Assembly: GCA_015075515.1 (NCBI GenBank)
Contig: JABTUE010000001.1
Span: 868,001 to 932,000 of the forward strand
Origin: Planctomycetota bacterium
GTDB lineage: Bacteria; Planctomycetota; UBA8742; UBA2392
DNA: 64,000 bases
Direction of reading: 5' to 3'
Under the pieces are notes generated by a model. The model was given only the letters and a program-made list of their open reading frames with translations, ran no database searches and was not told the origin of the DNA. Below, piece after piece: positions 1-64,000 of the stretch (position 1 is the stretch's first letter; each line of letters opens with the position of its first letter). A program made the position numbers and the translations under genes.

Positions 1-2
1 GG

Positions 3-2183
3 GCCGACGGCGAGGCGATTGGCGACTTTCAGGTCAGCACTGAAGTGATTTCGGCGCTGGACTGGTGCGAACGTCTGGGGCTGCTGGCCTGTGTGGGGCC
101 TGAAAACGCCGTGCGTCTGTTCGACGAGGCCGGTCACCTGCGGGCCGAACTGACGGGTTTTGAACACTGGGTTACGGGCGTGGCCTTTGACGCGGCGGGC
201 AGGACACTGGCCGCGACATCGCGCGACGGGCAGGTGCGGGTGCATGATCTCGGCGCGGGCGTGGGCAACTGGCGCCCGCATGTGGATCACGAAGTGCTTG
301 ACCTGGGCTGGGACGACGCGGGGCTCTACGTTGCCCTGCGTGACCTGACGATCCACGACTTTGAGCACGACGCCCCGAACCCCGCGCGCGTGCTGCGCGG
401 GCCACAACGCAACCCCGGCGGTCTTGTGATCGGCCCCGACGGCGCGCCGCGCTGCTTTGAAACCGGGGGCATTCTGCACCGGTGGGAACCCCGCGCCGGC
501 GGCCCGGGGCGCGCGGAAACCCGGCCGCCCGGCCACGAGGCCGGCCCCGCGGCCTGGGTGCGCGACCGGGGCCATGCCTACGCGAGCGATGAAGGCCGGC
601 TGGTGTTGTTGCAGGGCGACCAGCCCCGCGTGTTCGAGGCCACGGGCGCGAGTTTCTGGAGCCTTTCGGCCAGCCCCGACGGCGGCATGGTCGCGGGTGC
701 CGCCGGCGGCGGGCAACTGGTGGTGTGGGATCTTGCTTCCGGCGCCCACCGGCAGTGGCGGGCCCATGACGGTGCGGCCCTGGGCGTGGCTTTCGGCGCG
801 GATCGTCTGTTCAGCACCGGACGCGAGGGCACGCTCAAGGCCTGGGACGCGCGCACGGGCAGGCTGCTTGCCGAACGCCGCCTGGGCCCGGTAACGCCGT
901 TCTGCGTGGCGCTGAGCCCGCGCGGCGACGTGCTGGCCGTGGCCGATGAAACCGGCACGCTGAAACTGCTGGCCCCGGCAAGCCTTGAGCCACTGGCCGA
1001 ACTGCGCCCGGTGCAGGACTTTGTCACCAGCATGCAGTTTTCGCGCGACGGCCGGCGGCTGGCCCTGGCTGCGATCAACCGGCAGGTGCTGGTGCTTGAA
1101 CTGGAATGGCTGCTGGCCGCGCCGGCCGAAGTGCTGGCGTCGGTGCAGGATCGCACGGGTCTTGGCGTGCGCGAGTTCGGCATCGGGTCGGGGCAGGCGC
1201 CGCCGCGCGCGCCCGGTGTTGCGGCGTTTGGCCCGGCGGCGGTCCGGACACTGGGCGCGCACAATGGCAGTGCCGAACGCTGGTGGACCGAAGCCGGGCG
1301 CCCGGCCGCCGAACGGCTGAACGTGCGGGCATCCGCGCCACGAACCATCAGCTTCCTCCGGCGCGAAAAAGAACCCGTGGCAAGGGCCATGGCACTTTAC
1401 CGCCAGGCCGCCGCCAGTGCCGCCTGGCCCCGTGACACCGTGGCAGACATCGCCGCGGAGCTGATCGAAATCAACCTGCCCCATCTTGCCGCGGAGTTGC
1501 TGGCTCGCGCGCTGGATGACGCGCAGGATCCCCACGGGCTGGCACTGACATGGCATCGCGGTGCCGCCCTGTTCCAGCAGGCCCGAACCCTGAGCGACGA
1601 AACCCAGGCCGCCGAAAAACTCACACGGTTCGTGCAGGCCACGGGATCAGGCGGCTTCGTGCCATCGGCCGAACAGTGGCTGGAAGTTGCCGCGACCGCC
1701 GTGGCCGCGGGCCACAGCGGCCACGACAAGCCGGCCGCGGCGATGGATTTTGTGGCCCGGGCGGTTGCCGCGGGGGCCAAACCGGAACAGCTGTTTGCCG
1801 ACGAACGGTTCCAGGCGCTGCACCCGCACCCACGCTGGGCTGACCTGATGCACGACCTGGGCTGCACCGAAGACGGCATGGCCGTGCTGGTCCTTGGCGC
1901 CGACGGCGACACGATGGACGTGCTTTGGTCCGCCGATCACCAGTTCATGGAAAACGCACAGGTCCTGCGCGAACTCGTGGCCGAACGCGGCAAGGCCGTG
2001 CTGCAAATCCGCCGTTACCGCCGGGCCGAAGGCGGCGGGATGGATCTGCTCCGCGACACGTGGGGCATGCCCCGGCGCAGTATCACCGGCCGTAAACAGT
2101 GGAAGCACGAGGACGCGACGCTGGAGATCGCACCCGACAACATCCCCAGGCTGACGCCGGCGATTCTGCCCCAGCCGGATTAA
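3..2183 (+). CDS. WD40-repeat protein, 5'-truncated by window edge
   Basis: The frame is open to the first base, so the gene begins upstream; the GTG at 45 is only an internal candidate. Roughly the first 360 residues hold WD40 blades with recurring patterns such as VRLFD, VRVHD, LVVWD and LKAWD, which predicts a beta-propeller scaffold for protein binding. The rest is Ala-rich and helical, TPR-like, ending in a basic segment with no recognised family. By analogy with the kinase-WD40 gene at 51350-55741, the missing N-terminus could carry a Ser/Thr kinase domain; this is inference. Its TAA overlaps the TAA of the convergent vWA gene in a shared TTAA. Confidence 0.8.
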   Translation, partial: ADGEAIGDFQVSTEVISALDWCERLGLLACVGPENAVRLFDEAGHLRAELTGFEHWVTGVAFDAAGRTLAATSRDGQVRVHDLGAGVGNWRPHVDHEVLDLGWDDAGLYVALRDLTIHDFEHDAPNPARVLRGPQRNPGGLVIGPDGAPRCFETGGILHRWEPRAGGPGRAETRPPGHEAGPAAWVRDRGHAYASDEGRLVLLQGDQPRVFEATGASFWSLSASPDGGMVAGAAGGGQLVVWDLASGAHRQWRAHDGAALGVAFGADRLFSTGREGTLKAWDARTGRLLAERRLGPVTPFCVALSPRGDVLAVADETGTLKLLAPASLEPLAELRPVQDFVTSMQFSRDGRRLALAAINRQVLVLELEWLLAAPAEVLASVQDRTGLGVREFGIGSGQAPPRAPGVAAFGPAAVRTLGAHNGSAERWWTEAGRPAAERLNVRASAPRTISFLRREKEPVARAMALYRQAAASAAWPRDTVADIAAELIEINLPHLAAELLARALDDAQDPHGLALTWHRGAALFQQARTLSDETQAAEKLTRFVQATGSGGFVPSAEQWLEVAATAVAAGHSGHDKPAAAMDFVARAVAAGAKPEQLFADERFQALHPHPRWADLMHDLGCTEDGMAVLVLGADGDTMDVLWSADHQFMENAQVLRELVAERGKAVLQIRRYRRAEGGGMDLLRDTWGMPRRSITGRKQWKHEDATLEIAPDNIPRLTPAILPQPD

Positions 2184-3664
2184 CCCCGGTTGACGTACTG
2201 GCCGTGGTTCTGTTCGGCCAGCTTTTTCATCATCTCGTGGTCGGCGTCCTTGCCCACGGCAATGGCGTGGATCACCACCTTGCGGAAGGTGTTGACCCGC
2301 GCCACGTCGGCCAGAATCGCGTCAGACTTGCAGAACTTGCCGTTGCCGATGGCCCCCCATTTGGGGTGAACCTCGGCAAACTCGGTGCTTTCGTCGCTCC
2401 AGCTTGGCGTGCCGTCGGTAAGGAAAAAGATCGTGTCCACGCCCTCGAGCATCAGCTTGCGATCCAGCGCCACGTCGCCCTCCACGGACTTCTTTTTGGT
2501 CATGCGCATGCCGCGCATCAGCGAACCGTGAATGTTCGTGCCGCCGTTGGCCTTCAGCGCCCGCACCAGGTTGGCAAAGCGCGTCTTGTTTTCGGGCTTG
2601 GCCTGCACCAGGCCTTCAGTTTTTTCGTCAATCAGCCGGTGGGTCGTTTCGTACACGATCACGTTGAAGAAGATGTTTTCGGGCAGATTGGTCAGCGACC
2701 AGATCAGTTCAACCTTGGCCAGATCCATCTTGGTCTTGACGTGCGTGTAGTCCGGCCCCTTTTCGGCGCTGCGGCCGGTGACCGGGTTCTTGCGAAAGGC
2801 CATATCGGCCGGCCAGTCCATGCTGCCCGAGATGTCCACAATGAACAGCACGCGCGTGCCCACGGCCACGGCGTTGAAAAACGTGGGGCGGGCCACGGTC
2901 TTGCCCTCTTCGGGCGCGGCCTCGGTGCCGCCCATCAGCCAGTGCTTCCAGAACGCGGCGTCCAGATAGGGTTCTTTGCCCGTCAGACGCGCCAGCGCAT
3001 TGGCCGTGAAGTAATCCACGCGCTCGTCTTTGGCGACCTCCAGCACATGCACCAGCGCCTCGATCAACGGCCGGCGCTTGTCCTCGGGCAGGGCTGAACC
3101 CAGCTTGCGTGCCGCCGCCAGCAGGCTGAGGGTCTCAAACGGGTTGGCCTTGTCTATGCCCGCGTCAGCCGCGCGCAGCAGCGGCAGAATCCAGTCCACC
3201 AGTTCTTCGCGGCCGGATTCGCCGATTGCCTCCAGCGCGCAGGCGCGCAGGCTGACATCGCCGGCGCTGCCTTTCTTGAGCGCGTTCTGCAGAATGCTGT
3301 CGCCGGTGGCACTGGCCCCGGCGGCAATGCCCGTAAGCGCCCACACCGCGGCAAAATAATCCCCCGGCTTCTTGGGTGAACCGATCAGCTTTTCCGCCGC
3401 CACCAGCGCGTCGCCGCTGGTCACCGCTTTCAGCGTCCGCCCCATCTCGCGCCCGGCGTGGCCGTCTTCTTCGATCATCAGCGCGCGCACAATGGTTTCC
3501 ACCGCGGCCTTGGTGTTCTGGGCCGCCAGACGGTTGGCGGCCTCGATGCGGAACTTGGGATCCGAAGACTTCAGTAACGTTTCGTGGTCCTGGGCCGCAA
3601 CCTGCTTTTCAGGCAAGGCCAGCGCGACACAAAGCAACGCCAGAACGGCAAGGCCGGTTCGCAT
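2180..3664 (-). CDS. Secreted HEAT-repeat/von Willebrand factor A domain protein
   Basis: 494 residues from the ATG at 3664, preceded by GGAGA at good spacing. The frame is open further upstream, but only this start exposes a signal peptide (MRTGLAVLALLCVALA, cleavage near AAQ). Residues 30-240 are Ala/Leu-rich paired helices resembling HEAT repeats (EAANRLAAQ, ACALEAIGES). Residues 270-490 form a vWA domain with an intact MIDAS: D277-I-S279-G-S281, the TN of GGTNIHG, and the aspartate of FLTDGTPSW. It is predicted to be an exported, metal-dependent protein-binding module. The partner is unknown. It is convergent with the WD40 gene. Confidence 0.85.
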   Translation of the reverse strand: MRTGLAVLALLCVALALPEKQVAAQDHETLLKSSDPKFRIEAANRLAAQNTKAAVETIVRALMIEEDGHAGREMGRTLKAVTSGDALVAAEKLIGSPKKPGDYFAAVWALTGIAAGASATGDSILQNALKKGSAGDVSLRACALEAIGESGREELVDWILPLLRAADAGIDKANPFETLSLLAAARKLGSALPEDKRRPLIEALVHVLEVAKDERVDYFTANALARLTGKEPYLDAAFWKHWLMGGTEAAPEEGKTVARPTFFNAVAVGTRVLFIVDISGSMDWPADMAFRKNPVTGRSAEKGPDYTHVKTKMDLAKVELIWSLTNLPENIFFNVIVYETTHRLIDEKTEGLVQAKPENKTRFANLVRALKANGGTNIHGSLMRGMRMTKKKSVEGDVALDRKLMLEGVDTIFFLTDGTPSWSDESTEFAEVHPKWGAIGNGKFCKSDAILADVARVNTFRKVVIHAIAVGKDADHEMMKKLAEQNHGQYVNRG

Positions 3665-3923
3665 GGTCGTTCTCCAGATGTTCTTGAGTGGCGTCACAGC
3701 GCCGGGGCTCACGCCGAATTCCGTCATGGTTTGGTCGCAAAAGCCTTGGCCGGAACGGTTTTGACGGCGATTGCAAAGATTTTTTTGCGCTGGCGGCTCG
3801 GCGCAAGTTCTTACCTGGCCGAGACAAATGTCGCGCGCGCCGGGAGCGCCCCGGCACACAGAAACAATTGTTCTGGAATGCTGACTGGCCGCGGCTACCC
3901 TCTGCCCCCAATCGGGAGCCGCC

Positions 3924-4346
3924 ATGCGCGGAACATACGTTCATCTTCGGCTTGGTGTGGCTTTGGCCGAGCCCGACAAGGCTGCGTTGATTTCGGAATG
4001 GCTGGCCGAAGTGAAACAGCTTCGGCTGGTGGCGTTTCCTTACGTTCAGGACGCGCTGGATTACATCGGCGGCCACCGCCCGCACCTTGTGATTGCCGAC
4101 TATGAACGCTTTGGCGCCGCCGGCGTGCATGGTTTGGCCAACCTGATCGGCCAGTGCGGCTGTCCGGTCATTCTAATCTGCCGCGACATCAGTGACTGGG
4201 AGCGCGAACAGTTTGCCAGCCTGGGCGTACACGCCTGGTTTGAAGGCAAGTTCAAGCTTTCGGACCTCAGCCGCGCCGTAGACGCCGCGCTCAAGCGCCG
4301 CCGCCGTATCGGCAGCAGCGAACGCCTGCCGGCCGTGGCCCGGTAG
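3924..4346 (+). CDS. Stand-alone response regulator receiver-like protein
   Basis: 140 residues with a CheY-like alternating beta/alpha pattern. The acceptor strand LVIADYERFG supplies the probable phospho-Asp (about residue 59), and KFKLSDL provides the lysine near the end. The usual acidic pair after strand 1 appears as AEPDK. There is no output domain, and the tail is basic (KRRRRIG). The start ATG follows a GGGAG-type ribosome site. No histidine kinase is nearby. A second single-domain receiver lies at 37173-37574. It could be a diverged, non-phosphorylated receiver. Confidence 0.7.
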   Translation: MRGTYVHLRLGVALAEPDKAALISEWLAEVKQLRLVAFPYVQDALDYIGGHRPHLVIADYERFGAAGVHGLANLIGQCGCPVILICRDISDWEREQFASLGVHAWFEGKFKLSDLSRAVDAALKRRRRIGSSERLPAVAR

Positions 4347-4348
4347 TT

Positions 4349-4397
4349 TTCCACAAGCACGTGGAATTTGCCCTTTCCGGCGCCCTTACGGCGCCGG
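4349..4397 (+). terminator. Two tandem hairpins after the receiver gene
   Basis: TTCCAC/GTGGAA (4349-4354 with 4361-4366, 6-nt loop) is followed by a perfect 8-bp stem CCGGCGCC/GGCGCCGG (4377-4384 with 4390-4397, 5-nt loop). They begin 3 nt after the stop at 4346. There is no strong U-tract, so termination is plausible but not certain. Confidence 0.45.
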
Positions 4398-4543
4398 CAG
4401 GGCTTTGCGGAAGTTTGTTCCACACAATGCCTTGCGCCCAAACGGGCCCGGTTCTAGCCTAGCCTTTCCTTAGTTATTCGTAACTTCAGGAAAACCCGCT
4501 GAAAGGTTGTGGCGGGGTGTCAGGGCGCGACTTGGGTGAAACC

Positions 4544-6736
4544 ATGACGAACATTCGGGCGGTGGCTGCGCTTTGCGTTCTTGCGGTTCTGTTGGCGGGG
4601 GCACTGGCGGCCCAACCGGACATCTCTGTTGCCTCCAGCGGCACGCCCAACGAGGCCGGCACCACTACGGGCACCTACACCATTACCGCCACGGCCAGCC
4701 CGGCCACGACAATCACAATCAACTTTCAGTTGACGGGCACGGCGACCTTTGCCGTATCGGGCCAGGACTACACGCTGTCCAGCGGGGCCAGTGCCTTCTC
4801 GTTTGATACCAGCACCGGTCTGGGCACGATTGACATGCTGGACACGGAAACCCAGGTGACGATCACGCTGACGCCGATTGACGACAGCACGGTCGAGCCG
4901 GTGGAAACGGCGATCCTGACCATCCAGACCGGCACCAACTACAACGTGGGCACGCCCGACAACGCCACGCTGAACATCACCAGCGACGACGTGCCCAGCC
5001 TGTCGGTCGCCTTCACCGGCAGCCCCAGCGAAGCCGGCCCGACCACGGGCACGTACACGATTACCGCCAGCACCAACGTGCTGAGCGATACCACCATCAA
5101 CTTCACCATGAGCGGCACCGCCGCCGTGGCCAGCGGCACGGACTACAACCTGTCCAGCACGGCCACGCTGACCTACACCACCGGCCCCACGGGCACGATC
5201 GTGATGACCACCGGCACCAACACGGTGACCATCACGCTTACGCCGGTGGATGACGCGGCGGTCGAGGGCACGGAAACCGCGATTCTGACGCTCAACACCG
5301 GCACGGGTTACACCGTGGGCGCGCCGTCTTCCGCCACGGCCAACATCGCCGACAACGATTCGGTCAGCATGTCCGCCGGCGCGGGCTCCGACCCGTCGGA
5401 GGCCGGCCCGCTGACCAGCACGTTCACGATTACGGCCAGCCAGAACGTGCCGACCAACACCACAATCAACTTCCAGATGAGCGGCACCGCCACCTTCGGC
5501 ACCACGGGCCAGGACTACACGCTGTCCAGCGGCGCCACGGGCTTCACCTTCAGCACTGTAACCGGCGCGGGCTCGCTGCAGATGGACGCGGGCACCAACA
5601 GCGTGACGATTACCCTGACGGTGATTAACGACGCCTCGCCCGAGGCCGCCGAAACGGCGATTCTGACCATCACCACCGGCACGGGCTATACCGTGGGCGC
5701 GCCGGCCAGTGCCACGCTGACAATCTCGGACAACGACTCGGTGGCCATGACCGTTGCCTTCACCGGCAGCCCCAGCGAAGCCGGCCCGACCACCGGCACG
5801 TACACGATTACGGCCAGCCAGAACGTGCCCTCGAACACCACCATCAACTTCACCATGAGCGGCACCGCCGCCGTGGCCAGCGGCACGGACTACAACCTGT
5901 CCAGCGCCGCGACGCTGACCTACACCACCGGCCCCACCGGCACAATCGTGATGGCCAGCGGCACCAACAGCGTCACGATCACACTGACCCCTGTGGACGA
6001 CGCGGCCATTGAAGGCACCGAAACGGCGATTCTGACCATCAACGCCGGCACGGGCTACACCGTGGGCTCGCCGTCTTCCGCCACGGCCAACATCGCCGAC
6101 AACGACGCTGCCCCGGCGGCGGCCTCTCTGTCGGCCAGCCCCTCCAACCCCGGCGCCCAGAACGCCACGCCCGGCAGCACGCCCACGGCGCTGGTGTTCC
6201 GGCTGGTGGAAACCGGCGGCGGCACGGCTTTTGTGGTGACCAGCGTGACGGTTACCGTTGCCACCAGCGGCAACGCCGGCAACGCGGCGATCTCGCGCAT
6301 TGCCTCGGTGTCCCTGCGGCGCGGGGGCACGCTGTTGGGCACCATCACCAACGGCGGCACGGGTTGGAGTGTCGCGGGCGACAACGTGACGCTTTCGTAC
6401 ACCGGCCTGAGCAGCAGCGTTTCCGCCGGCGGCACGGCCGATTTCACGGTCAACATCACGCTGACCGGCGCGTCGGTGCCCACACCCAACCCGCGCTATA
6501 TCGCCTCAGTTACCACCAGCGGCGTCAACGGCGGCACGGCTGTGTCAGGCAGCACCGCCACCGGCGGCCAGATCACCCTGGCTGACGTGGCGCCCGGCGA
6601 CCCGTTTGCCGATGTTGAAGACAGCGGCTCGTGCGATCTGGCCACCCGCGGCGGGCCGGCCTGGCCGCTGGCTCTGGTGGCCGCGATGCTGGCTCTTGGG
6701 GGGTTGCGCCGGCGCCGGTTCGGGCGCGGTGCTTGA
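4544..6736 (+). CDS. Secreted Calx-beta repeat protein with C-terminal sorting tail
   Basis: 730 residues from the ATG at 4544, chosen because it begins a clean signal peptide (hydrophobic LCVLAVLLAGALAA). Four Calx-beta repeats of about 120 residues follow, each with SEAGPTTGTYTITAS-type starts, VTITLTPVDD and ATANIADND-type ends. Such repeats bind calcium in surface and adhesion proteins. Residues 525-685 form another beta-domain rich in Gly/Ser/Thr. The tail is Cys in GSC, then a hydrophobic span, then RRRR, resembling MYXO-CTERM/Synerg-CTERM sorting signals. Repeats 2 and 4 are almost identical even at DNA level, suggesting recent duplication or gene conversion. Confidence 0.88.
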   Translation: MTNIRAVAALCVLAVLLAGALAAQPDISVASSGTPNEAGTTTGTYTITATASPATTITINFQLTGTATFAVSGQDYTLSSGASAFSFDTSTGLGTIDMLDTETQVTITLTPIDDSTVEPVETAILTIQTGTNYNVGTPDNATLNITSDDVPSLSVAFTGSPSEAGPTTGTYTITASTNVLSDTTINFTMSGTAAVASGTDYNLSSTATLTYTTGPTGTIVMTTGTNTVTITLTPVDDAAVEGTETAILTLNTGTGYTVGAPSSATANIADNDSVSMSAGAGSDPSEAGPLTSTFTITASQNVPTNTTINFQMSGTATFGTTGQDYTLSSGATGFTFSTVTGAGSLQMDAGTNSVTITLTVINDASPEAAETAILTITTGTGYTVGAPASATLTISDNDSVAMTVAFTGSPSEAGPTTGTYTITASQNVPSNTTINFTMSGTAAVASGTDYNLSSAATLTYTTGPTGTIVMASGTNSVTITLTPVDDAAIEGTETAILTINAGTGYTVGSPSSATANIADNDAAPAAASLSASPSNPGAQNATPGSTPTALVFRLVETGGGTAFVVTSVTVTVATSGNAGNAAISRIASVSLRRGGTLLGTITNGGTGWSVAGDNVTLSYTGLSSSVSAGGTADFTVNITLTGASVPTPNPRYIASVTTSGVNGGTAVSGSTATGGQITLADVAPGDPFADVEDSGSCDLATRGGPAWPLALVAAMLALGGLRRRRFGRGA

Positions 6737-6832
6737 CCGGGGCAAGCGGGCAAGAATATGCTCTGGGTTGGAAAACCCGTTGTTTTGAGAAGTGCGAGGT
6801 TCTTCTTCTGTCGGTTCTTTCGGGGGGTGGCA

Positions 6833-7573
6833 GTGCGCAACTACGGAAAGCTCGGTCTTGCGCTGGCGGTCGCCGCCGCGGCGGTGTTCGCCAACGCGTG
6901 CTCCAGCACCAGGACAATCAAGCAGGGGAACCTTGAGTTCTCCATCAAACAGGACAAATACATCGAGGCGCTGGCCCTGGCCGACGACGGCCAGTTCTTC
7001 GAGGCCATCCAGGCCTGGAAGGAAGTCCTTGACGACGAACCGCGCTGGGCCATGGGCCAGTTCAACCTGGGCCAGTTGTACGACCGGCTGAACCTGATCC
7101 CCGAGGCCACTGAACGCTACGAGCTGGCGGTCAAGCTTGACGCCGAACAGGCGGCCTATCATCTGAACCTGGGCACGGCCTATCTGCGCCAGGGTCTGAC
7201 CATGCAGGCGCTGGCGGCGCTCAAGGCCGCGGCCGAAAAGGACCCGTACAACCATCTGGCGCACTACAACCTGGCCGGCGCCTACATGGCGCTGAGCGAC
7301 CACGACAACGCGCTGCTGCATGCCGACGTGGCGGTTGATCTGTACGCGCGGCCTGACGCCAAGACGGAAAGCCTGTTGTCCGAGGGCGTGGACCGCCAGA
7401 TGCTGGGGCGCATGCTGGTGCGCCAGGCCGAATGCCACATTGCGCGCGGTGAAATGGAAAAGGCGCGCCAGTGCGCCGACCGCATTGAACGCCAGTGCCG
7501 CGTGAAACTGCCGGCAAGCCTTTCGGACGCCCTGGCCACGGCCCCGGCACCCGAGGAAGGCTCGGGCGGATAG
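6833..7573 (+). CDS. TPR-repeat lipoprotein (pilus-operon lipoprotein)
   Basis: 246 residues. I choose the GTG at 6833, just after a G-rich ribosome site (GGGGGGTGG), because it starts a lipoprotein signal peptide: MRNYGKLGLALAV followed by lipobox FANAC. An ATG at 6758 in the same frame would add a non-signal-like extension. The body has at least four tetratricopeptide units (AMGQFNLGQLYDRLN, AAYHLNLGTAYLRQG, HLAHYNLAGAYMALS). It lies 42 nt upstream of pilB in the same direction. It may serve as a PilF/PilW-like pilotin or an assembly scaffold, inferred from context. Sequence similarity to PilF cannot be tested here. Confidence 0.75.
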   Translation: MRNYGKLGLALAVAAAAVFANACSSTRTIKQGNLEFSIKQDKYIEALALADDGQFFEAIQAWKEVLDDEPRWAMGQFNLGQLYDRLNLIPEATERYELAVKLDAEQAAYHLNLGTAYLRQGLTMQALAALKAAAEKDPYNHLAHYNLAGAYMALSDHDNALLHADVAVDLYARPDAKTESLLSEGVDRQMLGRMLVRQAECHIARGEMEKARQCADRIERQCRVKLPASLSDALATAPAPEEGSGG

Positions 7574-7615
7574 CGGCAGCGGGCGGGCAGCAACGGCAGT
7601 CAGGAGAGACGGCTC

Positions 7616-9535
7616 ATGGCCGGCGGACCAAACTCCCAGGGCTCGGGCAAACCCAGCACCGGCGTGCGTTACGTGCGCAGCGTGGCTGTGGCCGGCCAGG
7701 GCAACCCCAACGCCACGACTCCTGGCAACCAGCCCGCGCCGATCAGCGGCATGCAGCGCCGGCCGCCGGCCATCGCTCCCAAACAGCCCACCGGCCGACC
7801 CGTGGCCGCCGGCCAGCCCGCGCGCAAGCGTCTGGGCGAACTGCTGCTGGAAGCCGGGGTGATTGACGAAGACCAGCTGGAACACGCCCTGAAGATCCAC
7901 CGCCAGACCGGCAAGCAACTGGGCCGCGTGCTGGTGGACACCAACCTGGTGGACGAATCCGAGCTGATCAAGTACCTGGCGATCAACCTGGGCGTCGAGG
8001 CCGTGGACCTCACGTCTGAAAACATGCAGTGGCAGTCCGACGCGGTGCTGATGATCCCCGAGCGCCAGGCCCGGCGCTTCAACCTGATCGCGTTCAAGCT
8101 GGAAGACGACAAGGAAACGCTGCACGTCGCGATTTCGAACCCCGCCGACGTGGTGGCGCTGGACACGATCAAGTCCATCACCGGCAAAAGCATCAAGGTC
8201 TACATCGCCTCGCGCGTGGGCATTGCCGACGCGATAGACAAGCACTACCAGCAGCAGTACTCGCTGGACCAGATGGGCGAAGACCTGAAAAGTGCCGACG
8301 CCGAACTGGTTGCCGAAGAAGAAGAAGACGTCGGCGTGGACAAAGAGGCCCTGGACGCGGCCTCCAACGCGCCGGTGGTCAAGTACGTCAACGCCACGCT
8401 GATGGAAGCCGTCAAGGTCAAGGCCAGCGACATTCACTTTGAGCCGTTCGAGCGCGAAGTGACGGTGCGTTTCCGCATTGACGGCGCGCTGCGCGAGGTG
8501 ACGGCGCCGCCCAAGCGTCTGGTCAACGCGGTGGTAAGCCGCATCAAGATCATCAGCAACCTGGACATCGCCGAGCGCCGCCTGCCCCAGGACGGCCGCT
8601 GCAAGCTCAAGGTCGGCGACCGCATGATTGACATGCGCGTGAGCACGCTGCCGGTGGTGCACGGCGAGAAGGTGGTGCTGCGAATTCTCGATAAAAGCGC
8701 CACCAGCATGGACATTGACAGCCTTGGCTTTGACCCGATGACGGCCAAGGAAATGAAGCGCGTGCTGCAAAGCCCGCACGGCGTGATTGTGCTGACCGGC
8801 CCCACGGGCTCGGGCAAGACCACCACGCTGTATTCATTCCTGAAGTACATCTATTCGCCTGAAATCAACATCGTGACAGTCGAAGACCCGGTTGAGTACC
8901 AGTTGCCGGGCGTGAACCAGGTGCAGGTGCGGGCCAACATCGGCATGACGTTCGCCGCGGCGCTGCGCAGCATTCTGCGCCAGGACCCGGACGTGGTCAT
9001 GGTGGGCGAAATGCGCGACCAGGAAACGCTGGAAATCGCCGTGCGCGCCGCGCTTACGGGCCACCTGGTGTTCAGCACCATTCACACCAACACCGCCGTG
9101 GCCACCGTCACACGTATGGCCGACATGGGTCTGGAACGCTACATGATCACCAGTTCTCTGGTGGCGGCGATCAGCCAGCGCCTGATCCGCATGATCTGCC
9201 CCAAGTGCAAGGAGCCGTACACGCCCAGCCCGGCCCTGCGCCAGCAGCTGGCGCGCAGTTTCAAGCAGGACGACGTGGACATTGACCTGTACCGCGGCAA
9301 GGGCTGCAACTTCTGCAACAACAGCGGCTACAAGGGCCGTCTGGCGGTGCACGAATACATGGTGATGACGCCCAAGCTGCGTGAAATGATCATTGACCAG
9401 CGCCCCGAAAGCGAGCTTGAGGAAGAATGCCTGCGCAACGGCATGCGCAACCTGCGCCAGAGCTGCTTCTTCAAGCTGCTGGACGGCCTGACCACCGTGG
9501 ACGAAGCCGTCAGCCTGTTCTATGAGGACCACTAG
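7616..9535 (+). CDS. pilB: Type IV pilus assembly ATPase PilB (GspE/PulE family)
   Basis: 639 residues. It powers pilin polymerisation from the cytoplasmic face. A disordered Gly/Pro N-terminus (1-68) is followed by an MshEN domain starting at RLGELLLEAG (72-81), which keeps the RLG signature of c-di-GMP-binding MshEN domains. Next come the PilB middle domain, Walker A GPTGSGKT (395-402), the Asp box, Walker B with VGEMRD, the His box, and a zinc tetracysteine (CPKC about 530, CNFC about 563). The AGGAGAGA ribosome site precedes the ATG. It sits between the TPR lipoprotein and pilT, probably as one operon. A second, diverged PilB is at 29892-31589. Confidence 0.93.
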   Translation: MAGGPNSQGSGKPSTGVRYVRSVAVAGQGNPNATTPGNQPAPISGMQRRPPAIAPKQPTGRPVAAGQPARKRLGELLLEAGVIDEDQLEHALKIHRQTGKQLGRVLVDTNLVDESELIKYLAINLGVEAVDLTSENMQWQSDAVLMIPERQARRFNLIAFKLEDDKETLHVAISNPADVVALDTIKSITGKSIKVYIASRVGIADAIDKHYQQQYSLDQMGEDLKSADAELVAEEEEDVGVDKEALDAASNAPVVKYVNATLMEAVKVKASDIHFEPFEREVTVRFRIDGALREVTAPPKRLVNAVVSRIKIISNLDIAERRLPQDGRCKLKVGDRMIDMRVSTLPVVHGEKVVLRILDKSATSMDIDSLGFDPMTAKEMKRVLQSPHGVIVLTGPTGSGKTTTLYSFLKYIYSPEINIVTVEDPVEYQLPGVNQVQVRANIGMTFAAALRSILRQDPDVVMVGEMRDQETLEIAVRAALTGHLVFSTIHTNTAVATVTRMADMGLERYMITSSLVAAISQRLIRMICPKCKEPYTPSPALRQQLARSFKQDDVDIDLYRGKGCNFCNNSGYKGRLAVHEYMVMTPKLREMIIDQRPESELEEECLRNGMRNLRQSCFFKLLDGLTTVDEAVSLFYEDH

Positions 9536-9599
9536 CCGGTCATAACCGGACGATTCTGCCCCACCCCGCCCGGCGGCGGGTGCCAGTCAGGAGAGAGCC

Positions 9600-10751
9600 A
9601 TAGATACCGCGACCACATCCGCGCCCCAGAGTTCCGTCCGGCTGGACGACCTTCTGGTATTCACGCGCCGCGCCGAAGTTTCCGACCTGCACCTGACCGT
9701 GGGCGTGCCGCCGGTGCTGCGCATTGACGGCCAGTTGCGCGCGATTGAGGGCTTTAAGCCATTAATGCCCGCTGACACCCGCAGCCTGGCCATGGAACTG
9801 CTGGACGAAAAGCAGATGCATGTGCTGGAAACCGAGCGCGAGCTTGACCTTTCCTTTGGCCGCCGCGGCGCCGGGCGTTACCGTCTGAACGTGTACTGGC
9901 AGCGCGGCAGCATCGGCCTGGCGATTCGCGTTATCCGCAGCACGATCCCGACCATTGACGAACTGGGCCTGCCCCAGGTGACCAAGCAATTTGCCATGAC
10001 CGACAAGGGGCTGCTGCTGGTCACCGGCCCCACCGGCAGCGGCAAGAGCACGACGCTGGCGGCGATGATCCAGTACATCAACCAGAACGATTCGTGCCAC
10101 ATCGTGACGGTGGAAGACCCGATCGAGTACCTGTACCGCCACGAACGCAGCATCATCAACCAGCGCCAGGTGGGCGACGACACCCTGAGCTTCCACCAGG
10201 CCCTGCGCCACATTCTGCGCCAGGACCCGGACGTGATCCTGGTGGGCGAAATGCGCGACCTGGAAACCATCGAGGCCGCCATGACCATGGCCGAAACCGG
10301 CCACCTGGTGTTTGCCACGCTGCACACCACCGACGCGGTGCAGACCATCAACCGCATTGTGGACGTGTTTCCGACCAACCAGCAGCAGCAGGCGCGCGTG
10401 CAGCTTTCATTCGTGCTGCTTGGCGTGGTGGCCCAGCAGTTGCTGCCCCGCACCAAGGGTGGCCGCGTGCTGGCCATGGAAATTCTCAAGGTGAACGCCG
10501 CGGCGCGCAACCTGGTGCGCGAAAACGAGGTGCACCAGCTTTACACGATTCTCGAAACCGGCTCGCGCGAGGGCATGATCACCATGAACCAGTGGCTGTA
10601 CAACCTGTACGTCCACGGCGAGATCACCCGCGAAGTCGCCCTGTCGCGCAGCACCAACCCCGACCAGATGAAGCGCATGCTCCAGCAGGGCGGCCGCGGC
10701 GGCGGTGCCACCCGCGCCGCAGGGCCGCAACCCGGCCAGTCCCCGGCCTGA
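9600..10751 (+). CDS. pilT: Twitching motility retraction ATPase PilT, apparent AUA start
   Basis: PilT depolymerises pili. Walker A GPTGSGKS lies at residues 143-150, with VEDPIEYL, VGEMRDLETI and TLHTTDA boxes all present. The PilT N-domain (LDDLLVFTRRAEVSDLHLTV) begins well before the first ATG/GTG/TTG in frame (GTG at 9699). The frame back to the stop at 9543 contains no canonical start. A ribosome site CAGTCAGGAGAGA, identical to that of pilB, sits just before ATA at 9600-9602, so AUA is the probable start (383 residues). A CTG near 9642 is an alternative, and an ATG-to-ATA assembly error is possible. It lies 64 nt after pilB. Confidence 0.88.
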   Translation: MDTATTSAPQSSVRLDDLLVFTRRAEVSDLHLTVGVPPVLRIDGQLRAIEGFKPLMPADTRSLAMELLDEKQMHVLETERELDLSFGRRGAGRYRLNVYWQRGSIGLAIRVIRSTIPTIDELGLPQVTKQFAMTDKGLLLVTGPTGSGKSTTLAAMIQYINQNDSCHIVTVEDPIEYLYRHERSIINQRQVGDDTLSFHQALRHILRQDPDVILVGEMRDLETIEAAMTMAETGHLVFATLHTTDAVQTINRIVDVFPTNQQQQARVQLSFVLLGVVAQQLLPRTKGGRVLAMEILKVNAAARNLVRENEVHQLYTILETGSREGMITMNQWLYNLYVHGEITREVALSRSTNPDQMKRMLQQGGRGGGATRAAGPQPGQSPA

Positions 10752-10769
10752 ACCGGCAGCGCGTGATGA

Positions 10770-11492
10770 TCAGCCCACCGTGGCCGCGCGCGGCAGTTCG
10801 TTCCATTGGCGGCCGTCCAGCGTGCGTCCCGCGCGTTTTTTGTTCACACCGCCCCATTGCTTGAAGAAGAAGGCCACACCGGCGGCCTGGCACTGGTCGC
10901 GGATTTCGCGCACCCAGGCTGGGTCCATTGGCCGCGCGCCGGGGCCGCTTTCGCCACCGACAATGACCCAGTCTATGCCGCACAGGTCAAGATTCGGAAT
11001 CGGCCCAAGCAGCGGCTCTACGGACAGGAACTTAATGTGCGCGCCGGTTTCACGCAGCCGGTCAATGCGCCAGGTGTAATCCGCGCCTTCCACGCTCACG
11101 CCCTGCCAGATATGCGGCGCCCAGGGCAGAGCGGATGAAAGTTCGGCAAGACGGTCCGCGCGTTTGGTCAGCACCTGGTACTGGTGCCAGCAGGCGCTGT
11201 TCATGGCCGCAAACACACGCTGGATGAACGCGACGGGCACGTCCTTGTGGTAAAGGTCCGACATCGAGTTCACAAAGATGGTGCGAGGCCGCCGCCAGGC
11301 CGCGGGGATGCCCAAGGCGCGCTCGTGGGTAGTGACCTCAAAGCCATTGGCATAGTTGGCCGCGCCCATGAGCTTCAGGCGCTTGGCCATGCGCTCGGCA
11401 TAGCAGTGCTTGCACCCCGGGCTGACCTTGTCGCAACCCGTAACCGGGTTCCAGGTAGCCTCAGTCCATTCGATGCCGGAGTGGTCGCCCAT
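10770..11492 (-). CDS. Three-Cys-motif protein, DUF5131 / phage Gp37-Gp68 family
   Basis: 240 residues, typical for the family. The N-terminus has the defining cysteines in TGCDKVSPGCKHCYAE (C-x6-C-x2-C), a radical-SAM-like metal motif. FVNSMSDLYHKDVP, VLTKRADRL, GVSVEG, LSVEPLLGPI and VGGESGPGARP are family landmarks. The biochemical function is not established; a barrel enzyme of the radical SAM type is inferred. It is encoded 3 nt after tcmP (AGAAGGTGATCA then ATG), so translation is coupled to that gene. tcmP is broken by an IS upstream, so this gene may now be poorly expressed or an orphan. Confidence 0.85.
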   Translation of the reverse strand: MGDHSGIEWTEATWNPVTGCDKVSPGCKHCYAERMAKRLKLMGAANYANGFEVTTHERALGIPAAWRRPRTIFVNSMSDLYHKDVPVAFIQRVFAAMNSACWHQYQVLTKRADRLAELSSALPWAPHIWQGVSVEGADYTWRIDRLRETGAHIKFLSVEPLLGPIPNLDLCGIDWVIVGGESGPGARPMDPAWVREIRDQCQAAGVAFFFKQWGGVNKKRAGRTLDGRQWNELPRAATVG

Positions 11493-11495
11493 TGA

Positions 11496-11738
11496 TCACC
11501 TTCTTGGAAACGTCACTTGGATTGTATCAGCAAACGATCCACGACGGGGCTTCCTATCAACTTCGATTTCTCCATTCTCAAGGAGCTGACCTAGCACAGT
11601 TTTGTAGTTCTTAGCGATGTACTTACGATCCTCGCTGTGTGCCTCATAGATCTCACGCATTGTGAGGGTTCTTCCAGCGAAATCCATAAGCAACATCTCT
11701 CTCAGCTCATCCAAAGGTCGATTTAGAGGCTGTTTCAA
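11496..11738 (-). pseudogene. tcmP: tcmP 3' fragment (C-terminal winged-helix part), cut off by IS
   Basis: An 80-codon open frame whose first codons (MKQP) come from the IS terminal repeat. True host sequence starts at 11725. It encodes LDELREMLLMDFAGRTLTMR and continues to IQVTFPRR, which matches the C-terminal segment expected of three-Cys-motif partner proteins. Joined to the 5' fragment across a single TTA, it continues in the same frame. The combined gene would be 1122 nt (373 residues). The stop TGA lies 3 nt before the DUF5131 start. Confidence 0.8.
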
Positions 11739-11743
11739 AACCA
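11726..11743. repeat. Left terminal inverted repeat of the IS
   Basis: 18 bp beginning GAGGCTGTTTC. It is the exact reverse complement of 12612-12629 and is flanked outside by TTA. Confidence 0.95.
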
Positions 11744-11806
11744 GTAAAGTTGGCTTGGGAGGCTGGCCGATAGGTTTGGCATAGGTCCATTAACCTGGAG
11801 AATGCC

Positions 11807-12609
11807 ATGCCTCGACCCTTGGTCAGCGATGAACTTTGGAGCGTCGTCCAACCCCTGCTTCCCCCCGAACGTCCCAAACCAAAGGGCGGGCGGCCCGTTG
11901 CCGATCCCCGTGCCTGTTTGCTGGGCATCCTCTTTGTGCTCAAGTCCGGCGGGGCCTGGAACAGCATCCCGGCCGAGCTTGGAGCCGCTAGCCCGGCCAC
12001 CTGCTGGCGACGCTTCAAGGACTGGACCAAAGCCGGCATCTGGCAGACCATCTGGAAGCTTTCACTGGCCAGGCTCAACAGGCAGGGCAAGATTGACCTC
12101 TCCCGCGCTGTTGCCGACAGCGTCTCCATGCGTGCGGTTTTTGGGGGGCCCACACCGGCCCGAACCCGACCGACCGTGCCAAGCAAGGCTGCAAGCACCA
12201 CCTGATCACCGACGCCAACGGCGTGCCGCTGGCGCACTTCCTCACGGGCGCCAACGTGCCGGACGGGCACCTCGCGCTGCCCTTGCTGCACGCCATCCCG
12301 CCGATTCGCGGCCGTGCGGGACCACCGATCTGCCGGCCCGAGTACTACCTTGCGGATCGCGGCTACGGATGGGAGTGGAACATCATTCGGGTCAAGGCCA
12401 TGGGCGTGAAGTCTCTGCTGGCAAGGCCCGGAGACAACACCCACGGCAGCGGGCTGGGTAAACTGCGGTACGTGGTGGAGCGCACGATCCCGTGGTTCAA
12501 GGCCTGGCGCAGGTTGCGCGTGTGTTACGAGAAGACGCCTCTGAGCCTGATCGGGTTTCATACCCTCGCCGCCGCCATGATCTGCTTCAACAAGGCATTA
12601 CGGAGTTAG
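11807..12609 (+). CDS. IS5-family DDE transposase, expressed by -1 frameshift
   Basis: The first frame (11807-12205) encodes the helix-turn-helix half, MPRPLVSDELWSVVQPLLP onward, to the first catalytic Asp in VADSVSM. It stops at 12205. Shifting -1 in the tract T5G6 (12138-12148) continues as GAHTGPNPTDRAKQGCKHH through LADRGYG (second Asp) and YVVERTIPWF (Glu) to the stop at 12607-12609. All DDE residues are present across the join, giving about 267 residues. Programmed frameshifting or transcriptional slippage is usual in this subgroup. A plain inactivating indel cannot be excluded. Confidence 0.88.
12138..12148 (+). promoter_or_regulatory. Slippery tract for transposase frameshift
   Basis: TTTTTGGGGGG lies exactly where the homologous reading must change from the first frame to the -1 frame. 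Either -1 ribosomal slippage at the G run or transcriptional slippage on the T/G homopolymers would fuse the two halves. Confidence 0.6.
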
Positions 12610-13524
12610 AATGGTTTTGAAACAGCCTCTTAGCTGAAACAACAGCTGCTGGCGGGTGTTCATGGCCGGTGAAAACGTGAACGAGGGGACACCCTGATCG
12701 TCTGATGAACTGTACCGCGCCATGATTTCCTTCATGACGTCATAGCCTTTGAAGTGCTTAGTCACGAGGACCAGATGGTGTTTTGTCCGCTTCCCCGTTT
12801 CATCCTTGAAGCAAAACGGCAAGACAAAGCGTTTCTGCTTCTTATCGAAGTTCTTAAGAGCCAGACTTAGGTCGTTGACGATCGTGGCCTCCCGTTCCAG
12901 CGGCGACATTGGCTCCAAATCATCTCGAAGACTGCGCGCGCGGTCCTCACCAAAGAGCGCGCACATGTGTTCATGAACCAAGGGGTTGTTGAGCCCCGCG
13001 TTGATTCGCGCGTAGTTGAAGAAAAAGATGCAATCGCACCCCCAGCTCTTGATGAACGAATTTACGAGCCGAAGCGTGAGACCTCTGTAGCCCCACGGAT
13101 CCACAAACGCGAGCAAAGGTATCGTGTTGATGCGTTCAAAGTCAGCAGCAATCTCGTCGCCGACCTCTTTATGCCAGACATACGGCTTGTGTTTCAGGTT
13201 GTTGATGCCGGGCAGTTCATCAATCGCCGATTGAAGTGACTTCACATTCTCCTCGTCCTTGTCGTTGAAGATCGCTAGCAGTCGTTCGGCATAGATAGGC
13301 TTCTTTATCGCCCGCTGCAAAACCCTGATTGGCGTTGAGATCGCGCCAGACTTGTATCGACCGGGTCCGGCAAACAAGTCAACGTAGCCAATCCGCTTCT
13401 CATGCTGCCAGCGGTTTTGGGTCGCCGTTACGATGCCAGCCCAGGTGTCAAAGTACTTCTCAACGATTTCGGCTTTGATTTGCGACTGCACTGTGGTTTC
13501 TTCGAAGAACGAGTTGTCAACCAT
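12598..13524 (-). pseudogene. tcmP: tcmP 5' fragment: three-Cys-motif partner protein, IS-interrupted
   Basis: TcmP proteins are encoded beside DUF5131 proteins. They look like Rossmann methyltransferases, but the reaction is unknown. Visible landmarks are YFDTWAGIV, YVDLFAGPGRY (nucleotide-binding-like loop), LAFVDPWGYRGL and CDCIFFFNYARIN. Host sequence runs from the ATG at 13524 to RQQLLFQL at 12630. The last twelve codons come from the IS end before a stop, so the C-terminal winged helix (11496-11725) is lost. Base composition is visibly less GC-rich than the surrounding genes, which together with the IS suggests acquired DNA. A truncated product could still be made. Confidence 0.82.
12612..12629. 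repeat. Right terminal inverted repeat of the IS
   Basis: 18 bp ending GAAACAGCCTC. It is an exact inverted copy of the left end and is followed by the TTA duplication at 12630-12632. Confidence 0.95.
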
Positions 13525-13570
13525 TCCCGCCTCGCGTTAGGATTGGAATCGTTTGCCGGATCGCGTTTCT

Positions 13571-13581
13571 CTACTAAGTAG
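13571..13581. promoter_or_regulatory. Perfect 11-bp palindrome upstream of tcmP
   Basis: CTACTAAGTAG lies about 47 bp upstream of the tcmP start in an AT-richer gap between murA and tcmP. It could be an operator or part of a promoter. No regulator is linked, so the role is unknown. Confidence 0.3.
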
Positions 13582-13682
13582 TCTGACGCAATCATGCGCT
13601 ACACCATAGATATTTTAGGGCCCAATTTGAAACGACTGCACCAGATCGTTGGAGCAGCTTCGCGGTTAACGCGACACCTCAA

Positions 13683-14990
13683 CTACGCCGCCTTGCGGTC
13701 GGATGCCCGGCGCATGGGCTGGTATTCTACCCTTTGGATGCTGGCGCCCAGTGCGGCGAGCTTGCCGTGGAAGTTGTCGTAGCCGCGGTCCACATGACTG
13801 ATCTTGAGCACTTCGGTCATGCCCTCAGCCACCAGGCCCAAAAGAATCAGTCCAGCGCCGGCCCTTAAATCCGTGGCGGCAACCGGGGCACCCTGCAGTC
13901 TGCTGACACCGGTGACAATCGCCGTGTTGAATTGCTTGCGGATCTCGGCGCCCAGGCGGCGGTACTCGGGCACGTGCATGAAGCGTTCGGGGTAAATCTT
14001 TTCTTCGACCAGCGCGTAGCCCTCGCTGACACACAGCAGCGCCATCAGCGGCGATTGCAGATCCGTGGGAAAGCCCGGGTATGGCAGTGTGGTCATGTCC
14101 GCGGCCTTGGCGCGGTTTGGGCAGTGCACGCGCAGCGTGGTGGCGTCCAGCCGTTCGTGCGGCACGCCCATTTCAGCGAACTTGTCAAACAGCGCCGACA
14201 TCACGTCGGGGTCGCATTTTTCCAGTGTGATGTCGCCACGGGTGATCGCGGCGGCAATCATGAAGGTGCCGGCTTCAATGCGGTCCGGAATCACGTCAAA
14301 CGTCACCGGGTGCAGTTCGCGCACGCCTTCAACCACAATGCGGCTGGTGCCGTGGCCGGAAATCTTCGCGCCCATGGCGATCAGCATTTCGGCCAGGTTG
14401 ACGATTTCGGGCTCGCAGGCGGCCTGGTCAATCACCGTGACACCACTGCCCATAGTGGCGGCGCACATCACGTTGCCGGTGCCGGTGACGCTGGGGCCCA
14501 TCGCGCCGCCAAGGTAGACGCGGCCGCCGGTGGGGCGGCCCCTGGCGACCACGTCGCCGCGTTCAAAGGTCACCTGGCTGCCGATGGCGGCAATGCCCTT
14601 GACATGCAGGTCTACGGGGCGTTCGCCCAGGGTACAGCCGCCGGGCTGGCTCACGTGGGCTTCGCCGCGACGGGACAGCAGCGGGCCCAGCACGCAAAAG
14701 CTGGCGCGCATTTCACTGACCAGTTCATAGGGCGCCTTCACCGGCGTTTCGTCCACCACGTTGATCGCCACCACGCCCGGTTGCGGAAACAGCGTTACTT
14801 CGCAGCCCAGGGTCTCCAGGATATGCGCCATCAGGCGCACGTCACTGAGATCGGGCACATTGCGCAGCACGGTGCAACCTTTGGCCAGAAGCGCCGCCGC
14901 CATCATGGGCAACGCCGCGTTCTTGCTGCCGCTGATCGTGACATGGCCGCGCAGGGTCTGGCCGCCGTGAATGACATATTTGCTGGGCAT
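13683..14990 (-). CDS. murA: UDP-N-acetylglucosamine 1-carboxyvinyltransferase MurA
   Basis: 435 residues. It catalyses the first committed step of peptidoglycan synthesis, transferring enolpyruvyl from PEP to UDP-GlcNAc in the cytoplasm. GSKNAALP carries K23 and N24. QPGGCTLGERPVDLH carries the active-site Cys119 (equivalent to E. coli Cys115, the fosfomycin target). YPGFPTDLQSP is the conserved C-terminal motif. The start at 14990 follows AGGAACCTCC and matches the family N-terminus; a longer in-frame extension exists but lacks support. Retention of the cysteine predicts fosfomycin sensitivity at the target level. It shows that the organism makes peptidoglycan precursors. Confidence 0.95.
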   Translation of the reverse strand: MPSKYVIHGGQTLRGHVTISGSKNAALPMMAAALLAKGCTVLRNVPDLSDVRLMAHILETLGCEVTLFPQPGVVAINVVDETPVKAPYELVSEMRASFCVLGPLLSRRGEAHVSQPGGCTLGERPVDLHVKGIAAIGSQVTFERGDVVARGRPTGGRVYLGGAMGPSVTGTGNVMCAATMGSGVTVIDQAACEPEIVNLAEMLIAMGAKISGHGTSRIVVEGVRELHPVTFDVIPDRIEAGTFMIAAAITRGDITLEKCDPDVMSALFDKFAEMGVPHERLDATTLRVHCPNRAKAADMTTLPYPGFPTDLQSPLMALLCVSEGYALVEEKIYPERFMHVPEYRRLGAEIRKQFNTAIVTGVSRLQGAPVAATDLRAGAGLILLGLVAEGMTEVLKISHVDRGYDNFHGKLAALGASIQRVEYQPMRRASDRKAA

Positions 14991-15073
14991 GGAGGTTCCT
15001 TGGGCGTAATCCGCCAAGGCACTATCGGCGTTTGCAGCCCCGGAACTTTGCAACCCCTGCCCGGCCCCAACGC

Positions 15074-15102
15074 AAAGCGCCCGGCGCGAGGCCGGGCGCT
15101 TT
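15074..15102 (-). terminator. Strong hairpin after ferredoxin gene
   Basis: A perfect 12-bp stem AAAGCGCCCGGC/GCCGGGCGCTTT with a 5-nt loop lies between the ferredoxin stop (15130) and murA. The A/T ends make it usable in either direction. Confidence 0.7.
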
Positions 15103-15129
15103 CACCTGTCGCGGTTCCGTGGCGACGCA

Positions 15130-15360
15130 TCAACCGTCGCTGCCAATGGCCTGAACGGGGCACTGGGCCGCGGCGTCCTGGCACTGGGTCTTTTCTTCGT
15201 CGTTTTCGGGCTGTTTGTAAACCACGTCGTGGGTGCCGTCTTCGCTTTCACGGAAGTTGTTGGGCGCAAGCTGAGGGCACAGGCCGCAGAAAATGCAGCT
15301 CTTGTCCACGTACCAGGCCCCGGGCACGTTGTCTTCCCATCGTTCGTTCGGGTCAGGCAT
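15130..15360 (-). CDS. Small [4Fe-4S] ferredoxin
   Basis: 76 residues. Cluster ligands are C22, C25 and C28 in CIFCGLCPQLAP plus C67 in QCPVQAI. C60 is a further cysteine, as in monocluster Thermotoga-type ferredoxins where it can form a disulfide. It would act as a cytoplasmic low-potential electron carrier; the partner is not evident. A GGAG site precedes the ATG. It is followed by its own terminator, so it is probably monocistronic. The acidic C-terminal half is typical. Confidence 0.9.
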   Translation of the reverse strand: MPDPNERWEDNVPGAWYVDKSCIFCGLCPQLAPNNFRESEDGTHDVVYKQPENDEEKTQCQDAAAQCPVQAIGSDG

Positions 15361-15496
15361 CTTGGTCTCCTGCGGGCGTTTCCGCCGCCCGCGGGCATAG
15401 TAGACTGATTCTGTCCGTTATTCTACTGGCTGGCACCTGTGCAAGGCCGGCGAAGGATACAAACCCGGCGCAACACCAAAAGGGCCAAGGAGAAAC

Positions 15497-15832
15497 ATGG
15501 TTCGCGACGTGACAAAGGAAGAGCTTCAGGCGGCACTGGCCGAGGGGCGGGTTTTTGCCCTCTACGACAACCGGGGCGAGGGCAGCTATGCCGCGCGCCA
15601 CATCAAGGGCGCGCGCTGGTTGTCCGTGCCTGACGCCGCGGCGGGCAAGGGGCTGCCCGCCGACAAGGGCGCGCTGCTGGTGTTTTACTGAGCTGGCTAT
15701 TCGTGAAACGCATCCACCAAGGCGGCCCGTGCGGTCGCGGCCTTGGGATACACCAACCTGTGGGATTATCGCGGCGGCATCGCCGAGTGGTACGAATCCG
15801 GCCTGCCGGTGGAAGGCACCATGTCGGGGTAG
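15497..15832 (+). CDS. Rhodanese-domain protein with two in-frame UGA codons (probable selenoprotein)
   Basis: 112 codons including UGA at codons 65 (15689-15691) and 70 (15704-15706), ending at TAG 15830-15832. The N-half is rhodanese-like (FALYDNRGEGSYAARHIKGA). Reading through gives LLVFY-U-AGYS-U-NASTKAA then GYTNLWDYRGGIAEWYESG. Cysteine homologues have CxGxxCNAxTKAA here, so both UGAs fall exactly on the catalytic-loop cysteines. The frame continues without other stops to a complete fold, and AAGGAG precedes the ATG. It would be a sulfur- or selenium-transfer/redox enzyme with a U-x4-U pair. A conventional reading would call a 64-codon fragment. Decay is the alternative, but two stops only at cysteines are hard to explain that way. 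Confidence 0.8.
15717..15746 (+). promoter_or_regulatory. Candidate bacterial SECIS hairpin
   Basis: CCAAGG/CCTTGG outer stem, 4-nt 5' bulge, CCGTG/CGCGG inner stem (one G-U) and a CGGU apical loop. It begins 10 nt after the second UGA, with the loop about 25 nt from it, which is within the 16-37 nt usual for bacterial SECIS elements. The loop region contains GGUC, as in the E. coli fdhF element. It is farther (about 40 nt) from the first UGA, so how that codon would be decoded is unclear. Confidence 0.5.
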
Positions 15833-15946
15833 GTGCCCCCTGGCGCAACAGCGCGGCGCAGTTGCCCCCTGCTGCAACGGCCCCATACGCCTGGCGACAA
15901 GCAGCGCCGCGTTGACGCCGGGCGCCGTACCCGCTATCGCGGTACC

Positions 15947-16966
15947 ATGCGCCCGGATTTCAAAAGACTCGAACGCAGCACACTGACTGTGCCCCCGGCC
16001 GCCAACGGCGCGCGGCTGGATGTTTTTCTGCACGAGCAATGGCCTGACTACAGCCGCACGCTGCTGGCGCAACTGGTCAAGGACGGCCATGTTGAAGTTG
16101 CCGGCCTGTCGCCGGCCAGGGTCAAGCCGTCGCTGAAACTCGAGGCCGGCATGACGATCACCATCGAGCGGCCCGGGCTCACGGCGGCCCAGGACCTCGA
16201 GCCCGAAGACATTCCGCTGGACATCCTGTTTGAAGACGACGCGATTGTCGTGATCAACAAGCCCGCGGCGCTGGCCGTGCACCCGGCCCGCGCGGGCATG
16301 GGCGGCACCCTGGCCAACGCGCTGTTGTTTCACCTGAGGCAGGTCAGTAAGGCCGACACCTTTCGCCCCGGCATTGTCCACCGGCTGGATGCCGACACCA
16401 GCGGCGTGATCGTGTGCGCCAAGGACGAAAGTGCGCACTTCAAGCTGGCGGAACAGTTCGAACAGCGCGGTGTCGAAAAGGAATATCTGGCGCTGGTGCG
16501 CGGACGGCTGCGCGACGAATCCGGCGTAATTGACAAACCGATTGGCCGCCACCCGGACCATTACGAGATGCAGCGCGTGCATCCGGACGGCAAACCCGCC
16601 GTCACCGAGTACGAAATCGCCGAACGTTTCCGCAAGTTCACGCTGCTGCGGCTGCGCCCACGCACCGGCCGCACCCACCAGTTGCGTGTGCACCTGGCGG
16701 CTATTCACCACCCGATTGTCAGCGACCGGCTGTACAGCAAACGCCCGCCGCTGACCCTCAGTGAAATCCTCGAACAAGACCCCCAGCCCGGCGAACAACC
16801 CCTGATCGCCCGCCAGGCGCTGCACGCCGCCAGGCTGAGCTTTGACCACCCGCGCACGGGCGCGCGCGTCAACTTTGAGGCCCCGCTGCCCCAAGACTTC
16901 GAGCGCGCGCTGGCGGCGCTGCGCCGGCACACACCCTGGCACGCCGAACCACCAACCGAAACGTAA
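15947..16966 (+). CDS. RluD-type large-subunit rRNA pseudouridine synthase
   Basis: 339 residues. It isomerises uridines in 23S rRNA. The N-terminal S4 RNA-binding domain (RLDVFLHEQWPDYSRTLLAQ, 23-42) is followed by the RluA catalytic domain with D148 in HRLDADTSG, plus RTGRTHQLRVHLA and HPIVSDRLY. The start at 15947 places the S4 domain at its normal distance. Open frame to 15833 upstream adds no recognisable sequence and would begin right at the rhodanese stop. The subfamily (RluC versus RluD) cannot be fixed from motifs alone. Confidence 0.9.
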   Translation: MRPDFKRLERSTLTVPPAANGARLDVFLHEQWPDYSRTLLAQLVKDGHVEVAGLSPARVKPSLKLEAGMTITIERPGLTAAQDLEPEDIPLDILFEDDAIVVINKPAALAVHPARAGMGGTLANALLFHLRQVSKADTFRPGIVHRLDADTSGVIVCAKDESAHFKLAEQFEQRGVEKEYLALVRGRLRDESGVIDKPIGRHPDHYEMQRVHPDGKPAVTEYEIAERFRKFTLLRLRPRTGRTHQLRVHLAAIHHPIVSDRLYSKRPPLTLSEILEQDPQPGEQPLIARQALHAARLSFDHPRTGARVNFEAPLPQDFERALAALRRHTPWHAEPPTET

Positions 16967-17172
16967 TCTTTCGTTACACGCGAAACACAAAAGTTGGCGC
17001 GTGCATTGCGTGCAGCCAATCGCGGCCGTATCGGATAAGGCCGCATAAGTACTTTCCCCGCAAAAGGTTTCGTGGAGCCTTTTCGAACCAGTGTCGAATT
17101 GGCATGGACTGCGCTTGCACACGTCAAGAAGGTCTGGTTTCCAAGAACCCAAACAAACTACAGGAGTTTCCC

Positions 17173-17304
17173 ATGAAGAAGTTCGCGATCCTCGCCATCG
17201 TTTGCGCTTTCGCCGGTGTCATGCTCGCCGGTTGCCCGGACAGCAAGAACACTGCCAAGCCGGCCAATGACAAGCCCGCCAACGAAGCCCCGAAGACCAA
17301 CTAG
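17173..17304 (+). CDS. Small lipoprotein, 43 residues
   Basis: MKKFAILAIVCAFAGVMLAGC is a lipoprotein signal ending in lipobox LAGC at residue 21, followed by a hydrophilic tail of Lys/Asn/Pro/Ala repeats (KPANDKPANE). An ACAGGAG site precedes the ATG. It has its own promoter region upstream and a strong terminator downstream, so it is a monocistronic small gene. The function is unknown. The mature part is only about 23 residues. Confidence 0.8.
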   Translation: MKKFAILAIVCAFAGVMLAGCPDSKNTAKPANDKPANEAPKTN

Positions 17305-17321
17305 TTTGACGCCATTCACCG

Positions 17322-17354
17322 CCGGGGGGCCATCAGGCCCCCCGGTGTTGTTTT
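17322..17354 (+). terminator. Rho-independent terminator of the small lipoprotein gene
   Basis: Perfect 10-bp stem CCGGGGGGCC/GGCCCCCCGG with an ATCA loop, followed by TGTTGTTTT. Confidence 0.9.
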
Positions 17355-17439
17355 GCCACTTTCCCCGTGAGGTTTGCCCCCCGCCCGGCACTATCCCCAC
17401 GACGCCTTCGGGCCAATGCCCTTTCGTATGGAGACCTCA

Positions 17440-18462
17440 ATGCGCTTTCTGACCGCACTGTGCGCCGCACTGTCCCTGACCCTGGTGGCCGGCCTTGCAC
17501 TGGCCCAGGACAAACCCGACAGCAAGAAGACCGAAACCAAGCCCGGCGAAACCAAACCGGGGGCCAAGCCCGGCGCGGGCGATGAAAAGAAAGACCCGGC
17601 CAAAAAGCCGATGGATCGCGGCGACAAGAAAGCCGAGGCGCTGCTCAAAAAAGCCTGGGAGCGCGTGCTGAGCGCCGAAGCCAGCGGTCTGGAACGTCTG
17701 AAGGCCCAGGCCAACATCAGCGTCAATGCCTCGGCGTTCGGCCAGGGTGAAATGCCGTTCAACGGCAAACTGCTGTGGAAGAAGGGCTCCAAGGCAATCT
17801 GGCAGAGCGACGACGAAGGCGCAGGCGAAGGCGCCAACCCGCTGGGCAACGTCAGCGCTATCGCGCGCCGCGTGTTTGAGCCCTATCTGGCCTATGTGAC
17901 GGGCTTTCCGGCCTGGGACGGCAAGTTCAAGGAAGCCAGCTTCAAGATGGGCGACCCGGTCAAGGACGACAAGGGCAAGGTGACCGCCGACCGCGTGGTG
18001 GTGACCTTTGCCGACGACCGCGTCGAAACCTTTACCGTGGCCGACAACAAGGTCACGGCCATGGCCACGACCGAAGACTTTGACGGCAACAAGGCCGACA
18101 TGGAACACCAGTACACCTACGAAGACACCGGCAAGAAGCTGCGCCTGAGCAAGGTGACGGCCAGCACCAAGGTGGACATGGGCGCCCTGCCCGGCGGCGA
18201 CGACCCCAAGAACCCCGGCGCGCGCCCCAGCGGCCGCGAAAGCCTGGACGGCAGCATTGAGATCAAGAAGTACGGCAAGGCCGGCGAATACGACATTGCC
18301 ATTGAACTCAAGGGCGGGCTCAGCTTCATGGGCATGGAGTTCCCGACCAAGCTGACGATCACGGAACCCAAGGTGAACAAGGACGTGACCGACGCCGACC
18401 TCAAGCCGCTGGAAGAAGAAGGCAAGGCCGGCGACAAGCCCAAGGAAGACGACGAGTTCTAA
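17440..18462 (+). CDS. Secreted protein of unknown family, possibly LolA-like fold
   Basis: 340 residues from the ATG at 17440, preceded by GGAGA. A signal peptide (MRFLTALCAALSLTLVAGLALAQ) is followed by a Lys/Pro/Gly linker (KPGETKPGAKPGAGDEKKD) and then a beta-rich domain with INVSASAFGQ-like strands, WQSDDEGAG, VVVTFADDRVETFTV and GGLSFMGMEFPTKLTIT. The region of repeated amphipathic strands resembles periplasmic lipoprotein-carrier-like folds, but I recognise no family signature. It ends in an acidic tail (KEDDEF). Confidence 0.7.
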   Translation: MRFLTALCAALSLTLVAGLALAQDKPDSKKTETKPGETKPGAKPGAGDEKKDPAKKPMDRGDKKAEALLKKAWERVLSAEASGLERLKAQANISVNASAFGQGEMPFNGKLLWKKGSKAIWQSDDEGAGEGANPLGNVSAIARRVFEPYLAYVTGFPAWDGKFKEASFKMGDPVKDDKGKVTADRVVVTFADDRVETFTVADNKVTAMATTEDFDGNKADMEHQYTYEDTGKKLRLSKVTASTKVDMGALPGGDDPKNPGARPSGRESLDGSIEIKKYGKAGEYDIAIELKGGLSFMGMEFPTKLTITEPKVNKDVTDADLKPLEEEGKAGDKPKEDDEF

Positions 18463-18504
18463 CCGTATCTGCGCCCGGGTCGCCCACGAGACCCGGATAC
18501 GGAG

Positions 18505-18530
18505 GGGCCGCCGGTGCGCGGCCCTTCTTG
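18505..18530 (+). terminator. Hairpin terminator between convergent genes
   Basis: GGGCCGC/GCGGCCC 7-bp stem with 6-nt loop and TTCTTG tail, after the gene ending at 18462. A preceding imperfect stem (CCGGGTC/GACCCGG, flanked by CCGTAT/ATACGG) lies at about 18464-18502. Confidence 0.75.
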
Positions 18531-18539
18531 TATTTGGCG

Positions 18540-18977
18540 TCAGTCATCAAACCGGAACTTGTCCACGGCGGCCTGCATGGCGGTCAGTTCGGCGTCGCTG
18601 ACGTCACGCAGGATCTCAGCCAGCAGCTTTTCGAACTCGGGGTCTATGCGGGCCAGCAGTTTCTGGCCGGCGGCGGTAATCTCGATCAGGTTCTTGCGGC
18701 GGTCGGCGTGACCCTTGCGGCGCACCAGCTTGCGCTCCTCGAGTTTGTCCAGAATCCAGGTGGTGTTGGCGCGGCTGGCGATCAGGCGCTGGGCCAGGTC
18801 AGCCTGGGTCAGGTCTTCGCCGCGACGGTCGGCGCCGCGCAGAATGCGCAACGCGTTGTACTGGCTTTCTGTCAGGTCGTGGCGGCGCACCAGCGTGTTG
18901 ACGGCGCGGAACAACTGCTGGGCCGCATGAATCACGCGCGCCACGGCGCGCGAACGCTTCAGGTAGGTTTCGTTCAC
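18540..18977 (-). CDS. MarR-family transcriptional regulator
   Basis: 145 residues. The winged-helix core shows LTESQYNALRILRGA, LTQADLAQRLIASRANTTWILDKLEERKLVRRKGHADRRKNLIEIT (written here as consecutive motifs: QADLAQRL recognition helix region and HADRRKNLI wing). It is predicted to be a dimeric DNA-binding repressor that senses small ligands. It starts at GTG 18977 after a G-rich site. A long palindrome 15 bp upstream suggests autoregulation. The divergent neighbour queE could be co-controlled. Confidence 0.9.
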   Translation of the reverse strand: MNETYLKRSRAVARVIHAAQQLFRAVNTLVRRHDLTESQYNALRILRGADRRGEDLTQADLAQRLIASRANTTWILDKLEERKLVRRKGHADRRKNLIEITAAGQKLLARIDPEFEKLLAEILRDVSDAELTAMQAAVDKFRFDD

Positions 18978-18991
18978 GTTGCCCCCCGTTG

Positions 18992-19020
18992 GTTCGATGA
19001 CAGTTTATCCTGTATCGAAC
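18992..19020. promoter_or_regulatory. Probable MarR operator (29-bp near-palindrome)
   Basis: GTTCGAT-g-ACAG-tttatc-CTGT-ATCGAAC: 11 paired bases per arm with one unpaired base. It lies immediately upstream of the MarR GTG and in the divergent gap before queE. GGATAAACT on the minus strand within it could serve as a -10 element, so binding would block the promoter. Confidence 0.7.
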
Positions 19021-19078
19021 GAATTGGCAGGGCCGCCCCGTGCTGACGCGGCACGCGGGCCGGGATACACTCAAATTC

Positions 19079-19786
19079 ATGGCCCCAGGCGTTCCCATGG
19101 AGCGGCGGCTGGCACCGCTGCAGGCCCTGCGCGGGCGCGAAACCACGCACCTGCTGATCGCAGAGATCTATGCCAGCGTGCAGGGCGAAAGCACCCACGC
19201 CGGCCGGCCCTGCGCGTTCATCCGCACCGCCGCGTGCAACCAGCGTTGCAGTTACTGTGACACGGCCTGGGCCTTTGAGGGCGGCACGCCGATGCCGCTG
19301 CCGGAAGTGGTCGAAAAGGCGCTGGCCTTCGGCACCGGGCTGGTCGAAATTACCGGCGGCGAGCCGATGCTGCAGCCACTGTTTGTGCCGCTGTGCCGCG
19401 CGCTGTTGGACGCCGGCGCGGAAGTGCTGGTCGAAACCGGCGGCAGCCACGACATCTCGGTGATTCCCGCGGGCGTGCGCGTGATTGTGGACGTGAAAAC
19501 CCCCGGCAGCGGCGAAGAACACGCCAACGACCGGGGCAACCTGGCGCGTCTTCGGCCCGGCGACGAACTCAAGTTCGTGCTGACCTCGCGCGACGACTAC
19601 CATTGGGCGCGCGATCTGGTGCGGCGCGAAAAGCTGCATGAACGCGCGACAGTGCTGTTCAGTCCGGCCTGGGGCCGCATAAACCCCCAGGACCTTGTGG
19701 CCTGGATGCTGTCCGACCGTGTGCCGGCGCGACTGAACCTGCAACTGCACAAGTACGTCTGGGATCCGGCCCGGCGCGGGGTGTAG
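19079..19786 (+). CDS. queE: 7-carboxy-7-deazaguanine synthase QueE (radical SAM)
   Basis: 235 residues from the ATG at 19079; the ATG at 19097 is equally possible because neither has a clear ribosome site. It converts 6-carboxytetrahydropterin to CDG in queuosine/deazaguanine synthesis. The family start EIYASVQGESTHAGRPCAFIR is present. The radical SAM cluster is C53, C57 and C60 (CNQRCSYCDTAW), ITGGEP is the SAM-binding motif, and VKTPGSG binds substrate in the family. No other que genes are in the window. Confidence 0.9.
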   Translation: MAPGVPMERRLAPLQALRGRETTHLLIAEIYASVQGESTHAGRPCAFIRTAACNQRCSYCDTAWAFEGGTPMPLPEVVEKALAFGTGLVEITGGEPMLQPLFVPLCRALLDAGAEVLVETGGSHDISVIPAGVRVIVDVKTPGSGEEHANDRGNLARLRPGDELKFVLTSRDDYHWARDLVRREKLHERATVLFSPAWGRINPQDLVAWMLSDRVPARLNLQLHKYVWDPARRGV

Positions 19787-19895
19787 CGCCGGACGGCGCT
19801 TCCCCCATTCATTCACCTTTCCCTGCCTTTCCCGTATCCGCAATCCAAACCGGCAATCCTGGTCGCCCTCGGCGTGACCGCGCTATCATGGGGTC

Positions 19896-20903
19896 ATGCG
19901 CCTGTTGCTGATTGTGCTGCTTTGCCTGCTGCCCGCGCCCCTGCTGGCTGTCAAGCTCAAGCTCAAGAGCGAAGACAAAGAGGCTGAAACCACGATTGTG
20001 GCGCTTTCGGGGGACACCGTAAGCTTCAAGCGCGGGCGCAAGGACTTCACGGCGCGGCTGGATGATTTTGAGCCCGCCAGCGCCTGGATCATCAAGAAAC
20101 AGTTCACGCCCGATGACCCGCGCCAGCAACTGGAACTGGCCCGGTTTGCCCTGCACCGTTCGCTGTGCGCCGAGGCCCGCGATACCGTCCGTGCCGCCGG
20201 CCGGGCCGACGCCACGCTGGAGGCCGAAGCCGCCAACGTGGTTGCTTTAGCCGACATACTTGAGGCCGAACGCATGCTGGATACTGCCGCGGCCCAGATC
20301 GAAGCCGGCAAACCCGCTGAGGCCCGCGCCGCCCTGACGGCGATTCGCACGCGCTTTGCCCAGACGCCGGCGGCGATCCGGGCCGAAGTGCTGCTTTCGA
20401 CGCTGGAGGCCGTGGAACTGGAACTGCGCGCCCGACAGCTTGAAGAAGAGGCCCGCAAGGCCCAGGACGCCGCCGACGCCGACGAGCGCAAGAAACGCCA
20501 GCCGATTGACGACTGGCTTGCGGGCATCCAGGACCAGGTAAAGGCCGCCGAAGACAAGAAGCGCGAGGCCGACGCCGACTGCAACGCCGGCCGCACGCTG
20601 GCCGGCATTCCCAAGTATGAAAATGTGGTCAGCACGGCAGCCAAACTGCGCAAGACGATCGAGGACAACCGCAAGCTGCTGAAGTTCCGCGGTCAACCGG
20701 AACTGGCCGACCGGCTGGACCAGCGTTGCCGCCAGTTGATGATTGACGCCTATGAGCGCTGGGGTTTCCGGCTGTACCAGCTTCAGCGTTTCGACGTGGC
20801 CAGCGAAGTGGTGGCCAAAGGCATCGCGCTGGACCCGACCGACCGGCGGCTGCTGGCGCTGAAGGTGGACATAGACGAGCTGTACGACCCCACGGAAAAA
20901 TAG
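19896..20903 (+). CDS. Secreted helical protein of unknown function
   Basis: 335 residues. The signal peptide is MRLLLIVLLCLLPAPLLA. A short beta region (TTIVALSGDTVSFKRGRKDF, SLA1-homology-like) ends in a conserved-looking FTARLDDFEPAS. A long Ala/Glu/Arg-rich helical region with coiled-coil character (LRARQLEEEARKAQDAADAD) follows. The C-terminal stretch has a TPR-like unit (FDVASEVVAKGIALDPTDRRL). It is probably periplasmic. I do not recognise the family. Confidence 0.7.
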   Translation: MRLLLIVLLCLLPAPLLAVKLKLKSEDKEAETTIVALSGDTVSFKRGRKDFTARLDDFEPASAWIIKKQFTPDDPRQQLELARFALHRSLCAEARDTVRAAGRADATLEAEAANVVALADILEAERMLDTAAAQIEAGKPAEARAALTAIRTRFAQTPAAIRAEVLLSTLEAVELELRARQLEEEARKAQDAADADERKKRQPIDDWLAGIQDQVKAAEDKKREADADCNAGRTLAGIPKYENVVSTAAKLRKTIEDNRKLLKFRGQPELADRLDQRCRQLMIDAYERWGFRLYQLQRFDVASEVVAKGIALDPTDRRLLALKVDIDELYDPTEK

Positions 20904-20922
20904 CGGCACATCAAACGACGAA

Positions 20923-20947
20923 GGGGACGGCGGAAAGGTCCGTCCCC
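20923..20947 (+). terminator. Hairpin after 19896-20903 gene
   Basis: Perfect 8-bp stem GGGGACGG/CCGTCCCC with 9-nt loop, 20 nt after the stop. It lacks a U-tract. Confidence 0.5.
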
Positions 20948-21000
20948 AACCCAGGGTTCATTGCAAGGCATGGCAAGTGAACCTGGAAGTCTGTCGCGGT

Positions 21001-21024
21001 CGGGGCCGGGTGATCCCGGCCCCG
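21001..21024 (-). terminator. Hairpin after porin gene
   Basis: Perfect 10-bp stem CGGGGCCGGG/CCCGGCCCCG with 4-nt loop, 15 nt beyond the porin stop on the minus strand. No U-tract. Confidence 0.5.
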
Positions 21025-21038
21025 TCGCGTTGCCGTTT

Positions 21039-22505
21039 TCAGAAGATCCACTGCAACTGCAGACGCATCTGCCACAGTGCCAGATGGTCGGCGTTGTCGT
21101 TGGCGCGGCTGATTGCGCTGCGGTTAGGCAGGGCAAGGCCGGCCACCGGCTCGCGCGGCGCGCCGGTACGGAACGTGGCAAGCTGGTAGTCCACGTAGCT
21201 GATGTCCATCTGCAGCTTCAGGTTGTGGCCCTGGACATAATACCCCACCACCAGGCCGATCTCTGTGGCGTCCGGCAGCAGGGCGTTGCCGTCAACGTTG
21301 TTGAACTCGAAGTCTTCGCCGTTGACCATGCTGTAGCGCAGGCCGACGTTGAAAGTCTTGGGCAGGATGAAGTAGCTGACATCCGCCGACAGGCCCATTT
21401 CGTCCAGGTTGGTCGGGCGCAGATTCTTGCGCAGCAGCGCGCCGTTCTTGCCCACCTGGCGGCCCTGGTAGTGGAATTCGGTGTGGCGCCAGTGGAACTC
21501 AATGTTCACCGCCAGGCCGTGCCAGCGGAAGTGGGCGTCCATGGTCCAGGCCAGGGTGTCCTGGCTGGCCTGCGAACGGCCCGAGGCCGCGGCCGTGGTG
21601 GCGTTGGGGCGGAAATCGTTGTTAAGCAGGTCGCTGCCGAACCACAGCAGGCCCAGACCGACGGCAAACAGCGGCTTGTCAAACTTGTCCTCGCCACGGA
21701 TGTCCACCATGTCCATGGCCACTTCGCCCAGCGGGTGGGTTTCCACGCGCAGCGTGAACATCAGGTCGGAATCCACGCCGCCGCTGCCGGTGTTGCCGGT
21801 GCCCGCGTTGACGGCGTTGGCCTTGAAGGTGTCGCTGGTAGTGGCCAGGTCCTGGTTGCGGAAGTCGCCGTTGCCGCGCAGCACGCCGTTGAACACGCCG
21901 GCGGTGTACTTGACCCACACCGCGCTGTCGCCCTTGAACGCGCCGCCCAGCCAGATGCCCTTGGCAAAACCCTGGGAGAAGTAGCCGTTGGTGACGCTGC
22001 GGTCCACAAACGACTGGCGACCGGAACTGGTCATTTCTTCCCAACTGAAGGGCGTTTTGTCCTGGCCGCCGCTGATGTTCAGCAGTTCATGCGCCGCCCA
22101 GGTGAACACCGCGCTTTCCACAAGCTGGCCCGCGCTGTTGGTCCAGGCGATAGTGGCCTTGTACTGGAAGTCCTTGTCAAAGATGTGGCCGCTGAAGGTG
22201 GTCTTGAACCGGCGGACGCGAAAGTTCATGAAGTCGCGGCCGTCGCTGCCCTTGCCGCCGTTGGCGACTTCGTTGTTGCCGGTAAAGCGGAACTGAACGC
22301 GGTTTTCCAGCTTCAGCTTGAACTTGCCGTCGCTGGTTTCCCAGCCCAGCACCTTGTCCAGCTTGGTCGCGGTGGTGGGTTTGGCTTCCTGGCCGCCGCG
22401 TTCGATGACAAAGTTGCCCTTGTCATCCTTGTCCTGGGCGAACACGGGCGCGGCCATCAGGCCCGCGCAGGTGGCCGCCAACACCAGTTTCGACAGCTTG
22501 CTCAT
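21039..22505 (-). CDS. Phosphate-selective-type outer membrane porin (OprO/OprP family)
   Basis: 488 residues. The signal peptide MSKLSKLVLAATCAGLMAAPVFAQ is followed by many alternating amphipathic beta strands with aromatic girdles. It ends LQLQWIF, a terminal Phe typical of BAM-assembled barrels. FRVRRFKTTFSGHIFDKDFQY and GYFSQGFAKGIWLGG match the Porin_O_P layout. It is predicted to form an anion or small-solute channel; the substrate is not deducible. AGGAGAGGAG precedes the ATG. Together with LolA it implies a true outer membrane. Confidence 0.88.
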   Translation of the reverse strand: MSKLSKLVLAATCAGLMAAPVFAQDKDDKGNFVIERGGQEAKPTTATKLDKVLGWETSDGKFKLKLENRVQFRFTGNNEVANGGKGSDGRDFMNFRVRRFKTTFSGHIFDKDFQYKATIAWTNSAGQLVESAVFTWAAHELLNISGGQDKTPFSWEEMTSSGRQSFVDRSVTNGYFSQGFAKGIWLGGAFKGDSAVWVKYTAGVFNGVLRGNGDFRNQDLATTSDTFKANAVNAGTGNTGSGGVDSDLMFTLRVETHPLGEVAMDMVDIRGEDKFDKPLFAVGLGLLWFGSDLLNNDFRPNATTAAASGRSQASQDTLAWTMDAHFRWHGLAVNIEFHWRHTEFHYQGRQVGKNGALLRKNLRPTNLDEMGLSADVSYFILPKTFNVGLRYSMVNGEDFEFNNVDGNALLPDATEIGLVVGYYVQGHNLKLQMDISYVDYQLATFRTGAPREPVAGLALPNRSAISRANDNADHLALWQMRLQLQWIF

Positions 22506-22714
22506 GAACTCCTCTCCTTTTCCGGGACGTGAATTTCGTGGTCCGTCTGCGAATGGGCGGGAGTGTGGGAAGGCGCGGGCGCGTTCTCAATCCGCGTTGC
22601 ACGAATTGACGAAACTTGAACGGGCCGCAAACGCTATATTTCAAGCGCCTTCACGGCTGGCTGATGCAATCTGAACAATCGCGTGCGTGGGTGTGAGAAA
22701 CGGCGCGGGCGCGC

Positions 22715-22880
22715 TAGAGCATTTTCATGGTTCGTCTTCAGGCTTCCGCTTGCGGCAGGCGTCGCATCCCTGCGTCGCGCTCGCTCAATGTGGCCCCCAG
22801 CCACACCTGCGCTCGCGCTCCTTGGTCTGCTTGCCCGGCGCGGCGCGGAACCTCTGCATACAAACCATGAAAAAGCTCTA
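22715..22880. mobile_element. MITE-like element with 16-bp inverted ends and TA duplication
   Basis: GAGCATTTTCATGGTT (22717-22732) and AACCATGAAAAAGCTC (22863-22878) are inverted copies with one mismatch. Both are flanked outside by TA (22715-22716, 22879-22880), the target duplication of IS630/Tc1-mariner-type transposition. The 162-bp interior has no gene and includes a small hairpin TGTGGC/GCCACA. It abuts the stop codon of the 22881-26102 gene exactly, so it was tolerated just downstream. It may also act as a terminator for that gene. Confidence 0.7.
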
Positions 22881-25800
22881 CTATTCGTCGTCGGGTTCAA
22901 TCAGGTTCAGGTCTTCCAGACGTTTGCGCAGTTCCGGCGGAATCTTGAACTCGCGCGCCCCGGCCGGGATCGTTACCGAGGCTCGAAGTGGCTCGTCGCC
23001 GGTGTAGATCAGCAATTCGTGGCGACCGGCCCCCACAACCTGTTGCTGGCCGAAGAACACGTAAAAGCCCGGAAAATCCGACGTGCTGCGCAGCTCCAGC
23101 GATTCCCATTCCCAGTCCAGCGTCGTGCCCTGAACCCAGGCCGGTTCCAGCTTCTTGTCCGCAGCGACCGTAAAATCGGCGGGCTTCATCACCCGGTACT
23201 CCACCCCTGTGGCTGTCCGGCGGCGGTACCAGCCGCGCACAAGAACCCGCGTGTCCAGCGGCAGACCGGCCAGCAAAATGCCGTCGGGCATGGGCCGGAT
23301 GCCCAGATCCAGTGCTTCGCCGGCAAAGCCGGCCGTCTGGCCCGCCCCGCTGTCGCGGACCACGTAGTACTCAAACGCCCCCGACAGGTAGCCCTGCCAG
23401 TCGGCCTCGGTCATGGCCAGCAGCACACCCGTCATTGCGGGCAGCTTCAGCGCCGGCAGCACCAGCTCGCGGTCGGCGCCATCGCTCAGGTCAACGGCAA
23501 AAGCCGCTGCCGTATCCGCCGGGGCCTCTGGCACCGCCCGGTACGGGCCGGGTTTGAGATACAGCACCTGCCCCGAATGCAGCCCGATGTTGCCGATGGA
23601 TTCCGGGCCTTCACGGCGCAGAACCCACGAGGCCAGATCGTTGTCGCCGTCACCGTCGCGCCTGACGGAAACGCGCACCAGCCCGATTTCGACGGTCAGT
23701 TCGCCCTCGCCCGATGCGGGCAGTTTGACTGCGCGCGAGTGCACCATCGTGTTGTCGCACTCGATGTGCAGAAGGCATTCTTCGCCGGGGCACCACAGGC
23801 AGGCCACGCCGTCCACGGCCCGTGTTGTGCACTGGGTAGTGTGGGTCCTGGCATTGGCCGAAAGACGGGCCGTGAATTCGGAAACCGGTTTCCCCCCGCG
23901 CGTGACACGCAGGCGCAGGCGGCAGGGCGGCTCGATCACGGCCCGCGCAGTGCCCCAGGCTTCAGCCGGCGGCTCCACGCGCACGGGCACACGCGTGCTG
24001 TCATGGACCAGCGCCGCGGGAATGAAGCCGCCGCCCGCACCCCGGCCGTTACGCAGGTCTTCGGCCCACACCAGTATGTCGTCGTCGTTGACCGTTCGCC
24101 GACCCGTCGCCCATGCATATTCCCAAAGGCCCCAAAGACTGGAGGGCTGCCCGCCCACACTCACGCGCGCCATCACCCGGTTTGCTGGTGTGGCCCAGGG
24201 CGGGTTTCCGATCGGGGGCAGCTCAACGGCCAGGGTTTGACCGCCGGCCAGCGTGATATCGTCCAGCCGCGACAACACGCCGCCGGGATAACCCAGCGCG
24301 TCGGCGCACATCAGAATAATCTGGATCCGCCCCGGCGCCGCATCGGGGCGCGTGATTTCACCCTGGTGCCCCGGCGCCAACGTCACCGACTCCTCGCGCA
24401 CGGATCGAAACTCCCCCGGCTCCTCCTCGTCCAGCCACTGGATCTGCAGTGTGGCAGTCAGTGTCTTTCCCAAAGCCTCGGGCAGAGACGGCAGCTTGAT
24501 GGTCAACGTGCCGCCCCGCGGCACGGCTTCGCTGAATTCCAGCACGGCCTCGGTCGCGCCCGGCTCCAGAACCACATACACCGGGGCAAAGCCGGGCAGA
24601 CTGCCGCTGACTTCGGTTTTCCGGCCGGGCAGCATCGGTACCCGCAGGTCTTTGTCGCAGTCACCGCTCCACCACTGTTCGTCTTCGATCAGTTCCACAT
24701 CCCAGTGGACGGCAAGCCCGGAAAGATCCGTGCCTTCCGGGGCAATCACGCGCACGGGAATCAACGGCGCGGGGGTAAAGCGGATCTCAAGCCGCGACAC
24801 GGCGCCGTCGCGCGCGACGACACTGCCGAACTGCGGCGTCACGGGCGGCCGAACGTCCTCAGGTTCGGCGTTCCAGGCGTAGCGGCCCTCGGGCAGAAGC
24901 ATGCGCAGAGTAAGCCCTATATCCGCCCAGATGTTCAGGTACTCGTCGCCGGATTCCAGCGAAAGGTCGCAGCCTTCCAGCGGCACGTCGTCTTCGCCGG
25001 GGTCAAGCAGCAACGGGTCGCAGGGCAGGGGTTTGGGTGTGTGGCCCTCAATCTCGGCCAGAATTTCCAGCACCGCGCCACGCGCGGCAATATCGCCGAA
25101 ATCCAGCACATTGCCGGTTCGTTTGGGTGGCCCGAGCTCGAACGCCGTCAGGCCGACCGGTATCCCGCGCCGCATACCCATGCCCATGCCGAAGGAGTCT
25201 GATTCGGCACTGATCTCCAGTGTCCAGGCCATCGGCTCAAGCCCTTCCGCCGTCAGCGGCGGGTCGAAATCAGTGCCGCTCATGACATAGGCAAACCGGC
25301 CCTGCCGGTTCACACGCAGAAAAAAGGTGTGCTCTGCTTCGTCGCCTTGGCGTGCCGTCAACATCAGACTCTGGCGCGAGGCCAGGGGCTGGCCGCCGGG
25401 CACCAGCACACGCCCGGCCAGAATGATCGGGGGGTGTTCGGCTTCGTCCAGGCTCAGGCGCAGGTCACCGAAGTCAACCCAGCCGTCGCGCAGAACGGGG
25501 CGGTGCAGGCCGCGAACCGTGGCAATGTCCGGCTTGGCGTCGTCTTCGGCGTCATGCCACAACGCCACAAACCGCGCCAGTTCGCCCTCGCCGTAGCCGC
25601 TGACGGTCACCTGCCACATCAGGCGCGTCGGATCCGGGTGTTCCTCGCGTGCCAGGCCGCTTTCAAATGTGAAGCGCCGGGTCAGATCCACCCGTACCGT
25701 ATCCTGCAGGTGCTGGGGGTAATCGGGCCCGAGCCACACGCAATCCACCGTGGCCTCAAGGCCATAGCAGGGAAAGTCAAGCAGGTTGACGCCGGCGCAG

Positions 25801-26102
25801 GTTATGGCCACCAGACGGCCGCGCACGCTCCAGTGCGTTTCCGAGGGTGCGTCGGCGGGATCCGGCGGAGGCTGCGGGGTGTCGGTTCGGGGCTCGGGCC
25901 GGGGTTGCGGGTCAGGCCGGTCGCGTGGCGTCGGGTCGGTCTTGCGCGTCGGGGTGTTATCGGTTGCGCGAGACTGCTGGGCTGTTGTTCGAGCCGCGTC
26001 GTTGGTCGGGCGCGGCGCGGGCTCGGTGCGCAAGGCCAGCCACAACGCGGCCGTTGCCAGCACGACCACCAGAACCAGAACCATCGGCCACATCCTGCGC
26101 AT
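22881..26102 (-). CDS. Large membrane-anchored extracytoplasmic protein, unknown family
   Basis: 1073 residues. The N-terminal anchor MRRMWPMVLVLVVVLATAALWLALR is followed by an Arg/Pro/Thr-rich linker (about residues 27-95) that can span the periplasm or wall. The rest is beta-rich with recurrent carboxypeptidase-regulatory-like phrases (GRLVAITCAGVNLL, GRVLVPGGQPLASRQ, CRLRLRVTRGGKPVSEFTAR) and many acidic clusters. Scattered cysteines suggest disulfides. No catalytic motif is recognised. Such long anchored proteins are common in Planctomycetota. The stop codon directly follows the MITE-like element. Confidence 0.75.
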   Translation of the reverse strand: MRRMWPMVLVLVVVLATAALWLALRTEPAPRPTNDAARTTAQQSRATDNTPTRKTDPTPRDRPDPQPRPEPRTDTPQPPPDPADAPSETHWSVRGRLVAITCAGVNLLDFPCYGLEATVDCVWLGPDYPQHLQDTVRVDLTRRFTFESGLAREEHPDPTRLMWQVTVSGYGEGELARFVALWHDAEDDAKPDIATVRGLHRPVLRDGWVDFGDLRLSLDEAEHPPIILAGRVLVPGGQPLASRQSLMLTARQGDEAEHTFFLRVNRQGRFAYVMSGTDFDPPLTAEGLEPMAWTLEISAESDSFGMGMGMRRGIPVGLTAFELGPPKRTGNVLDFGDIAARGAVLEILAEIEGHTPKPLPCDPLLLDPGEDDVPLEGCDLSLESGDEYLNIWADIGLTLRMLLPEGRYAWNAEPEDVRPPVTPQFGSVVARDGAVSRLEIRFTPAPLIPVRVIAPEGTDLSGLAVHWDVELIEDEQWWSGDCDKDLRVPMLPGRKTEVSGSLPGFAPVYVVLEPGATEAVLEFSEAVPRGGTLTIKLPSLPEALGKTLTATLQIQWLDEEEPGEFRSVREESVTLAPGHQGEITRPDAAPGRIQIILMCADALGYPGGVLSRLDDITLAGGQTLAVELPPIGNPPWATPANRVMARVSVGGQPSSLWGLWEYAWATGRRTVNDDDILVWAEDLRNGRGAGGGFIPAALVHDSTRVPVRVEPPAEAWGTARAVIEPPCRLRLRVTRGGKPVSEFTARLSANARTHTTQCTTRAVDGVACLWCPGEECLLHIECDNTMVHSRAVKLPASGEGELTVEIGLVRVSVRRDGDGDNDLASWVLRREGPESIGNIGLHSGQVLYLKPGPYRAVPEAPADTAAAFAVDLSDGADRELVLPALKLPAMTGVLLAMTEADWQGYLSGAFEYYVVRDSGAGQTAGFAGEALDLGIRPMPDGILLAGLPLDTRVLVRGWYRRRTATGVEYRVMKPADFTVAADKKLEPAWVQGTTLDWEWESLELRSTSDFPGFYVFFGQQQVVGAGRHELLIYTGDEPLRASVTIPAGAREFKIPPELRKRLEDLNLIEPDDE

Positions 26103-26179
26103 GGCCTAAAGCATAAACCGGTGCGGGCGCGGCGCGAGCGGCCAATGCGACAAGTGTCGCGTATTGGAAAGCCCGGCGG

Positions 26180-26878
26180 CTACTTCGCAATCTCGAACTC
26201 GCTGTCGGCCACGCCCTTGTCCAGCCGCGTATCCTTGAAGGTGTAGAGGGTGTAGCCCTGGGCTTCGTCGCCGGGTTGCAGCGGTTCCAGGATCTTGACG
26301 CTGGTGATCTGGTCGTCGTTGGCGCCGAACTGCACCTCGATGCAGGCAATGAATTTTTTGACCGCATCCTTTTTAGGCGTCATCTTCAGCTTGCTGGGTT
26401 TGCGGGCCAGAACTTCCACGTCGTAGTCGTCTTTCAGTTTGGTGAACTCGCCCTTGAACCAGGTGAACAGTTGCTTCACCACGGCGTCGAGCCCGCGGTC
26501 GTCGGCCAGCTTGACGTTTTCCGTGCGGCCGGTGGCTTTGGACCATTTTTTGCCCGTCTCGCCGGTGACGACAAGGATGGACTCGTGGGGTTTCTGATAC
26601 TCCCAACGCACGTGGTCGGGTTTCTTGAAAGCAAAACGGCCGCTGCTGGTGATTTTGTCGTCAAACAGCGGCAGATATTTTTCCTGTTCAAAGTTTCCGG
26701 CGAAGTCCTTGTGTTCCTTGTGCGCGGTTTCAATGCGCTTGAGCAGTTCGTCCAGCGTTTCCTCTTTTTTCTCGGCGGGTTTGGGTTCTTCTTTCGGTGT
26801 CTCGGCCGGCGGGGCAGCCTGGGCCAGCGCCAGTGTGGCCAACAGGACAACCGCAAGCAGGGAGAGCACGACGCGCAT
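26180..26878 (-). CDS. lolA: LolA-like periplasmic outer-membrane lipoprotein carrier
   Basis: 232 residues. The signal peptide MRVVLSLLAVVLLATLALAQ is followed by a Pro/Glu/Lys linker and then the LolA domain: FAGNFEQEKYLPLFDDKITSSG, RFAFKKPDHVRWEYQKP and VVTGETGKKW, the sequence order characteristic of LolA. The protein shuttles lipoproteins from inner to outer membrane. The relaxed C-terminus (VQFGANDDQITSVKI) is within family range. The symbol is a functional guess; some planctomycete LolA homologues are paralogues with other duties. It is the nearest gene upstream of the 1073-residue protein on the same strand. Confidence 0.82.
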   Translation of the reverse strand: MRVVLSLLAVVLLATLALAQAAPPAETPKEEPKPAEKKEETLDELLKRIETAHKEHKDFAGNFEQEKYLPLFDDKITSSGRFAFKKPDHVRWEYQKPHESILVVTGETGKKWSKATGRTENVKLADDRGLDAVVKQLFTWFKGEFTKLKDDYDVEVLARKPSKLKMTPKKDAVKKFIACIEVQFGANDDQITSVKILEPLQPGDEAQGYTLYTFKDTRLDKGVADSEFEIAK

Positions 26879-26967
26879 GGCGAACCTCCACAGGGATGAT
26901 AACGCCCGCCATCAGGGCCGAGGGATGCCAAAAGTCTGGCGTTTTCCGGGCCCGCCCGTGCCCGGTG

Positions 26968-27762
26968 TTACTTGTAAGCCCGGATTGCCAGCAGTTCATC
27001 CAGCCGCACAAACCGGAAGCCGCGCGCCCGCAGCCCGTCAATGATCACGGGCAGGGCCGCGACAGTGGCGGAACGGTCGGGGGAACCCTGAAGCCCCGCG
27101 CCGTCGTGCAGTGTGATTACGCCGCCGGGCCTGGCGCCGTCAACCACGCGCGTGGTAATGCGCGCGGCGTCGTTGACCACGGCGTCAAAGCCGCGCACCT
27201 GCCAGCCGATCACGGCCATGCCGCGTTCGCGCAGCACGTCGCCCAGCGCCGGGTTCTTGAATCCGTGCGGCGGCCGGTACAGCGCGGGCGTGATACCGGC
27301 GGCTGCGGCAACGGCTGCGTTGCAGCGGTCAATTTCGCGTCTCAGCGTGCGGTGCAGGCTGAAATTGATCCACATGCCGTGGTGGAAGCTGTGGTTGCCG
27401 ACCAGGTGCCCCTGGTCGTGAATCTGTTTCGCCAGTTCGGGGTTCTGTTCGACCCTTTGGCCCACGCAAAAGAACGCCGCCGGCACTTTCTTGTCTGCCA
27501 GCACCCGCAGAATCTTCGGTGTGAACACCGGGTCCGGACCGTCGTCAAAGGTCAGCGCCACGCGCTTGTCGTCGCCGTCACCGCGCCACAACGTGCGCGC
27601 CCAGATGCCGCTGTTGACGTTGAACACCGCCCAGCCGATTACTCCCAGCCCGGCGGCAAGCGCCACGCCCGCCAGCACCCACGAAAGCGGCGCCGGCGCA
27701 AGCCACAGCGCGGCTGCTATGGCTGCCAGCGTTAAAAGCTTGATCGCAACGGCCTTGACCAT
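26968..27762 (-). CDS. Membrane-anchored polysaccharide deacetylase (NodB/CE4)
   Basis: 264 residues from the ATG at 27762; an in-frame TTG at 27804 would add 14 residues without gain. Two N-terminal hydrophobic segments anchor it. The CE4 catalytic domain shows motif 1 TFDDGPD (base and metal Asp), motif 2 HLVGNHSFHH (two metal His), motif 3 YRPPHGFKN and motif 5 ITLHDG. It would N- or O-deacetylate a cell-envelope glycan such as peptidoglycan or an exopolysaccharide. All catalytic residues are present. Confidence 0.9.
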   Translation of the reverse strand: MVKAVAIKLLTLAAIAAALWLAPAPLSWVLAGVALAAGLGVIGWAVFNVNSGIWARTLWRGDGDDKRVALTFDDGPDPVFTPKILRVLADKKVPAAFFCVGQRVEQNPELAKQIHDQGHLVGNHSFHHGMWINFSLHRTLRREIDRCNAAVAAAAGITPALYRPPHGFKNPALGDVLRERGMAVIGWQVRGFDAVVNDAARITTRVVDGARPGGVITLHDGAGLQGSPDRSATVAALPVIIDGLRARGFRFVRLDELLAIRAYK

Positions 27763-27800
27763 GCCGGAATCGTCGGCGCCCGGCCGGGCCCGGTCAACGG

Positions 27801-27831
27801 TCAAAACACAAAGACCGCCCGCGGGCGGTCT
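27801..27831 (-). terminator. Terminator of the RsbW-like gene
   Basis: The 20-bp palindrome AGACCGCCCG/CGGGCGGTCT (27812-27831) is followed on the minus strand by TTGTGTTTTG. It lies 19 nt past the stop at 27850. Confidence 0.8.
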
Positions 27832-27849
27832 GGTTGCGGTCGTGTCGGT

Positions 27850-28299
27850 TCAGTTGGCCTGGGGTTCGGTGCTCTCGTACAGGAACTTGAGCATCTCGAT
27901 TTCGGACTGAAAGCCCTTCTTGAACTTGTAGCTGAACTCGTCCATCACGCGGCGGATCAGGAATGTCCCCAGTTCCGTCTTTTTGGAACGCGTGAACTCC
28001 TTGAGCAGTTCATCGCGTGTGATGTCGCCCACATCGTAGTCGTTGCCCGTGTCCGAAATGTGAATCTTCACACGGGTGGGGTCAATATCAATCAGAAGCC
28101 GCAGGTTGCCTTGGGCGCCCTGTTCCTTGGCATTGAGGATGATGCTGCTGCAGGCCTCGTCAATGGCAATCACCACCAGGCGTGCGACTTTGGCACCCAG
28201 CTTACCCTCGCCCAGCACTTCACGGACAAACTCGCGCAGCGGCGCCAGCGACCTTGTGTCCAGCGGAACGTCCAACTCTCGGCGTGTGGTCTGAATCAT
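27850..28299 (-). CDS. RsbW/SpoIIAB-like serine kinase (HATPase, anti-sigma type)
   Basis: 149 residues from the ATG at 28299, preceded by AGGACGAG. The GHKL ATPase fold is shown by the N-box IDEACSSIILNAKE, the G1 box SDTGNDYDV and the later GTFLIRRVMDEFSYK. Family members phosphorylate STAS-domain antagonists or bind sigma factors in partner switching. No sigma factor or STAS gene is adjacent; a STAS protein is at 50389-51228. The ATP lid is short, as in RsbW/BtrW. Monocistronic by the downstream terminator. Confidence 0.85.
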   Translation of the reverse strand: MIQTTRRELDVPLDTRSLAPLREFVREVLGEGKLGAKVARLVVIAIDEACSSIILNAKEQGAQGNLRLLIDIDPTRVKIHISDTGNDYDVGDITRDELLKEFTRSKKTELGTFLIRRVMDEFSYKFKKGFQSEIEMLKFLYESTEPQAN

Positions 28300-28502
28300 C
28301 TCGTCCTGTCTTCCTTGCCCGGTTTGATTTCTCTCACAACCGGTCCAGCGATGGGGCATAGGGTGCGAAGTTTTCGTTTCCGTGCAAGACAAAAAGCAGA
28401 GATTCACAGAATCGTGACACCGGTGTTTTGCACGGCATGAAAGTGCAGATTTTATGTTTTTTACAACACAACGTCAATCTTAGAACAGGCCGACCGCCAC
28501 GC

Positions 28503-29204
28503 CTATTCCGGGTTTTTCTGTGCAACCCAGTCCGGTGCAAGAGTTTGCAACAGCGACTCAAGGCGTGCTTTTTGTGCGGTTGCATCTTCTTGCCACCAGC
28601 CGGCCGACAGCCAATGCGGTTGCGGCAGCCTCTTCTCATCCACACCATAGCGCGCGCAGGCCGCCCGCAACGTGCCAGGCCAGACCCGGCGCGGTGACTC
28701 TTCGCCTTCCACCAGCACCAGCGCGTCGCAGCGCCGCAGGGCGGGCATCACGCTGGCCTTTACCCCGCGGGTTTTCTGGGGCCAAAGCAACACGACTGCG
28801 GCCTCAAAGCCCGCGACGGTAGCCGCCGAGTTGCCCTCGATGACCAGTGGCCGGGCAAGGTCAAAGCGCGTCATGGCCTTGCGCAGGGCGTATTCAAATG
28901 TGTGGGGGGCGGCGCGCAGCCAGAGCACGGGGGAGGCTCCGGCCCGGGCCAGCCGGTCTGTGTCCTTGCCGGGGGTGGCCAGCACGACGGGGTCGTCCAC
29001 CAGTTCATAGCCGGCAGGCGCGGGCGCGCAGCCGTCGCAGTCATCCTGTCCCTGGTGGTTTACGCCGTGAACGGGGCAATGTTGTTCGCGGTGAAAGCGG
29101 GTGATCTTGAGGGCCTGCACCGGGGCCAGGCAGCTTGCCAGCACGCAGGCCAGGTGGGTCTTGCCGCAGTTGGCACTTGGGCCGGCAATCACAATCGGAC
29201 GCAT
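28503..29204 (-). CDS. MobB-like P-loop NTPase with Cys/His-rich segment
   Basis: 233 residues. Walker A GPSANCGKTHLA starts at residue 8, followed by LKITRFHREQHCPVH, a Cys/His segment (CPVHGVNH, DDCDGC) not standard for MobB, and a probable Walker B-like LVIEGNSAA. GTPase/ATPase proteins of this shape insert cofactors (MobB binds molybdopterin guanine dinucleotide). The cysteine pair could bind a metal or a cluster. The specific role is unknown. It is divergent from the membrane protein at 29269. About 200 bp of AT-richer DNA separates it from the RsbW-like gene and holds no gene. Confidence 0.55.
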   Translation of the reverse strand: MRPIVIAGPSANCGKTHLACVLASCLAPVQALKITRFHREQHCPVHGVNHQGQDDCDGCAPAPAGYELVDDPVVLATPGKDTDRLARAGASPVLWLRAAPHTFEYALRKAMTRFDLARPLVIEGNSAATVAGFEAAVVLLWPQKTRGVKASVMPALRRCDALVLVEGEESPRRVWPGTLRAACARYGVDEKRLPQPHWLSAGWWQEDATAQKARLESLLQTLAPDWVAQKNPE

Positions 29205-29268
29205 GATGCCATCATAGCAGACACGGGCTCGGTTGACCCGGCGCGGTTACGGCGCCATGCTTGCCGGC

Positions 29269-29796
29269 ATGAAACAGCGGGCCTTGCTGATACAGGCAAT
29301 CCTTGCCGCCCTGGGTGCGGGTGTGCTGGCCGGGGGCCTGTTGGGCAAAGTGCAGTGGCTTGCGCTGGCGGGGGTGGTGACCTCGGCCTGCGCCGAGTTG
29401 CTGGGGTTGTTGCTGTGCAAGCTGCAGGCGGGGACGCCGGGGGTGCGTCTGGCCCAGGGGGCGGCGCTGGCGGCACCATCGGCGGCGCTGGCGCTGGTGT
29501 TGCCGCTGTCCATGCTGGCGGCGGCGGCGGTGGTTATCGAAGCCGCGCTGGCCGGTGGTGTTCAGGCTGTGCTGGCATCACGTGGTACCGGCGCAGCCAT
29601 GCGCGGCGCGACCAGCCGGGTGCTGCTGTTGCGGGGGGCAAACCTGCTGGTTCTGGCGGCAGGGGCGGTACTGGCAGGCCTGGACGTGACCGCCGGCACG
29701 GAGGCAGGTCGCCTGGTTGCCTGGGGGCTGGTTCTGGCCCTGGGGTCGGCGGGGCTTGCCGGTGTAGACGCGACGGTCGCCCTGCGCGGGCGTTGA
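29269..29796 (+). CDS. Small polytopic membrane protein, unknown
   Basis: About 175 residues with four to five hydrophobic segments (LLIQAILAALGAGVLAGGLLG, split here; WLALAGVVTSACAELLGLLL; LALVLPLSMLAAAAVV; LLVLAAGAVLAG). The first ATG is uncertain: 29269 puts positive charges (MKQR) directly before the first span, while 29257 and 29233 are upstream options. There is no family signature. It precedes the second PilB gene by 95 nt in the same direction, so it may be co-transcribed. Confidence 0.55.
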   Translation: MKQRALLIQAILAALGAGVLAGGLLGKVQWLALAGVVTSACAELLGLLLCKLQAGTPGVRLAQGAALAAPSAALALVLPLSMLAAAAVVIEAALAGGVQAVLASRGTGAAMRGATSRVLLLRGANLLVLAAGAVLAGLDVTAGTEAGRLVAWGLVLALGSAGLAGVDATVALRGR

Positions 29797-29891
29797 CTTG
29801 AATGTCCTGTCGGCTAGATTGATGGGCCGACGCCGGCCCGGCTCCCCCCGCGCGCGCCGCGTCGCCTTGCGGCAGGCTCTGCAGGAGCTCC

Positions 29892-31589
<1,698 letters not shown>

Positions 31590-31654
31590 CCTCGACTTTG
31601 GCGGTCATGCGGCCAGTGCGAGTTGGCCCAGTGCCTGGTGCGCGCGATTTGGGG

Positions 31655-32974
31655 CTACAGCCCCTGGGTTGTGGCGTGCAGGCGCCCGCGCGCGATCACG
31701 GCCCGCGCCCGGCCGGTCAGCCTTGCGCCCAGCAGCGGCGAGTTCTTGCGCAGGCTGAACAGGCTGTCGGGCGCGACGGTCCAGGTGTGGCCGGGGTCAA
31801 TCAGTGCCACGTCGGCGTCGCTGCCGGGTGTCAGGCTGCCCTTACGCGTGTGCAGCCGCAGCACGCGCGCCGGGTTGATCGTCAGTTTGGCCAGGGCCTG
31901 TGACAGGCTCAGTGTGCCCGTGCCCACCAGGTGCGTCAGCGCGACCCCCAGCGTTGTTTCCAGCCCCACGGCCCCAAAAGGCGCGGCGCCGAACTCCAGT
32001 TCCTTGTCCTGCGGCGCGACGCCGCGGTGGCCGCTGGAGATGCAGTCAATCACGCCCTCGGCCAGCCCGCGCTTCAGCCACGCGATGTCGTCGGCCGTGC
32101 GCAACGGCGGAAACACCTTCAGGTTGGTGTCGTAGGCCTTGCGCACCTCGGCGTCGGTCAGCGCCAGATAATGCGCGCAGGTCTCGCCCGTCACGCGCAC
32201 GCCCAGCTTGCGGGCGCGCTTGACAGCGCGCACGGCGTTGCGCGTGGTCAGCAGCGCGGCGTGGTAGTGACAGCCTGTTTCACGTGCGAACATGCAGGCG
32301 CGGGCAACCATCAGTTCCTCGGCGACACTGGCAATGCCCGGCACACCGGCCAGCGCGGCCTCGTAGCCCGCGTTCATGGCGCCGCCGGCCAGACCGGGAT
32401 CCTGCGCCACCTCAATCACCGGCTTGTCAAACATCGAAACGTAACTCATGCCGCGCAGAATCGCGCCGGGCGCGTCGGCAGGGCGCTGCTCGTCGGAAAA
32501 CGCCACGGCACCGGCCTCGACAAGCTGGCCGATTTCACACAGTTCTTCACCGGCGCGGCTGCGCGTCAGGGCGCACACAGGCAGCACTTGGGCAAAGCCC
32601 GCGCGTTCGCCCTGGCGCTGGACAAACAGGGCACCCGCCACGTTGTCCAGTGGCGGGTCGGTATCAGGCATTACGGCGATGGTGGTGAAACCGCCGTGCA
32701 GGGCGGTCTGGGCGGCGCTGGCGATGGTTTCTTCGGCGTCACGGCCGGGTTCGCCCACGTGCACGCGCAGGTCAATCAGGCCGGGGGCAACGACCAGCCC
32801 GCGGGCATTGAGAATCTGCAGGCGTTCCAGCCCGCGGTGGTTGTTGCGCACGTCGGCTTCGGTCATGCGCGCCACGGCCGCGACCTTGTCGTCCAGCAGC
32901 AGTACGTCGGCCTCGGCGTCAATGCCGTTGTGGGGATCCACCACGCGCCCGCCCTGGATCAGGATGCCGTCCAT
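31655..32974 (-). CDS. pyrC': Dihydroorotase homologue PyrC', metal ligands lost
   Basis: 439 residues, full length for type I dihydroorotase. Metal sites are degraded: the family HxH of GLIDLHVHLREPG is R70-V-H72, the HCED-type ligand region reads IEVAQDPGL, and the TDHAPH aspartate motif reads SGHRGV. Such inactive PyrC' proteins are known in Pseudomonas and Thermus/Deinococcus, where they are structural partners of aspartate transcarbamoylase. It lies in the pyrB operon, overlapping the preceding hydrolase by one base (TGATG), which supports that role. A catalytic dihydroorotase should exist elsewhere in the genome. Confidence 0.85.
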   Translation of the reverse strand: MDGILIQGGRVVDPHNGIDAEADVLLLDDKVAAVARMTEADVRNNHRGLERLQILNARGLVVAPGLIDLRVHVGEPGRDAEETIASAAQTALHGGFTTIAVMPDTDPPLDNVAGALFVQRQGERAGFAQVLPVCALTRSRAGEELCEIGQLVEAGAVAFSDEQRPADAPGAILRGMSYVSMFDKPVIEVAQDPGLAGGAMNAGYEAALAGVPGIASVAEELMVARACMFARETGCHYHAALLTTRNAVRAVKRARKLGVRVTGETCAHYLALTDAEVRKAYDTNLKVFPPLRTADDIAWLKRGLAEGVIDCISSGHRGVAPQDKELEFGAAPFGAVGLETTLGVALTHLVGTGTLSLSQALAKLTINPARVLRLHTRKGSLTPGSDADVALIDPGHTWTVAPDSLFSLRKNSPLLGARLTGRARAVIARGRLHATTQGL

Positions 32975-33885
32975 CAGCGTTTCTCCGGGTTGGCGGCCAG
33001 AAAATCGCGCATGGCTTCATGGATGCGCCGGGCGCGGGCGTCGTCGTCCCAGATGTTGTTGTGGCCCACGCCCTCCAGGCGCAGAAACGTCTTGGGGCCG
33101 GGCAGCACAGCGTGCAGTTGTTCGCCCTGGGCAAACGGGATGATTTCGTCCTTGTCGCCGTGCCAGTGCAGCACCGGCAACTTCAGGCCGGGCGCGCGCC
33201 CCAGGTTGTCCATCATCGAGTAGCACAGCCACTGCGGCACAATCAGGTGCGGCATGGCGACTTTGCCCATTTCAGGGATGCTGGTGAACGGCGCCTCGAG
33301 AAACAGTGCCCGGGGCGGGCCGCCGGCCTTGAGGCTTTCGCGCCGCGGTTCGGCCAGCAGGTCGGCACACAGGCGTGTGGCCGGCGCGCCGCCCAGCGAA
33401 CGGCCCCAGATCACGATCTGGCCCGGGCGCCACTTCAATTCTTCGACGGCAAAGCGCCAGGCCCCGCGGATGTCGGCGTAAACGCCGGCCTCGCTGGGCT
33501 TGCCTTCGCTGTTGGCAAAGCCGCGGTAATCAAACAGCAGAAACTGGGCATCCAGAAAACCCGCGGTCCGGGCGTACAGATCGGCGCGCGGGCCGACGTA
33601 TTCGGCGTTGCCCATGGCCTGGATGATCTTGACGGGGGCGTCGTCGCGCCCTTGCACCCAGCCGTACAGCGGCGCTCCGTCTTCGGCGGCAAAGCGTACT
33701 TCGCGCACGTTGGGCGTGGTCTTGGCCAGGCGCGGTGCAAGCCCGGCGTCCTTGGGCACGGGCGGAAACACCGAGGCCTGGTTCAGCACCCGGAACATCA
33801 CCAAAAGTCCCAGCGCCATCAGTGTGACAAAGGACAGGCCGCGCAATGCCAGCGGCACTTTGGGTGTGGAGGCGGCGTCGGTCAT
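32974..33885 (-). CDS. Membrane-anchored alpha/beta hydrolase (BEM46/ABHD13-like)
   Basis: 303 residues. An N-terminal hydrophobic span (LSFVTLMALGLLVMFRVL) anchors the protein. The hydrolase fold has LFDYRGFANSEG, nucleophile elbow GRSLGG, acid HGDKDEI and histidine GVGHNNI, so the triad is intact. The substrate is unknown. Its start overlaps the pyrB stop by 4 nt and its stop overlaps pyrC' by 1 nt, so it is translationally coupled inside a pyrimidine operon where no such enzyme is expected. Confidence 0.85.
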   Translation of the reverse strand: MTDAASTPKVPLALRGLSFVTLMALGLLVMFRVLNQASVFPPVPKDAGLAPRLAKTTPNVREVRFAAEDGAPLYGWVQGRDDAPVKIIQAMGNAEYVGPRADLYARTAGFLDAQFLLFDYRGFANSEGKPSEAGVYADIRGAWRFAVEELKWRPGQIVIWGRSLGGAPATRLCADLLAEPRRESLKAGGPPRALFLEAPFTSIPEMGKVAMPHLIVPQWLCYSMMDNLGRAPGLKLPVLHWHGDKDEIIPFAQGEQLHAVLPGPKTFLRLEGVGHNNIWDDDARARRIHEAMRDFLAANPEKR

Positions 33886-34844
33886 GGGCGGGCCTCGCGC
33901 GCGGATTGAGTAAGGACAAGCGCCGCCATGCGCACGGCCAGGCCGTTGCTGACCTGCTGCAAGATGACGCTGTTTTCGCCGTCGGCGACTTCGTGGCTGA
34001 TCTCGACGCCGCGGTTGATCGGGCCGGGGTGCATGATCAGCACCCCCGGCTTCATCTTTGCCAGGCGCTTCTGGTCTATGCCGTACAGGTGGTGGTACTC
34101 GCGCACGCTGGGGAACATGCCGCGTCGCTGGCGTTCAAGCTGGATGCGCAGGATGTTGAACACGTCGTAGTGGCCCAGCACTTCGTCCATGTGGTAGTGG
34201 ATGTTGACGCCGAGTTCCTTGAACGCGCCGGGTACCAGAGTGCGCGGCCCGATCACGCCCACTTCCACGCCCAGCTTGCGCAAGCCCCAGATGTTGCTGC
34301 GGGCCACGCGCGAATGGGTGATGTCGCCCACCAGCGCGATCTTCTTGCCCGCCAGGTCGCCGAACTTTTCGCGCATCGTGAAGATGTCCAGCAGCCCCTG
34401 CGTGGGGTGTTCATGGGTGCCGTCGCCGGCGTTGATCACGCTGGCGTCCAGCGCGCGGGCCAGCAGGTGCGGCGCGCCGGCCTGCTGGTGGCGCACGATG
34501 ACAATGTCCACGCCCATGGCCTGCAGGTTCTTGCCGGTGTCCACCAGGCTTTCGCCCTTGGTGGCACTGCTGGCTTCCTTGATGATGTCCACCAGGTCGG
34601 CACTGAGACGCTGCGCGGCCAGGCTGAAGCTGCTTTTGGTGCGGGTGCTGGGCTCAAAGAACAGGTTCAGCACCACCTTGCCGCGCAAGGCCGGGGCCTT
34701 CTTGATGCTGCGGGTGCTGATTTCAGAAAAGCCGCGCGCCGTATCCAGCAGGTGCAGGATTTCCTCGCGCGTCAGTTCCTCAAGCCCCAGCAGGTCTTTG
34801 CGGGTCCAGCGCGGTGGGGCCTGTTCGGTGTCGTCGGGGCTCAT
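33882..34844 (-). CDS. pyrB: Aspartate carbamoyltransferase catalytic chain PyrB
   Basis: 320 residues from the ATG at 34844, with GGAGG six bases upstream. It joins carbamoyl phosphate and aspartate in pyrimidine synthesis. The carbamoyl phosphate loop is FFEPSTRT; the moving-loop lysine region is KGESLVDT; HPTQGLLD and HPGPINRG are present. No regulatory chain (PyrI) is linked. The inactive PyrC' downstream suggests a PyrB-PyrC' dodecamer as in Pseudomonas. The first gene of a three-gene overlapping operon. Confidence 0.95.
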   Translation of the reverse strand: MSPDDTEQAPPRWTRKDLLGLEELTREEILHLLDTARGFSEISTRSIKKAPALRGKVVLNLFFEPSTRTKSSFSLAAQRLSADLVDIIKEASSATKGESLVDTGKNLQAMGVDIVIVRHQQAGAPHLLARALDASVINAGDGTHEHPTQGLLDIFTMREKFGDLAGKKIALVGDITHSRVARSNIWGLRKLGVEVGVIGPRTLVPGAFKELGVNIHYHMDEVLGHYDVFNILRIQLERQRRGMFPSVREYHHLYGIDQKRLAKMKPGVLIMHPGPINRGVEISHEVADGENSVILQQVSNGLAVRMAALVLTQSAREARP

Positions 34845-34877
34845 GCGCGCCTCCGGGCCGGGCGCGGTGCGTGACAC

Positions 34878-34900
34878 AAAAAAAGACGCCCGTGGGCGTC
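34878..34900 (-). terminator. Terminator of the pyrophosphatase gene
   Basis: On the minus strand a 6-bp stem GACGCC/GGCGTC is followed by seven T. It lies just upstream of pyrB, isolating it from the ppa gene. Confidence 0.85.
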
Positions 34901-34991
34901 GGTGGGGTGCTGGTGTGCCGGGCTTCGCTTCACTGCGGCCTCCGGGGGCGGAACTATAGCTTTGGCCTCAAGACTGGCAACAGGGGTCGGT

Positions 34992-35519
34992 TCAGCGCGG
35001 CATGTCAGCATACAGTTGCACGCTGCGGGTGATTTCGGCGCGGGCGGCGGCGCGATTTTCCCACCCGATCACTTTGGCGCGCTGGCCTTCAAGGTCCTTG
35101 TAGACCTCAAAGAAGTGGGCGACCTCGCGCAGAAAGTGCGGCTGGGGGTCGTTCACGTCGTGCCAGGTCGAAAACAGCGGATCGTGCAGGGGCACGCACA
35201 GGATTTTGTAGTCTTTGACTCCGCGATCCAGCATGCAGAACAGGCCGATCGGCCGCACCGTCAGCACACAACCCGGAAAGGTAGGCTCGGTGACGATGGT
35301 GAGGTGATCCAGCGGGTCGCCGTCGTCGTACAGGGTGCGCGGGATGATGCCGTAATCGCCGGGGTAGTGCAGTGACGACGACAGCACGCGATCCAGCTTG
35401 ATGAACCCGCCGGCCTTGTCTATTTCGTATTTGTTGCGCGAGCCCTTGGGAATCTCAACCACGGCGTTGAGAAGTTCCGGCGGTTGCGGGCCAACCTCAA
35501 GATCGTGCCAGTAGTGCAT
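34992..35519 (-). CDS. ppa: Soluble inorganic pyrophosphatase (family I)
   Basis: 175 residues, usual length. It hydrolyses PPi to drive biosynthesis. EIPKGSRNKYEIDK, YPGDYGIIPRTLYDDGDPLD (first metal Asp cluster) and DRGVKDYKILCVP are the standard active-site blocks, with conserved Lys, Tyr, Arg and Asp present. The C-terminal HFFEVYKDLEG is typical. Terminated before pyrB. Confidence 0.95.
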   Translation of the reverse strand: MHYWHDLEVGPQPPELLNAVVEIPKGSRNKYEIDKAGGFIKLDRVLSSSLHYPGDYGIIPRTLYDDGDPLDHLTIVTEPTFPGCVLTVRPIGLFCMLDRGVKDYKILCVPLHDPLFSTWHDVNDPQPHFLREVAHFFEVYKDLEGQRAKVIGWENRAAARAEITRSVQLYADMPR

Positions 35520-35586
35520 GGGGGCAGGTTAGCGTTGCGCCGCGAAAAACAGGAGACCGAAGCGCAAGCGAGGGCCGGTTTGCCTC

Positions 35587-37098
35587 TCAGTTCGTGCTCA
35601 CCGGCTCGCGGCGGATGATTCGGGTTTCCCGGAAGGCCTTCATGGTGGTGGGGTAGATTTCCGTCAGGGCCACCCTGCGGCCTGGTTCGACGATCATGCT
35701 CATGTGCTTGCGTTTGATCTCGTTGGGGTGTGTCAAACCCAGCGCGCGCACAATCATCATCACGTCGTGGTGAACGGCTTTCATGTAATTCGCCACGCGC
35801 ACGCTTTTGTCCGTCGGGTCCACACCGCGTTGCAGCCACCAGTGCTGTGTCGCCACACCGGTGGGGCAATGGTTGGTGTTGCACTGCAGGGCCTGGATGC
35901 ACCCCAGCGCGAACATGAACCCGCGCGCGATGTGGCACAGATCGGCGCCAAGGCCAAGGGCAATCGCTGCGTTGGCACCAGTGATGATGCGGCCCGAACC
36001 AATAATCTTGACTTTATGGCGGGCGCCTTCTTCTCGCAGGATGTTGTCGGCAATCACCAGTGCTTCCTGCAGACTGATGCCCATGTGGTCGGCCAGGCTC
36101 AATGGCGCCGCGCCGGTGCCGCCCTCGGCCCCGTCAATGATGATGAAATCCGGCCCGTCGTCGTTGGCCGCAATATAGCGCGCTACTTCGCGGATGAACT
36201 CTTCGCCGCCCAGCACGCACTTGAAGCCCGTGGGCTTGCCGCCGGAAAGGTCACGCAGCTTGTTCACAAATCGCATCAGGCCGGGCACATCGTTGAACTC
36301 GGCGTGGCAGTTCGGGCTGTGGCAATCCACGCCCATCGGTATGCCGCGGATAGTGGCGATTTCGCGGGTGATCTTTTCCCTGGGCAGCACGCCGCCCTTG
36401 CCGGGTTTTGCCCCCTGGGCCAGCTTGATGTACACGGCCTTGATCTGGTCTTTGCTGGCCACGGTGCGAAAGGCGTCTTCGCTGAACGCGCCATCGGGGG
36501 TGCGGCAACCGAACTTGCCGGGGCCGACCTGATAAAAGATGTCGCCGCCGCCATCGAGGTGGTACGGGCTGACCGAACCTTCGCCGGTGCTCATGTACCC
36601 GCCGGCGAGCTTGGCACCGCGCGAAAGAGCCAGCACGGCGTTCTTGCTGAGCGCGCCGAAACTCATGCCGCTGATGTTGGCGATGTACTTCACCGCATAG
36701 GGCCTGGGCCGGTTGGGGCCGAGAATTACCGGCTCCATGTCGTCGCTGGCATGCAGGTCAGGCGTGGGAAACGCCGCCGGGTTGAATTTAATCAGGCCGG
36801 GGGCGTCCTGATCAAGCTGCGTCCCGAACGGCACCGTGTTGCTGAGTTTCTTGGCTGCGCGGTAGACCCACGAACGCTGCAGACGGGTAAACGGCCGCTC
36901 GCTCAGGTCGCTGGTCACAATGTACTGGCGCAACGGCGGGCCGAACTTTTCGAACAGATAGCGGAAGCGCCCGAACAGGGGAATCGTGCGCCGCACCGCG
37001 TGCTTGCGCTGGAACACGTCCACCACTGTGCCCAGAATCGTGTACAGCCCCAGGCCAAACAGCAACCAGTGCCACCAGAGGATGTGTTCGTACCACAT
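35587..37098 (-). CDS. FMN-binding glutamate synthase-domain protein (GltB-like)
   Basis: 503 residues. An N-terminal membrane-adjacent segment (LLFGLGLYTILGTVV) precedes the FMN/alpha-beta barrel of glutamate synthase: ISGMSFGALS, GEGSVSPYH, IKLAQGAKPGKGG, DGAEGGTGAAPL and GADLCHIARGFMFALGC. The cysteines in GCIQALQCNTNHCPTGVA match the 3Fe-4S ligands of GltB. It lacks the amidotransferase and C-terminal domains, so it is the widespread short paralogue, whose substrate is not established. Not a full glutamate synthase. Confidence 0.9.
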   Translation of the reverse strand: MWYEHILWWHWLLFGLGLYTILGTVVDVFQRKHAVRRTIPLFGRFRYLFEKFGPPLRQYIVTSDLSERPFTRLQRSWVYRAAKKLSNTVPFGTQLDQDAPGLIKFNPAAFPTPDLHASDDMEPVILGPNRPRPYAVKYIANISGMSFGALSKNAVLALSRGAKLAGGYMSTGEGSVSPYHLDGGGDIFYQVGPGKFGCRTPDGAFSEDAFRTVASKDQIKAVYIKLAQGAKPGKGGVLPREKITREIATIRGIPMGVDCHSPNCHAEFNDVPGLMRFVNKLRDLSGGKPTGFKCVLGGEEFIREVARYIAANDDGPDFIIIDGAEGGTGAAPLSLADHMGISLQEALVIADNILREEGARHKVKIIGSGRIITGANAAIALGLGADLCHIARGFMFALGCIQALQCNTNHCPTGVATQHWWLQRGVDPTDKSVRVANYMKAVHHDVMMIVRALGLTHPNEIKRKHMSMIVEPGRRVALTEIYPTTMKAFRETRIIRREPVSTN

Positions 37099-37172
37099 GG
37101 ACGGCCTCGCAACGGGGTGGGGCGCAGTTTAGCGTCCGGGGCGTTCCGGCGGGCCGGGCATCTTTCGCCGGG

Positions 37173-37574
37173 TCAGCGGCGCACGCGGTCTTCGGTGATG
37201 GCGGCGCTGACCAGAGCCGTCAGTTCGGCCGGCGCAAACGGTTTGGCCAGCCAGGCGTACATGCCCAGCATGACCGCGCGTTCGAGTTCCTGCGGGTGAA
37301 CGCGGCTGGCCAACAGGATGATCGGCGTGTCGCGGTGCTGCGGGCTCTGGCGTAACTGGCCGATCAGATCAATGCCCGCGCCGTCGGGCAGGTCATGGTC
37401 CACCACAATCGCGTCGGGCACGTTCTGGCGCAGCACCCACCGGGCATCCTCGATCGTACCGACGCTGTGACATACGGCGCCCAGGCCTTCAATCAGGGCC
37501 TGGCTGGCCCCCGCGGCCTCGGGGTCGGCCTCGATCAGCAGGACTACGGACTGGCGTGCGATGGTCGGATCCAT
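37173..37574 (-). CDS. Single-domain response regulator (CheY-like)
   Basis: 133 residues from the ATG at 37574. Conserved features are the acidic pair LIEADPEA, phospho-Asp in VVDHDLPDGAGIDL, the Thr/Ser position in IILLAS, and the Lys in WLAKPFAPAEL. No output domain or linked kinase. It could act in chemotaxis-like or phosphorelay signalling. Open frame upstream to 37640 lacks receiver sequence. Confidence 0.8.
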   Translation of the reverse strand: MDPTIARQSVVLLIEADPEAAGASQALIEGLGAVCHSVGTIEDARWVLRQNVPDAIVVDHDLPDGAGIDLIGQLRQSPQHRDTPIILLASRVHPQELERAVMLGMYAWLAKPFAPAELTALVSAAITEDRVRR

Positions 37575-37683
37575 GATCTGTGACGGGCCGGATGATGCCA
37601 AAGTCGCGCGGCCTGTCACGGAATTTGTGCCGATTCCCACACAGCGCCGGGCCCCGTCGCGCGGGACCCGGCGCTGATGCCTG

Positions 37684-38832
37684 TTACCCGGCCCGGCTCA
37701 GACCCTGCAGCGCGTCGCTGATCTGGCGCAACTGGCCGGGCGACAAAGCCTGACGTTTGTCGCACAGGGCACTGTCACGGCAGGGGTGCATCTCGACGAT
37801 CACGCCGTCGGCTCCGCAGGCGTGGGCAGCGTGGCACAGCGGCGCGATCCACTCGTGGCGGCCGGCGGCGTGGCTGGGGTCTGCAATGACCGGCAAGTGC
37901 GTCATGGCGCGCAGGGCGACGACGCTGGACAGGTCCAGCGTGTTGCGGGTTTCGCGTTCGAAGGTGCGGATCCCGCGTTCGCACAGCACCACGTTGGGGT
38001 TGCCTTCCAGCAGCACGTATTCGGCGGCACACAGCCACTCGCGGATTGTGGCGCTCGCCCCGCGCTTGAGCAGGATCGGCCGGCCGGTGCGGGCGCAGGC
38101 CCGCAGCAGCGGCACATTCTGCATGTTTCTGGCGCCGATCTGCAGCATGTCGGCGTGTTCGGCCACGGCGTTGGCGTCGGCGGGGTCCGTTACCTCGGTG
38201 ACCACAGCCATGTCGCGGGCGTGGGCGGCGCGGGCCAGCAGCTTCAGGCCTTCCAGCCCCAGGCCCTGGAACTCGTAGGGGCTGGTGCGCGGCTTGAAGG
38301 CGCCGCCGCGCATGACGCGCACGCCGCAGGCGCGGGCGTGGTCGGCGGCCAGTTCAATCTGGTCGCGGGTTTCGACGGCGCAGGGGCCGGCGATTACCTC
38401 GAACAGTCCGCCGCCGATGCGTGCCGAACCCGCGTGTACCACCGTGCGCGGGCGGCCGGGCTCGCAGCGCGCCAGGCGAAACGCGTCGCTGTCCGGCGGC
38501 ACTGGCGCCGGTGGCGGTTCGGGCGGGGCCTCAAGCTGGCTGGCGAAACTGCCGCGCAGCAAAAGCCGCCCCAGGTCGCGCGCCAGATGGGCGTCCAGCC
38601 CCAGCTCGCGGGCCAGCAGCGACAGCCGGTCGGCCTGTTCGCGTTCGCGGCCGGCGTCGAACACCGGGCGCCCGGTCACGCGTTTGGCCAGTCCGATATC
38701 GCGGGCCACTTCGTTGCGCCGCGCCAGCAGGCGCAGCAGCTCATGGTCAATGTTGTCAATCGAGGCCCGCAGGGCGCCAAGGACAAGCAGATCGTCCCCG
38801 GCCGCGGGCGGCACAAGCGTTTGTGTGGTCAT
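37684..38832 (-). CDS. Chorismate mutase-DAHP synthase fusion
   Basis: 382 residues from the ATG at 38832, with AAGGAA upstream. Residues 18-100 are an AroQ chorismate mutase (ALRASIDNIDHELLRLLARRN, split; IGLAKRVTGRPVFDAGRE). After a Pro-rich linker, residues 130-380 are a DAHP synthase of the AroG/KDO8P type: VIAGPCAVET, RGGAFKPRTSPYEFQG, IGARNMQN, LLKRG, DPSHAAG and EMHPCRD. In the related fusions the mutase domain gives prephenate/chorismate feedback. It is downstream of prephenate dehydratase and the leader attenuator, forming one operon. Deleting the frame extension to 39021, which lies in the dehydratase gene, is justified by the ribosome site. Confidence 0.92.
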   Translation of the reverse strand: MTTQTLVPPAAGDDLLVLGALRASIDNIDHELLRLLARRNEVARDIGLAKRVTGRPVFDAGREREQADRLSLLARELGLDAHLARDLGRLLLRGSFASQLEAPPEPPPAPVPPDSDAFRLARCEPGRPRTVVHAGSARIGGGLFEVIAGPCAVETRDQIELAADHARACGVRVMRGGAFKPRTSPYEFQGLGLEGLKLLARAAHARDMAVVTEVTDPADANAVAEHADMLQIGARNMQNVPLLRACARTGRPILLKRGASATIREWLCAAEYVLLEGNPNVVLCERGIRTFERETRNTLDLSSVVALRAMTHLPVIADPSHAAGRHEWIAPLCHAAHACGADGVIVEMHPCRDSALCDKRQALSPGQLRQISDALQGLSRAG

Positions 38833-38849
38833 TTCAGGTTCCTTCGGGC

Positions 38850-39461
38850 TCAGGCCGCGGCCTGGGCCAGCAGTTGTTTCACCGTTTTGTCGTCCATGTC
38901 GGGCCGGGCAACCAGCGCAAACGTGGTGCGGTTGTCCGGGTCGTCCTGCACCGGGCCCTCGAGGTAATACAGGCCGGCGGCTTCGCCGATGCCCTTCGGG
39001 CCCAGGATCGCGGTGTCGCATCTAAATCGCGCCAGTTCAGCAACATGGCGCGCACCGTCGTCCACGGCGCGCACCGGCACGGTGTTGCGCCGCATCCAGC
39101 GCGAGCACTGGGCGATCACCTGGGGGTGGGCCAGCACCACGCGCAGGTCGGCCATGCGCACGCCGGGCCGCGTCATCAGCCAGTGCTCGATGCGCAGCGT
39201 CAGTTCGTGCAGCACGCGCAGCCTGAAAGCGCGGATACCATCCAGCGCGTCGCGGATCTCGCCGGTAGTGGTGTTGCGCACCGGCAGAATGGCCAGGTCA
39301 GCCTGGCCGGTGGCGAGATTTGCCGCGACCTCGGCAAAGCTCGCCAGCGGCCAGCCAAAAAACTGGTCGTGCAGCAATGTGATGCCCGCGCGCTCGCTGT
39401 TGCAGCCGGGGCCGCCCTGGTAGGCCACTTTGTAGGGATGTCGGTGTTGTTTCTGCGGCAT
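38850..39461 (-). CDS. pheA: Prephenate dehydratase, catalytic domain only
   Basis: 203 residues. It converts prephenate to phenylpyruvate for phenylalanine. YKVAYQGGPGCNSERA replaces the family VAYLGPEGTFSHEA, LAILPVRNTTTGEIRDALDG matches the VPIENSxxGxV region in diverged form, and NRTTFALVAR matches the TRF motif. There is no ACT regulatory domain, so allosteric Phe feedback is absent; control would come from the upstream attenuator. The glycine-rich start is unusual. 17 nt before the chorismate mutase-DAHP synthase gene. Confidence 0.85.
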   Translation of the reverse strand: MPQKQHRHPYKVAYQGGPGCNSERAGITLLHDQFFGWPLASFAEVAANLATGQADLAILPVRNTTTGEIRDALDGIRAFRLRVLHELTLRIEHWLMTRPGVRMADLRVVLAHPQVIAQCSRWMRRNTVPVRAVDDGARHVAELARFRCDTAILGPKGIGEAAGLYYLEGPVQDDPDNRTTFALVARPDMDDKTVKQLLAQAAA

Positions 39462-39479
39462 TGTGATTTCCTGGTTGAG

Positions 39480-39516
39480 TGACAGAAAAGAAGAAGGCCC
39501 GCGCGGTGCGGGCCTT
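39480..39516 (-). terminator. Attenuator terminator of the aromatic operon
   Basis: On the minus strand a 9-bp stem AAGGCCCGC/GCGGGCCTT with 5-nt loop is followed by CTTCTTTTCTGTC. It sits between the leader peptide stop and pheA, so it would stop transcription before the operon unless disrupted. Its 5' arm is complementary to the leader segment GCGGGCC at 39555-39561. Confidence 0.82.
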
Positions 39517-39540
39517 TGCGTTGAGCGGATCTGGGTTTAT

Positions 39541-39615
39541 TCAGTCCGAACGCCGGCCCGCGCCTTCAAAGTAAAAGGCGTAAACGGGCGCAAAGATGGC
39601 GGTGTTCGGTTTCAT
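39541..39615 (-). CDS. Phe/Tyr-rich leader peptide (pheL-like), 24 residues
   Basis: ATG at 39613-39615, TGA at 39541-39543. The core IFAPVYAFYFEG has three Phe and two Tyr in nine residues. RNA arms: GCCCG (39585-39589) plus CGCCTT, paired with AAGGCG plus CGGGC, form a 1:2 hairpin over the Tyr/Phe codons. GCGGGCC (39555-39561) can instead pair with the terminator's 5' arm. Stalling at Phe/Tyr codons under starvation would free GCGGGCC and allow read-through. Too short for ordinary gene calls. The 5' end may be nearly leaderless. Confidence 0.8.
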   Translation of the reverse strand: MKPNTAIFAPVYAFYFEGAGRRSD

Positions 39616-39624
39616 GGCGCAGGG

Positions 39625-39653
39625 TATTTATCCCGCGGCCGTTGACATGTCAA
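39625..39653 (-). promoter_or_regulatory. Promoter of the aromatic operon leader, with TTGACATGTCAA palindrome
   Basis: On the minus strand TTGACA (39648-39653), a 17-bp spacer and TAAATA (39625-39630). The -35 box lies in a perfect 12-bp palindrome (39642-39653) that could be an operator. The predicted transcript would begin only a few bases before the leader ATG. Confidence 0.6.
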
Positions 39654-39702
39654 GGCAAGGCGCGCGGCCGGAACACAAATTCATTTCAATCCTCAAGCAT
39701 CC

Positions 39703-39724
39703 GGCGCCGGCCTTGGCCGGCGCC
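39703..39724 (-). terminator. Hairpin after lipoprotein gene
   Basis: Perfect 10-bp stem GGCGCCGGCC/GGCCGGCGCC with 2-nt spacer, 26 nt beyond the stop at 39750. It separates that gene from the aromatic operon promoter. No U-tract. Confidence 0.55.
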
Positions 39725-39749
39725 GTGTTGCGAGGGGCGTCTTTCGCCG

Positions 39750-40481
39750 TTACTTGGGCCACTTCAGCCACGAAGGCGCTTTTTCGTCAAAATGCGCCTT
39801 CTTGAGTGTCATCACCGTCTTGCCGTTCATGTCCATGCGGATCACGCGGTTGAACCAGCCGTTGTCGGCCAGCCAGGTTTTTGTGGTGTTGCCGCCGTCT
39901 TCCACCGTCGTCACGTCGCCTGAAAACACCTTGCCGCCCAGTTTGACGTCGCTGAACTTGTCAACCGTGACCCTGGCCTTGCTTTCGACAGGCTTGGTCG
40001 TGGTCGCGCCCTCGGCGGGCTTGAACTCCAGGACCTTGATGGCCTTGGGTTCTTCGCCCGGCTTGCCGATCCAGGCTTCCTTGACGTTGGGCTGGCCGGC
40101 GTCGGCCCAGGCGTCCACACGATAGGCCAGCACATAACCCTGGCCGGTGTTGTTTTCGATGATGAACTCGCCCTTGCCGGACATTTTCACGACCTGCCAG
40201 GCGCTGACGCTTTCACCGGCGCCAAAGTCACTGGAAATCTCCCACAGTTGTCCTACCGAAACCGAGTCGTGAAGCGCGACCCAGTACGAAGCCTTCATCT
40301 GGCCGTCCAGGTGCATCTTGATCATGGTGTCGGACATGTCGGGCGCGGCGGTCTTGCCGCTGTCCTTCTTGCCGGTGTCAGAACCGCCCGAGCCGCTGCC
40401 CTTTTCACCGCTGCCGCCGGTCTTGCAGCCGGCCAGCACCGCTGCCAGCAGAACGCTGCAAAGCATCATGGTCTTGCGCAT
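39750..40481 (-). CDS. Lipoprotein of unknown function
   Basis: 243 residues from the ATG at 40481, with GGAG upstream. The lipoprotein signal MRKTMMLCSVLLAAVLAGC ends at Cys19, followed by a Gly/Ser/Lys linker. The body is beta-rich (VSVGQLWEISSDFGAGESVS, KMSGKGEFIIENNTGQGYV, VTVDKFSDVKLGGKVFSG) and ends in LKWPK. It is probably periplasmic or outer-membrane-attached. No family signature recognised. The open frame beyond 40481 to 40862 is an extension without signal features. Confidence 0.78.
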   Translation of the reverse strand: MRKTMMLCSVLLAAVLAGCKTGGSGEKGSGSGGSDTGKKDSGKTAAPDMSDTMIKMHLDGQMKASYWVALHDSVSVGQLWEISSDFGAGESVSAWQVVKMSGKGEFIIENNTGQGYVLAYRVDAWADAGQPNVKEAWIGKPGEEPKAIKVLEFKPAEGATTTKPVESKARVTVDKFSDVKLGGKVFSGDVTTVEDGGNTTKTWLADNGWFNRVIRMDMNGKTVMTLKKAHFDEKAPSWLKWPK

Positions 40482-40626
40482 GGTCTGGTTTTCTCCGTGG
40501 GTTAGAGCTGTCGCGTGCAAGTGGTAGCAGCGCCCGGCCAAGGCCCGATGAAGCGGCGGTTGATTTGCGGTTAATGCGTGCGTGGTGACTTGTTCCAATC
40601 GGTCGTAGCGCGACACACCGCGTTGC

Positions 40627-40649
40627 AAAAAATGCCCGCTCGGTGCGGG
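40627..40649 (-). terminator. Terminator of the 40684-44044 gene pair
   Basis: Minus-strand stem CCCGC/GCGGG with 5-nt loop followed by CATTTTTT, 35 nt past the stop at 40684. Confidence 0.8.
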
Positions 40650-40683
40650 TCTGAGGCTGGCGGGAGCCAATGCCTTTCGAACG

Positions 40684-42789
40684 CTACCGACCCTGCGGCA
40701 GGCGGAAATTCTGCCGACGGCGGCGGGTGATGGCCCAGACGGCCAGAGCCGCCAGGACCGCGGCCGCGGCGCCGGGGGCGGCGGCAACACAGCCGCCGCT
40801 GCCCTTGTCGCCGTTCTTGCCGCCGCCGGGCTGAAGGCCGGCGGGGTCGCTGCCCGGCACAATCGTCAGGCCGTGAACCAGCGCGCCGGTGGCGGCCACT
40901 TCAACGCCGCCGCCGACACCCAACGCCGTCACCCGCGCCCAGAAGTCGTCGCCGACGGCGGCGCCGCCGTTGAGCTTCACCACCAGAAACAGGCGGCGTG
41001 ACTGGCCCGGGGCAAAGTTCATCACCCCGCTAAACGCCAGGCTGCCGTCATCGCCGGGAAAAGCCGCCGCGGCCGTGCCGTACAACGTGTCGGCGGCGTC
41101 AAAGGTTCCGTTGGCGTTGCTGTCCTCGTACAGCGCGACGAAGGAAAACGCGCTTTGGTCAAACAGCGAGCCCGCCGCGGCGACGGTGATCGAACCCAGT
41201 GCCGCCGCGCCCACCGCGTTGTTGGCCAGCACGAAATCGGCCACGCTCAGGCCCAGGCCACCCGGCCCCACACCGTTGGCAAAGGCCGAAAGTTTCATGC
41301 CCGTGCTGGTCACGCCAATCGCCGGGGCGTGGATGCGGATGCCCGCAACCGCCGCCGTGGGCAGGCCGGAGTGGTTCTGGCCTGTGCCGGAAATCGCCGT
41401 GATTCGCGCGGCAAAGGTCTGGCCGTAACTGGCGGGTGTTGACCCGTTCAGCTTGCAGACCACCAGCAGGCGTTTGGTTTCGTTGATGGCGAGATTCAGC
41501 GTGTCGTTGAACGTCAGCGAGCCGTCATCGGCCCCAAAGGCCGTGAACGACGCGCCAAAGGGCGTGTCCACACCGGGGTCAAAAGCCCCGTTACCGTTGG
41601 CGTCCACGTAAAGGCGAATGTCCGAGTATGCGGCAGAATCGTCACCCGTGCCCAAAGCAGCCAAGGTCAAGCTGCTCAAGGTCGCGGCATTGCTGTGGGC
41701 AATCACATCAAACGCGCCCACAAGAAACCCGGCGCCCGAGCCAGTCTCAAGCGGCCCCGGCCTCACAACGGCCGCAGGCACAGCCACCACACGGATGTAA
41801 TCCCCGACCCGGTAAGCTGGTTCGATGTTTGCGGAGCCTGCAACAGTTGGACCACCAAACCTATGCATACTCCAGGACATCTGGCCTTCATCGAGGAATG
41901 TCCCCACAGTTCCCGACCATGTCAGATAGTCACCGACAGCCGATGGCATCCAGTAATCTGTCGGGGAGATGTTGTCGACCAGTACCGGGCAATCGTAGTT
42001 GATCCCAGCGACCTGAAAACTGGACCAGCCTGTCGACACATAGGGTCCGACTGGATAGCTGGCCGAGTTAGTGGTCCAACCCGCAAATGGCACTGTTCCA
42101 CCGGAACCGAACACCGCTTGCCCAAAGTACACTGACCCCCACTCCTGGCCGGGAACCCATGAGCCGTCATGGTTGTCGAGCACTAAACGAAACGCGTAAG
42201 TGTACGGAGGGCCGCTGCCGGTTACATTGTATTCCAGGCGCAACGGCGTGTGATGGTTGATGACAACAATGCCTTCATTGAAGTTGGTCGGAATCCCCGT
42301 CGGCGTACCACCCGTAGCGCTTATGGAAGTCACAATCGTGCGGAACCCGTCCATGAACTTGGGAAGCACAGTGCCGCTCATCTTTCCCACAACGAGAAAT
42401 CGCTTGGTCTCGCCGGGCGCCAATTCAATCGCCTCCGTGAAGGTCAGGCTTCCATTATCTGCTGGATATGCGACGTAGGCTGCTGCGTAACGCACGTCCA
42501 CACCAGGCTCGTATGTTCCGTTGTTATTGAAGTCAATGAACAGCCCAATCTCCGAAAACGCCGTCGAATCATCGCCGCTTCCGATGCCGGTCAAGGTAAC
42601 GTCAAGCAACACCAAGCCCGCCGTATGGGGGTTGTGAACGTCAAACGCCCCCATACGGAAGCCTTGTCCATTACCTGTGTAGTTGTGCGGCACACCAAGA
42701 AATGTGCCCGTCACCAGAGAAACAGTCAGCGCCGTCGCCAGAAGCGACGGGCTTGCCACCGACAAAAGAACTGCGGTCAACAAGCGCAT
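40684..42789 (-). CDS. Secreted three-repeat protein with Ca-binding-like loops and sorting tail
   Basis: 701 residues. The signal peptide is MRLLTAVLLSVASPSLLATA. Three related modules each contain a D-x-N-x-NG-x-x-D loop (DFNNNGTYEPGVD, DANGNGAFDPGVD, DSNANGTFDAADT), suggestive of dockerin/EF-hand calcium sites, and a GETKRFLVVGKMSG-type strand. An unrelated, aromatic-rich domain is inserted after module one. The tail has Cys in GSGGC, a hydrophobic span and RRRR, as on the Calx-beta protein. The 5' third (about 41800-42789) is visibly less GC-rich than the rest, hinting at a mosaic origin. It follows the Gly-rich gene by 14 nt. Confidence 0.8.
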   Translation of the reverse strand: MRLLTAVLLSVASPSLLATALTVSLVTGTFLGVPHNYTGNGQGFRMGAFDVHNPHTAGLVLLDVTLTGIGSGDDSTAFSEIGLFIDFNNNGTYEPGVDVRYAAAYVAYPADNGSLTFTEAIELAPGETKRFLVVGKMSGTVLPKFMDGFRTIVTSISATGGTPTGIPTNFNEGIVVINHHTPLRLEYNVTGSGPPYTYAFRLVLDNHDGSWVPGQEWGSVYFGQAVFGSGGTVPFAGWTTNSASYPVGPYVSTGWSSFQVAGINYDCPVLVDNISPTDYWMPSAVGDYLTWSGTVGTFLDEGQMSWSMHRFGGPTVAGSANIEPAYRVGDYIRVVAVPAAVVRPGPLETGSGAGFLVGAFDVIAHSNAATLSSLTLAALGTGDDSAAYSDIRLYVDANGNGAFDPGVDTPFGASFTAFGADDGSLTFNDTLNLAINETKRLLVVCKLNGSTPASYGQTFAARITAISGTGQNHSGLPTAAVAGIRIHAPAIGVTSTGMKLSAFANGVGPGGLGLSVADFVLANNAVGAAALGSITVAAAGSLFDQSAFSFVALYEDSNANGTFDAADTLYGTAAAAFPGDDGSLAFSGVMNFAPGQSRRLFLVVKLNGGAAVGDDFWARVTALGVGGGVEVAATGALVHGLTIVPGSDPAGLQPGGGKNGDKGSGGCVAAAPGAAAAVLAALAVWAITRRRRQNFRLPQGR

Positions 42790-42803
42790 GGTCGGAGCCC
42801 TCG

Positions 42804-44044
42804 CTACCTGGCCTTTTGCTCCGCCCCTTTGGTTGGATTTCCTGCAGACCAGGGCAGGGTGTAATAGACGCTCACACCTGCGCCGCCATCGGCGACAGGG
42901 GTCATGCCGCCGAACCCACTACCATCCCCGTCACCACAAATCGCCCAAGCTTCCCAGCCCTGGCCGGTGGTATTTCCGATCTCAGTATAGGCCTCGGCGT
43001 TCCCGCCGTCGCCGTTTGAGCCATTGCTGGCATTACCACCGTAGGCGTTGGCATTCCGTCGGGCCTTGGCTTCCGCATCGCCGCCCGTCGCTCCGACGCC
43101 ACCGTAGGCCCTCGCGCTTGTGCCGGTAGACGTGTCGGCCTCGGCATAGGCCGAGCCGCCGACGCCCGCGCCAGCACCTACACCGCCGTAGGCCTCCGCG
43201 TTTGCGTGGCTGGAGTAGGCTGTGGCGTCGCCGCCGCCTGCGCCGATGCTGGGATTGCTTGCATCGCCCCCGGCGCGGGCTTCGCCTCCGGCGCTTACCC
43301 CATTTCCGCCGGTTGCGGTGGCATCACCCGAGGTGGCAAACGCGTATGCGTTCCCACCCACTGCGCCGCTGCCTGCGGCTGATCCGCCTTCGGCCAGGGC
43401 GCCGGTGGTATCACCGCCATAGGCATACGCCACGTCGTAGCCGTAGGCATCGGCCGCGCCGCCGACACCGTTGAACGCGGTACCACCATAGGCATGGGCG
43501 CTGCCAGGCACGCATTCCGCATAGGCAAAGCCACCGGCGTGAGATCCAAATCCGTTGCCGCCCCAGGCCTCGGCGTGGCCGGTGTTGCCGCCCTGGTTGT
43601 CGGCACTGGCCGAGCCGCCGGCGCTGCCAAGGATTGACTTGGATCCGTTGCCGCCTTTGACGTACACGCCGCAGTCGTCGCGATCACAGGTGCCGGTGGC
43701 ATTGGCGCCAGTGCCGCCGGTGGCAATCAGAATCGAGTTGTCCGGGTCACCGCTGCCCAGGCTTAGCGTTCCGGTGCCCCAGCGGATCAGGTTGATGCCG
43801 ATGCCGGCGTAGTAGTTGGTATCCGACGGGTTGGAAATCCCCGCGCTGACACAGGCGGCGTGAAAGGCGTTCAGTTGCAGGCCCATGGTCGCCTGGGTTT
43901 TGGGCGCCAGTGTCGCCGGCGGCCCCGCGTACAGGTAAAAATGCGTGTCCAGCAACGTGTCAAAGGTACTTTGGGCCTCGGCCCGGGGGCAACCCAAAGC
44001 CAGGATCAGCCCCAGCGCGATCGCCCCCCCCAAGAGATTCTCAT
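42804..44044 (-). CDS. Gly/Ala/Tyr-rich secreted protein, apparent start-region frameshift
   Basis: About 410 residues after a signal region (GAIALGLILALGCPRAEAQ). The body is a low-complexity array of GG, AYGG and AEAYGG units (about residues 130-390) with a few cysteines, resembling extracellular matrix or amyloid-like proteins. The best start, ATG at 44042-44044 after CAGGAGC, is out of frame: it reads MRISWGG and stops at codon 13. One extra G in the G8 tract (44024-44031) would join it to the signal peptide. The uninterrupted frame would need GTG or the ATG at 44138. Phase variation, an indel error or decay are all possible. Confidence 0.65.
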
Positions 44045-44372
44045 GGCTGCTCCTGTGTGAGTGAATCGCCAAAGGCAACCGTACCACACCGATGCGACCG
44101 GGGCCAGAAAAACGCGGGATTGGAGTAAATAACAGCAATCAGCCCGCGGCAGGGCTTGGGGGACATTGGGTTCCGGGTTTCGGTATGGCAGCCGGTGTCA
44201 GGTTTGGCGCTGCGCCTTCTGCGGTCGCGGTGGCGCACCAACCCTATGCCGGTTTGGGCTTTTGGGTGCGGGTGCGGCCGGGGCTGGAACGGACGGTGCC
44301 CCGGAATATACTCCGCTTTCGACCCTTGGCGGGGACGAACACTCGTCCCCGCTTCTGCTTTTGGAGGCGTTT
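44045..44372 (+). other. 328-bp non-coding gap upstream of guaA
   Basis: No gene is supported. It must hold the promoters of both divergent units. The last part carries the hairpin described at 44329-44352. I recognise no riboswitch. Confidence 0.5.
44329..44352 (+). promoter_or_regulatory. Hairpin in guaA 5' leader
   Basis: Perfect 10-bp stem GCGGGGACGA/TCGTCCCCGC with ACAC loop, followed by TTCTGCTTTT and then the GGAGG of guaA. It is shaped like an intrinsic terminator immediately before the ribosome site, so it may attenuate guaA. Confidence 0.5.
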
Positions 44373-45938
44373 ATGGCCGCCCACGAACATGTCGTCATTC
44401 TCGACATGGGAAGCCAGTTCACCCAGTTGATCGCCCGCCGAACGCGCGAACTGGGCGTCTACAGCGAAATCCTTCCCCACACCACCACACTGGACGCGAT
44501 CAAGGCCCGTGGCCCCAAGGCCGTGATCCTTTCCGGCGGCCCGGCCAGTGTGTACGGCGAAAACGCGCCGCGGGTGGACGAGGCGATCTTTACCAGCGGC
44601 CTTCCCGTGCTGGGCATCTGTTACGGTATGCAACTGGGGTCGCAGGTGCTGGGCGGCAGGGTTGAAAAGGGCAAGGTGCGCGAGTTCGGGCACGCCGAAC
44701 TGGAAATCCGGCGCGAAGACGTGCTGCTGGCGGGCATGAGCCGGGAACTGGCGGAAAACCCCGACGCCACGCGGGTCTGGATGAGCCACGGTGACAAGGT
44801 CACCAGCCTGCCCGCCGATTTTGAAACCCTGGCCGTCACGCCGGACTGCGAATACGCGGCGGTGAAGCACCGTAAGCACCCGTTCTTTGGCGTGCAGTTT
44901 CACCCCGAGGTGCGCCATTCCGTCAACGGCATGCTGGTGCTGAAAAACTTCCTGTTCAACGTCGCCCGCTGCAAGGGTGACTGGCAGATGAGCAGTTTCA
45001 TCGAAGAACAGTGCGAGCGCATCCGCAACCAGGTGGGCCGCGGCCACGTGATCTGCGGGCTCAGCGGCGGCGTGGACAGCAGCGTGGTGGCGGCGCTGAT
45101 CGCGCGGGCGATTCCGGGGCAGCTTACCTGCATCATGGTGGACAACGGACTGCTGCGTACCGGCGAGGTCGAAGAAGTACGCGCGGCCTTTGAGGGGCAC
45201 TTCCGGGTCAACCTGGTGGTGGCCGACGCCGCGCAGCGTTTTCTGGGGCGGCTGGAGGGCGTAAGCGACCCCGACGAAAAACGCAAGATCATCGGCGAGG
45301 TGTTCATCCGCGTGTTCGAACAGGAAGCGCGCAAGGTCAAGGACGCGAGGTTTCTGGCCCAGGGCACGCTGTACCCCGACGTGATCGAATCCGTGGCTGC
45401 CCACGGCGGGCCGACGGCAATGATCAAGCGCCACCACAACGTGGGCGGCCTGCCCGCGGACATGCAGTTTGAACTCGTCGAGCCGCTGCGTTTTCTGTTC
45501 AAGGACGAAGTGCGCGAGGTGGGCAAGGAACTGGGCCTGCCCGACGCGCTGGTGTGGCGCCAGCCCTTTCCGGGGCCGGGGCTGGCCGTGCGCTGTCTGG
45601 GCGAAATCACGCCTGAGCGACTTTCCATTCTCCGCGCGGCCGACCTGATCGTTCGACAGGAGGTGGAAAAGGCCGGCCTGACCCGCCGCATCTGGCAGGC
45701 GTTTGCGGTGCTGCTGCCGGTCAAGTCCATCGGCGTGATGGGTGACGAGCGCACGCACGAATACACCTGTGCAGTGCGCGCCGTGGAAAGCGTGGACGGT
45801 ATGACGGCGGACTGGGCGCGGCTGGACTACGACCTGCTGCGCAAAATCAGCAACCGCATCATCAACGAGGTGCGCGGCTTCAACCGGGTGGTGTACGACA
45901 TTTCCAGCAAGCCGCCGGCAACGATCGAGTGGGAGTAA
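44373..45938 (+). CDS. guaA: GMP synthase (glutamine-hydrolysing) GuaA
   Basis: 521 residues. It aminates XMP to GMP. The N-terminal class I amidotransferase has C83 in GICYGMQ and VQFHPEV; the ATP pyrophosphatase domain has [11 protein letters not shown]; the C-terminal dimerisation domain ends in PPATIEWE, the universal GuaA end. GGAGG precedes the ATG at 44373; the open frame upstream is not conserved. Next gene begins one base after the stop. Confidence 0.97.
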
Positions 45939-45939
45939 C

Positions 45940-46743
45940 ATGGCAGCCGTGTCGCAAGTAGCGTGTGGCGTGTTGCCTGCCGGGGTTCTTCTGGCCGCGG
46001 GGTGTCTTGTGCTGGTGGCCTGCGGTGCCGGCGGCGGCAACAACGCGCCGGCCGCGCCCGCGCCGGCTGATCTGGGGGGCGAGCGCCTGCCCGGCGGCGG
46101 CACGGGCCCGGCCGAACTGCCGCCGCTGGACCTGGCCGGCGCGCCCAGCGCTGCCCACCGCGAGCTGGCCAATCTTCTGCCGCGCGAGGCCCTGGTGCGC
46201 GATTCACTGGGCTTTGGCGGCTGGGATGCCGCGCGGGCCGAAGTCAGCGCCGAACCCGGCGCGGTAACCACACTGCCGGCGGTGGTGGCGCGTTACGAAT
46301 CCGCAGGTTATCGCATCCACAAGCCCGAGGGTGCCGACAACGCCCGCGCCGAGCTGGATTATCCGCAGACCTGCTATTTCACGCTGATCCGCGCCCCCGA
46401 GTCAGCCGCTGCCGGTGCCGTGGCGGACTCGCTGCGTTCCATGCTGACCGGCGCCGCCAAGGGTTTTGCTGCCCGTGAGCCCGTGGCGCTTTCCGGGTCG
46501 CGATCGGACAAGGCTCTGATCGAGCGCTTTCTGCGCATTGACCCCGGCGCCGAACGCGACAAGGTGTACGTGGCCTACGTGATGGTGATCGGTTCGCTGG
46601 TGCTGTACGCGCTCGAGATTGAATACCCGCCGGCGCTGACCGGCCCCGGCAGCGAACAGATCAAGCGCGTGGTGGACGACCAGCGCGGCTCGCGCGTCGG
46701 CGCGCGCCTGGTGTCGCTGGTGCATCATCAGCTCAACCCGTAA
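45940..46743 (+). CDS. Lipoprotein of unknown function downstream of guaA
   Basis: 267 residues. ATG one base after the guaA TAA, so probably translated from the same message. The signal VLLAAGCLVLVACGAGGG has lipobox LVAC (or LAAGC). Mature part: Pro/Ala/Gly linker, then an alpha/beta domain (TLPAVVARYESAGYRIH, YPQTCYFTLIRAPES, VYVAYVMVIGSLVLYALEIEYPP split across motifs). Repeated Ala/Arg helices. No recognised family. Confidence 0.72.
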   Translation: MAAVSQVACGVLPAGVLLAAGCLVLVACGAGGGNNAPAAPAPADLGGERLPGGGTGPAELPPLDLAGAPSAAHRELANLLPREALVRDSLGFGGWDAARAEVSAEPGAVTTLPAVVARYESAGYRIHKPEGADNARAELDYPQTCYFTLIRAPESAAAGAVADSLRSMLTGAAKGFAAREPVALSGSRSDKALIERFLRIDPGAERDKVYVAYVMVIGSLVLYALEIEYPPALTGPGSEQIKRVVDDQRGSRVGARLVSLVHHQLNP

Positions 46744-46753
46744 CCCCGCGCTG

Positions 46754-49700
46754 TCACGGCTGCGCCGTCCGTGCTGCACGCGACCGCAGAACCAGCAGCG
46801 TCAGCAACATGGCCAGCGCGGTCCACGAGCCGCCCCTGCGCCCGGATGTGCTGCACCCGTCATCATCGTCACCACCTCCACCGCCACCGCCGGGCAGGCT
46901 CACGCTGATCAGCCATGTGACAGAATCCGAGGGCGCCACGCCGTTGAAGGCCGTGACGGTGATCGGGCCTGCCACGCCGCCGTCCCCTGCGCCGGGCGTG
47001 CCCGAAAGTTCCCCTGTGGCCGGGTTGAGCGTCAACCACACCGGGTGTCCGGCAATGCCCCATGTGACCGCCGGGTTGCCGGTGGCGGTGAATGTGTGCA
47101 GATACGATTGTCCGGCTTGGGCGGTTGTCGGCGGCGCGCTGCTGGTGATGACCGGCGCCGTCACCGTAACCTGCACAGTAAACGCCACATTATCGCTTCC
47201 CAAAGGGTTCGTGGCCGTCACGGTAATCGTGCCGGTGGTCCCGGCATGCAGGCCCTGAGGGACACCAGACAGCAGGCCGCTGATGGGGTCCAGGTTCAAC
47301 CACAACGGGTTACCTGCCACACTCCAGGTAACGGCGGGAATACCCGTGGCGGTAAATTGGAACAAGTACGTGTCGCCTGCCGCAACGGTCGCCGGTGGTG
47401 TGCCGCTGGTGATGATCGGCGTCTGGGCGGTCGTCACGGTGATTGTTACCACCTCATCGGCTGGCGGATTTATGCCATTGCTGGCGCGCACAGTGAACGT
47501 GCCGTTTTGACCCAGCACTGCTGTGCCCGATAGCAGGCCTTGCGATGTCAACGTTGCCCAGGCCGGCAGGGCACCGGCCACGATACTGAACGTTGCGGCC
47601 GGGTTGGCATCGGCGACGAACTGGTGGGTATAGGGCAGTCCGTCAGCGGCGTTTGCGGGGGCGGGTGGGCTGGTAATCGTGGGCGGGTACTGGTCGGAAA
47701 TATTCAGCGCCGCGTAAGCGCCGACGAACGCCAAGCCGTCTGTGAACTCGATATACCAGATGTGGATACCCCGGTCACCGGCCCCGGGGGTGGTGTTAGG
47801 GGCGATTGTGAATGTCACGGGGTTGCCCGGCGCGGCAATACCCAGCGTGAACTGTAGCGTGGAATTCTGCGGAGTGCTCATCTTGCTGAGCACGCTTACG
47901 GAAACTGTGTCGCCCAGATTCGCGTCGGCGCAGTCAATGATATTTACCGTGGCGACCGTGCCCGTGAGCAGGCGCCCGATGAAGACTGTTCCGAATGTGC
48001 CGGGCGAGGTCGTGACACCCGTCGGCGGCGACAGGGCCGGCAAAACGTTCTGGACTTCAATGCGAACGTACCAGGTAGTGACGCGGGTCTGGTCGTTCAG
48101 GTCAATGCGCCAGGTGTAAACACCGGCGGCATTGGCGGTGCTTATCGTGCCTGACCACGAGATCGCAAACGGCAGAGATGCTGCATTGATAATCTGGCTG
48201 GATGGTGGCGCAATCCCGATCAGCGGTGTGGTGCCAAGCGGACCGCTGTCAAAACTCACAGTCATGGTGACGTTGTCAGTGCCGGTGGCATCGTCAACGT
48301 CAAGTGTGGCGCCGGTCAGAGTGTCGCCGGCGGCGCGAAGCTGGTGAAAATGATCGGCTGTCGTAAACGACGAACCCGCTGCAAGTGCCAGCGTCGGTGC
48401 GGCGGGGTAGTTCTCAACGGCGCCGATGTCACTGCCGTCACTGTTGGCGCCGTTGGCTACGTTGAAATCATCCAACGGGCGCACGAAACCGCGCTGATCC
48501 GTCGTGACACCCGAGATCGCGCGCCCGCGGTCAATCGCCGGGCTGCCGATTTGCGGCAGGCGCGTGCGCGTGGATCCCCCGTTGTCGGCCAGGGAGTCCA
48601 GCATCGGATCCGTGCCGGGCTGGTCATTGGCGCCGGTCAGGTTGGCCGTGGCGTCACTGCAGATGTTATTGTTGTCGGATACGGCGCTTGTCGTGCCTGC
48701 CCCCTGCGTCACAACGCACGGAGAAGCGCCTGCCAGAATCGTGTTGCGGTATGTGGCTTGGGCACTGGAACCGGCGTTGGAGGCAAGCAGCACCAGAACC
48801 GATGCCGTGCCGCCCGTGTTGCCCGCAAATGTGCAGTTGGTGATTGCGGCCGCTACGCCCGCGCCCGACATCACCGCGCCCGCAATCATGGCACCCCCAC
48901 CCGTGCCGGTCGTGCTGTTGCCGCTGAAGGTGCAGTGCAGCAATGTGGCCGTGACTGTGCCGGACGCCGTAAGGTTCAGCAGCGACATAGCGCCGGCGCC
49001 CGAGGCCCCGGTGTTGGTCGCAAACGTGCAGCGCGTAATGGTGTGCGCCGTGCCGCCCTGTGAAAAGAATTGAACGCCGCCCGGCCCGGTGGTGCTTGCC
49101 GTGTTACCCGCGAACTCGCATTCAGCCAGGTTCACCGTCACACCTTCGCCTGCCACCATGCCGCCGCCGCGCGCCGCCGTGCAGCCCGTGACGCGGGTGC
49201 GCGTCAGGTTCAGCGTCACGCCGGTCTGCGCGGCGTAAATACCACCACCGTCGTTGCCGGCATTGCAGGCGTCAACCTGGACGTCCTCAAGGTTCAGCGT
49301 GATATCCGGTTGCGACACAAGCAGCCCCCCGCCATCAGCAGTCGCACCGGCCATACCGTTCTGGATTCGCACGCCCCGGACTGAAACCGTTATTGGCTGG
49401 CCCGGTGAAACCGAACCCACGTGCAGCACGCGCCACTGATTCATGCCGTTCAGCGCAATATAGGTGCCGCCCTGCGGGTTGGCCGGCGCGACGATCCGCA
49501 ACGGCTTGTTGATCGCGATTGTCGAGCCCAGGTCGATCGTCACAAGATTGGGTGTGCCGTAAAATGCGCCCATGCCGGACCAGAACCAGATCATCTGGCC
49601 CGGTGCCGTTGCCGAAGCCGCCGCCACCGCCGCGCGCAACGAACCGGCCCCGCTGTCATTTCGGTTTGTGACACGCAGGGGCGTCGGCGCGCAGCCGGTA

Positions 49701-50272
49701 AGGTTCAGCACGTATGGGCCGTTATGGTGATTGGTTGAAGCCCATGACGATAGTGGCGCCGCTGTCCCGCCCGGCAGAGTGGTATGAACCGGCGCCTCGA
49801 CTGCCGTGGACGGATAGTTGCACCAGAACAACAGACCCAGCGCGCCGTGAGCCTTGGAGTTCGGGCAAGCCACCGCGATGTGATACACGCCCGGCGGCCT
49901 TGACGCGTACAACGCATGACCCGCCGGCAACGCCGACCAGCCGTTGGCGGTTACCGGGTCATCGTCGTTAAAAGCCACCGGGTAGCCGTCTTCGTCAAAA
50001 AGAAACAGCCAGGTGTCGGCGCCCGAGCCGTGGGTGTTGGCGGAGAATTGCGTGAAGTCCTTGACGAACACCCGGTACAGGTCGCGGTCACCGTTGTAGC
50101 CCACCGAGCCTGTGATCGTCGTGAGCGTGTCCCCCAGATTGAATATCTCCTGCGCGGAACCAAGCAGTTCGCCGGCGTCTGTGGTTTCCGTCCAGGTTGG
50201 CTGGGCATGCAGGCCGGCACTGGCCAGAATCACCAGCAGTGCAAGGACATTCCGCGTGAATATTGCGCGCAT
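46754..50272 (-). CDS. Large secreted choice-of-anchor/Pmp-like protein with Ig-type domains and sorting tail
   Basis: 1172 residues from the ATG at 50272 (AGGA upstream; signal MRAIFTRNVLALLVILASAG). Order: PPC-like beta domain (GSVGYNGDRDLYRVFVKDF); parallel beta-helix typical of choice-of-anchor proteins (GGGIYAAQTGVTLNL, CTFSGNSTTGTGGG, CTFAGNTGG) ending in SPAIDRGR and DIGAVE; two beta domains; then three He_PIG/putative Ig repeats (FTATGIPAVTWSVAG, FTATGNPAVTWGIAG). The tail is a poly-Gly/Asp stretch, GCSTSG, a hydrophobic span and RSRAAR. A surface or exported adhesin-like protein. Convergent with the lipoprotein after guaA. Confidence 0.85.
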   Translation of the reverse strand: MRAIFTRNVLALLVILASAGLHAQPTWTETTDAGELLGSAQEIFNLGDTLTTITGSVGYNGDRDLYRVFVKDFTQFSANTHGSGADTWLFLFDEDGYPVAFNDDDPVTANGWSALPAGHALYASRPPGVYHIAVACPNSKAHGALGLLFWCNYPSTAVEAPVHTTLPGGTAAPLSSWASTNHHNGPYVLNLTGCAPTPLRVTNRNDSGAGSLRAAVAAASATAPGQMIWFWSGMGAFYGTPNLVTIDLGSTIAINKPLRIVAPANPQGGTYIALNGMNQWRVLHVGSVSPGQPITVSVRGVRIQNGMAGATADGGGLLVSQPDITLNLEDVQVDACNAGNDGGGIYAAQTGVTLNLTRTRVTGCTAARGGGMVAGEGVTVNLAECEFAGNTASTTGPGGVQFFSQGGTAHTITRCTFATNTGASGAGAMSLLNLTASGTVTATLLHCTFSGNSTTGTGGGAMIAGAVMSGAGVAAAITNCTFAGNTGGTASVLVLLASNAGSSAQATYRNTILAGASPCVVTQGAGTTSAVSDNNNICSDATANLTGANDQPGTDPMLDSLADNGGSTRTRLPQIGSPAIDRGRAISGVTTDQRGFVRPLDDFNVANGANSDGSDIGAVENYPAAPTLALAAGSSFTTADHFHQLRAAGDTLTGATLDVDDATGTDNVTMTVSFDSGPLGTTPLIGIAPPSSQIINAASLPFAISWSGTISTANAAGVYTWRIDLNDQTRVTTWYVRIEVQNVLPALSPPTGVTTSPGTFGTVFIGRLLTGTVATVNIIDCADANLGDTVSVSVLSKMSTPQNSTLQFTLGIAAPGNPVTFTIAPNTTPGAGDRGIHIWYIEFTDGLAFVGAYAALNISDQYPPTITSPPAPANAADGLPYTHQFVADANPAATFSIVAGALPAWATLTSQGLLSGTAVLGQNGTFTVRASNGINPPADEVVTITVTTAQTPIITSGTPPATVAAGDTYLFQFTATGIPAVTWSVAGNPLWLNLDPISGLLSGVPQGLHAGTTGTITVTATNPLGSDNVAFTVQVTVTAPVITSSAPPTTAQAGQSYLHTFTATGNPAVTWGIAGHPVWLTLNPATGELSGTPGAGDGGVAGPITVTAFNGVAPSDSVTWLISVSLPGGGGGGGDDDDGCSTSGRRGGSWTALAMLLTLLVLRSRAARTAQP

Positions 50273-50388
50273 GTGATCCTCGTTACAGGACTGGCTTACG
50301 GAGTGCATCACAGCATAGCCTTGTTGCAGGTTGGGACACTGGCTTTCGATTTTTTTATCGGGCCGGGTGGGCGCCGGTGCGGATGCCC

Positions 50389-51228
50389 TCATGCGTACAG
50401 GTAGTAAAATTCGTCTTCGTGTTCGCCCTCGGGCGCGTGTTCGCGCCATGACGTGTCCACCTTGAGCAGCGTTTCAAACTGGCCGAAGTGCCCGCGATCC
50501 CGAAAGGCCAGTTTTTCCGTGATGATGCCGGCAGGCTGGTCGCTGGCCCACAGTTCCAAGGCCAGAAAGTCAAAGCCCTTGCGGCGGTACCACTGGTGCA
50601 GCCGGTGCACGCGGGAAAAGATGGTGTGTTCGGCGTCGCAGCCGCACAGGTGACGGCGCACCCACACGTAGTGGCCGGCGCGGATTTCGGCCAGACCCTG
50701 CGGCGCGGCCACGGCCATCACGCCGGCGCGGGCCGGAACCTTGGGCGGGTGGGCAGCCAGGTTCACCGGGGCGGTTTCCACCAGTTCCTCGCGCCCGATC
50801 AGCCAGGAACGCACCCGGCCGTCGGCGTACATGTCAATGCGCCCGCGCGGTTCGGGCACAAACGGCGGCACAAACGGCACCAGCGGGCTTTCATAGGTGC
50901 CGTCGTCACGGCTGCTGAGAATGCTGCCGTCCACCAGCGCCGCCGCGCCGTAGATTTCCAGATAGCTGCGCACCACCGGGGGTGGCTCGCAAAGCGCGAC
51001 CTCGTACCCCATCTGGCGCACGCGCTGGACCAGCTCGACCAGCGCCGCCACGGCCGAGGAATCCAGCCGCTCGACCTGGTGCAGGTGCAGTACGCGGTGG
51101 CCGGCAAACTTTTCGAAATCGGCCTGGTCGGCCAGTGTAACCAGCCGCGCCGTACCCGTTGCGCCCATGTCGGCGGGCAGGGTAACGACCATGCCGCGAA
51201 AGTCGCGCGGGACTGTGATCTGGGCCAT
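50389..51228 (-). CDS. STAS-domain protein with C-terminal unknown domain
   Basis: 279 residues from the ATG at 51228, with GGAGGTG upstream. Residues 1-105 are STAS-like (VLHLHQVERLDSSAVAALVELVQRVRQMG, shown here in parts: LDSSAVAALVELV carries the Ser pair typically phosphorylated by RsbW-type kinases; IYGAAALVDGSIL). The rest is a unique domain rich in Trp and charged residues with CGCDAEHTIFSRVH. It may be an antagonist in a partner-switching system; the RsbW-like kinase at 27850-28299 is unlinked. Divergent from the kinase-WD40 gene. Confidence 0.7.
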   Translation of the reverse strand: MAQITVPRDFRGMVVTLPADMGATGTARLVTLADQADFEKFAGHRVLHLHQVERLDSSAVAALVELVQRVRQMGYEVALCEPPPVVRSYLEIYGAAALVDGSILSSRDDGTYESPLVPFVPPFVPEPRGRIDMYADGRVRSWLIGREELVETAPVNLAAHPPKVPARAGVMAVAAPQGLAEIRAGHYVWVRRHLCGCDAEHTIFSRVHRLHQWYRRKGFDFLALELWASDQPAGIITEKLAFRDRGHFGQFETLLKVDTSWREHAPEGEHEDEFYYLYA

Positions 51229-51304
51229 GACACCTCCGTGACGGCACAACACAGGCATGACGCGGCCAGACGTTGCCGCTGTCAATGGAAACCCGGTCTT
51301 GGCG

Positions 51305-51335
51305 TTGAATCTGCCCCTTTTGGCCCGCCTACAAT
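51305..51335 (+). promoter_or_regulatory. Candidate promoter of the kinase-WD40 gene
   Basis: TTGAAT (51305-51310), 19-bp spacer and TACAAT (51330-51335), giving a start about 8 nt before the ATG at 51350. The short leader and long spacer lower confidence. Confidence 0.4.
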
Positions 51336-51349
51336 ATGATGCCGCGCCG

Positions 51350-54300
51350 ATGGCTACGGTATCGAAAAGCATGGTCGCGGCCGTACTGGCCGTGCGCAGC
51401 GGCAGGCTGGAGCCCGCCGCCGCCGACCGCATTCTTGCCGAAGGCCCCGACGAAGACACCCGCGTGCGCAAACTGCGCCAGGCCGCCGGCGCCGACCAGT
51501 TCGACGACGATCCGGTGTTCGCCCCGGTGGACCAGATCGCGCAACGGCTGGCGACCGGGGGCGACCTGGCCGATCTGGTGCCCGACGAACCCGCGCGCCG
51601 CACGCTGCTGAGCATTGTGGCCGCCCGCCCTGAAGGCGAGGCCGTACGCGAAACGCTGCTGTCGCTGGCGCCGCGCCCGCGCGACGGCGCCCCCTCGTCC
51701 CAGCAGCCCACCCAGGCCGGCCGCGGCGTGACCGCCACGCGCCCCAGCACCCGCGTGCTGGACCTGATGACCGATTCGCGCCAGCGCTACAGCGTGCAGC
51801 GCGAACACGCCCGCGGCGGCATGGGTCGCATTCTGCTGGCGCGCGACAACGTGGTGGGGCGCGAAGTGGCGCTGAAGGAACTGTTGCCCCTGCGCGAGGG
51901 CTCGCGCCCGTCGGAAACCGCTGACAGCCGCGGCATCGCCGAACGCTTTCTGCGCGAGGCCAAAATCACCGGCCAGCTTGAACACCCCAACATCGTGCCG
52001 GTGTACGAAATCGGCAAGCACGCCGACGAAAGCCTGTACTACACCATGAAGTTCGTGCGCGGGGAAACCCTGGCGCGCAAGCTGGCGCGCGTCGGGCGGG
52101 ACGAAGCCCTGGACCGCAAACAGAAACTGGCCCAGCGCCTGAAACTGCTGGATGCCTTCATTGACGTGTGCAACGCCGTGGCCTACGCCCACAGCCGCGG
52201 CGTGATCCACCGCGACCTGAAACCCGAAAACATCATGGTCGGCGAGTACGGCGAAACCGTGGTGCTGGACTGGGGCCTGGCCCGGGTCAAGGGCCAGGAA
52301 GACACCGCGGCCAGGGAACTGATGGCCAGCACCAAGCACATGAGCAAAAGCCTGCTGGGCGATACCGGCGGCAACCTGACCCAGCACGGCGCGGTGGTGG
52401 GCACGCCGGCCTACATGCCCCCCGAACAGGCGCGCGGCGAACTGGAGACCGTGGACGAGCAAAGCGACGTCTATGCCCTGGGCGCCGTGCTGTACGAGAT
52501 ACTGACCGGGCGGCCCCCCTTTGACGGCCCGGTGCCGGGGCTGATTATCCAGCAGGTGCTGCACGGCGTGCCGCTGCGCGTGGGCGCCGTGGTGCCCGAG
52601 GCCCCGCCGGAACTGGAAGCACTGTGCGCCAAGGCCATGGCGCGCGAAAAGACCGCGCGTATGGCCACGGCGCGCGAACTGGCCAATGAGCTGGTTGCGT
52701 TTCGCGACGGGCGCACGCTTTCCGTGTACCAGTATTCGACGCGCGAGCTGGTGGCGCGCTGGGTCAGCCGCAACCGTCGCGCCGTGGTTCTGGGCATGCT
52801 GGCGGCGTATCTGGTGGTGGCGGCGGCGGTGTACCATTACTTTCAACTGCGCGAGGAAAAGCGGCTGGTCGAGGAACAGAAACTCCAGGCCGAAAACGCC
52901 CGCGCCAGCGCCGAACACGAACGCGAGAACGCCCGCCGCCAGCAGCTTCGGGCCGAATCGGCCCTGCTGGCCGCCGAAAGCGGCGAACGCGCGGCCCGGC
53001 TGGCCAAGGACGAAGCCGAATCCGCCACCGCCACGGCGCGCGAGGAAGCCCGCCAGAAGGCCAAGGCGCTGGCAGCCTGGGACCAGACGCTGGCCGACGC
53101 CTATGCCATGCGGGTACGACTGGCGATTGCCGAACGCGACTACAACGCGGCGCTGGCCTTTGCCGCCGCGGCGCTGTCCAGCGCCGAACAGCCCGAAGCA
53201 CGCGGGGCGCTGGTGGCCCTGCCGCAGGTGTACCCGCTGATTCACGAACTGAAGCCGCCGCGCGACATGCCCCAGCACCTGTACGAGTTCTACGGCGTCA
53301 GCTTCAGCCCCGACGGAACGCTGATTGCCGGCGGCATGCCCGACGGCAGTTGCTGCGTCTGGGATGCGCTGACCGGCGAGCTTGCCGCCACGCTGCCCGG
53401 CGGCACGGCTTCGGTCTACAGCGCGGTGTTTCACCCCGGCGGCGAACTGCTGGTGACGTCCGACAGCCACGGCATGGTGCGGCTGTACCCCGTGCTGCCC
53501 GAACAGCGCCGCGTTTTGCCCGAACACCGCAGCTTCAAGTGTTCCGGCCGCGTGAACGTCGTTTCCTTCCGCGGCGACGGCCGGCTGGTCGCGTTGGGAT
53601 CGTCCGCTGCCATAGAACTGTGGGACATCCACACGCTGACGCGCGTGGCCACGATGGCCGAGCCTGACCACACTCCCATGTTCACGGCCTTTTCGCCCGA
53701 CGGCCGCCACGTGGTCAGCGCCTGCCTGGACCAGCGGCCTGACCAGCAGGCAATCCGGCTGTGGGACGCGCCCGGCGCTGCGCTCAAGTCGCGTCTGTCC
53801 GGCCACACGCTCAGCGCCGGGTACCTGGTTTTTTCGCCCGACGGTCGCACCCTGGCCAGCGGCAGCCTGGACAGCACGATCCGGCTGTGGGACATGGAAA
53901 CCGAAACCTGCCGGGTCGTGATCAACGACCACGGCAGTTTCGTGCTCGGTCTGGCGTTTTCGCCCGACGGCCGCACCCTGGCCAGTTGCAGCGCCGACAG
54001 CACCGTGCGCCTGTGGGATGCCCGCAACGGCGAGGCGATTGCCGTGTTGTCGGGGTTTGAGGGCTGGGTCCAGAGCGTGGCCTTTTCGCCCGACGGCAGC
54101 GCGCTGGCGGGCCGCAACGCCCAGGGGCAGGTGCGCGTGTGGCGCATGCAGGACCGCGACCGGCGTACACTGGCCGATCACGGGGCCGACGTGTTTGACG
54201 TCCGCTTTTCGGCCGATGGCGCGTATCTGGTCAGTGCCAGTTGGGACGGCACGATCCGGCTGCGCAATGCCCGGACGTTTGAAACCACGCGCGTGTTCCG

Positions 54301-55741
54301 CGGGCACACCGGCCCGGTCTGGAGTGCCGACCTTACGCCGGACAACCGCACCCTGATCAGTTGCGGATCTGACGGCACCCGCGTCTGGGATGTGGAGACC
54401 GCGGTCCAGCGCGCGCGCGTCAAACCCAACGAACTGACCGTCAGCACCCGTGTCAGCCCCGACGGCGCGCGTTTTGCACTCAGCCTGTGGAAGCGCGTGT
54501 ACGTGTTTGACGTCGCGACGCTGGCCCAATTGGCAGAATGCAACATTCACGACGAAGTCACCACCGAATGTGACTGGTCGCCCGACGGAACCATGCTGGC
54601 CAGCACCAGCCTGGACGGTACGGTGCGTCTGTGGAACGCCGCCGACGGCAAGCCGCTGCGCGTGCTGGCACGCGGCCTGGGTCGCGTGGCCTCGGTGGCT
54701 TTTCATCCCGACGGCCGCCACGTGGCGACGGGTGCCGAAGACCGCGTGGTGCGTGTGCTGGACGTTGAAACCGGCGCCGTGACGCGCAGCCTGGAAGGAC
54801 ACGAGGACGCGATTTTCAACGTGCGCTTTTCGCCCGACGGCAACCTGCTGTTTTCGTCCAGCGGCGACCGCAGCATCCGCATCTGGCGTTATGCGGATGC
54901 CTCGACCGTGGCGGTGCTGAAATCCCAGCGTGAAACCGTCACGCGTCTGGCCGTCCACCCGCGCGGCACGCATCTGGCGAGCGGCAGCCAGGACGACACC
55001 GTGCGCATCTGGCCGTTGTGGGTACTCAACGTCGCGCGCGACACCGTGCGCGACTGGGCACAGCTTCAGACCGGCCTGATGGTGCCCGAAAAATCGTTTG
55101 TGGCGCGACGCCTGCCAACTTGGCCCGCGGGGCTGCGCGACGACTATGGCGCGCACGACCTGCGGCGTGAACACGTGCGGCTGGCGGGCCTGTACGCTGA
55201 GTTCGCCCACGCGCGGTTTGAGGGCTGGCGCTGCGAGGACGTGACCGGCCCCGACGGCAAGCCGGCCCGCCGTTATTTTCCGCCCCGAACGCGCGGCCCC
55301 GACGGCAAACTTTCAGGCCCGCCGCGTGGCCGGGTCAACTACGCCGCCTGGTGGGAAGACCGCCACGCCGCACAACTGCGGGCTGCGTGGCCGCGCGCTC
55401 CGGTGGTGACCGAGGTGCTGTCTGAGGGGCAGGCGCGCGAATTGGGCCTGGCCGAGGGCGACCTGCTGCTGCGCGTGGACGGCGTGGAGGTTGGCGACCG
55501 CGAGCAGTTGCGGCGCCTGCTGGACGAACGCCAGGATCGTTCGTGTATCGTGGCGGTGCTGCGGCTGGCGCGCGACGAACGCGGCCAGCCCGTGGCGGCG
55601 GTGAACGAACAGGGCGACCTGCGGCTGGACGAAACCGGCCGCACGTACTGGGACGGCCGCCGCTTTGAGGTTGAACTGAAGCCGGGCCGCCTGGGCATGC
55701 GCGTGGGCGACGCGGTCTGGCCCCCGCGCCCGGCGCGCTGA
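51350..55741 (+). CDS. Membrane-spanning Ser/Thr protein kinase with WD40 repeats and PDZ-like domain
   Basis: 1463 residues. Kinase domain about 140-440: GGMGRILLARD, VALKELLP (Lys), HRDLKPEN (catalytic Asp about 289), DWGLA in place of DFG, and GTPAYMPPEQA. A transmembrane span at about 480-500 (VVLGMLAAYLVVAAAVYHYF) is followed by a coiled coil, then about a dozen WD40 blades (SPDGRTLASGSLDSTIRLWD). C-terminally a PDZ-like segment (GLAEGDLLLRVDGVEV). Architecture typical of Planctomycetota. Start at 51350 by the promoter and absence of signal features upstream; the frame opens at 51257. Likely transmits an extracytoplasmic stimulus. Confidence 0.93.
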   Translation: MATVSKSMVAAVLAVRSGRLEPAAADRILAEGPDEDTRVRKLRQAAGADQFDDDPVFAPVDQIAQRLATGGDLADLVPDEPARRTLLSIVAARPEGEAVRETLLSLAPRPRDGAPSSQQPTQAGRGVTATRPSTRVLDLMTDSRQRYSVQREHARGGMGRILLARDNVVGREVALKELLPLREGSRPSETADSRGIAERFLREAKITGQLEHPNIVPVYEIGKHADESLYYTMKFVRGETLARKLARVGRDEALDRKQKLAQRLKLLDAFIDVCNAVAYAHSRGVIHRDLKPENIMVGEYGETVVLDWGLARVKGQEDTAARELMASTKHMSKSLLGDTGGNLTQHGAVVGTPAYMPPEQARGELETVDEQSDVYALGAVLYEILTGRPPFDGPVPGLIIQQVLHGVPLRVGAVVPEAPPELEALCAKAMAREKTARMATARELANELVAFRDGRTLSVYQYSTRELVARWVSRNRRAVVLGMLAAYLVVAAAVYHYFQLREEKRLVEEQKLQAENARASAEHERENARRQQLRAESALLAAESGERAARLAKDEAESATATAREEARQKAKALAAWDQTLADAYAMRVRLAIAERDYNAALAFAAAALSSAEQPEARGALVALPQVYPLIHELKPPRDMPQHLYEFYGVSFSPDGTLIAGGMPDGSCCVWDALTGELAATLPGGTASVYSAVFHPGGELLVTSDSHGMVRLYPVLPEQRRVLPEHRSFKCSGRVNVVSFRGDGRLVALGSSAAIELWDIHTLTRVATMAEPDHTPMFTAFSPDGRHVVSACLDQRPDQQAIRLWDAPGAALKSRLSGHTLSAGYLVFSPDGRTLASGSLDSTIRLWDMETETCRVVINDHGSFVLGLAFSPDGRTLASCSADSTVRLWDARNGEAIAVLSGFEGWVQSVAFSPDGSALAGRNAQGQVRVWRMQDRDRRTLADHGADVFDVRFSADGAYLVSASWDGTIRLRNARTFETTRVFRGHTGPVWSADLTPDNRTLISCGSDGTRVWDVETAVQRARVKPNELTVSTRVSPDGARFALSLWKRVYVFDVATLAQLAECNIHDEVTTECDWSPDGTMLASTSLDGTVRLWNAADGKPLRVLARGLGRVASVAFHPDGRHVATGAEDRVVRVLDVETGAVTRSLEGHEDAIFNVRFSPDGNLLFSSSGDRSIRIWRYADASTVAVLKSQRETVTRLAVHPRGTHLASGSQDDTVRIWPLWVLNVARDTVRDWAQLQTGLMVPEKSFVARRLPTWPAGLRDDYGAHDLRREHVRLAGLYAEFAHARFEGWRCEDVTGPDGKPARRYFPPRTRGPDGKLSGPPRGRVNYAAWWEDRHAAQLRAAWPRAPVVTEVLSEGQARELGLAEGDLLLRVDGVEVGDREQLRRLLDERQDRSCIVAVLRLARDERGQPVAAVNEQGDLRLDETGRTYWDGRRFEVELKPGRLGMRVGDAVWPPRPAR

Positions 55742-55744
55742 TGT

Positions 55745-56773
55745 CTACCCGAACACCTGCGCCAGCCGGTAATAGTCCGGCGTCACGCGCTTGAGTTTGC
55801 CTGCCACGTCGTCCAGCGGCACCGGCACGACCTTTGTGCCCTGCAGGCCGGCCATCACGCCGCTCTGGCCCTCCACCAGCAGGTCAAAGGCCCGGTCGCA
55901 CACGCGCGTGGCCAGAATCCGGTCGGCCGCGCAGGGCGCGGCGCTGCGCTGAAGATAGCCCAGTGTGGTGCAGCGCGCGTCGTAGCCCAGACGGATCTCG
56001 ATTTCACGGGCCAGGTTCGCGCCCACGCCGCCGAGCTTGGGCCGGCCCAGTTTGTCGGCCACGCCGGACTGCGGGTCAAGCACGCGCTGTTCGTCCAGCG
56101 CGCCCTCGGCGATCACTACGATCGAGTAATTGCGGCCGTGGGTTTCGTGGCGCGTTTTCAGCCGGGCGCAGATTTCGTCCAGCGTGAACGGGAACTCGGG
56201 CACCAGCGCCAGGTCGGCCCCGCCGGCAATCGCGGCCTCAACGGCAATCCAGCCGACGTTGCGGCCCATGACCTCGACCACCATCACGCGGTTGTGGGAT
56301 TCGGCCGTGGCGCGCAGGTTGTCCAGCGCGTGGGTGACCATTTCGACGGCAGTCAGAAACCCCACGGTCAGTTCCGTGCCCGCAAGGTCGTTGTCAATCG
56401 TCTTGGGCACGCCGACGACCGCAAAGCCGCTTTGGGCCAGCAGGCGGGCCGCGGTCTGGCTGCCATTGCCGCCGATCACGCACAGGCCGTGGATGTCGTG
56501 CCGGGCCAGGGCGGCTTTGGCCTTGTCGGCGTCGCCGGCGGCCAGAAACAGGCGCGAGCGCGAAGAACGCAGAATCGTGCCCGCCGTCTGCACGATGCCG
56601 GTGACGTCGTCGCGGGTGATGTCGCGGACGCTGCCCTTGATCAGTCCGTCCCAGGCGTCAAACACGCCCACCGGCGTGATGCCGGCGTTGAAGCAGCGCC
56701 GGGCCAGGGTGCGGATGCAGGCGTTGGTGCCGGGCGCGTCGCCGCCGGATGTGATGATGCCGATGCGTTTCAT
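55745..56773 (-). CDS. pfkA: 6-phosphofructokinase, ATP/PPi specificity mixed
   Basis: 342 residues. Catalyses phosphorylation of fructose 6-phosphate. Numbering matches E. coli PfkA. TSGGDAPGTN (G11), catalytic TIDND (D127) and VEVMGRNVGW present. Position 103 is Asn (GGNGS) instead of the Mg-binding Asp; 104 is Gly as in ATP enzymes; 124 is Lys (PKTIDND) as in PPi enzymes. So the phosphoryl donor cannot be read off safely. Convergent with the kinase-WD40 gene, 3 nt between stops. Confidence 0.9.
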   Translation of the reverse strand: MKRIGIITSGGDAPGTNACIRTLARRCFNAGITPVGVFDAWDGLIKGSVRDITRDDVTGIVQTAGTILRSSRSRLFLAAGDADKAKAALARHDIHGLCVIGGNGSQTAARLLAQSGFAVVGVPKTIDNDLAGTELTVGFLTAVEMVTHALDNLRATAESHNRVMVVEVMGRNVGWIAVEAAIAGGADLALVPEFPFTLDEICARLKTRHETHGRNYSIVVIAEGALDEQRVLDPQSGVADKLGRPKLGGVGANLAREIEIRLGYDARCTTLGYLQRSAAPCAADRILATRVCDRAFDLLVEGQSGVMAGLQGTKVVPVPLDDVAGKLKRVTPDYYRLAQVFG

Positions 56774-56798
56774 GGCGGCAGTATAGCGGCTTGTGGTG

Positions 56799-58739
56799 CT
56801 ACTCGTTCAGGGCGGAAAGGATTTCCGGTTTTGTGGCGCCGCGGTCGCACAGTTTGCGAAATGCCGCGCGCGACAGCGCGGTGCTGCCCTTGCGTTCGAA
56901 CTCGGCAAACTCGTCCACCAGGATCACGAACCGGGCGTCGGTCAGGTTGCGCGGCTCCATGACGGCCCAGTCCGCCGGCGGGTTGCCGTCGGCGGGCATC
57001 GGGCGCCAGCTCGGCGGCGTGGCCCAGCGCGCCGCCAGCGGCACGGCGCGCACGCCGATCGTGCCCCAGAACTTTGTAGAGCGGCCGAAGTCGTAATACA
57101 CAGGTACGGCCACGCGGGTGTCAGCAGCCAGGTCGGGGTCTTTGGGCCAGTCCCGCAGCCAGCGCGCGGCCAGGGCGCGGGCGTAATCGTGGTTTTCCAG
57201 TTCGCCGGGCAGCAGTTGGTGCTTCAGCCCGATGTCTTCGCAGCTCACCAGGTGCAGGCCGTAAAACAGCAGGCGCATTTCCTCAAGCTCGTCGCCCAGC
57301 GGCAGCCTGCGCCAGCCGCCCTGGCGCGCCCCGCGCATCCGGTTGAGGTCTTCCACTTCGGCCATCAGGAACTTCTGCAAGAAGGCATAGCCGCGGGCGT
57401 AACGCAGGTAATAGGTGGGGTTGGGCTCGACGCGCAGCCGCGGCGCAAGCCGGTCTTCGGGCGGCATTGGCACGGCCGATTTGGCTTCACCGCCCAGGGC
57501 TATCTGGCGCACATGGGTTTCGCGGTGTTTAGTGACCATGGCCTTGAAGGCTTCCACCAGCCGCAGCTTGTACTTTTTGCTCAGCACCAGTTTGCCGCTT
57601 TCGGCGCCGCGTTCGGGCAGGACAAAGGCCTCCAGCGCGTGCAGTTGCCAGTCGTACCAGCCGCTGTTGGCGTCGGGCTTGAGGGCAAGCTTGCCGTCGC
57701 GGATGGCCTTGATGAAGTCCAGCATCAGGTCCGTGCCCTCACGGGGCAGGCCCTGGGGATACAGTTTGTTGAACAGGTTGGTCTCGCGGGAATTTGAGTA
57801 GGGCAGAAAATGCAGGCGCGCCACGGTGTCTTTTTGCGCGGCCAGTTCACGCACGTCGTCTTCGGTGTCCGCAAGATCCAGCAGGTGCAGACCCTGGTGC
57901 GGGTTGGTCAGGCGCGCGTACCAGTCCAGCATGCGCTGGTACATCTCAAGACAGCTCGGGTTTTTCTGCATGGCGCGCAGCAGCGCGTCGGGCAGTCCGC
58001 GGCGTGACGTGAACTCGTGCTGAAGGAAACGCAGAAAGCGGAAACAGGCCTGCAGTTCGGCGCTCCAGTCGTAAAACCCGACCACGGCGCTTTCGTGGTT
58101 CCGGCGCGCGAACTCGGCCAGAAAGGCCGCGGCACCGGCCGGTTCGCGGGCCAGTTCTTCACGCGACAGGTAGCCGCCGGCGCGCAGCGCGGCCCACAGC
58201 CAGGCGTATGCGCCCGCGCGCGGGTCACATTCGGTCATAATCTGGCGCAGCAGCAGTTCGATGCTGCGCAGGCCCTGTTCACGGTTGCTGGCCAGGTGCA
58301 GTTCCAGCGCCGCGTACAGGCCGTCGTCGAATTGCTTGGCCTTGCCGCCGACCAGGTTGACACTGGGCAGCAGGCGAAGGCCGAGGTCGGCAAGTGCGGC
58401 GGCGGCCGCGGCGTAATCGGGGTACAGGCGCAGCAGCGGATCGTCCTGGCCGGGCACAAGGTCGGGCACGTCCAGGGCGATCAGGGCGGCGCTGTGGTTG
58501 ATCTGCCAGCGGTTACCTTCGGGGCCGAAGGGGCGTGAATCAGGCAGGGCGGGATCAAAGACAGGTTTCTTGGCCGCGGGGTCGTCGTCGGCCAGCAGAT
58601 CGCTGACGGTCGCGGGCGTGACTTCGGTGCGTTCGACCTCGTAGATGTCCAGCACCGTCTGGCGCACGACCCACCAGGCACCGATGCCGCCGGCAATCAC
58701 CAGCAGTGCCGCGATGCCGACTCTTACGGCGAGCTTCAT
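56799..58739 (-). CDS. Membrane-anchored protein of unknown function
   Basis: 646 residues from the ATG at 58739, with GGAGG upstream. N-terminal hydrophobic anchor (MKLAVRVGIAALLVIAGGIGAWWVV). The rest is Leu/Ala/Arg-rich helical with Trp and Tyr patches (YDWSAELQACFRFLRFL, SGWYDWQLHALEAFVLPE, YYLRYARGYAFLQKF). Two lone cysteines. No recognisable enzyme motif. It follows pfkA on the same strand by 25 nt (pfkA is downstream). Confidence 0.72.
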   Translation of the reverse strand: MKLAVRVGIAALLVIAGGIGAWWVVRQTVLDIYEVERTEVTPATVSDLLADDDPAAKKPVFDPALPDSRPFGPEGNRWQINHSAALIALDVPDLVPGQDDPLLRLYPDYAAAAAALADLGLRLLPSVNLVGGKAKQFDDGLYAALELHLASNREQGLRSIELLLRQIMTECDPRAGAYAWLWAALRAGGYLSREELAREPAGAAAFLAEFARRNHESAVVGFYDWSAELQACFRFLRFLQHEFTSRRGLPDALLRAMQKNPSCLEMYQRMLDWYARLTNPHQGLHLLDLADTEDDVRELAAQKDTVARLHFLPYSNSRETNLFNKLYPQGLPREGTDLMLDFIKAIRDGKLALKPDANSGWYDWQLHALEAFVLPERGAESGKLVLSKKYKLRLVEAFKAMVTKHRETHVRQIALGGEAKSAVPMPPEDRLAPRLRVEPNPTYYLRYARGYAFLQKFLMAEVEDLNRMRGARQGGWRRLPLGDELEEMRLLFYGLHLVSCEDIGLKHQLLPGELENHDYARALAARWLRDWPKDPDLAADTRVAVPVYYDFGRSTKFWGTIGVRAVPLAARWATPPSWRPMPADGNPPADWAVMEPRNLTDARFVILVDEFAEFERKGSTALSRAAFRKLCDRGATKPEILSALNE

Positions 58740-58860
58740 GCGTGCCTCCATGCACAGTGTAATCCGCGTGGCTCGGGTACGGGTGTGCAAATCCGGGGCG
58801 TGAACAACTGGAAACTTCACACTGTTTGGGGCAGACTGCGCGCCCAACCGGAGGTACTCC

Positions 58861-59409
58861 ATGAGAATCAGTGCCCTGTTCGCGCTTGTGTTCTGTTTCG
58901 TGATGCTGGCCGGCTGTGGCGGCATGCCCAAGCCCCAGATTGACGCCACCATGCCGCGCAGCGACGCGACCAACGTTCGCGCCTCTGTAATGGCCACCAA
59001 TTACGACAGTTCCTGGGACAAGGAAAACGTGCGCCTGCGCGTGCACCAGATCTGGCTGAACCGCGACGGTGTGCCCACGAACAAGGAAACCGTTCTGGAC
59101 AAGGCCTTTGACGGCCGCCAGGGCGACCAGCGCGCCGTGCTTAAAATGAAGGATTCGGAAGGCCGCAGCAGCAACCGCGTGCGCCTGCAATTCGAACTGG
59201 TCAGCGGCGAAAACAAGACCAACGAAAACGTCAGCGCGGCCTCGACCCTGGAATGGAAGCTGTCCTCAAGCCTGGCAAACAAGGACCTGTTGCTGCTGGC
59301 GGTGGTCAGCCGCAAGGGCCGCAACAACTACGCGCTGGACGTGCTGTACGCGCTGGACCCGGCCACGGGCTACATCGAACAGGTTCTGCCCAGTTACGAC
59401 GCGAAGTAG
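58861..59409 (+). CDS. YcfL-like lipoprotein
   Basis: 182 residues. The lipoprotein signal MRISALFALVFCFVMLAGC ends at Cys19. A single beta domain follows (NVRLRVHQIWLNRDGVPT, RVRLQFELVSGENKTNENV, LLLAVVSRKGRNNYALDVLY). GGAGG precedes the ATG. Resembles DUF1425/YcfL-type small outer-membrane lipoproteins by length and pattern, but this is weak. Terminated by a long hairpin. Confidence 0.7.
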   Translation: MRISALFALVFCFVMLAGCGGMPKPQIDATMPRSDATNVRASVMATNYDSSWDKENVRLRVHQIWLNRDGVPTNKETVLDKAFDGRQGDQRAVLKMKDSEGRSSNRVRLQFELVSGENKTNENVSAASTLEWKLSSSLANKDLLLLAVVSRKGRNNYALDVLYALDPATGYIEQVLPSYDAK

Positions 59410-59430
59410 GGCGGTTACGGGTTATCCGGA

Positions 59431-59468
59431 AGCGGCCTGTCGCGACAACACCGTCGCGACAGGCCGCT
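59431..59468. terminator. Long bidirectional hairpin between convergent genes
   Basis: A 16-bp perfect stem (AGCGGCCTGTCGCGAC with its complement), 6-nt loop, between the lipoprotein stop (59409) and the stop of the 59473 gene. Confidence 0.85.
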
Positions 59469-59472
59469 GTGT

Positions 59473-60927
59473 TTACTGCCGGACTGTCACGTCGGCCCAG
59501 GTGTACGGGCGCAGCATGGAATAGAAACTTGTTCCAGCCACGCTGACTTCTTCCTTGCCGTTCAACCCGTAGCCCCAGGCGTTGGCCAGACAGCGCGCAG
59601 GCAGCTTGCCCTGGCCGAACACCGCCGTCAGCGGCAGCGAAACCTCAAACGTGAAGCGGCCGGCCTCGGCCTTGCCTGCGGCTTTCACGTCGGTCAGGGG
59701 CGTCAGTTTGATGCCCTTTTGCACGTCCAGTGTCCACACGTCGGGGCCGCTGGCACCGTTGTCGCCGATGAAGAACAGCCTTTCGTCGCCCGCAAGCTGT
59801 TCGGTCGCGCTGGTTGCCACGCCCAGCCACAGTCCGCTGCCCATGCGGCTGCCGCGTTCGCTGGAGCTGGTAAACGCCCCCTCATAGGCCAGACTGCCGG
59901 CGACCAGCAGTCGGGGGCCGGCGATCATCCAGCGCAGGTAGTCGGCCTGGGCGCCGCCGCGCAGGGTCAGGGTGCCGGCGCCGGTCTTCCAGGCGTTGCC
60001 ACTGCCGTCGGGTTCAAAGCGCGAGTCCTCAAACGGCAGGCTGAGCTGCACCCGCGGCGGCAGCATGGATTGCGGCCGGCGCTTCAGGTAATCGCGCACC
60101 AGATACACGTCGCGCTGGACACTGGCGATGTGCAGGTGCCCGTCGCGCAGACACAGGGCTTCGCACTGGCCGGCCTCGATCAGCGTACTGAACAGCGGCG
60201 GGCCCTGAAGCACGTCTTTGGCGAACACAAACACGCGCGTATAGCCCAGCAGAACCAGATGCCCGCCCGCGGCGTCGCCGTCAGCGGCGGTGATCATCGT
60301 GCCGTCGCCCAGGTTCAGCTTTGCCGCCAGTTCGGGCGTGTTGGGCACGCCGGCCTTGAGAGTCTCAAACCGGTACAGCGCGGTGAAGCCTTCGGTGCGC
60401 TGCTTGGTCACAAGGTGCAGCTTGCCGTCCAGAACCGCCGCGGCCTCGCAGTCGTGGGGTTCGCCGGGCCAGCGCACGGGGTAGGTCGCGTCCAGCACCA
60501 GATATCCCTTGCCGGATTCGTCGCGGCTGTAGCGCACGTGGTACAGGGTGATGTCGTCGCGGCGGCGGTGGCTGTCGCCCACGTCGCAGATCAGCAACCG
60601 GCCGTCCAGCACGCAGATGTCTTCCCAGTCCACGTTGCGGGCGCCGGGCACGGCCAGGCGCTCGGCGTCGGTGAAATCAAGCGAGGTCGAACGGTACAGG
60701 TACGGGCCATCGCCGCTGTCGTTGTGGGCCCACCAGGCGCCGTCGTGCCAGACCAGCCCTGCGCAACTGTCCAGCCCGCGTGCGGCCAGGCGCGTGAACG
60801 GCTTGAGCGTCCCCTTGCCGTCGGCAAAGTCGGTCAGTGAATCGGGCGCGTTTTGGGCCGGGACGACAAAGCCGGGTGCCAGCGCGCACGCCAGGGCCGC
60901 CAGAAACAGCATCAAAGTTCGGCGCAT
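59473..60927 (-). CDS. Secreted protein with propeller-like and DOMON-like parts
   Basis: 484 residues from the ATG at 60927. The signal peptide is MRRTLMLFLAALACALAPG. The first 280 residues resemble a secreted beta-propeller (GLVWHDGAWWAHNDSGDGPYLYR, ICDVGDSHRRRDDITLYHV, HDCEAAAVLDGKLHLVTKQ) of the phytase/esterase-like kind. The C-terminal part (LPFEDSRFEPDGSGNAWKTG, LWLGVATSATEQLAGDERLFFIGDNG, VSLPLTAVFGQGK) looks like a DOMON/CBM9 carbohydrate- or heme-binding domain. Function unknown. Confidence 0.72.
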   Translation of the reverse strand: MRRTLMLFLAALACALAPGFVVPAQNAPDSLTDFADGKGTLKPFTRLAARGLDSCAGLVWHDGAWWAHNDSGDGPYLYRSTSLDFTDAERLAVPGARNVDWEDICVLDGRLLICDVGDSHRRRDDITLYHVRYSRDESGKGYLVLDATYPVRWPGEPHDCEAAAVLDGKLHLVTKQRTEGFTALYRFETLKAGVPNTPELAAKLNLGDGTMITAADGDAAGGHLVLLGYTRVFVFAKDVLQGPPLFSTLIEAGQCEALCLRDGHLHIASVQRDVYLVRDYLKRRPQSMLPPRVQLSLPFEDSRFEPDGSGNAWKTGAGTLTLRGGAQADYLRWMIAGPRLLVAGSLAYEGAFTSSSERGSRMGSGLWLGVATSATEQLAGDERLFFIGDNGASGPDVWTLDVQKGIKLTPLTDVKAAGKAEAGRFTFEVSLPLTAVFGQGKLPARCLANAWGYGLNGKEEVSVAGTSFYSMLRPYTWADVTVRQ

Positions 60928-61383
60928 GGAACACCCCGTGTCCGGTGCGGCAGGCCCGGCCCCTACTGTCAACCGCGGGCCTGTGCCCGTCAACCGGGTG
61001 ACCGCAACGCGGGCCGGCGCGTGCCGCCGTCAACGGTGGTTAAACGAGCTTGGGCCGCGCGCTCGGCGTCAGCCCAAGATCTTTTCAGCGAACCGCGCAT
61101 GCCGTTGGCCGGACGGTTTGGTGCACCCTTTATGCAAGGTGGGTGGCCGGAAGGCGGGTCAGGATTTCCCCCGACAGTTAAGGAGGGCATATCCGTTCAC
61201 ACCCGACCTGGGCCTCCCCGAGCACATTCATCGGCGCCGCAAACTTGTTGTCCGCCTGACGAACACAGCAGTAGGCCGCAACATTGTAGTGCCCGCCTCC
61301 GCCGGGGCAAGCCGAACCGGAGGCGGCCAATCCGGCTGGGGTTCTGATGCACGAAAACAACGGCGCCGGCCCGGACTTTGCCG
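60928..61383. other. 456-bp gap without a supported gene
   Basis: Upstream of the 60927 start and beyond the stop of the 61384 gene. Contains an AAGGAGGG ribosome-site-like string at about 61180-61187 without a matching start codon, and a hairpin at 61293-61326. No RNA gene recognised. Confidence 0.5.
61293..61326 (-). terminator. Possible terminator of the 61384-63773 gene cluster
   Basis: 9-bp stem CCGCCTCCG/CGGAGGCGG with 16-nt loop, about 60 nt past the stop at 61384. No U-tract. Confidence 0.4.
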
Positions 61384-61950
61384 TCAACCCTGGGCCGGCG
61401 GCAGGATCACTTCAACGCGCATGTCGCGTAAACGCTCAAAGTCCAGACGCTTGCGGCGCAGCGGCCACCAGTCGTACAGAAAAATCTCCAGCGGCCGCCA
61501 CATCGCCACCCAGCCGCCGATCATGATGCCCTCGCGCGCCAGATCACCCCAGGTGCGGTCGGCCAGTGCCGCACCCACCAGGTGCGCGCCGGCCATGGAA
61601 ACCGCCAGCACCATCAGTCCGATCAGCAGGCTGAGCCGTCCCCGGCGCATCAGCTCGCGGAACTCGTTGCGCGCCAGTTCAACCATCTGGCCGTAATAGT
61701 TGCGCACCGAGGCCTCGATCAGCGCCTGCTGGTCGGTGTGGCCCTTGGGGTCGGCAATATGCACAACCAGCCGCAGCGGCTGGTGTTTCCCGATTTCGCG
61801 CGCCCAGCTTTCAATGTAACGCGCGGCATCGTCGTCCAGATCGCGTTCAATGAACGGATCAGGGTCCAGCGAGTTGAAAAGCTGGCTGATCTCGCGCACA
61901 CGCAGGCGAATCACGCCGTGGCCGCGATCGCTGTTGGCGCCGTCATTCAT
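61384..61950 (-). CDS. Two-span membrane protein, unknown
   Basis: 188 residues. Soluble N-terminal half (REISQLFNSLDPDPFIERDLDD) then two hydrophobic segments (LSLLIGLMVLAVSMAGAHLVGA, split; GIMIGGWVAMWRPLEIFLYDWWPL) and a basic tail. The start overlaps the dienelactone hydrolase stop by 4 nt (ATGA), so it is translationally coupled to it. The phrase FIERDLDDDAARYIE suggests a small family in which the N-part contacts a membrane. Function unknown. Confidence 0.7.
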   Translation of the reverse strand: MNDGANSDRGHGVIRLRVREISQLFNSLDPDPFIERDLDDDAARYIESWAREIGKHQPLRLVVHIADPKGHTDQQALIEASVRNYYGQMVELARNEFRELMRRGRLSLLIGLMVLAVSMAGAHLVGAALADRTWGDLAREGIMIGGWVAMWRPLEIFLYDWWPLRRKRLDFERLRDMRVEVILPPAQG

Positions 61951-62663
61951 GCGCCGGCCTTGAGCTCGCGCGCCAGCAGTTCAAACACCTTAAGCCAGGC
62001 CATGTTGGCGGCGTCGGCGTCAAAATCGTCACGCTCGTCGCAGGCAAAGCCGTGGCCGACGCCGGCAAACAGGTGCACTTCATGCGGCACACCGGCCTGG
62101 CGCAAAGCCTGCGCCACCTGCTCGACCTCGGCCGGTTCGATGATCGTGTCTTTTTCCGCGTAGATCATCAGCATGCGGGCCTTGAGTTTCGGCGCCAGAT
62201 CCACGCTGGGCGGGCCGCCGCCGGGGCGGTACCTGCCGATGCCGCCGCCATAAAAACAGGCGCAGGCGGCAATGCCGTCCAGTGTGCCGGCCAGCCAGGC
62301 GGCATGACCGCCGAAACAGAAACCTACCACCCCCACGCGCGTGCAGCCCTGCGCGCGCAGCCAGTCCGCCGCGGCCTTGACGTCGGCCAGAATGCCGTCG
62401 GCGGTGCAGGCTTCGCGGTATTTGCGGCCCACGGCAACGGCCCTGGCGTCATAGCCGGCATCAAAGCCCGGTGCCACGCGGTGGAACAGTTCGGGCGCGA
62501 TGGTGACATAGCCCATGCGCGCCAGGTTTTCAGCAACAGCGCGGATGTGGCCGTTAACGCCGAAAATTTCCTGCAACACGACCACGCCGGCGCGCGAATC
62601 GCGTGCCGGGCGCGCGGCAAAACCGCGCAGAGTGCCGCCTAGCTCAACCCACGTTCCGGCCAT
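61947..62663 (-). CDS. Dienelactone hydrolase family protein
   Basis: 238 residues. Catalytic features: VVLQEIFGVNGHI (Glu of the DLH pocket), nucleophile GFCFGG (Cys, as in DLH), YAEKDTIIEP (Asp) and GVGHGF (His). Hydrolyses ester or lactone substrates; the physiological substrate is unknown. 12 nt after ychF on the same strand, so ychF-DLH-membrane protein form an operon. Confidence 0.92.
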   Translation of the reverse strand: MAGTWVELGGTLRGFAARPARDSRAGVVVLQEIFGVNGHIRAVAENLARMGYVTIAPELFHRVAPGFDAGYDARAVAVGRKYREACTADGILADVKAAADWLRAQGCTRVGVVGFCFGGHAAWLAGTLDGIAACACFYGGGIGRYRPGGGPPSVDLAPKLKARMLMIYAEKDTIIEPAEVEQVAQALRQAGVPHEVHLFAGVGHGFACDERDDFDADAANMAWLKVFELLARELKAGA

Positions 62664-62675
62664 GCGGTACCCGCG

Positions 62676-63773
62676 TCAGTTCTTGAACAGGAAATGCATC
62701 ACGTCGCCGTCCTGTACTACATATTCCTTGCCTTCGGTTCGCAGGCGCCCTTTGTCCTTGGCGCCCTGTTCGCCGCCACAGGCGATGTAGTCAGCGTAAC
62801 TGATTGTCTCGGCTCGGATGAACCCCTTTTCAAAGTCACTGTGGATCTTGCCCGCCGCCACCGGCGCGGTGTCGCCGGCGCGGATTGTCCAGGCCCGCAC
62901 CTCTTTGGGCCCGGCGGTAAAGTACGTGCGCAGGCCCAGCAGGCGGTACCCGGCGCGGATCAGGCGATCCAGGCCGGATTCCTTCAGGCCCAGCCCGTCC
63001 AGAAATTCGCGCCGTTCGGCCGCCGACAGGCGCGAAATTTCCTGCTCGATCTTGACGCTGATGATCACGCACTCGGCGCCTTCGTCGGCGGCAATACGCT
63101 GCACGGTCTGGCTGTGCTTGTTGCCGTCGGGCAGATCGGATTCGCCCACGTTGCATACATACAGCACCGGCTTGCGCGTCAGCAGCATCAGTTCGGCCAC
63201 CATCGGTTCGTACTGCGGGGGTACCTTGACCTCGCGCGCGGGTCTGGCTTCGTTCAGCACGGCCCGAAGCTGGTCCAGCAGTTCGACGCGGATTTTTTCT
63301 TCCTTGTCGCCGCCGCGGGCGAGTTTTTCGGCCTTCTCCAGGCGCGACTCGACCGTGGCCAGATCCTTCAGTGCCAGTTCGGTCTGGATGATGCGCACGT
63401 CGCGTTCGGGGTCCACGCTGCCGGTCACGTGGATGATGTCGCCGCCGTCAAAGCAGCGTACCACGTGGGCGATCGCGTCGCTTTCGCGGATATGGGCCAG
63501 AAATTTGTTGCCCAGGCCTTCGTTGCGGCTGGCGCCTTCAACCAGCCCGGCGATGTCATCAAACTGAATCGTCGCCGGAACCACGCGCGCGGGATTGACC
63601 AGTTTGACCAGTTCGTCAATGCGCGGGTCAGGCACAACCACGGTGCCGGTATTCTTGTCTATGGTGCAGAACGGATAGTTGGCGGCCGCGGCCTGTTCAC
63701 TGGCCGTGATCGCGTTGAACAGCGTGCTCTTGCCCACGTTGGGCAGGCCGACAATGCCGCACTTGAAGCCCAT
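62676..63773 (-). CDS. ychF: Redox-regulated ATPase/GTPase YchF (Obg-related)
   Basis: 365 residues from the ATG at 63773. G1 GLPNVGKST, DIAGLVEGASRNEGLGNKFL (G3), the coiled-coil insertion, VCNVGESD in the nucleotide-specificity position, and the TGS-like C-terminus GFIRAETISYADYIACGG. Universally conserved ribosome-associated P-loop protein that prefers ATP. The open frame extends to 63992, but the conserved start is the one given. Confidence 0.95.
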   Translation of the reverse strand: MGFKCGIVGLPNVGKSTLFNAITASEQAAAANYPFCTIDKNTGTVVVPDPRIDELVKLVNPARVVPATIQFDDIAGLVEGASRNEGLGNKFLAHIRESDAIAHVVRCFDGGDIIHVTGSVDPERDVRIIQTELALKDLATVESRLEKAEKLARGGDKEEKIRVELLDQLRAVLNEARPAREVKVPPQYEPMVAELMLLTRKPVLYVCNVGESDLPDGNKHSQTVQRIAADEGAECVIISVKIEQEISRLSAAERREFLDGLGLKESGLDRLIRAGYRLLGLRTYFTAGPKEVRAWTIRAGDTAPVAAGKIHSDFEKGFIRAETISYADYIACGGEQGAKDKGRLRTEGKEYVVQDGDVMHFLFKN

Positions 63774-63873
63774 GGTGTCCTTTATCCTGTGTGGGGCAGG
63801 CTGAAAGCCCGCCCACGTACTACTTTCCGACGCTACAATGAAAATGCCCCGTTCGCCCCTGCCCGGCAACCCT

Positions 63874-64000
63874 ATGAAATCCGGCCGCGTCTGCCTGTCG
63901 CTTGCCCTGTCGTTGCTGGTCGCCCGCGCGGCGCTTGGCCAGGACACGCCCCAGCGGTCGCTGGACGCAATCTTTGCCGCCAAAGACGACAAGACCCGCG
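63874..64000 (+). CDS. Secreted protein, 3'-truncated by window end
   Basis: 42 codons visible. The ATG at 63874 starts a signal peptide (MKSGRVCLSLALSLLVARA, cleavage near LGQ). In-frame ATGs at 63838 and 63844 are alternatives; the TACAAT at 63834-63839 could be a -10 element, which would favour 63874. The mature part begins QDTPQRSLDAIFAAK. No family is assignable. Confidence 0.65.
   Translation, partial: MKSGRVCLSLALSLLVARAALGQDTPQRSLDAIFAAKDDKTR

Follow-up and report, generated by a model that had tools for sequence, protein, structure and literature searches.

The window, i.e., the whole 64,000-nt stretch of Planctomycetota DNA analysed here, carries on its forward strand (15497..15832) a short gene which likely encodes a stand-alone rhodanese with selenocysteine (Sec) at both active-loop residues, 65 and 70. 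One shared SECIS-like hairpin is predicted to serve the two in-frame UGA codons, and we propose that the enzyme performs ferredoxin-linked redox chemistry on sulfane sulfur. We put the probability of this overall reading at roughly 0.8. Sec decoding of the UGAs is very likely, and we infer from the sequence that selenium is incorporated at both positions. The ferredoxin-fed chemistry, taken on its own, is tentative, and we think it somewhat more apt to be wrong than right.

With TGA read as U, the frame (15497-15829) spans 111 residues and is closed by a TAG at 15830-15832. Within it, TGA occurs only at codon 65 (UGA-1, 15689..15691) and codon 70 (UGA-2, 15704..15706), both on the forward strand. 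An AAGGAG located 4 nt 5' of the ATG (15487..15492, + strand) is the likely ribosome-binding site, judging from its sequence and from the upstream contexts of the orthologs. When Cys is placed at the UGA sites, residues 6-100 match the Pfam Rhodanese family (PF00581) at 52 bits, against a gathering score of 22.2. The translation and the Pfam match thus bear out the initial annotation of this DNA, which described the two UGAs as the sole interruptions of a rhodanese frame. It also placed them where homologues have Cys, and this is what the solved protein BH2092 (3nhv) has, with Cys aligned at both UGA sites (YCWGPACNGATKAA). The top-scoring solved match, 6mxv, has Cys at the first UGA site only.

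The 111-residue protein is predicted to adopt a rhodanese fold. An AlphaFold2 model built from a 16-row alignment (C for U) gave a pLDDT of 95.6, and the 50 matches listed in a Foldseek comparison with the PDB were mostly rhodanese domains. Residue 65 directly follows strand 61-64 in this model, and residue 70 comes just before helix 72-82. UGA-1 is therefore predicted to put Sec at the catalytic Cys position of rhodaneses, the first residue of the active loop, and UGA-2 to put Sec at the end of the same loop. Since both UGAs are likely Sec codons, standard annotation retains only the first 64 of the 111 residues. This truncation had been anticipated, and it is indeed what a protein collection search returned: seven of its eight matches are 64-residue truncations (the window's own among them), and the remaining match is a rhodanese of 176 aa with 33% identity.

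We compared the gene across 199 genomes, i.e., the window's own and its relatives, nearly all from the same phylum, in which the family is sampled by 16 genomes from 6 genera. Each of the 16 family genomes has an ortholog in which both positions are UGA; Cys is absent from the two sites throughout, and no further in-frame stop occurs before the gene end (the third TGA counted in G002 is its terminal codon). UGA at both codons in every one of these genomes is not chance. Identity to the window's protein is 57-79% for the 15 other orthologs, and the active loop follows a single consensus, FYU-[AS]-G-Y-[STAD]-U-[ND]-[AS]-S-T, in all 16. Scanning named genomes with the family alignment gave 19 loci, of which 14 are in Planctomycetota metagenome-assembled genomes (56-77% identity) and five are distant rhodaneses (28-36% identity) without UGA in the loop. 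The U-x4-U orthologs come from a single family, and all 14 that belong to a named record are MAGs. Some rhodanese match (E up to 0.001) is present in 124 of the 199 genomes, and no two-TGA rhodanese outside the family was among the matches listed.

A mixed arrangement, C-x4-U, with Cys at the first site and UGA at the second, also exists. G013 has a tandem rhodanese pair (L031) made of a C-x4-U paralogue and the U-x4-U gene, and distant rhodaneses in G129, G158 and G151 have the C-x4-U arrangement. In G129 (L045) and G158 (L078), the C-x4-U rhodanese domain and a glutathione peroxidase domain form one fusion protein, a hint that the loop pair may have a redox role (peroxide or thiol chemistry). 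A 31-row rhodanese tree could not tell which of C-x4-U and U-x4-U came first: it gave two changes to the double-UGA state, one change in 7% of bootstrap trees, and its long branches were flagged. Two further genes, L081 (G097) and L083 (G144), appear by eye to join a rhodanese domain to a downstream MoeB-like part; each has one UGA at the catalytic site of the rhodanese and another, also in frame, within the MoeB-like part.

The conserved neighbour of the gene is a divergent one, encoding a 76-aa single-cluster ferredoxin (Fer4_13; 15130..15360, - strand). All 16 family genomes have this ferredoxin upstream of the rhodanese, adjacent or one gene away, with 78-93% identity in the 15 other genomes (for L032, over 68 of 76 residues). 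The distance between the two genes is 133-290 bp in 12 genomes; a DUF302-like gene lies between them in three (L026, L027, L029 in G012, G006, G009; one was scanned), and the C-x4-U paralogue lies between ferredoxin and U-x4-U rhodanese in one. MurA and RluD also neighbour the rhodanese in the window, but neither is beside it in any of the 15 other genomes within 1.5-3 kb. The ferredoxin is the predicted electron-transfer partner of the rhodanese and would be its electron donor. Elsewhere in the window are a 6S RNA (61086-61277, - strand, 68.3 bits) and two ORFs side by side, of 284 and 308 aa, for which Pfam gave no match (11707-12561 and 12598-13524, both - strand); PADLOC found nothing.

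The intergenic region shared by the two genes contains an imperfect palindrome, ATAGTAGAC-N7-GTCCGTTAT (15397..15421), which is a candidate operator of the Rrf2 type. The consensus is ATAGTAGAC-N7-GTCCACTAT, from which the window's copy departs by two mismatches. With arms chosen after viewing the sequences, the palindrome is present at 14 or more of 18 positions in 12 of the 16 orthologous regions and missing in the other four. Its core, GAC-N7-GTCC, matches the RisR-like Rrf2 pattern (which also has AT-rich flanks), and PMC9973013 gives the same core for RisR sites in the Myxococcus isc and suf promoters. The window's genome has five matches to Rrf2 genes. A search of the window's genome that attempted to tie the predicted operator to isc/suf genes allowed up to 2 mismatches and gave no second site, whereas a reversed control pattern gave three. 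As only the window's own site was found, the connection to an Rrf2 regulator comes from the likeness of the motifs, and we offer it as a lead only.

For the chemistry, we propose the following steps. Sec65 would be the rhodanese nucleophile, taking a sulfane sulfur from thiosulfate, a persulfide or a polysulfide to form a seleno-persulfide. Sec70 would be the resolving residue: its attack on the seleno-persulfide would free sulfide or persulfide and leave a 65-70 diselenide, which electrons from the neighbouring ferredoxin would then re-reduce. The protein would therefore be a redox sulfane-sulfur reductase or transferase, not a plain thiosulfate:cyanide sulfurtransferase. The full combination, i.e., one SECIS for two UGAs 15 nt apart plus an active-loop diselenide reduced by a dedicated divergent ferredoxin, making a selenium-based sulfane-sulfur reductase, is speculative, and we consider it doubtful as a whole.

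Sec decoding requires its own machinery, and the window's genome (3.87 Mb, 5 contigs, 91.7% complete) encodes it. The tRNA-Sec scores 73 bits and has the anticodon tca (ARAGORN), and three protein genes exceed their cut-offs: selA (544.9 bits), selB (315.9 bits in a scan without the C-terminal domains; open frame of 676 aa) and selD (392 bits; with an in-frame UGA of its own). All 16 family genomes likewise have tRNA-Sec (best matches 69-75 bits) and selA over cut-off. The initial annotation had taken both UGAs for Sec codons, a claim that would have been in trouble if selB or selC were missing or if relatives had stops outside the two Cys positions. With selA, selB, tRNA-Sec and selD all found, and no other stop before the gene end in any of the 16 family members, the claim is supported. 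As for selD (L017), its UGA is near the start (HGAGUGCK), and a GGU-loop hairpin lies ~27 nt 3' of that UGA, seen in a 40-nt fold only. Across the wider set, 138 of the 199 genomes have selA over cut-off, so Sec use looks widespread in the window's phylum, to which nearly all of them belong.

This machinery also bears on what the enzyme handles. Rhodaneses can carry perselenide and supply SelD in vitro, and the protein might accordingly serve selenium rather than sulfur metabolism, with a perselenide on Sec65 being passed to SelD. SelD is encoded in the window's genome, and every one of the 16 gene-bearing genomes has selA and tRNA-Sec, as such a role would have it. However, selA, selB and selD are located elsewhere in the window's genome, and of the 16 family genomes 15 have selA on a different contig from the rhodanese, while in the remaining one (G014) it is 1.5 Mb off. 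Moreover, 122 genomes outside the family (138 minus 16) have selA, yet no two-TGA rhodanese was among the matches listed there. We therefore regard a selenium-delivery role as unlikely, though it is the best placed of the alternatives to the sulfur-handling double-Sec enzyme.

Synonymous conservation was examined in 26 four-fold-degenerate columns in codons -11 to +41 (counted from UGA-1) across the 16 genomes. Exactly four of these columns are fully invariant in all 16, and they are consecutive, at codons +11 to +14 (15722-15733), which read GCG GCC CGT GYG; the exceptions, a single AGT and a single CTG, encode different residues. Column shuffling gives p=0.0003 for such a run, a value that ignores shared ancestry and applies to a block seen before the test. 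The neighbouring ferredoxin gene has no invariant column among its 29 (15 of 16 genomes). The block coincides with a SECIS-like hairpin, CGGCC[CGUGC]GGUCG (15723..15737, + strand), whose consensus across the orthologs is CGGCC[CGUGY]GGYCG and whose apical loop begins 21 nt beyond UGA-2 and 36 nt beyond UGA-1.

The published bacterial SECIS model, as given in a 2026 review (PMC13188914), has its loop 16-37 nt after the UGA and a G among the first two bases of that loop; we applied these two properties together with an MFE of at most -7.5 kcal/mol. In loop sequence and spacing, the hairpin agrees with the model for both UGAs, UGA-1 being at the far edge of the range. With 21 and 36 nt both inside 16-37 nt, one element probably serves both codons. 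We also sought a separate SECIS for UGA-1 in codons +1 to +10, where no run of codons is conserved at synonymous sites beyond expectation: the peak is 0.76 (0.56 expected) at Gly codon +2, and the hairpins that some folds draw there are not common to all sequences.

Pairing and folding support the hairpin to differing degrees. Its core is paired in 97.6% of cells (17 sequences), with a modest result in the shuffle control for core pairs (28 of 500). There is one compensatory change, G-C to C-G, in the G013 C-x4-U paralogue, whose SECIS-like loop is also 21 nt from its second-site UGA. In folds starting at UGA-2, 11 of the 16 sequences have the hairpin in their MFE structure at 31 and 36 nt, six at 45 nt and five at 60 nt, rising to 12-13 once the first 10-13 nt are omitted. 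The isolated core reaches -7.5 kcal/mol in only eight of the 16. In the 45-nt fold of the window's sequence, the pairs closing the loop have a probability of 0.08, and the fold z-score is only -1.26. The shared SECIS is a prediction drawn from the single block of constraint; the fold energies are mixed, and RNAalifold did not choose the hairpin over 140 columns of the wider region.

The spacing matters for a second alternative, in which only UGA-2 is decoded efficiently and UGA-1 acts mostly as a terminator, i.e., a selenium-dependent regulatory stop with a 64-residue fragment as the main product. The loop is 21 nt from UGA-2 and, at 36 nt from UGA-1, near the 37-nt limit, and relatives with Cys first and UGA second exist (the G013 paralogue, G129, G158 and G151), both of which suit this idea. 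Against it, UGA-1 is fixed at the catalytic position in all 16 genomes, and a 64-residue fragment ends before the catalytic residue and so would be no enzyme. The codons 3' of the UGAs are also, by sequence comparison, under purifying selection: mean pN/pS is 0.28 for codons +6 to +40 (minus the hairpin core, +11 to +15) versus 0.30 for codons -11 to -1. We consider a regulatory stop improbable, slightly more so than selenium delivery.

Two in-frame stops in one short gene could also suggest a pseudogene, a sequencing error or a local stop-codon accident, which is rejected because the orthologs refute it: the same two codons recur in 16 genomes of 6 genera with 3' halves that are intact and constrained, in line with the initial argument that decay would need two hits exactly on Cys positions. 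If UGA had been reassigned throughout the genome (e.g., to Trp or Gly), two in-frame UGAs would equally be read through, but this is just as implausible and was rejected on prfB and UGA stops. The window's genome has prfB (439.7 bits), and UGA is the first stop after the rhodanese domain in 8 of the 16 orthologs, so UGA is very likely still a stop; it also ends 7 of the 19 long window ORFs inspected (some of which are uncertain genes), both sites are Cys in 3nhv, and the anticodon-tca tRNA is tRNA-Sec.

How new, then, is the double-Sec rhodanese? The initial annotation was right that rhodanese-like selenoproteins are known, but it named no U-x4-U form, and one is already on record. A table in the 2026 review (PMC13188914, citing Haft and Tolstoy 2025) has TsoB (NF045694), a rhodanese/DsbD-fusion-like selenoprotein listed as rhodanese-like form 5, with two Sec in the motif UxxxxU, so the motif as such is already known. 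We found no stand-alone U-x4-U rhodanese in searches of an open-access library and of NCBIfam. What appears new is therefore the stand-alone form, its fixation across a family, one invariant hairpin predicted to serve both UGAs, and the pairing with a ferredoxin.

TsoB is nonetheless the closest known system. It shares with the window's protein a rhodanese domain, two Sec and the UxxxxU motif, a likeness at the level of the motif pattern in that table, and NF045694 is the protein's best NCBIfam match. This match reaches 54.1 bits versus a cut-off of 805 and covers positions 46-159 of 572. The TsoB profile includes a DsbD-like part over its 572 positions, whereas the window's protein has 111 aa and its partner gene encodes a ferredoxin. 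None of the 199 genomes has TsoB over cut-off, and the TsoB profile matches listed in them lie within positions 129-572, which leaves out most of the rhodanese part. Each of the 16 orthologs has a match to NF045694 and to NF041203 (E up to 0.001). The latter is the rhodanese-related (seleno)protein LYCAU, form 3 with motif CxU in the same table (PMC13188914), which resembles the window's protein in its single rhodanese domain, similar length (profile 126) and Sec in the motif. However, it has one Sec, in CxU rather than U-x4-U, and the window's protein scores 42 bits against its cut-off of 115.

Forms 1, 2 and 4, listed there with UxxS, UxxG and UxxG (PMC13188914), also combine a rhodanese domain with Sec, but theirs is a single Sec without a second one five residues on. 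Single-domain Cys rhodaneses (BH2092, 3nhv; Alr3790, 3ilm; E. coli GlpE, 1gmx) have the same fold as predicted here, with Cys in place of Sec, and BH2092 also has a similar active loop, with Cys at both Sec sites. Set beside these systems, the gene would add to the rhodanese selenoproteins a conserved stand-alone double-Sec enzyme, which annotation shortens. It would also be a small natural case in which to ask whether a single bacterial SECIS suffices for two UGAs, 21 and 36 nt from its loop. Finally, with the ferredoxin retained as partner throughout the family, sulfane sulfur may follow a new redox route, one that would involve two small soluble proteins.
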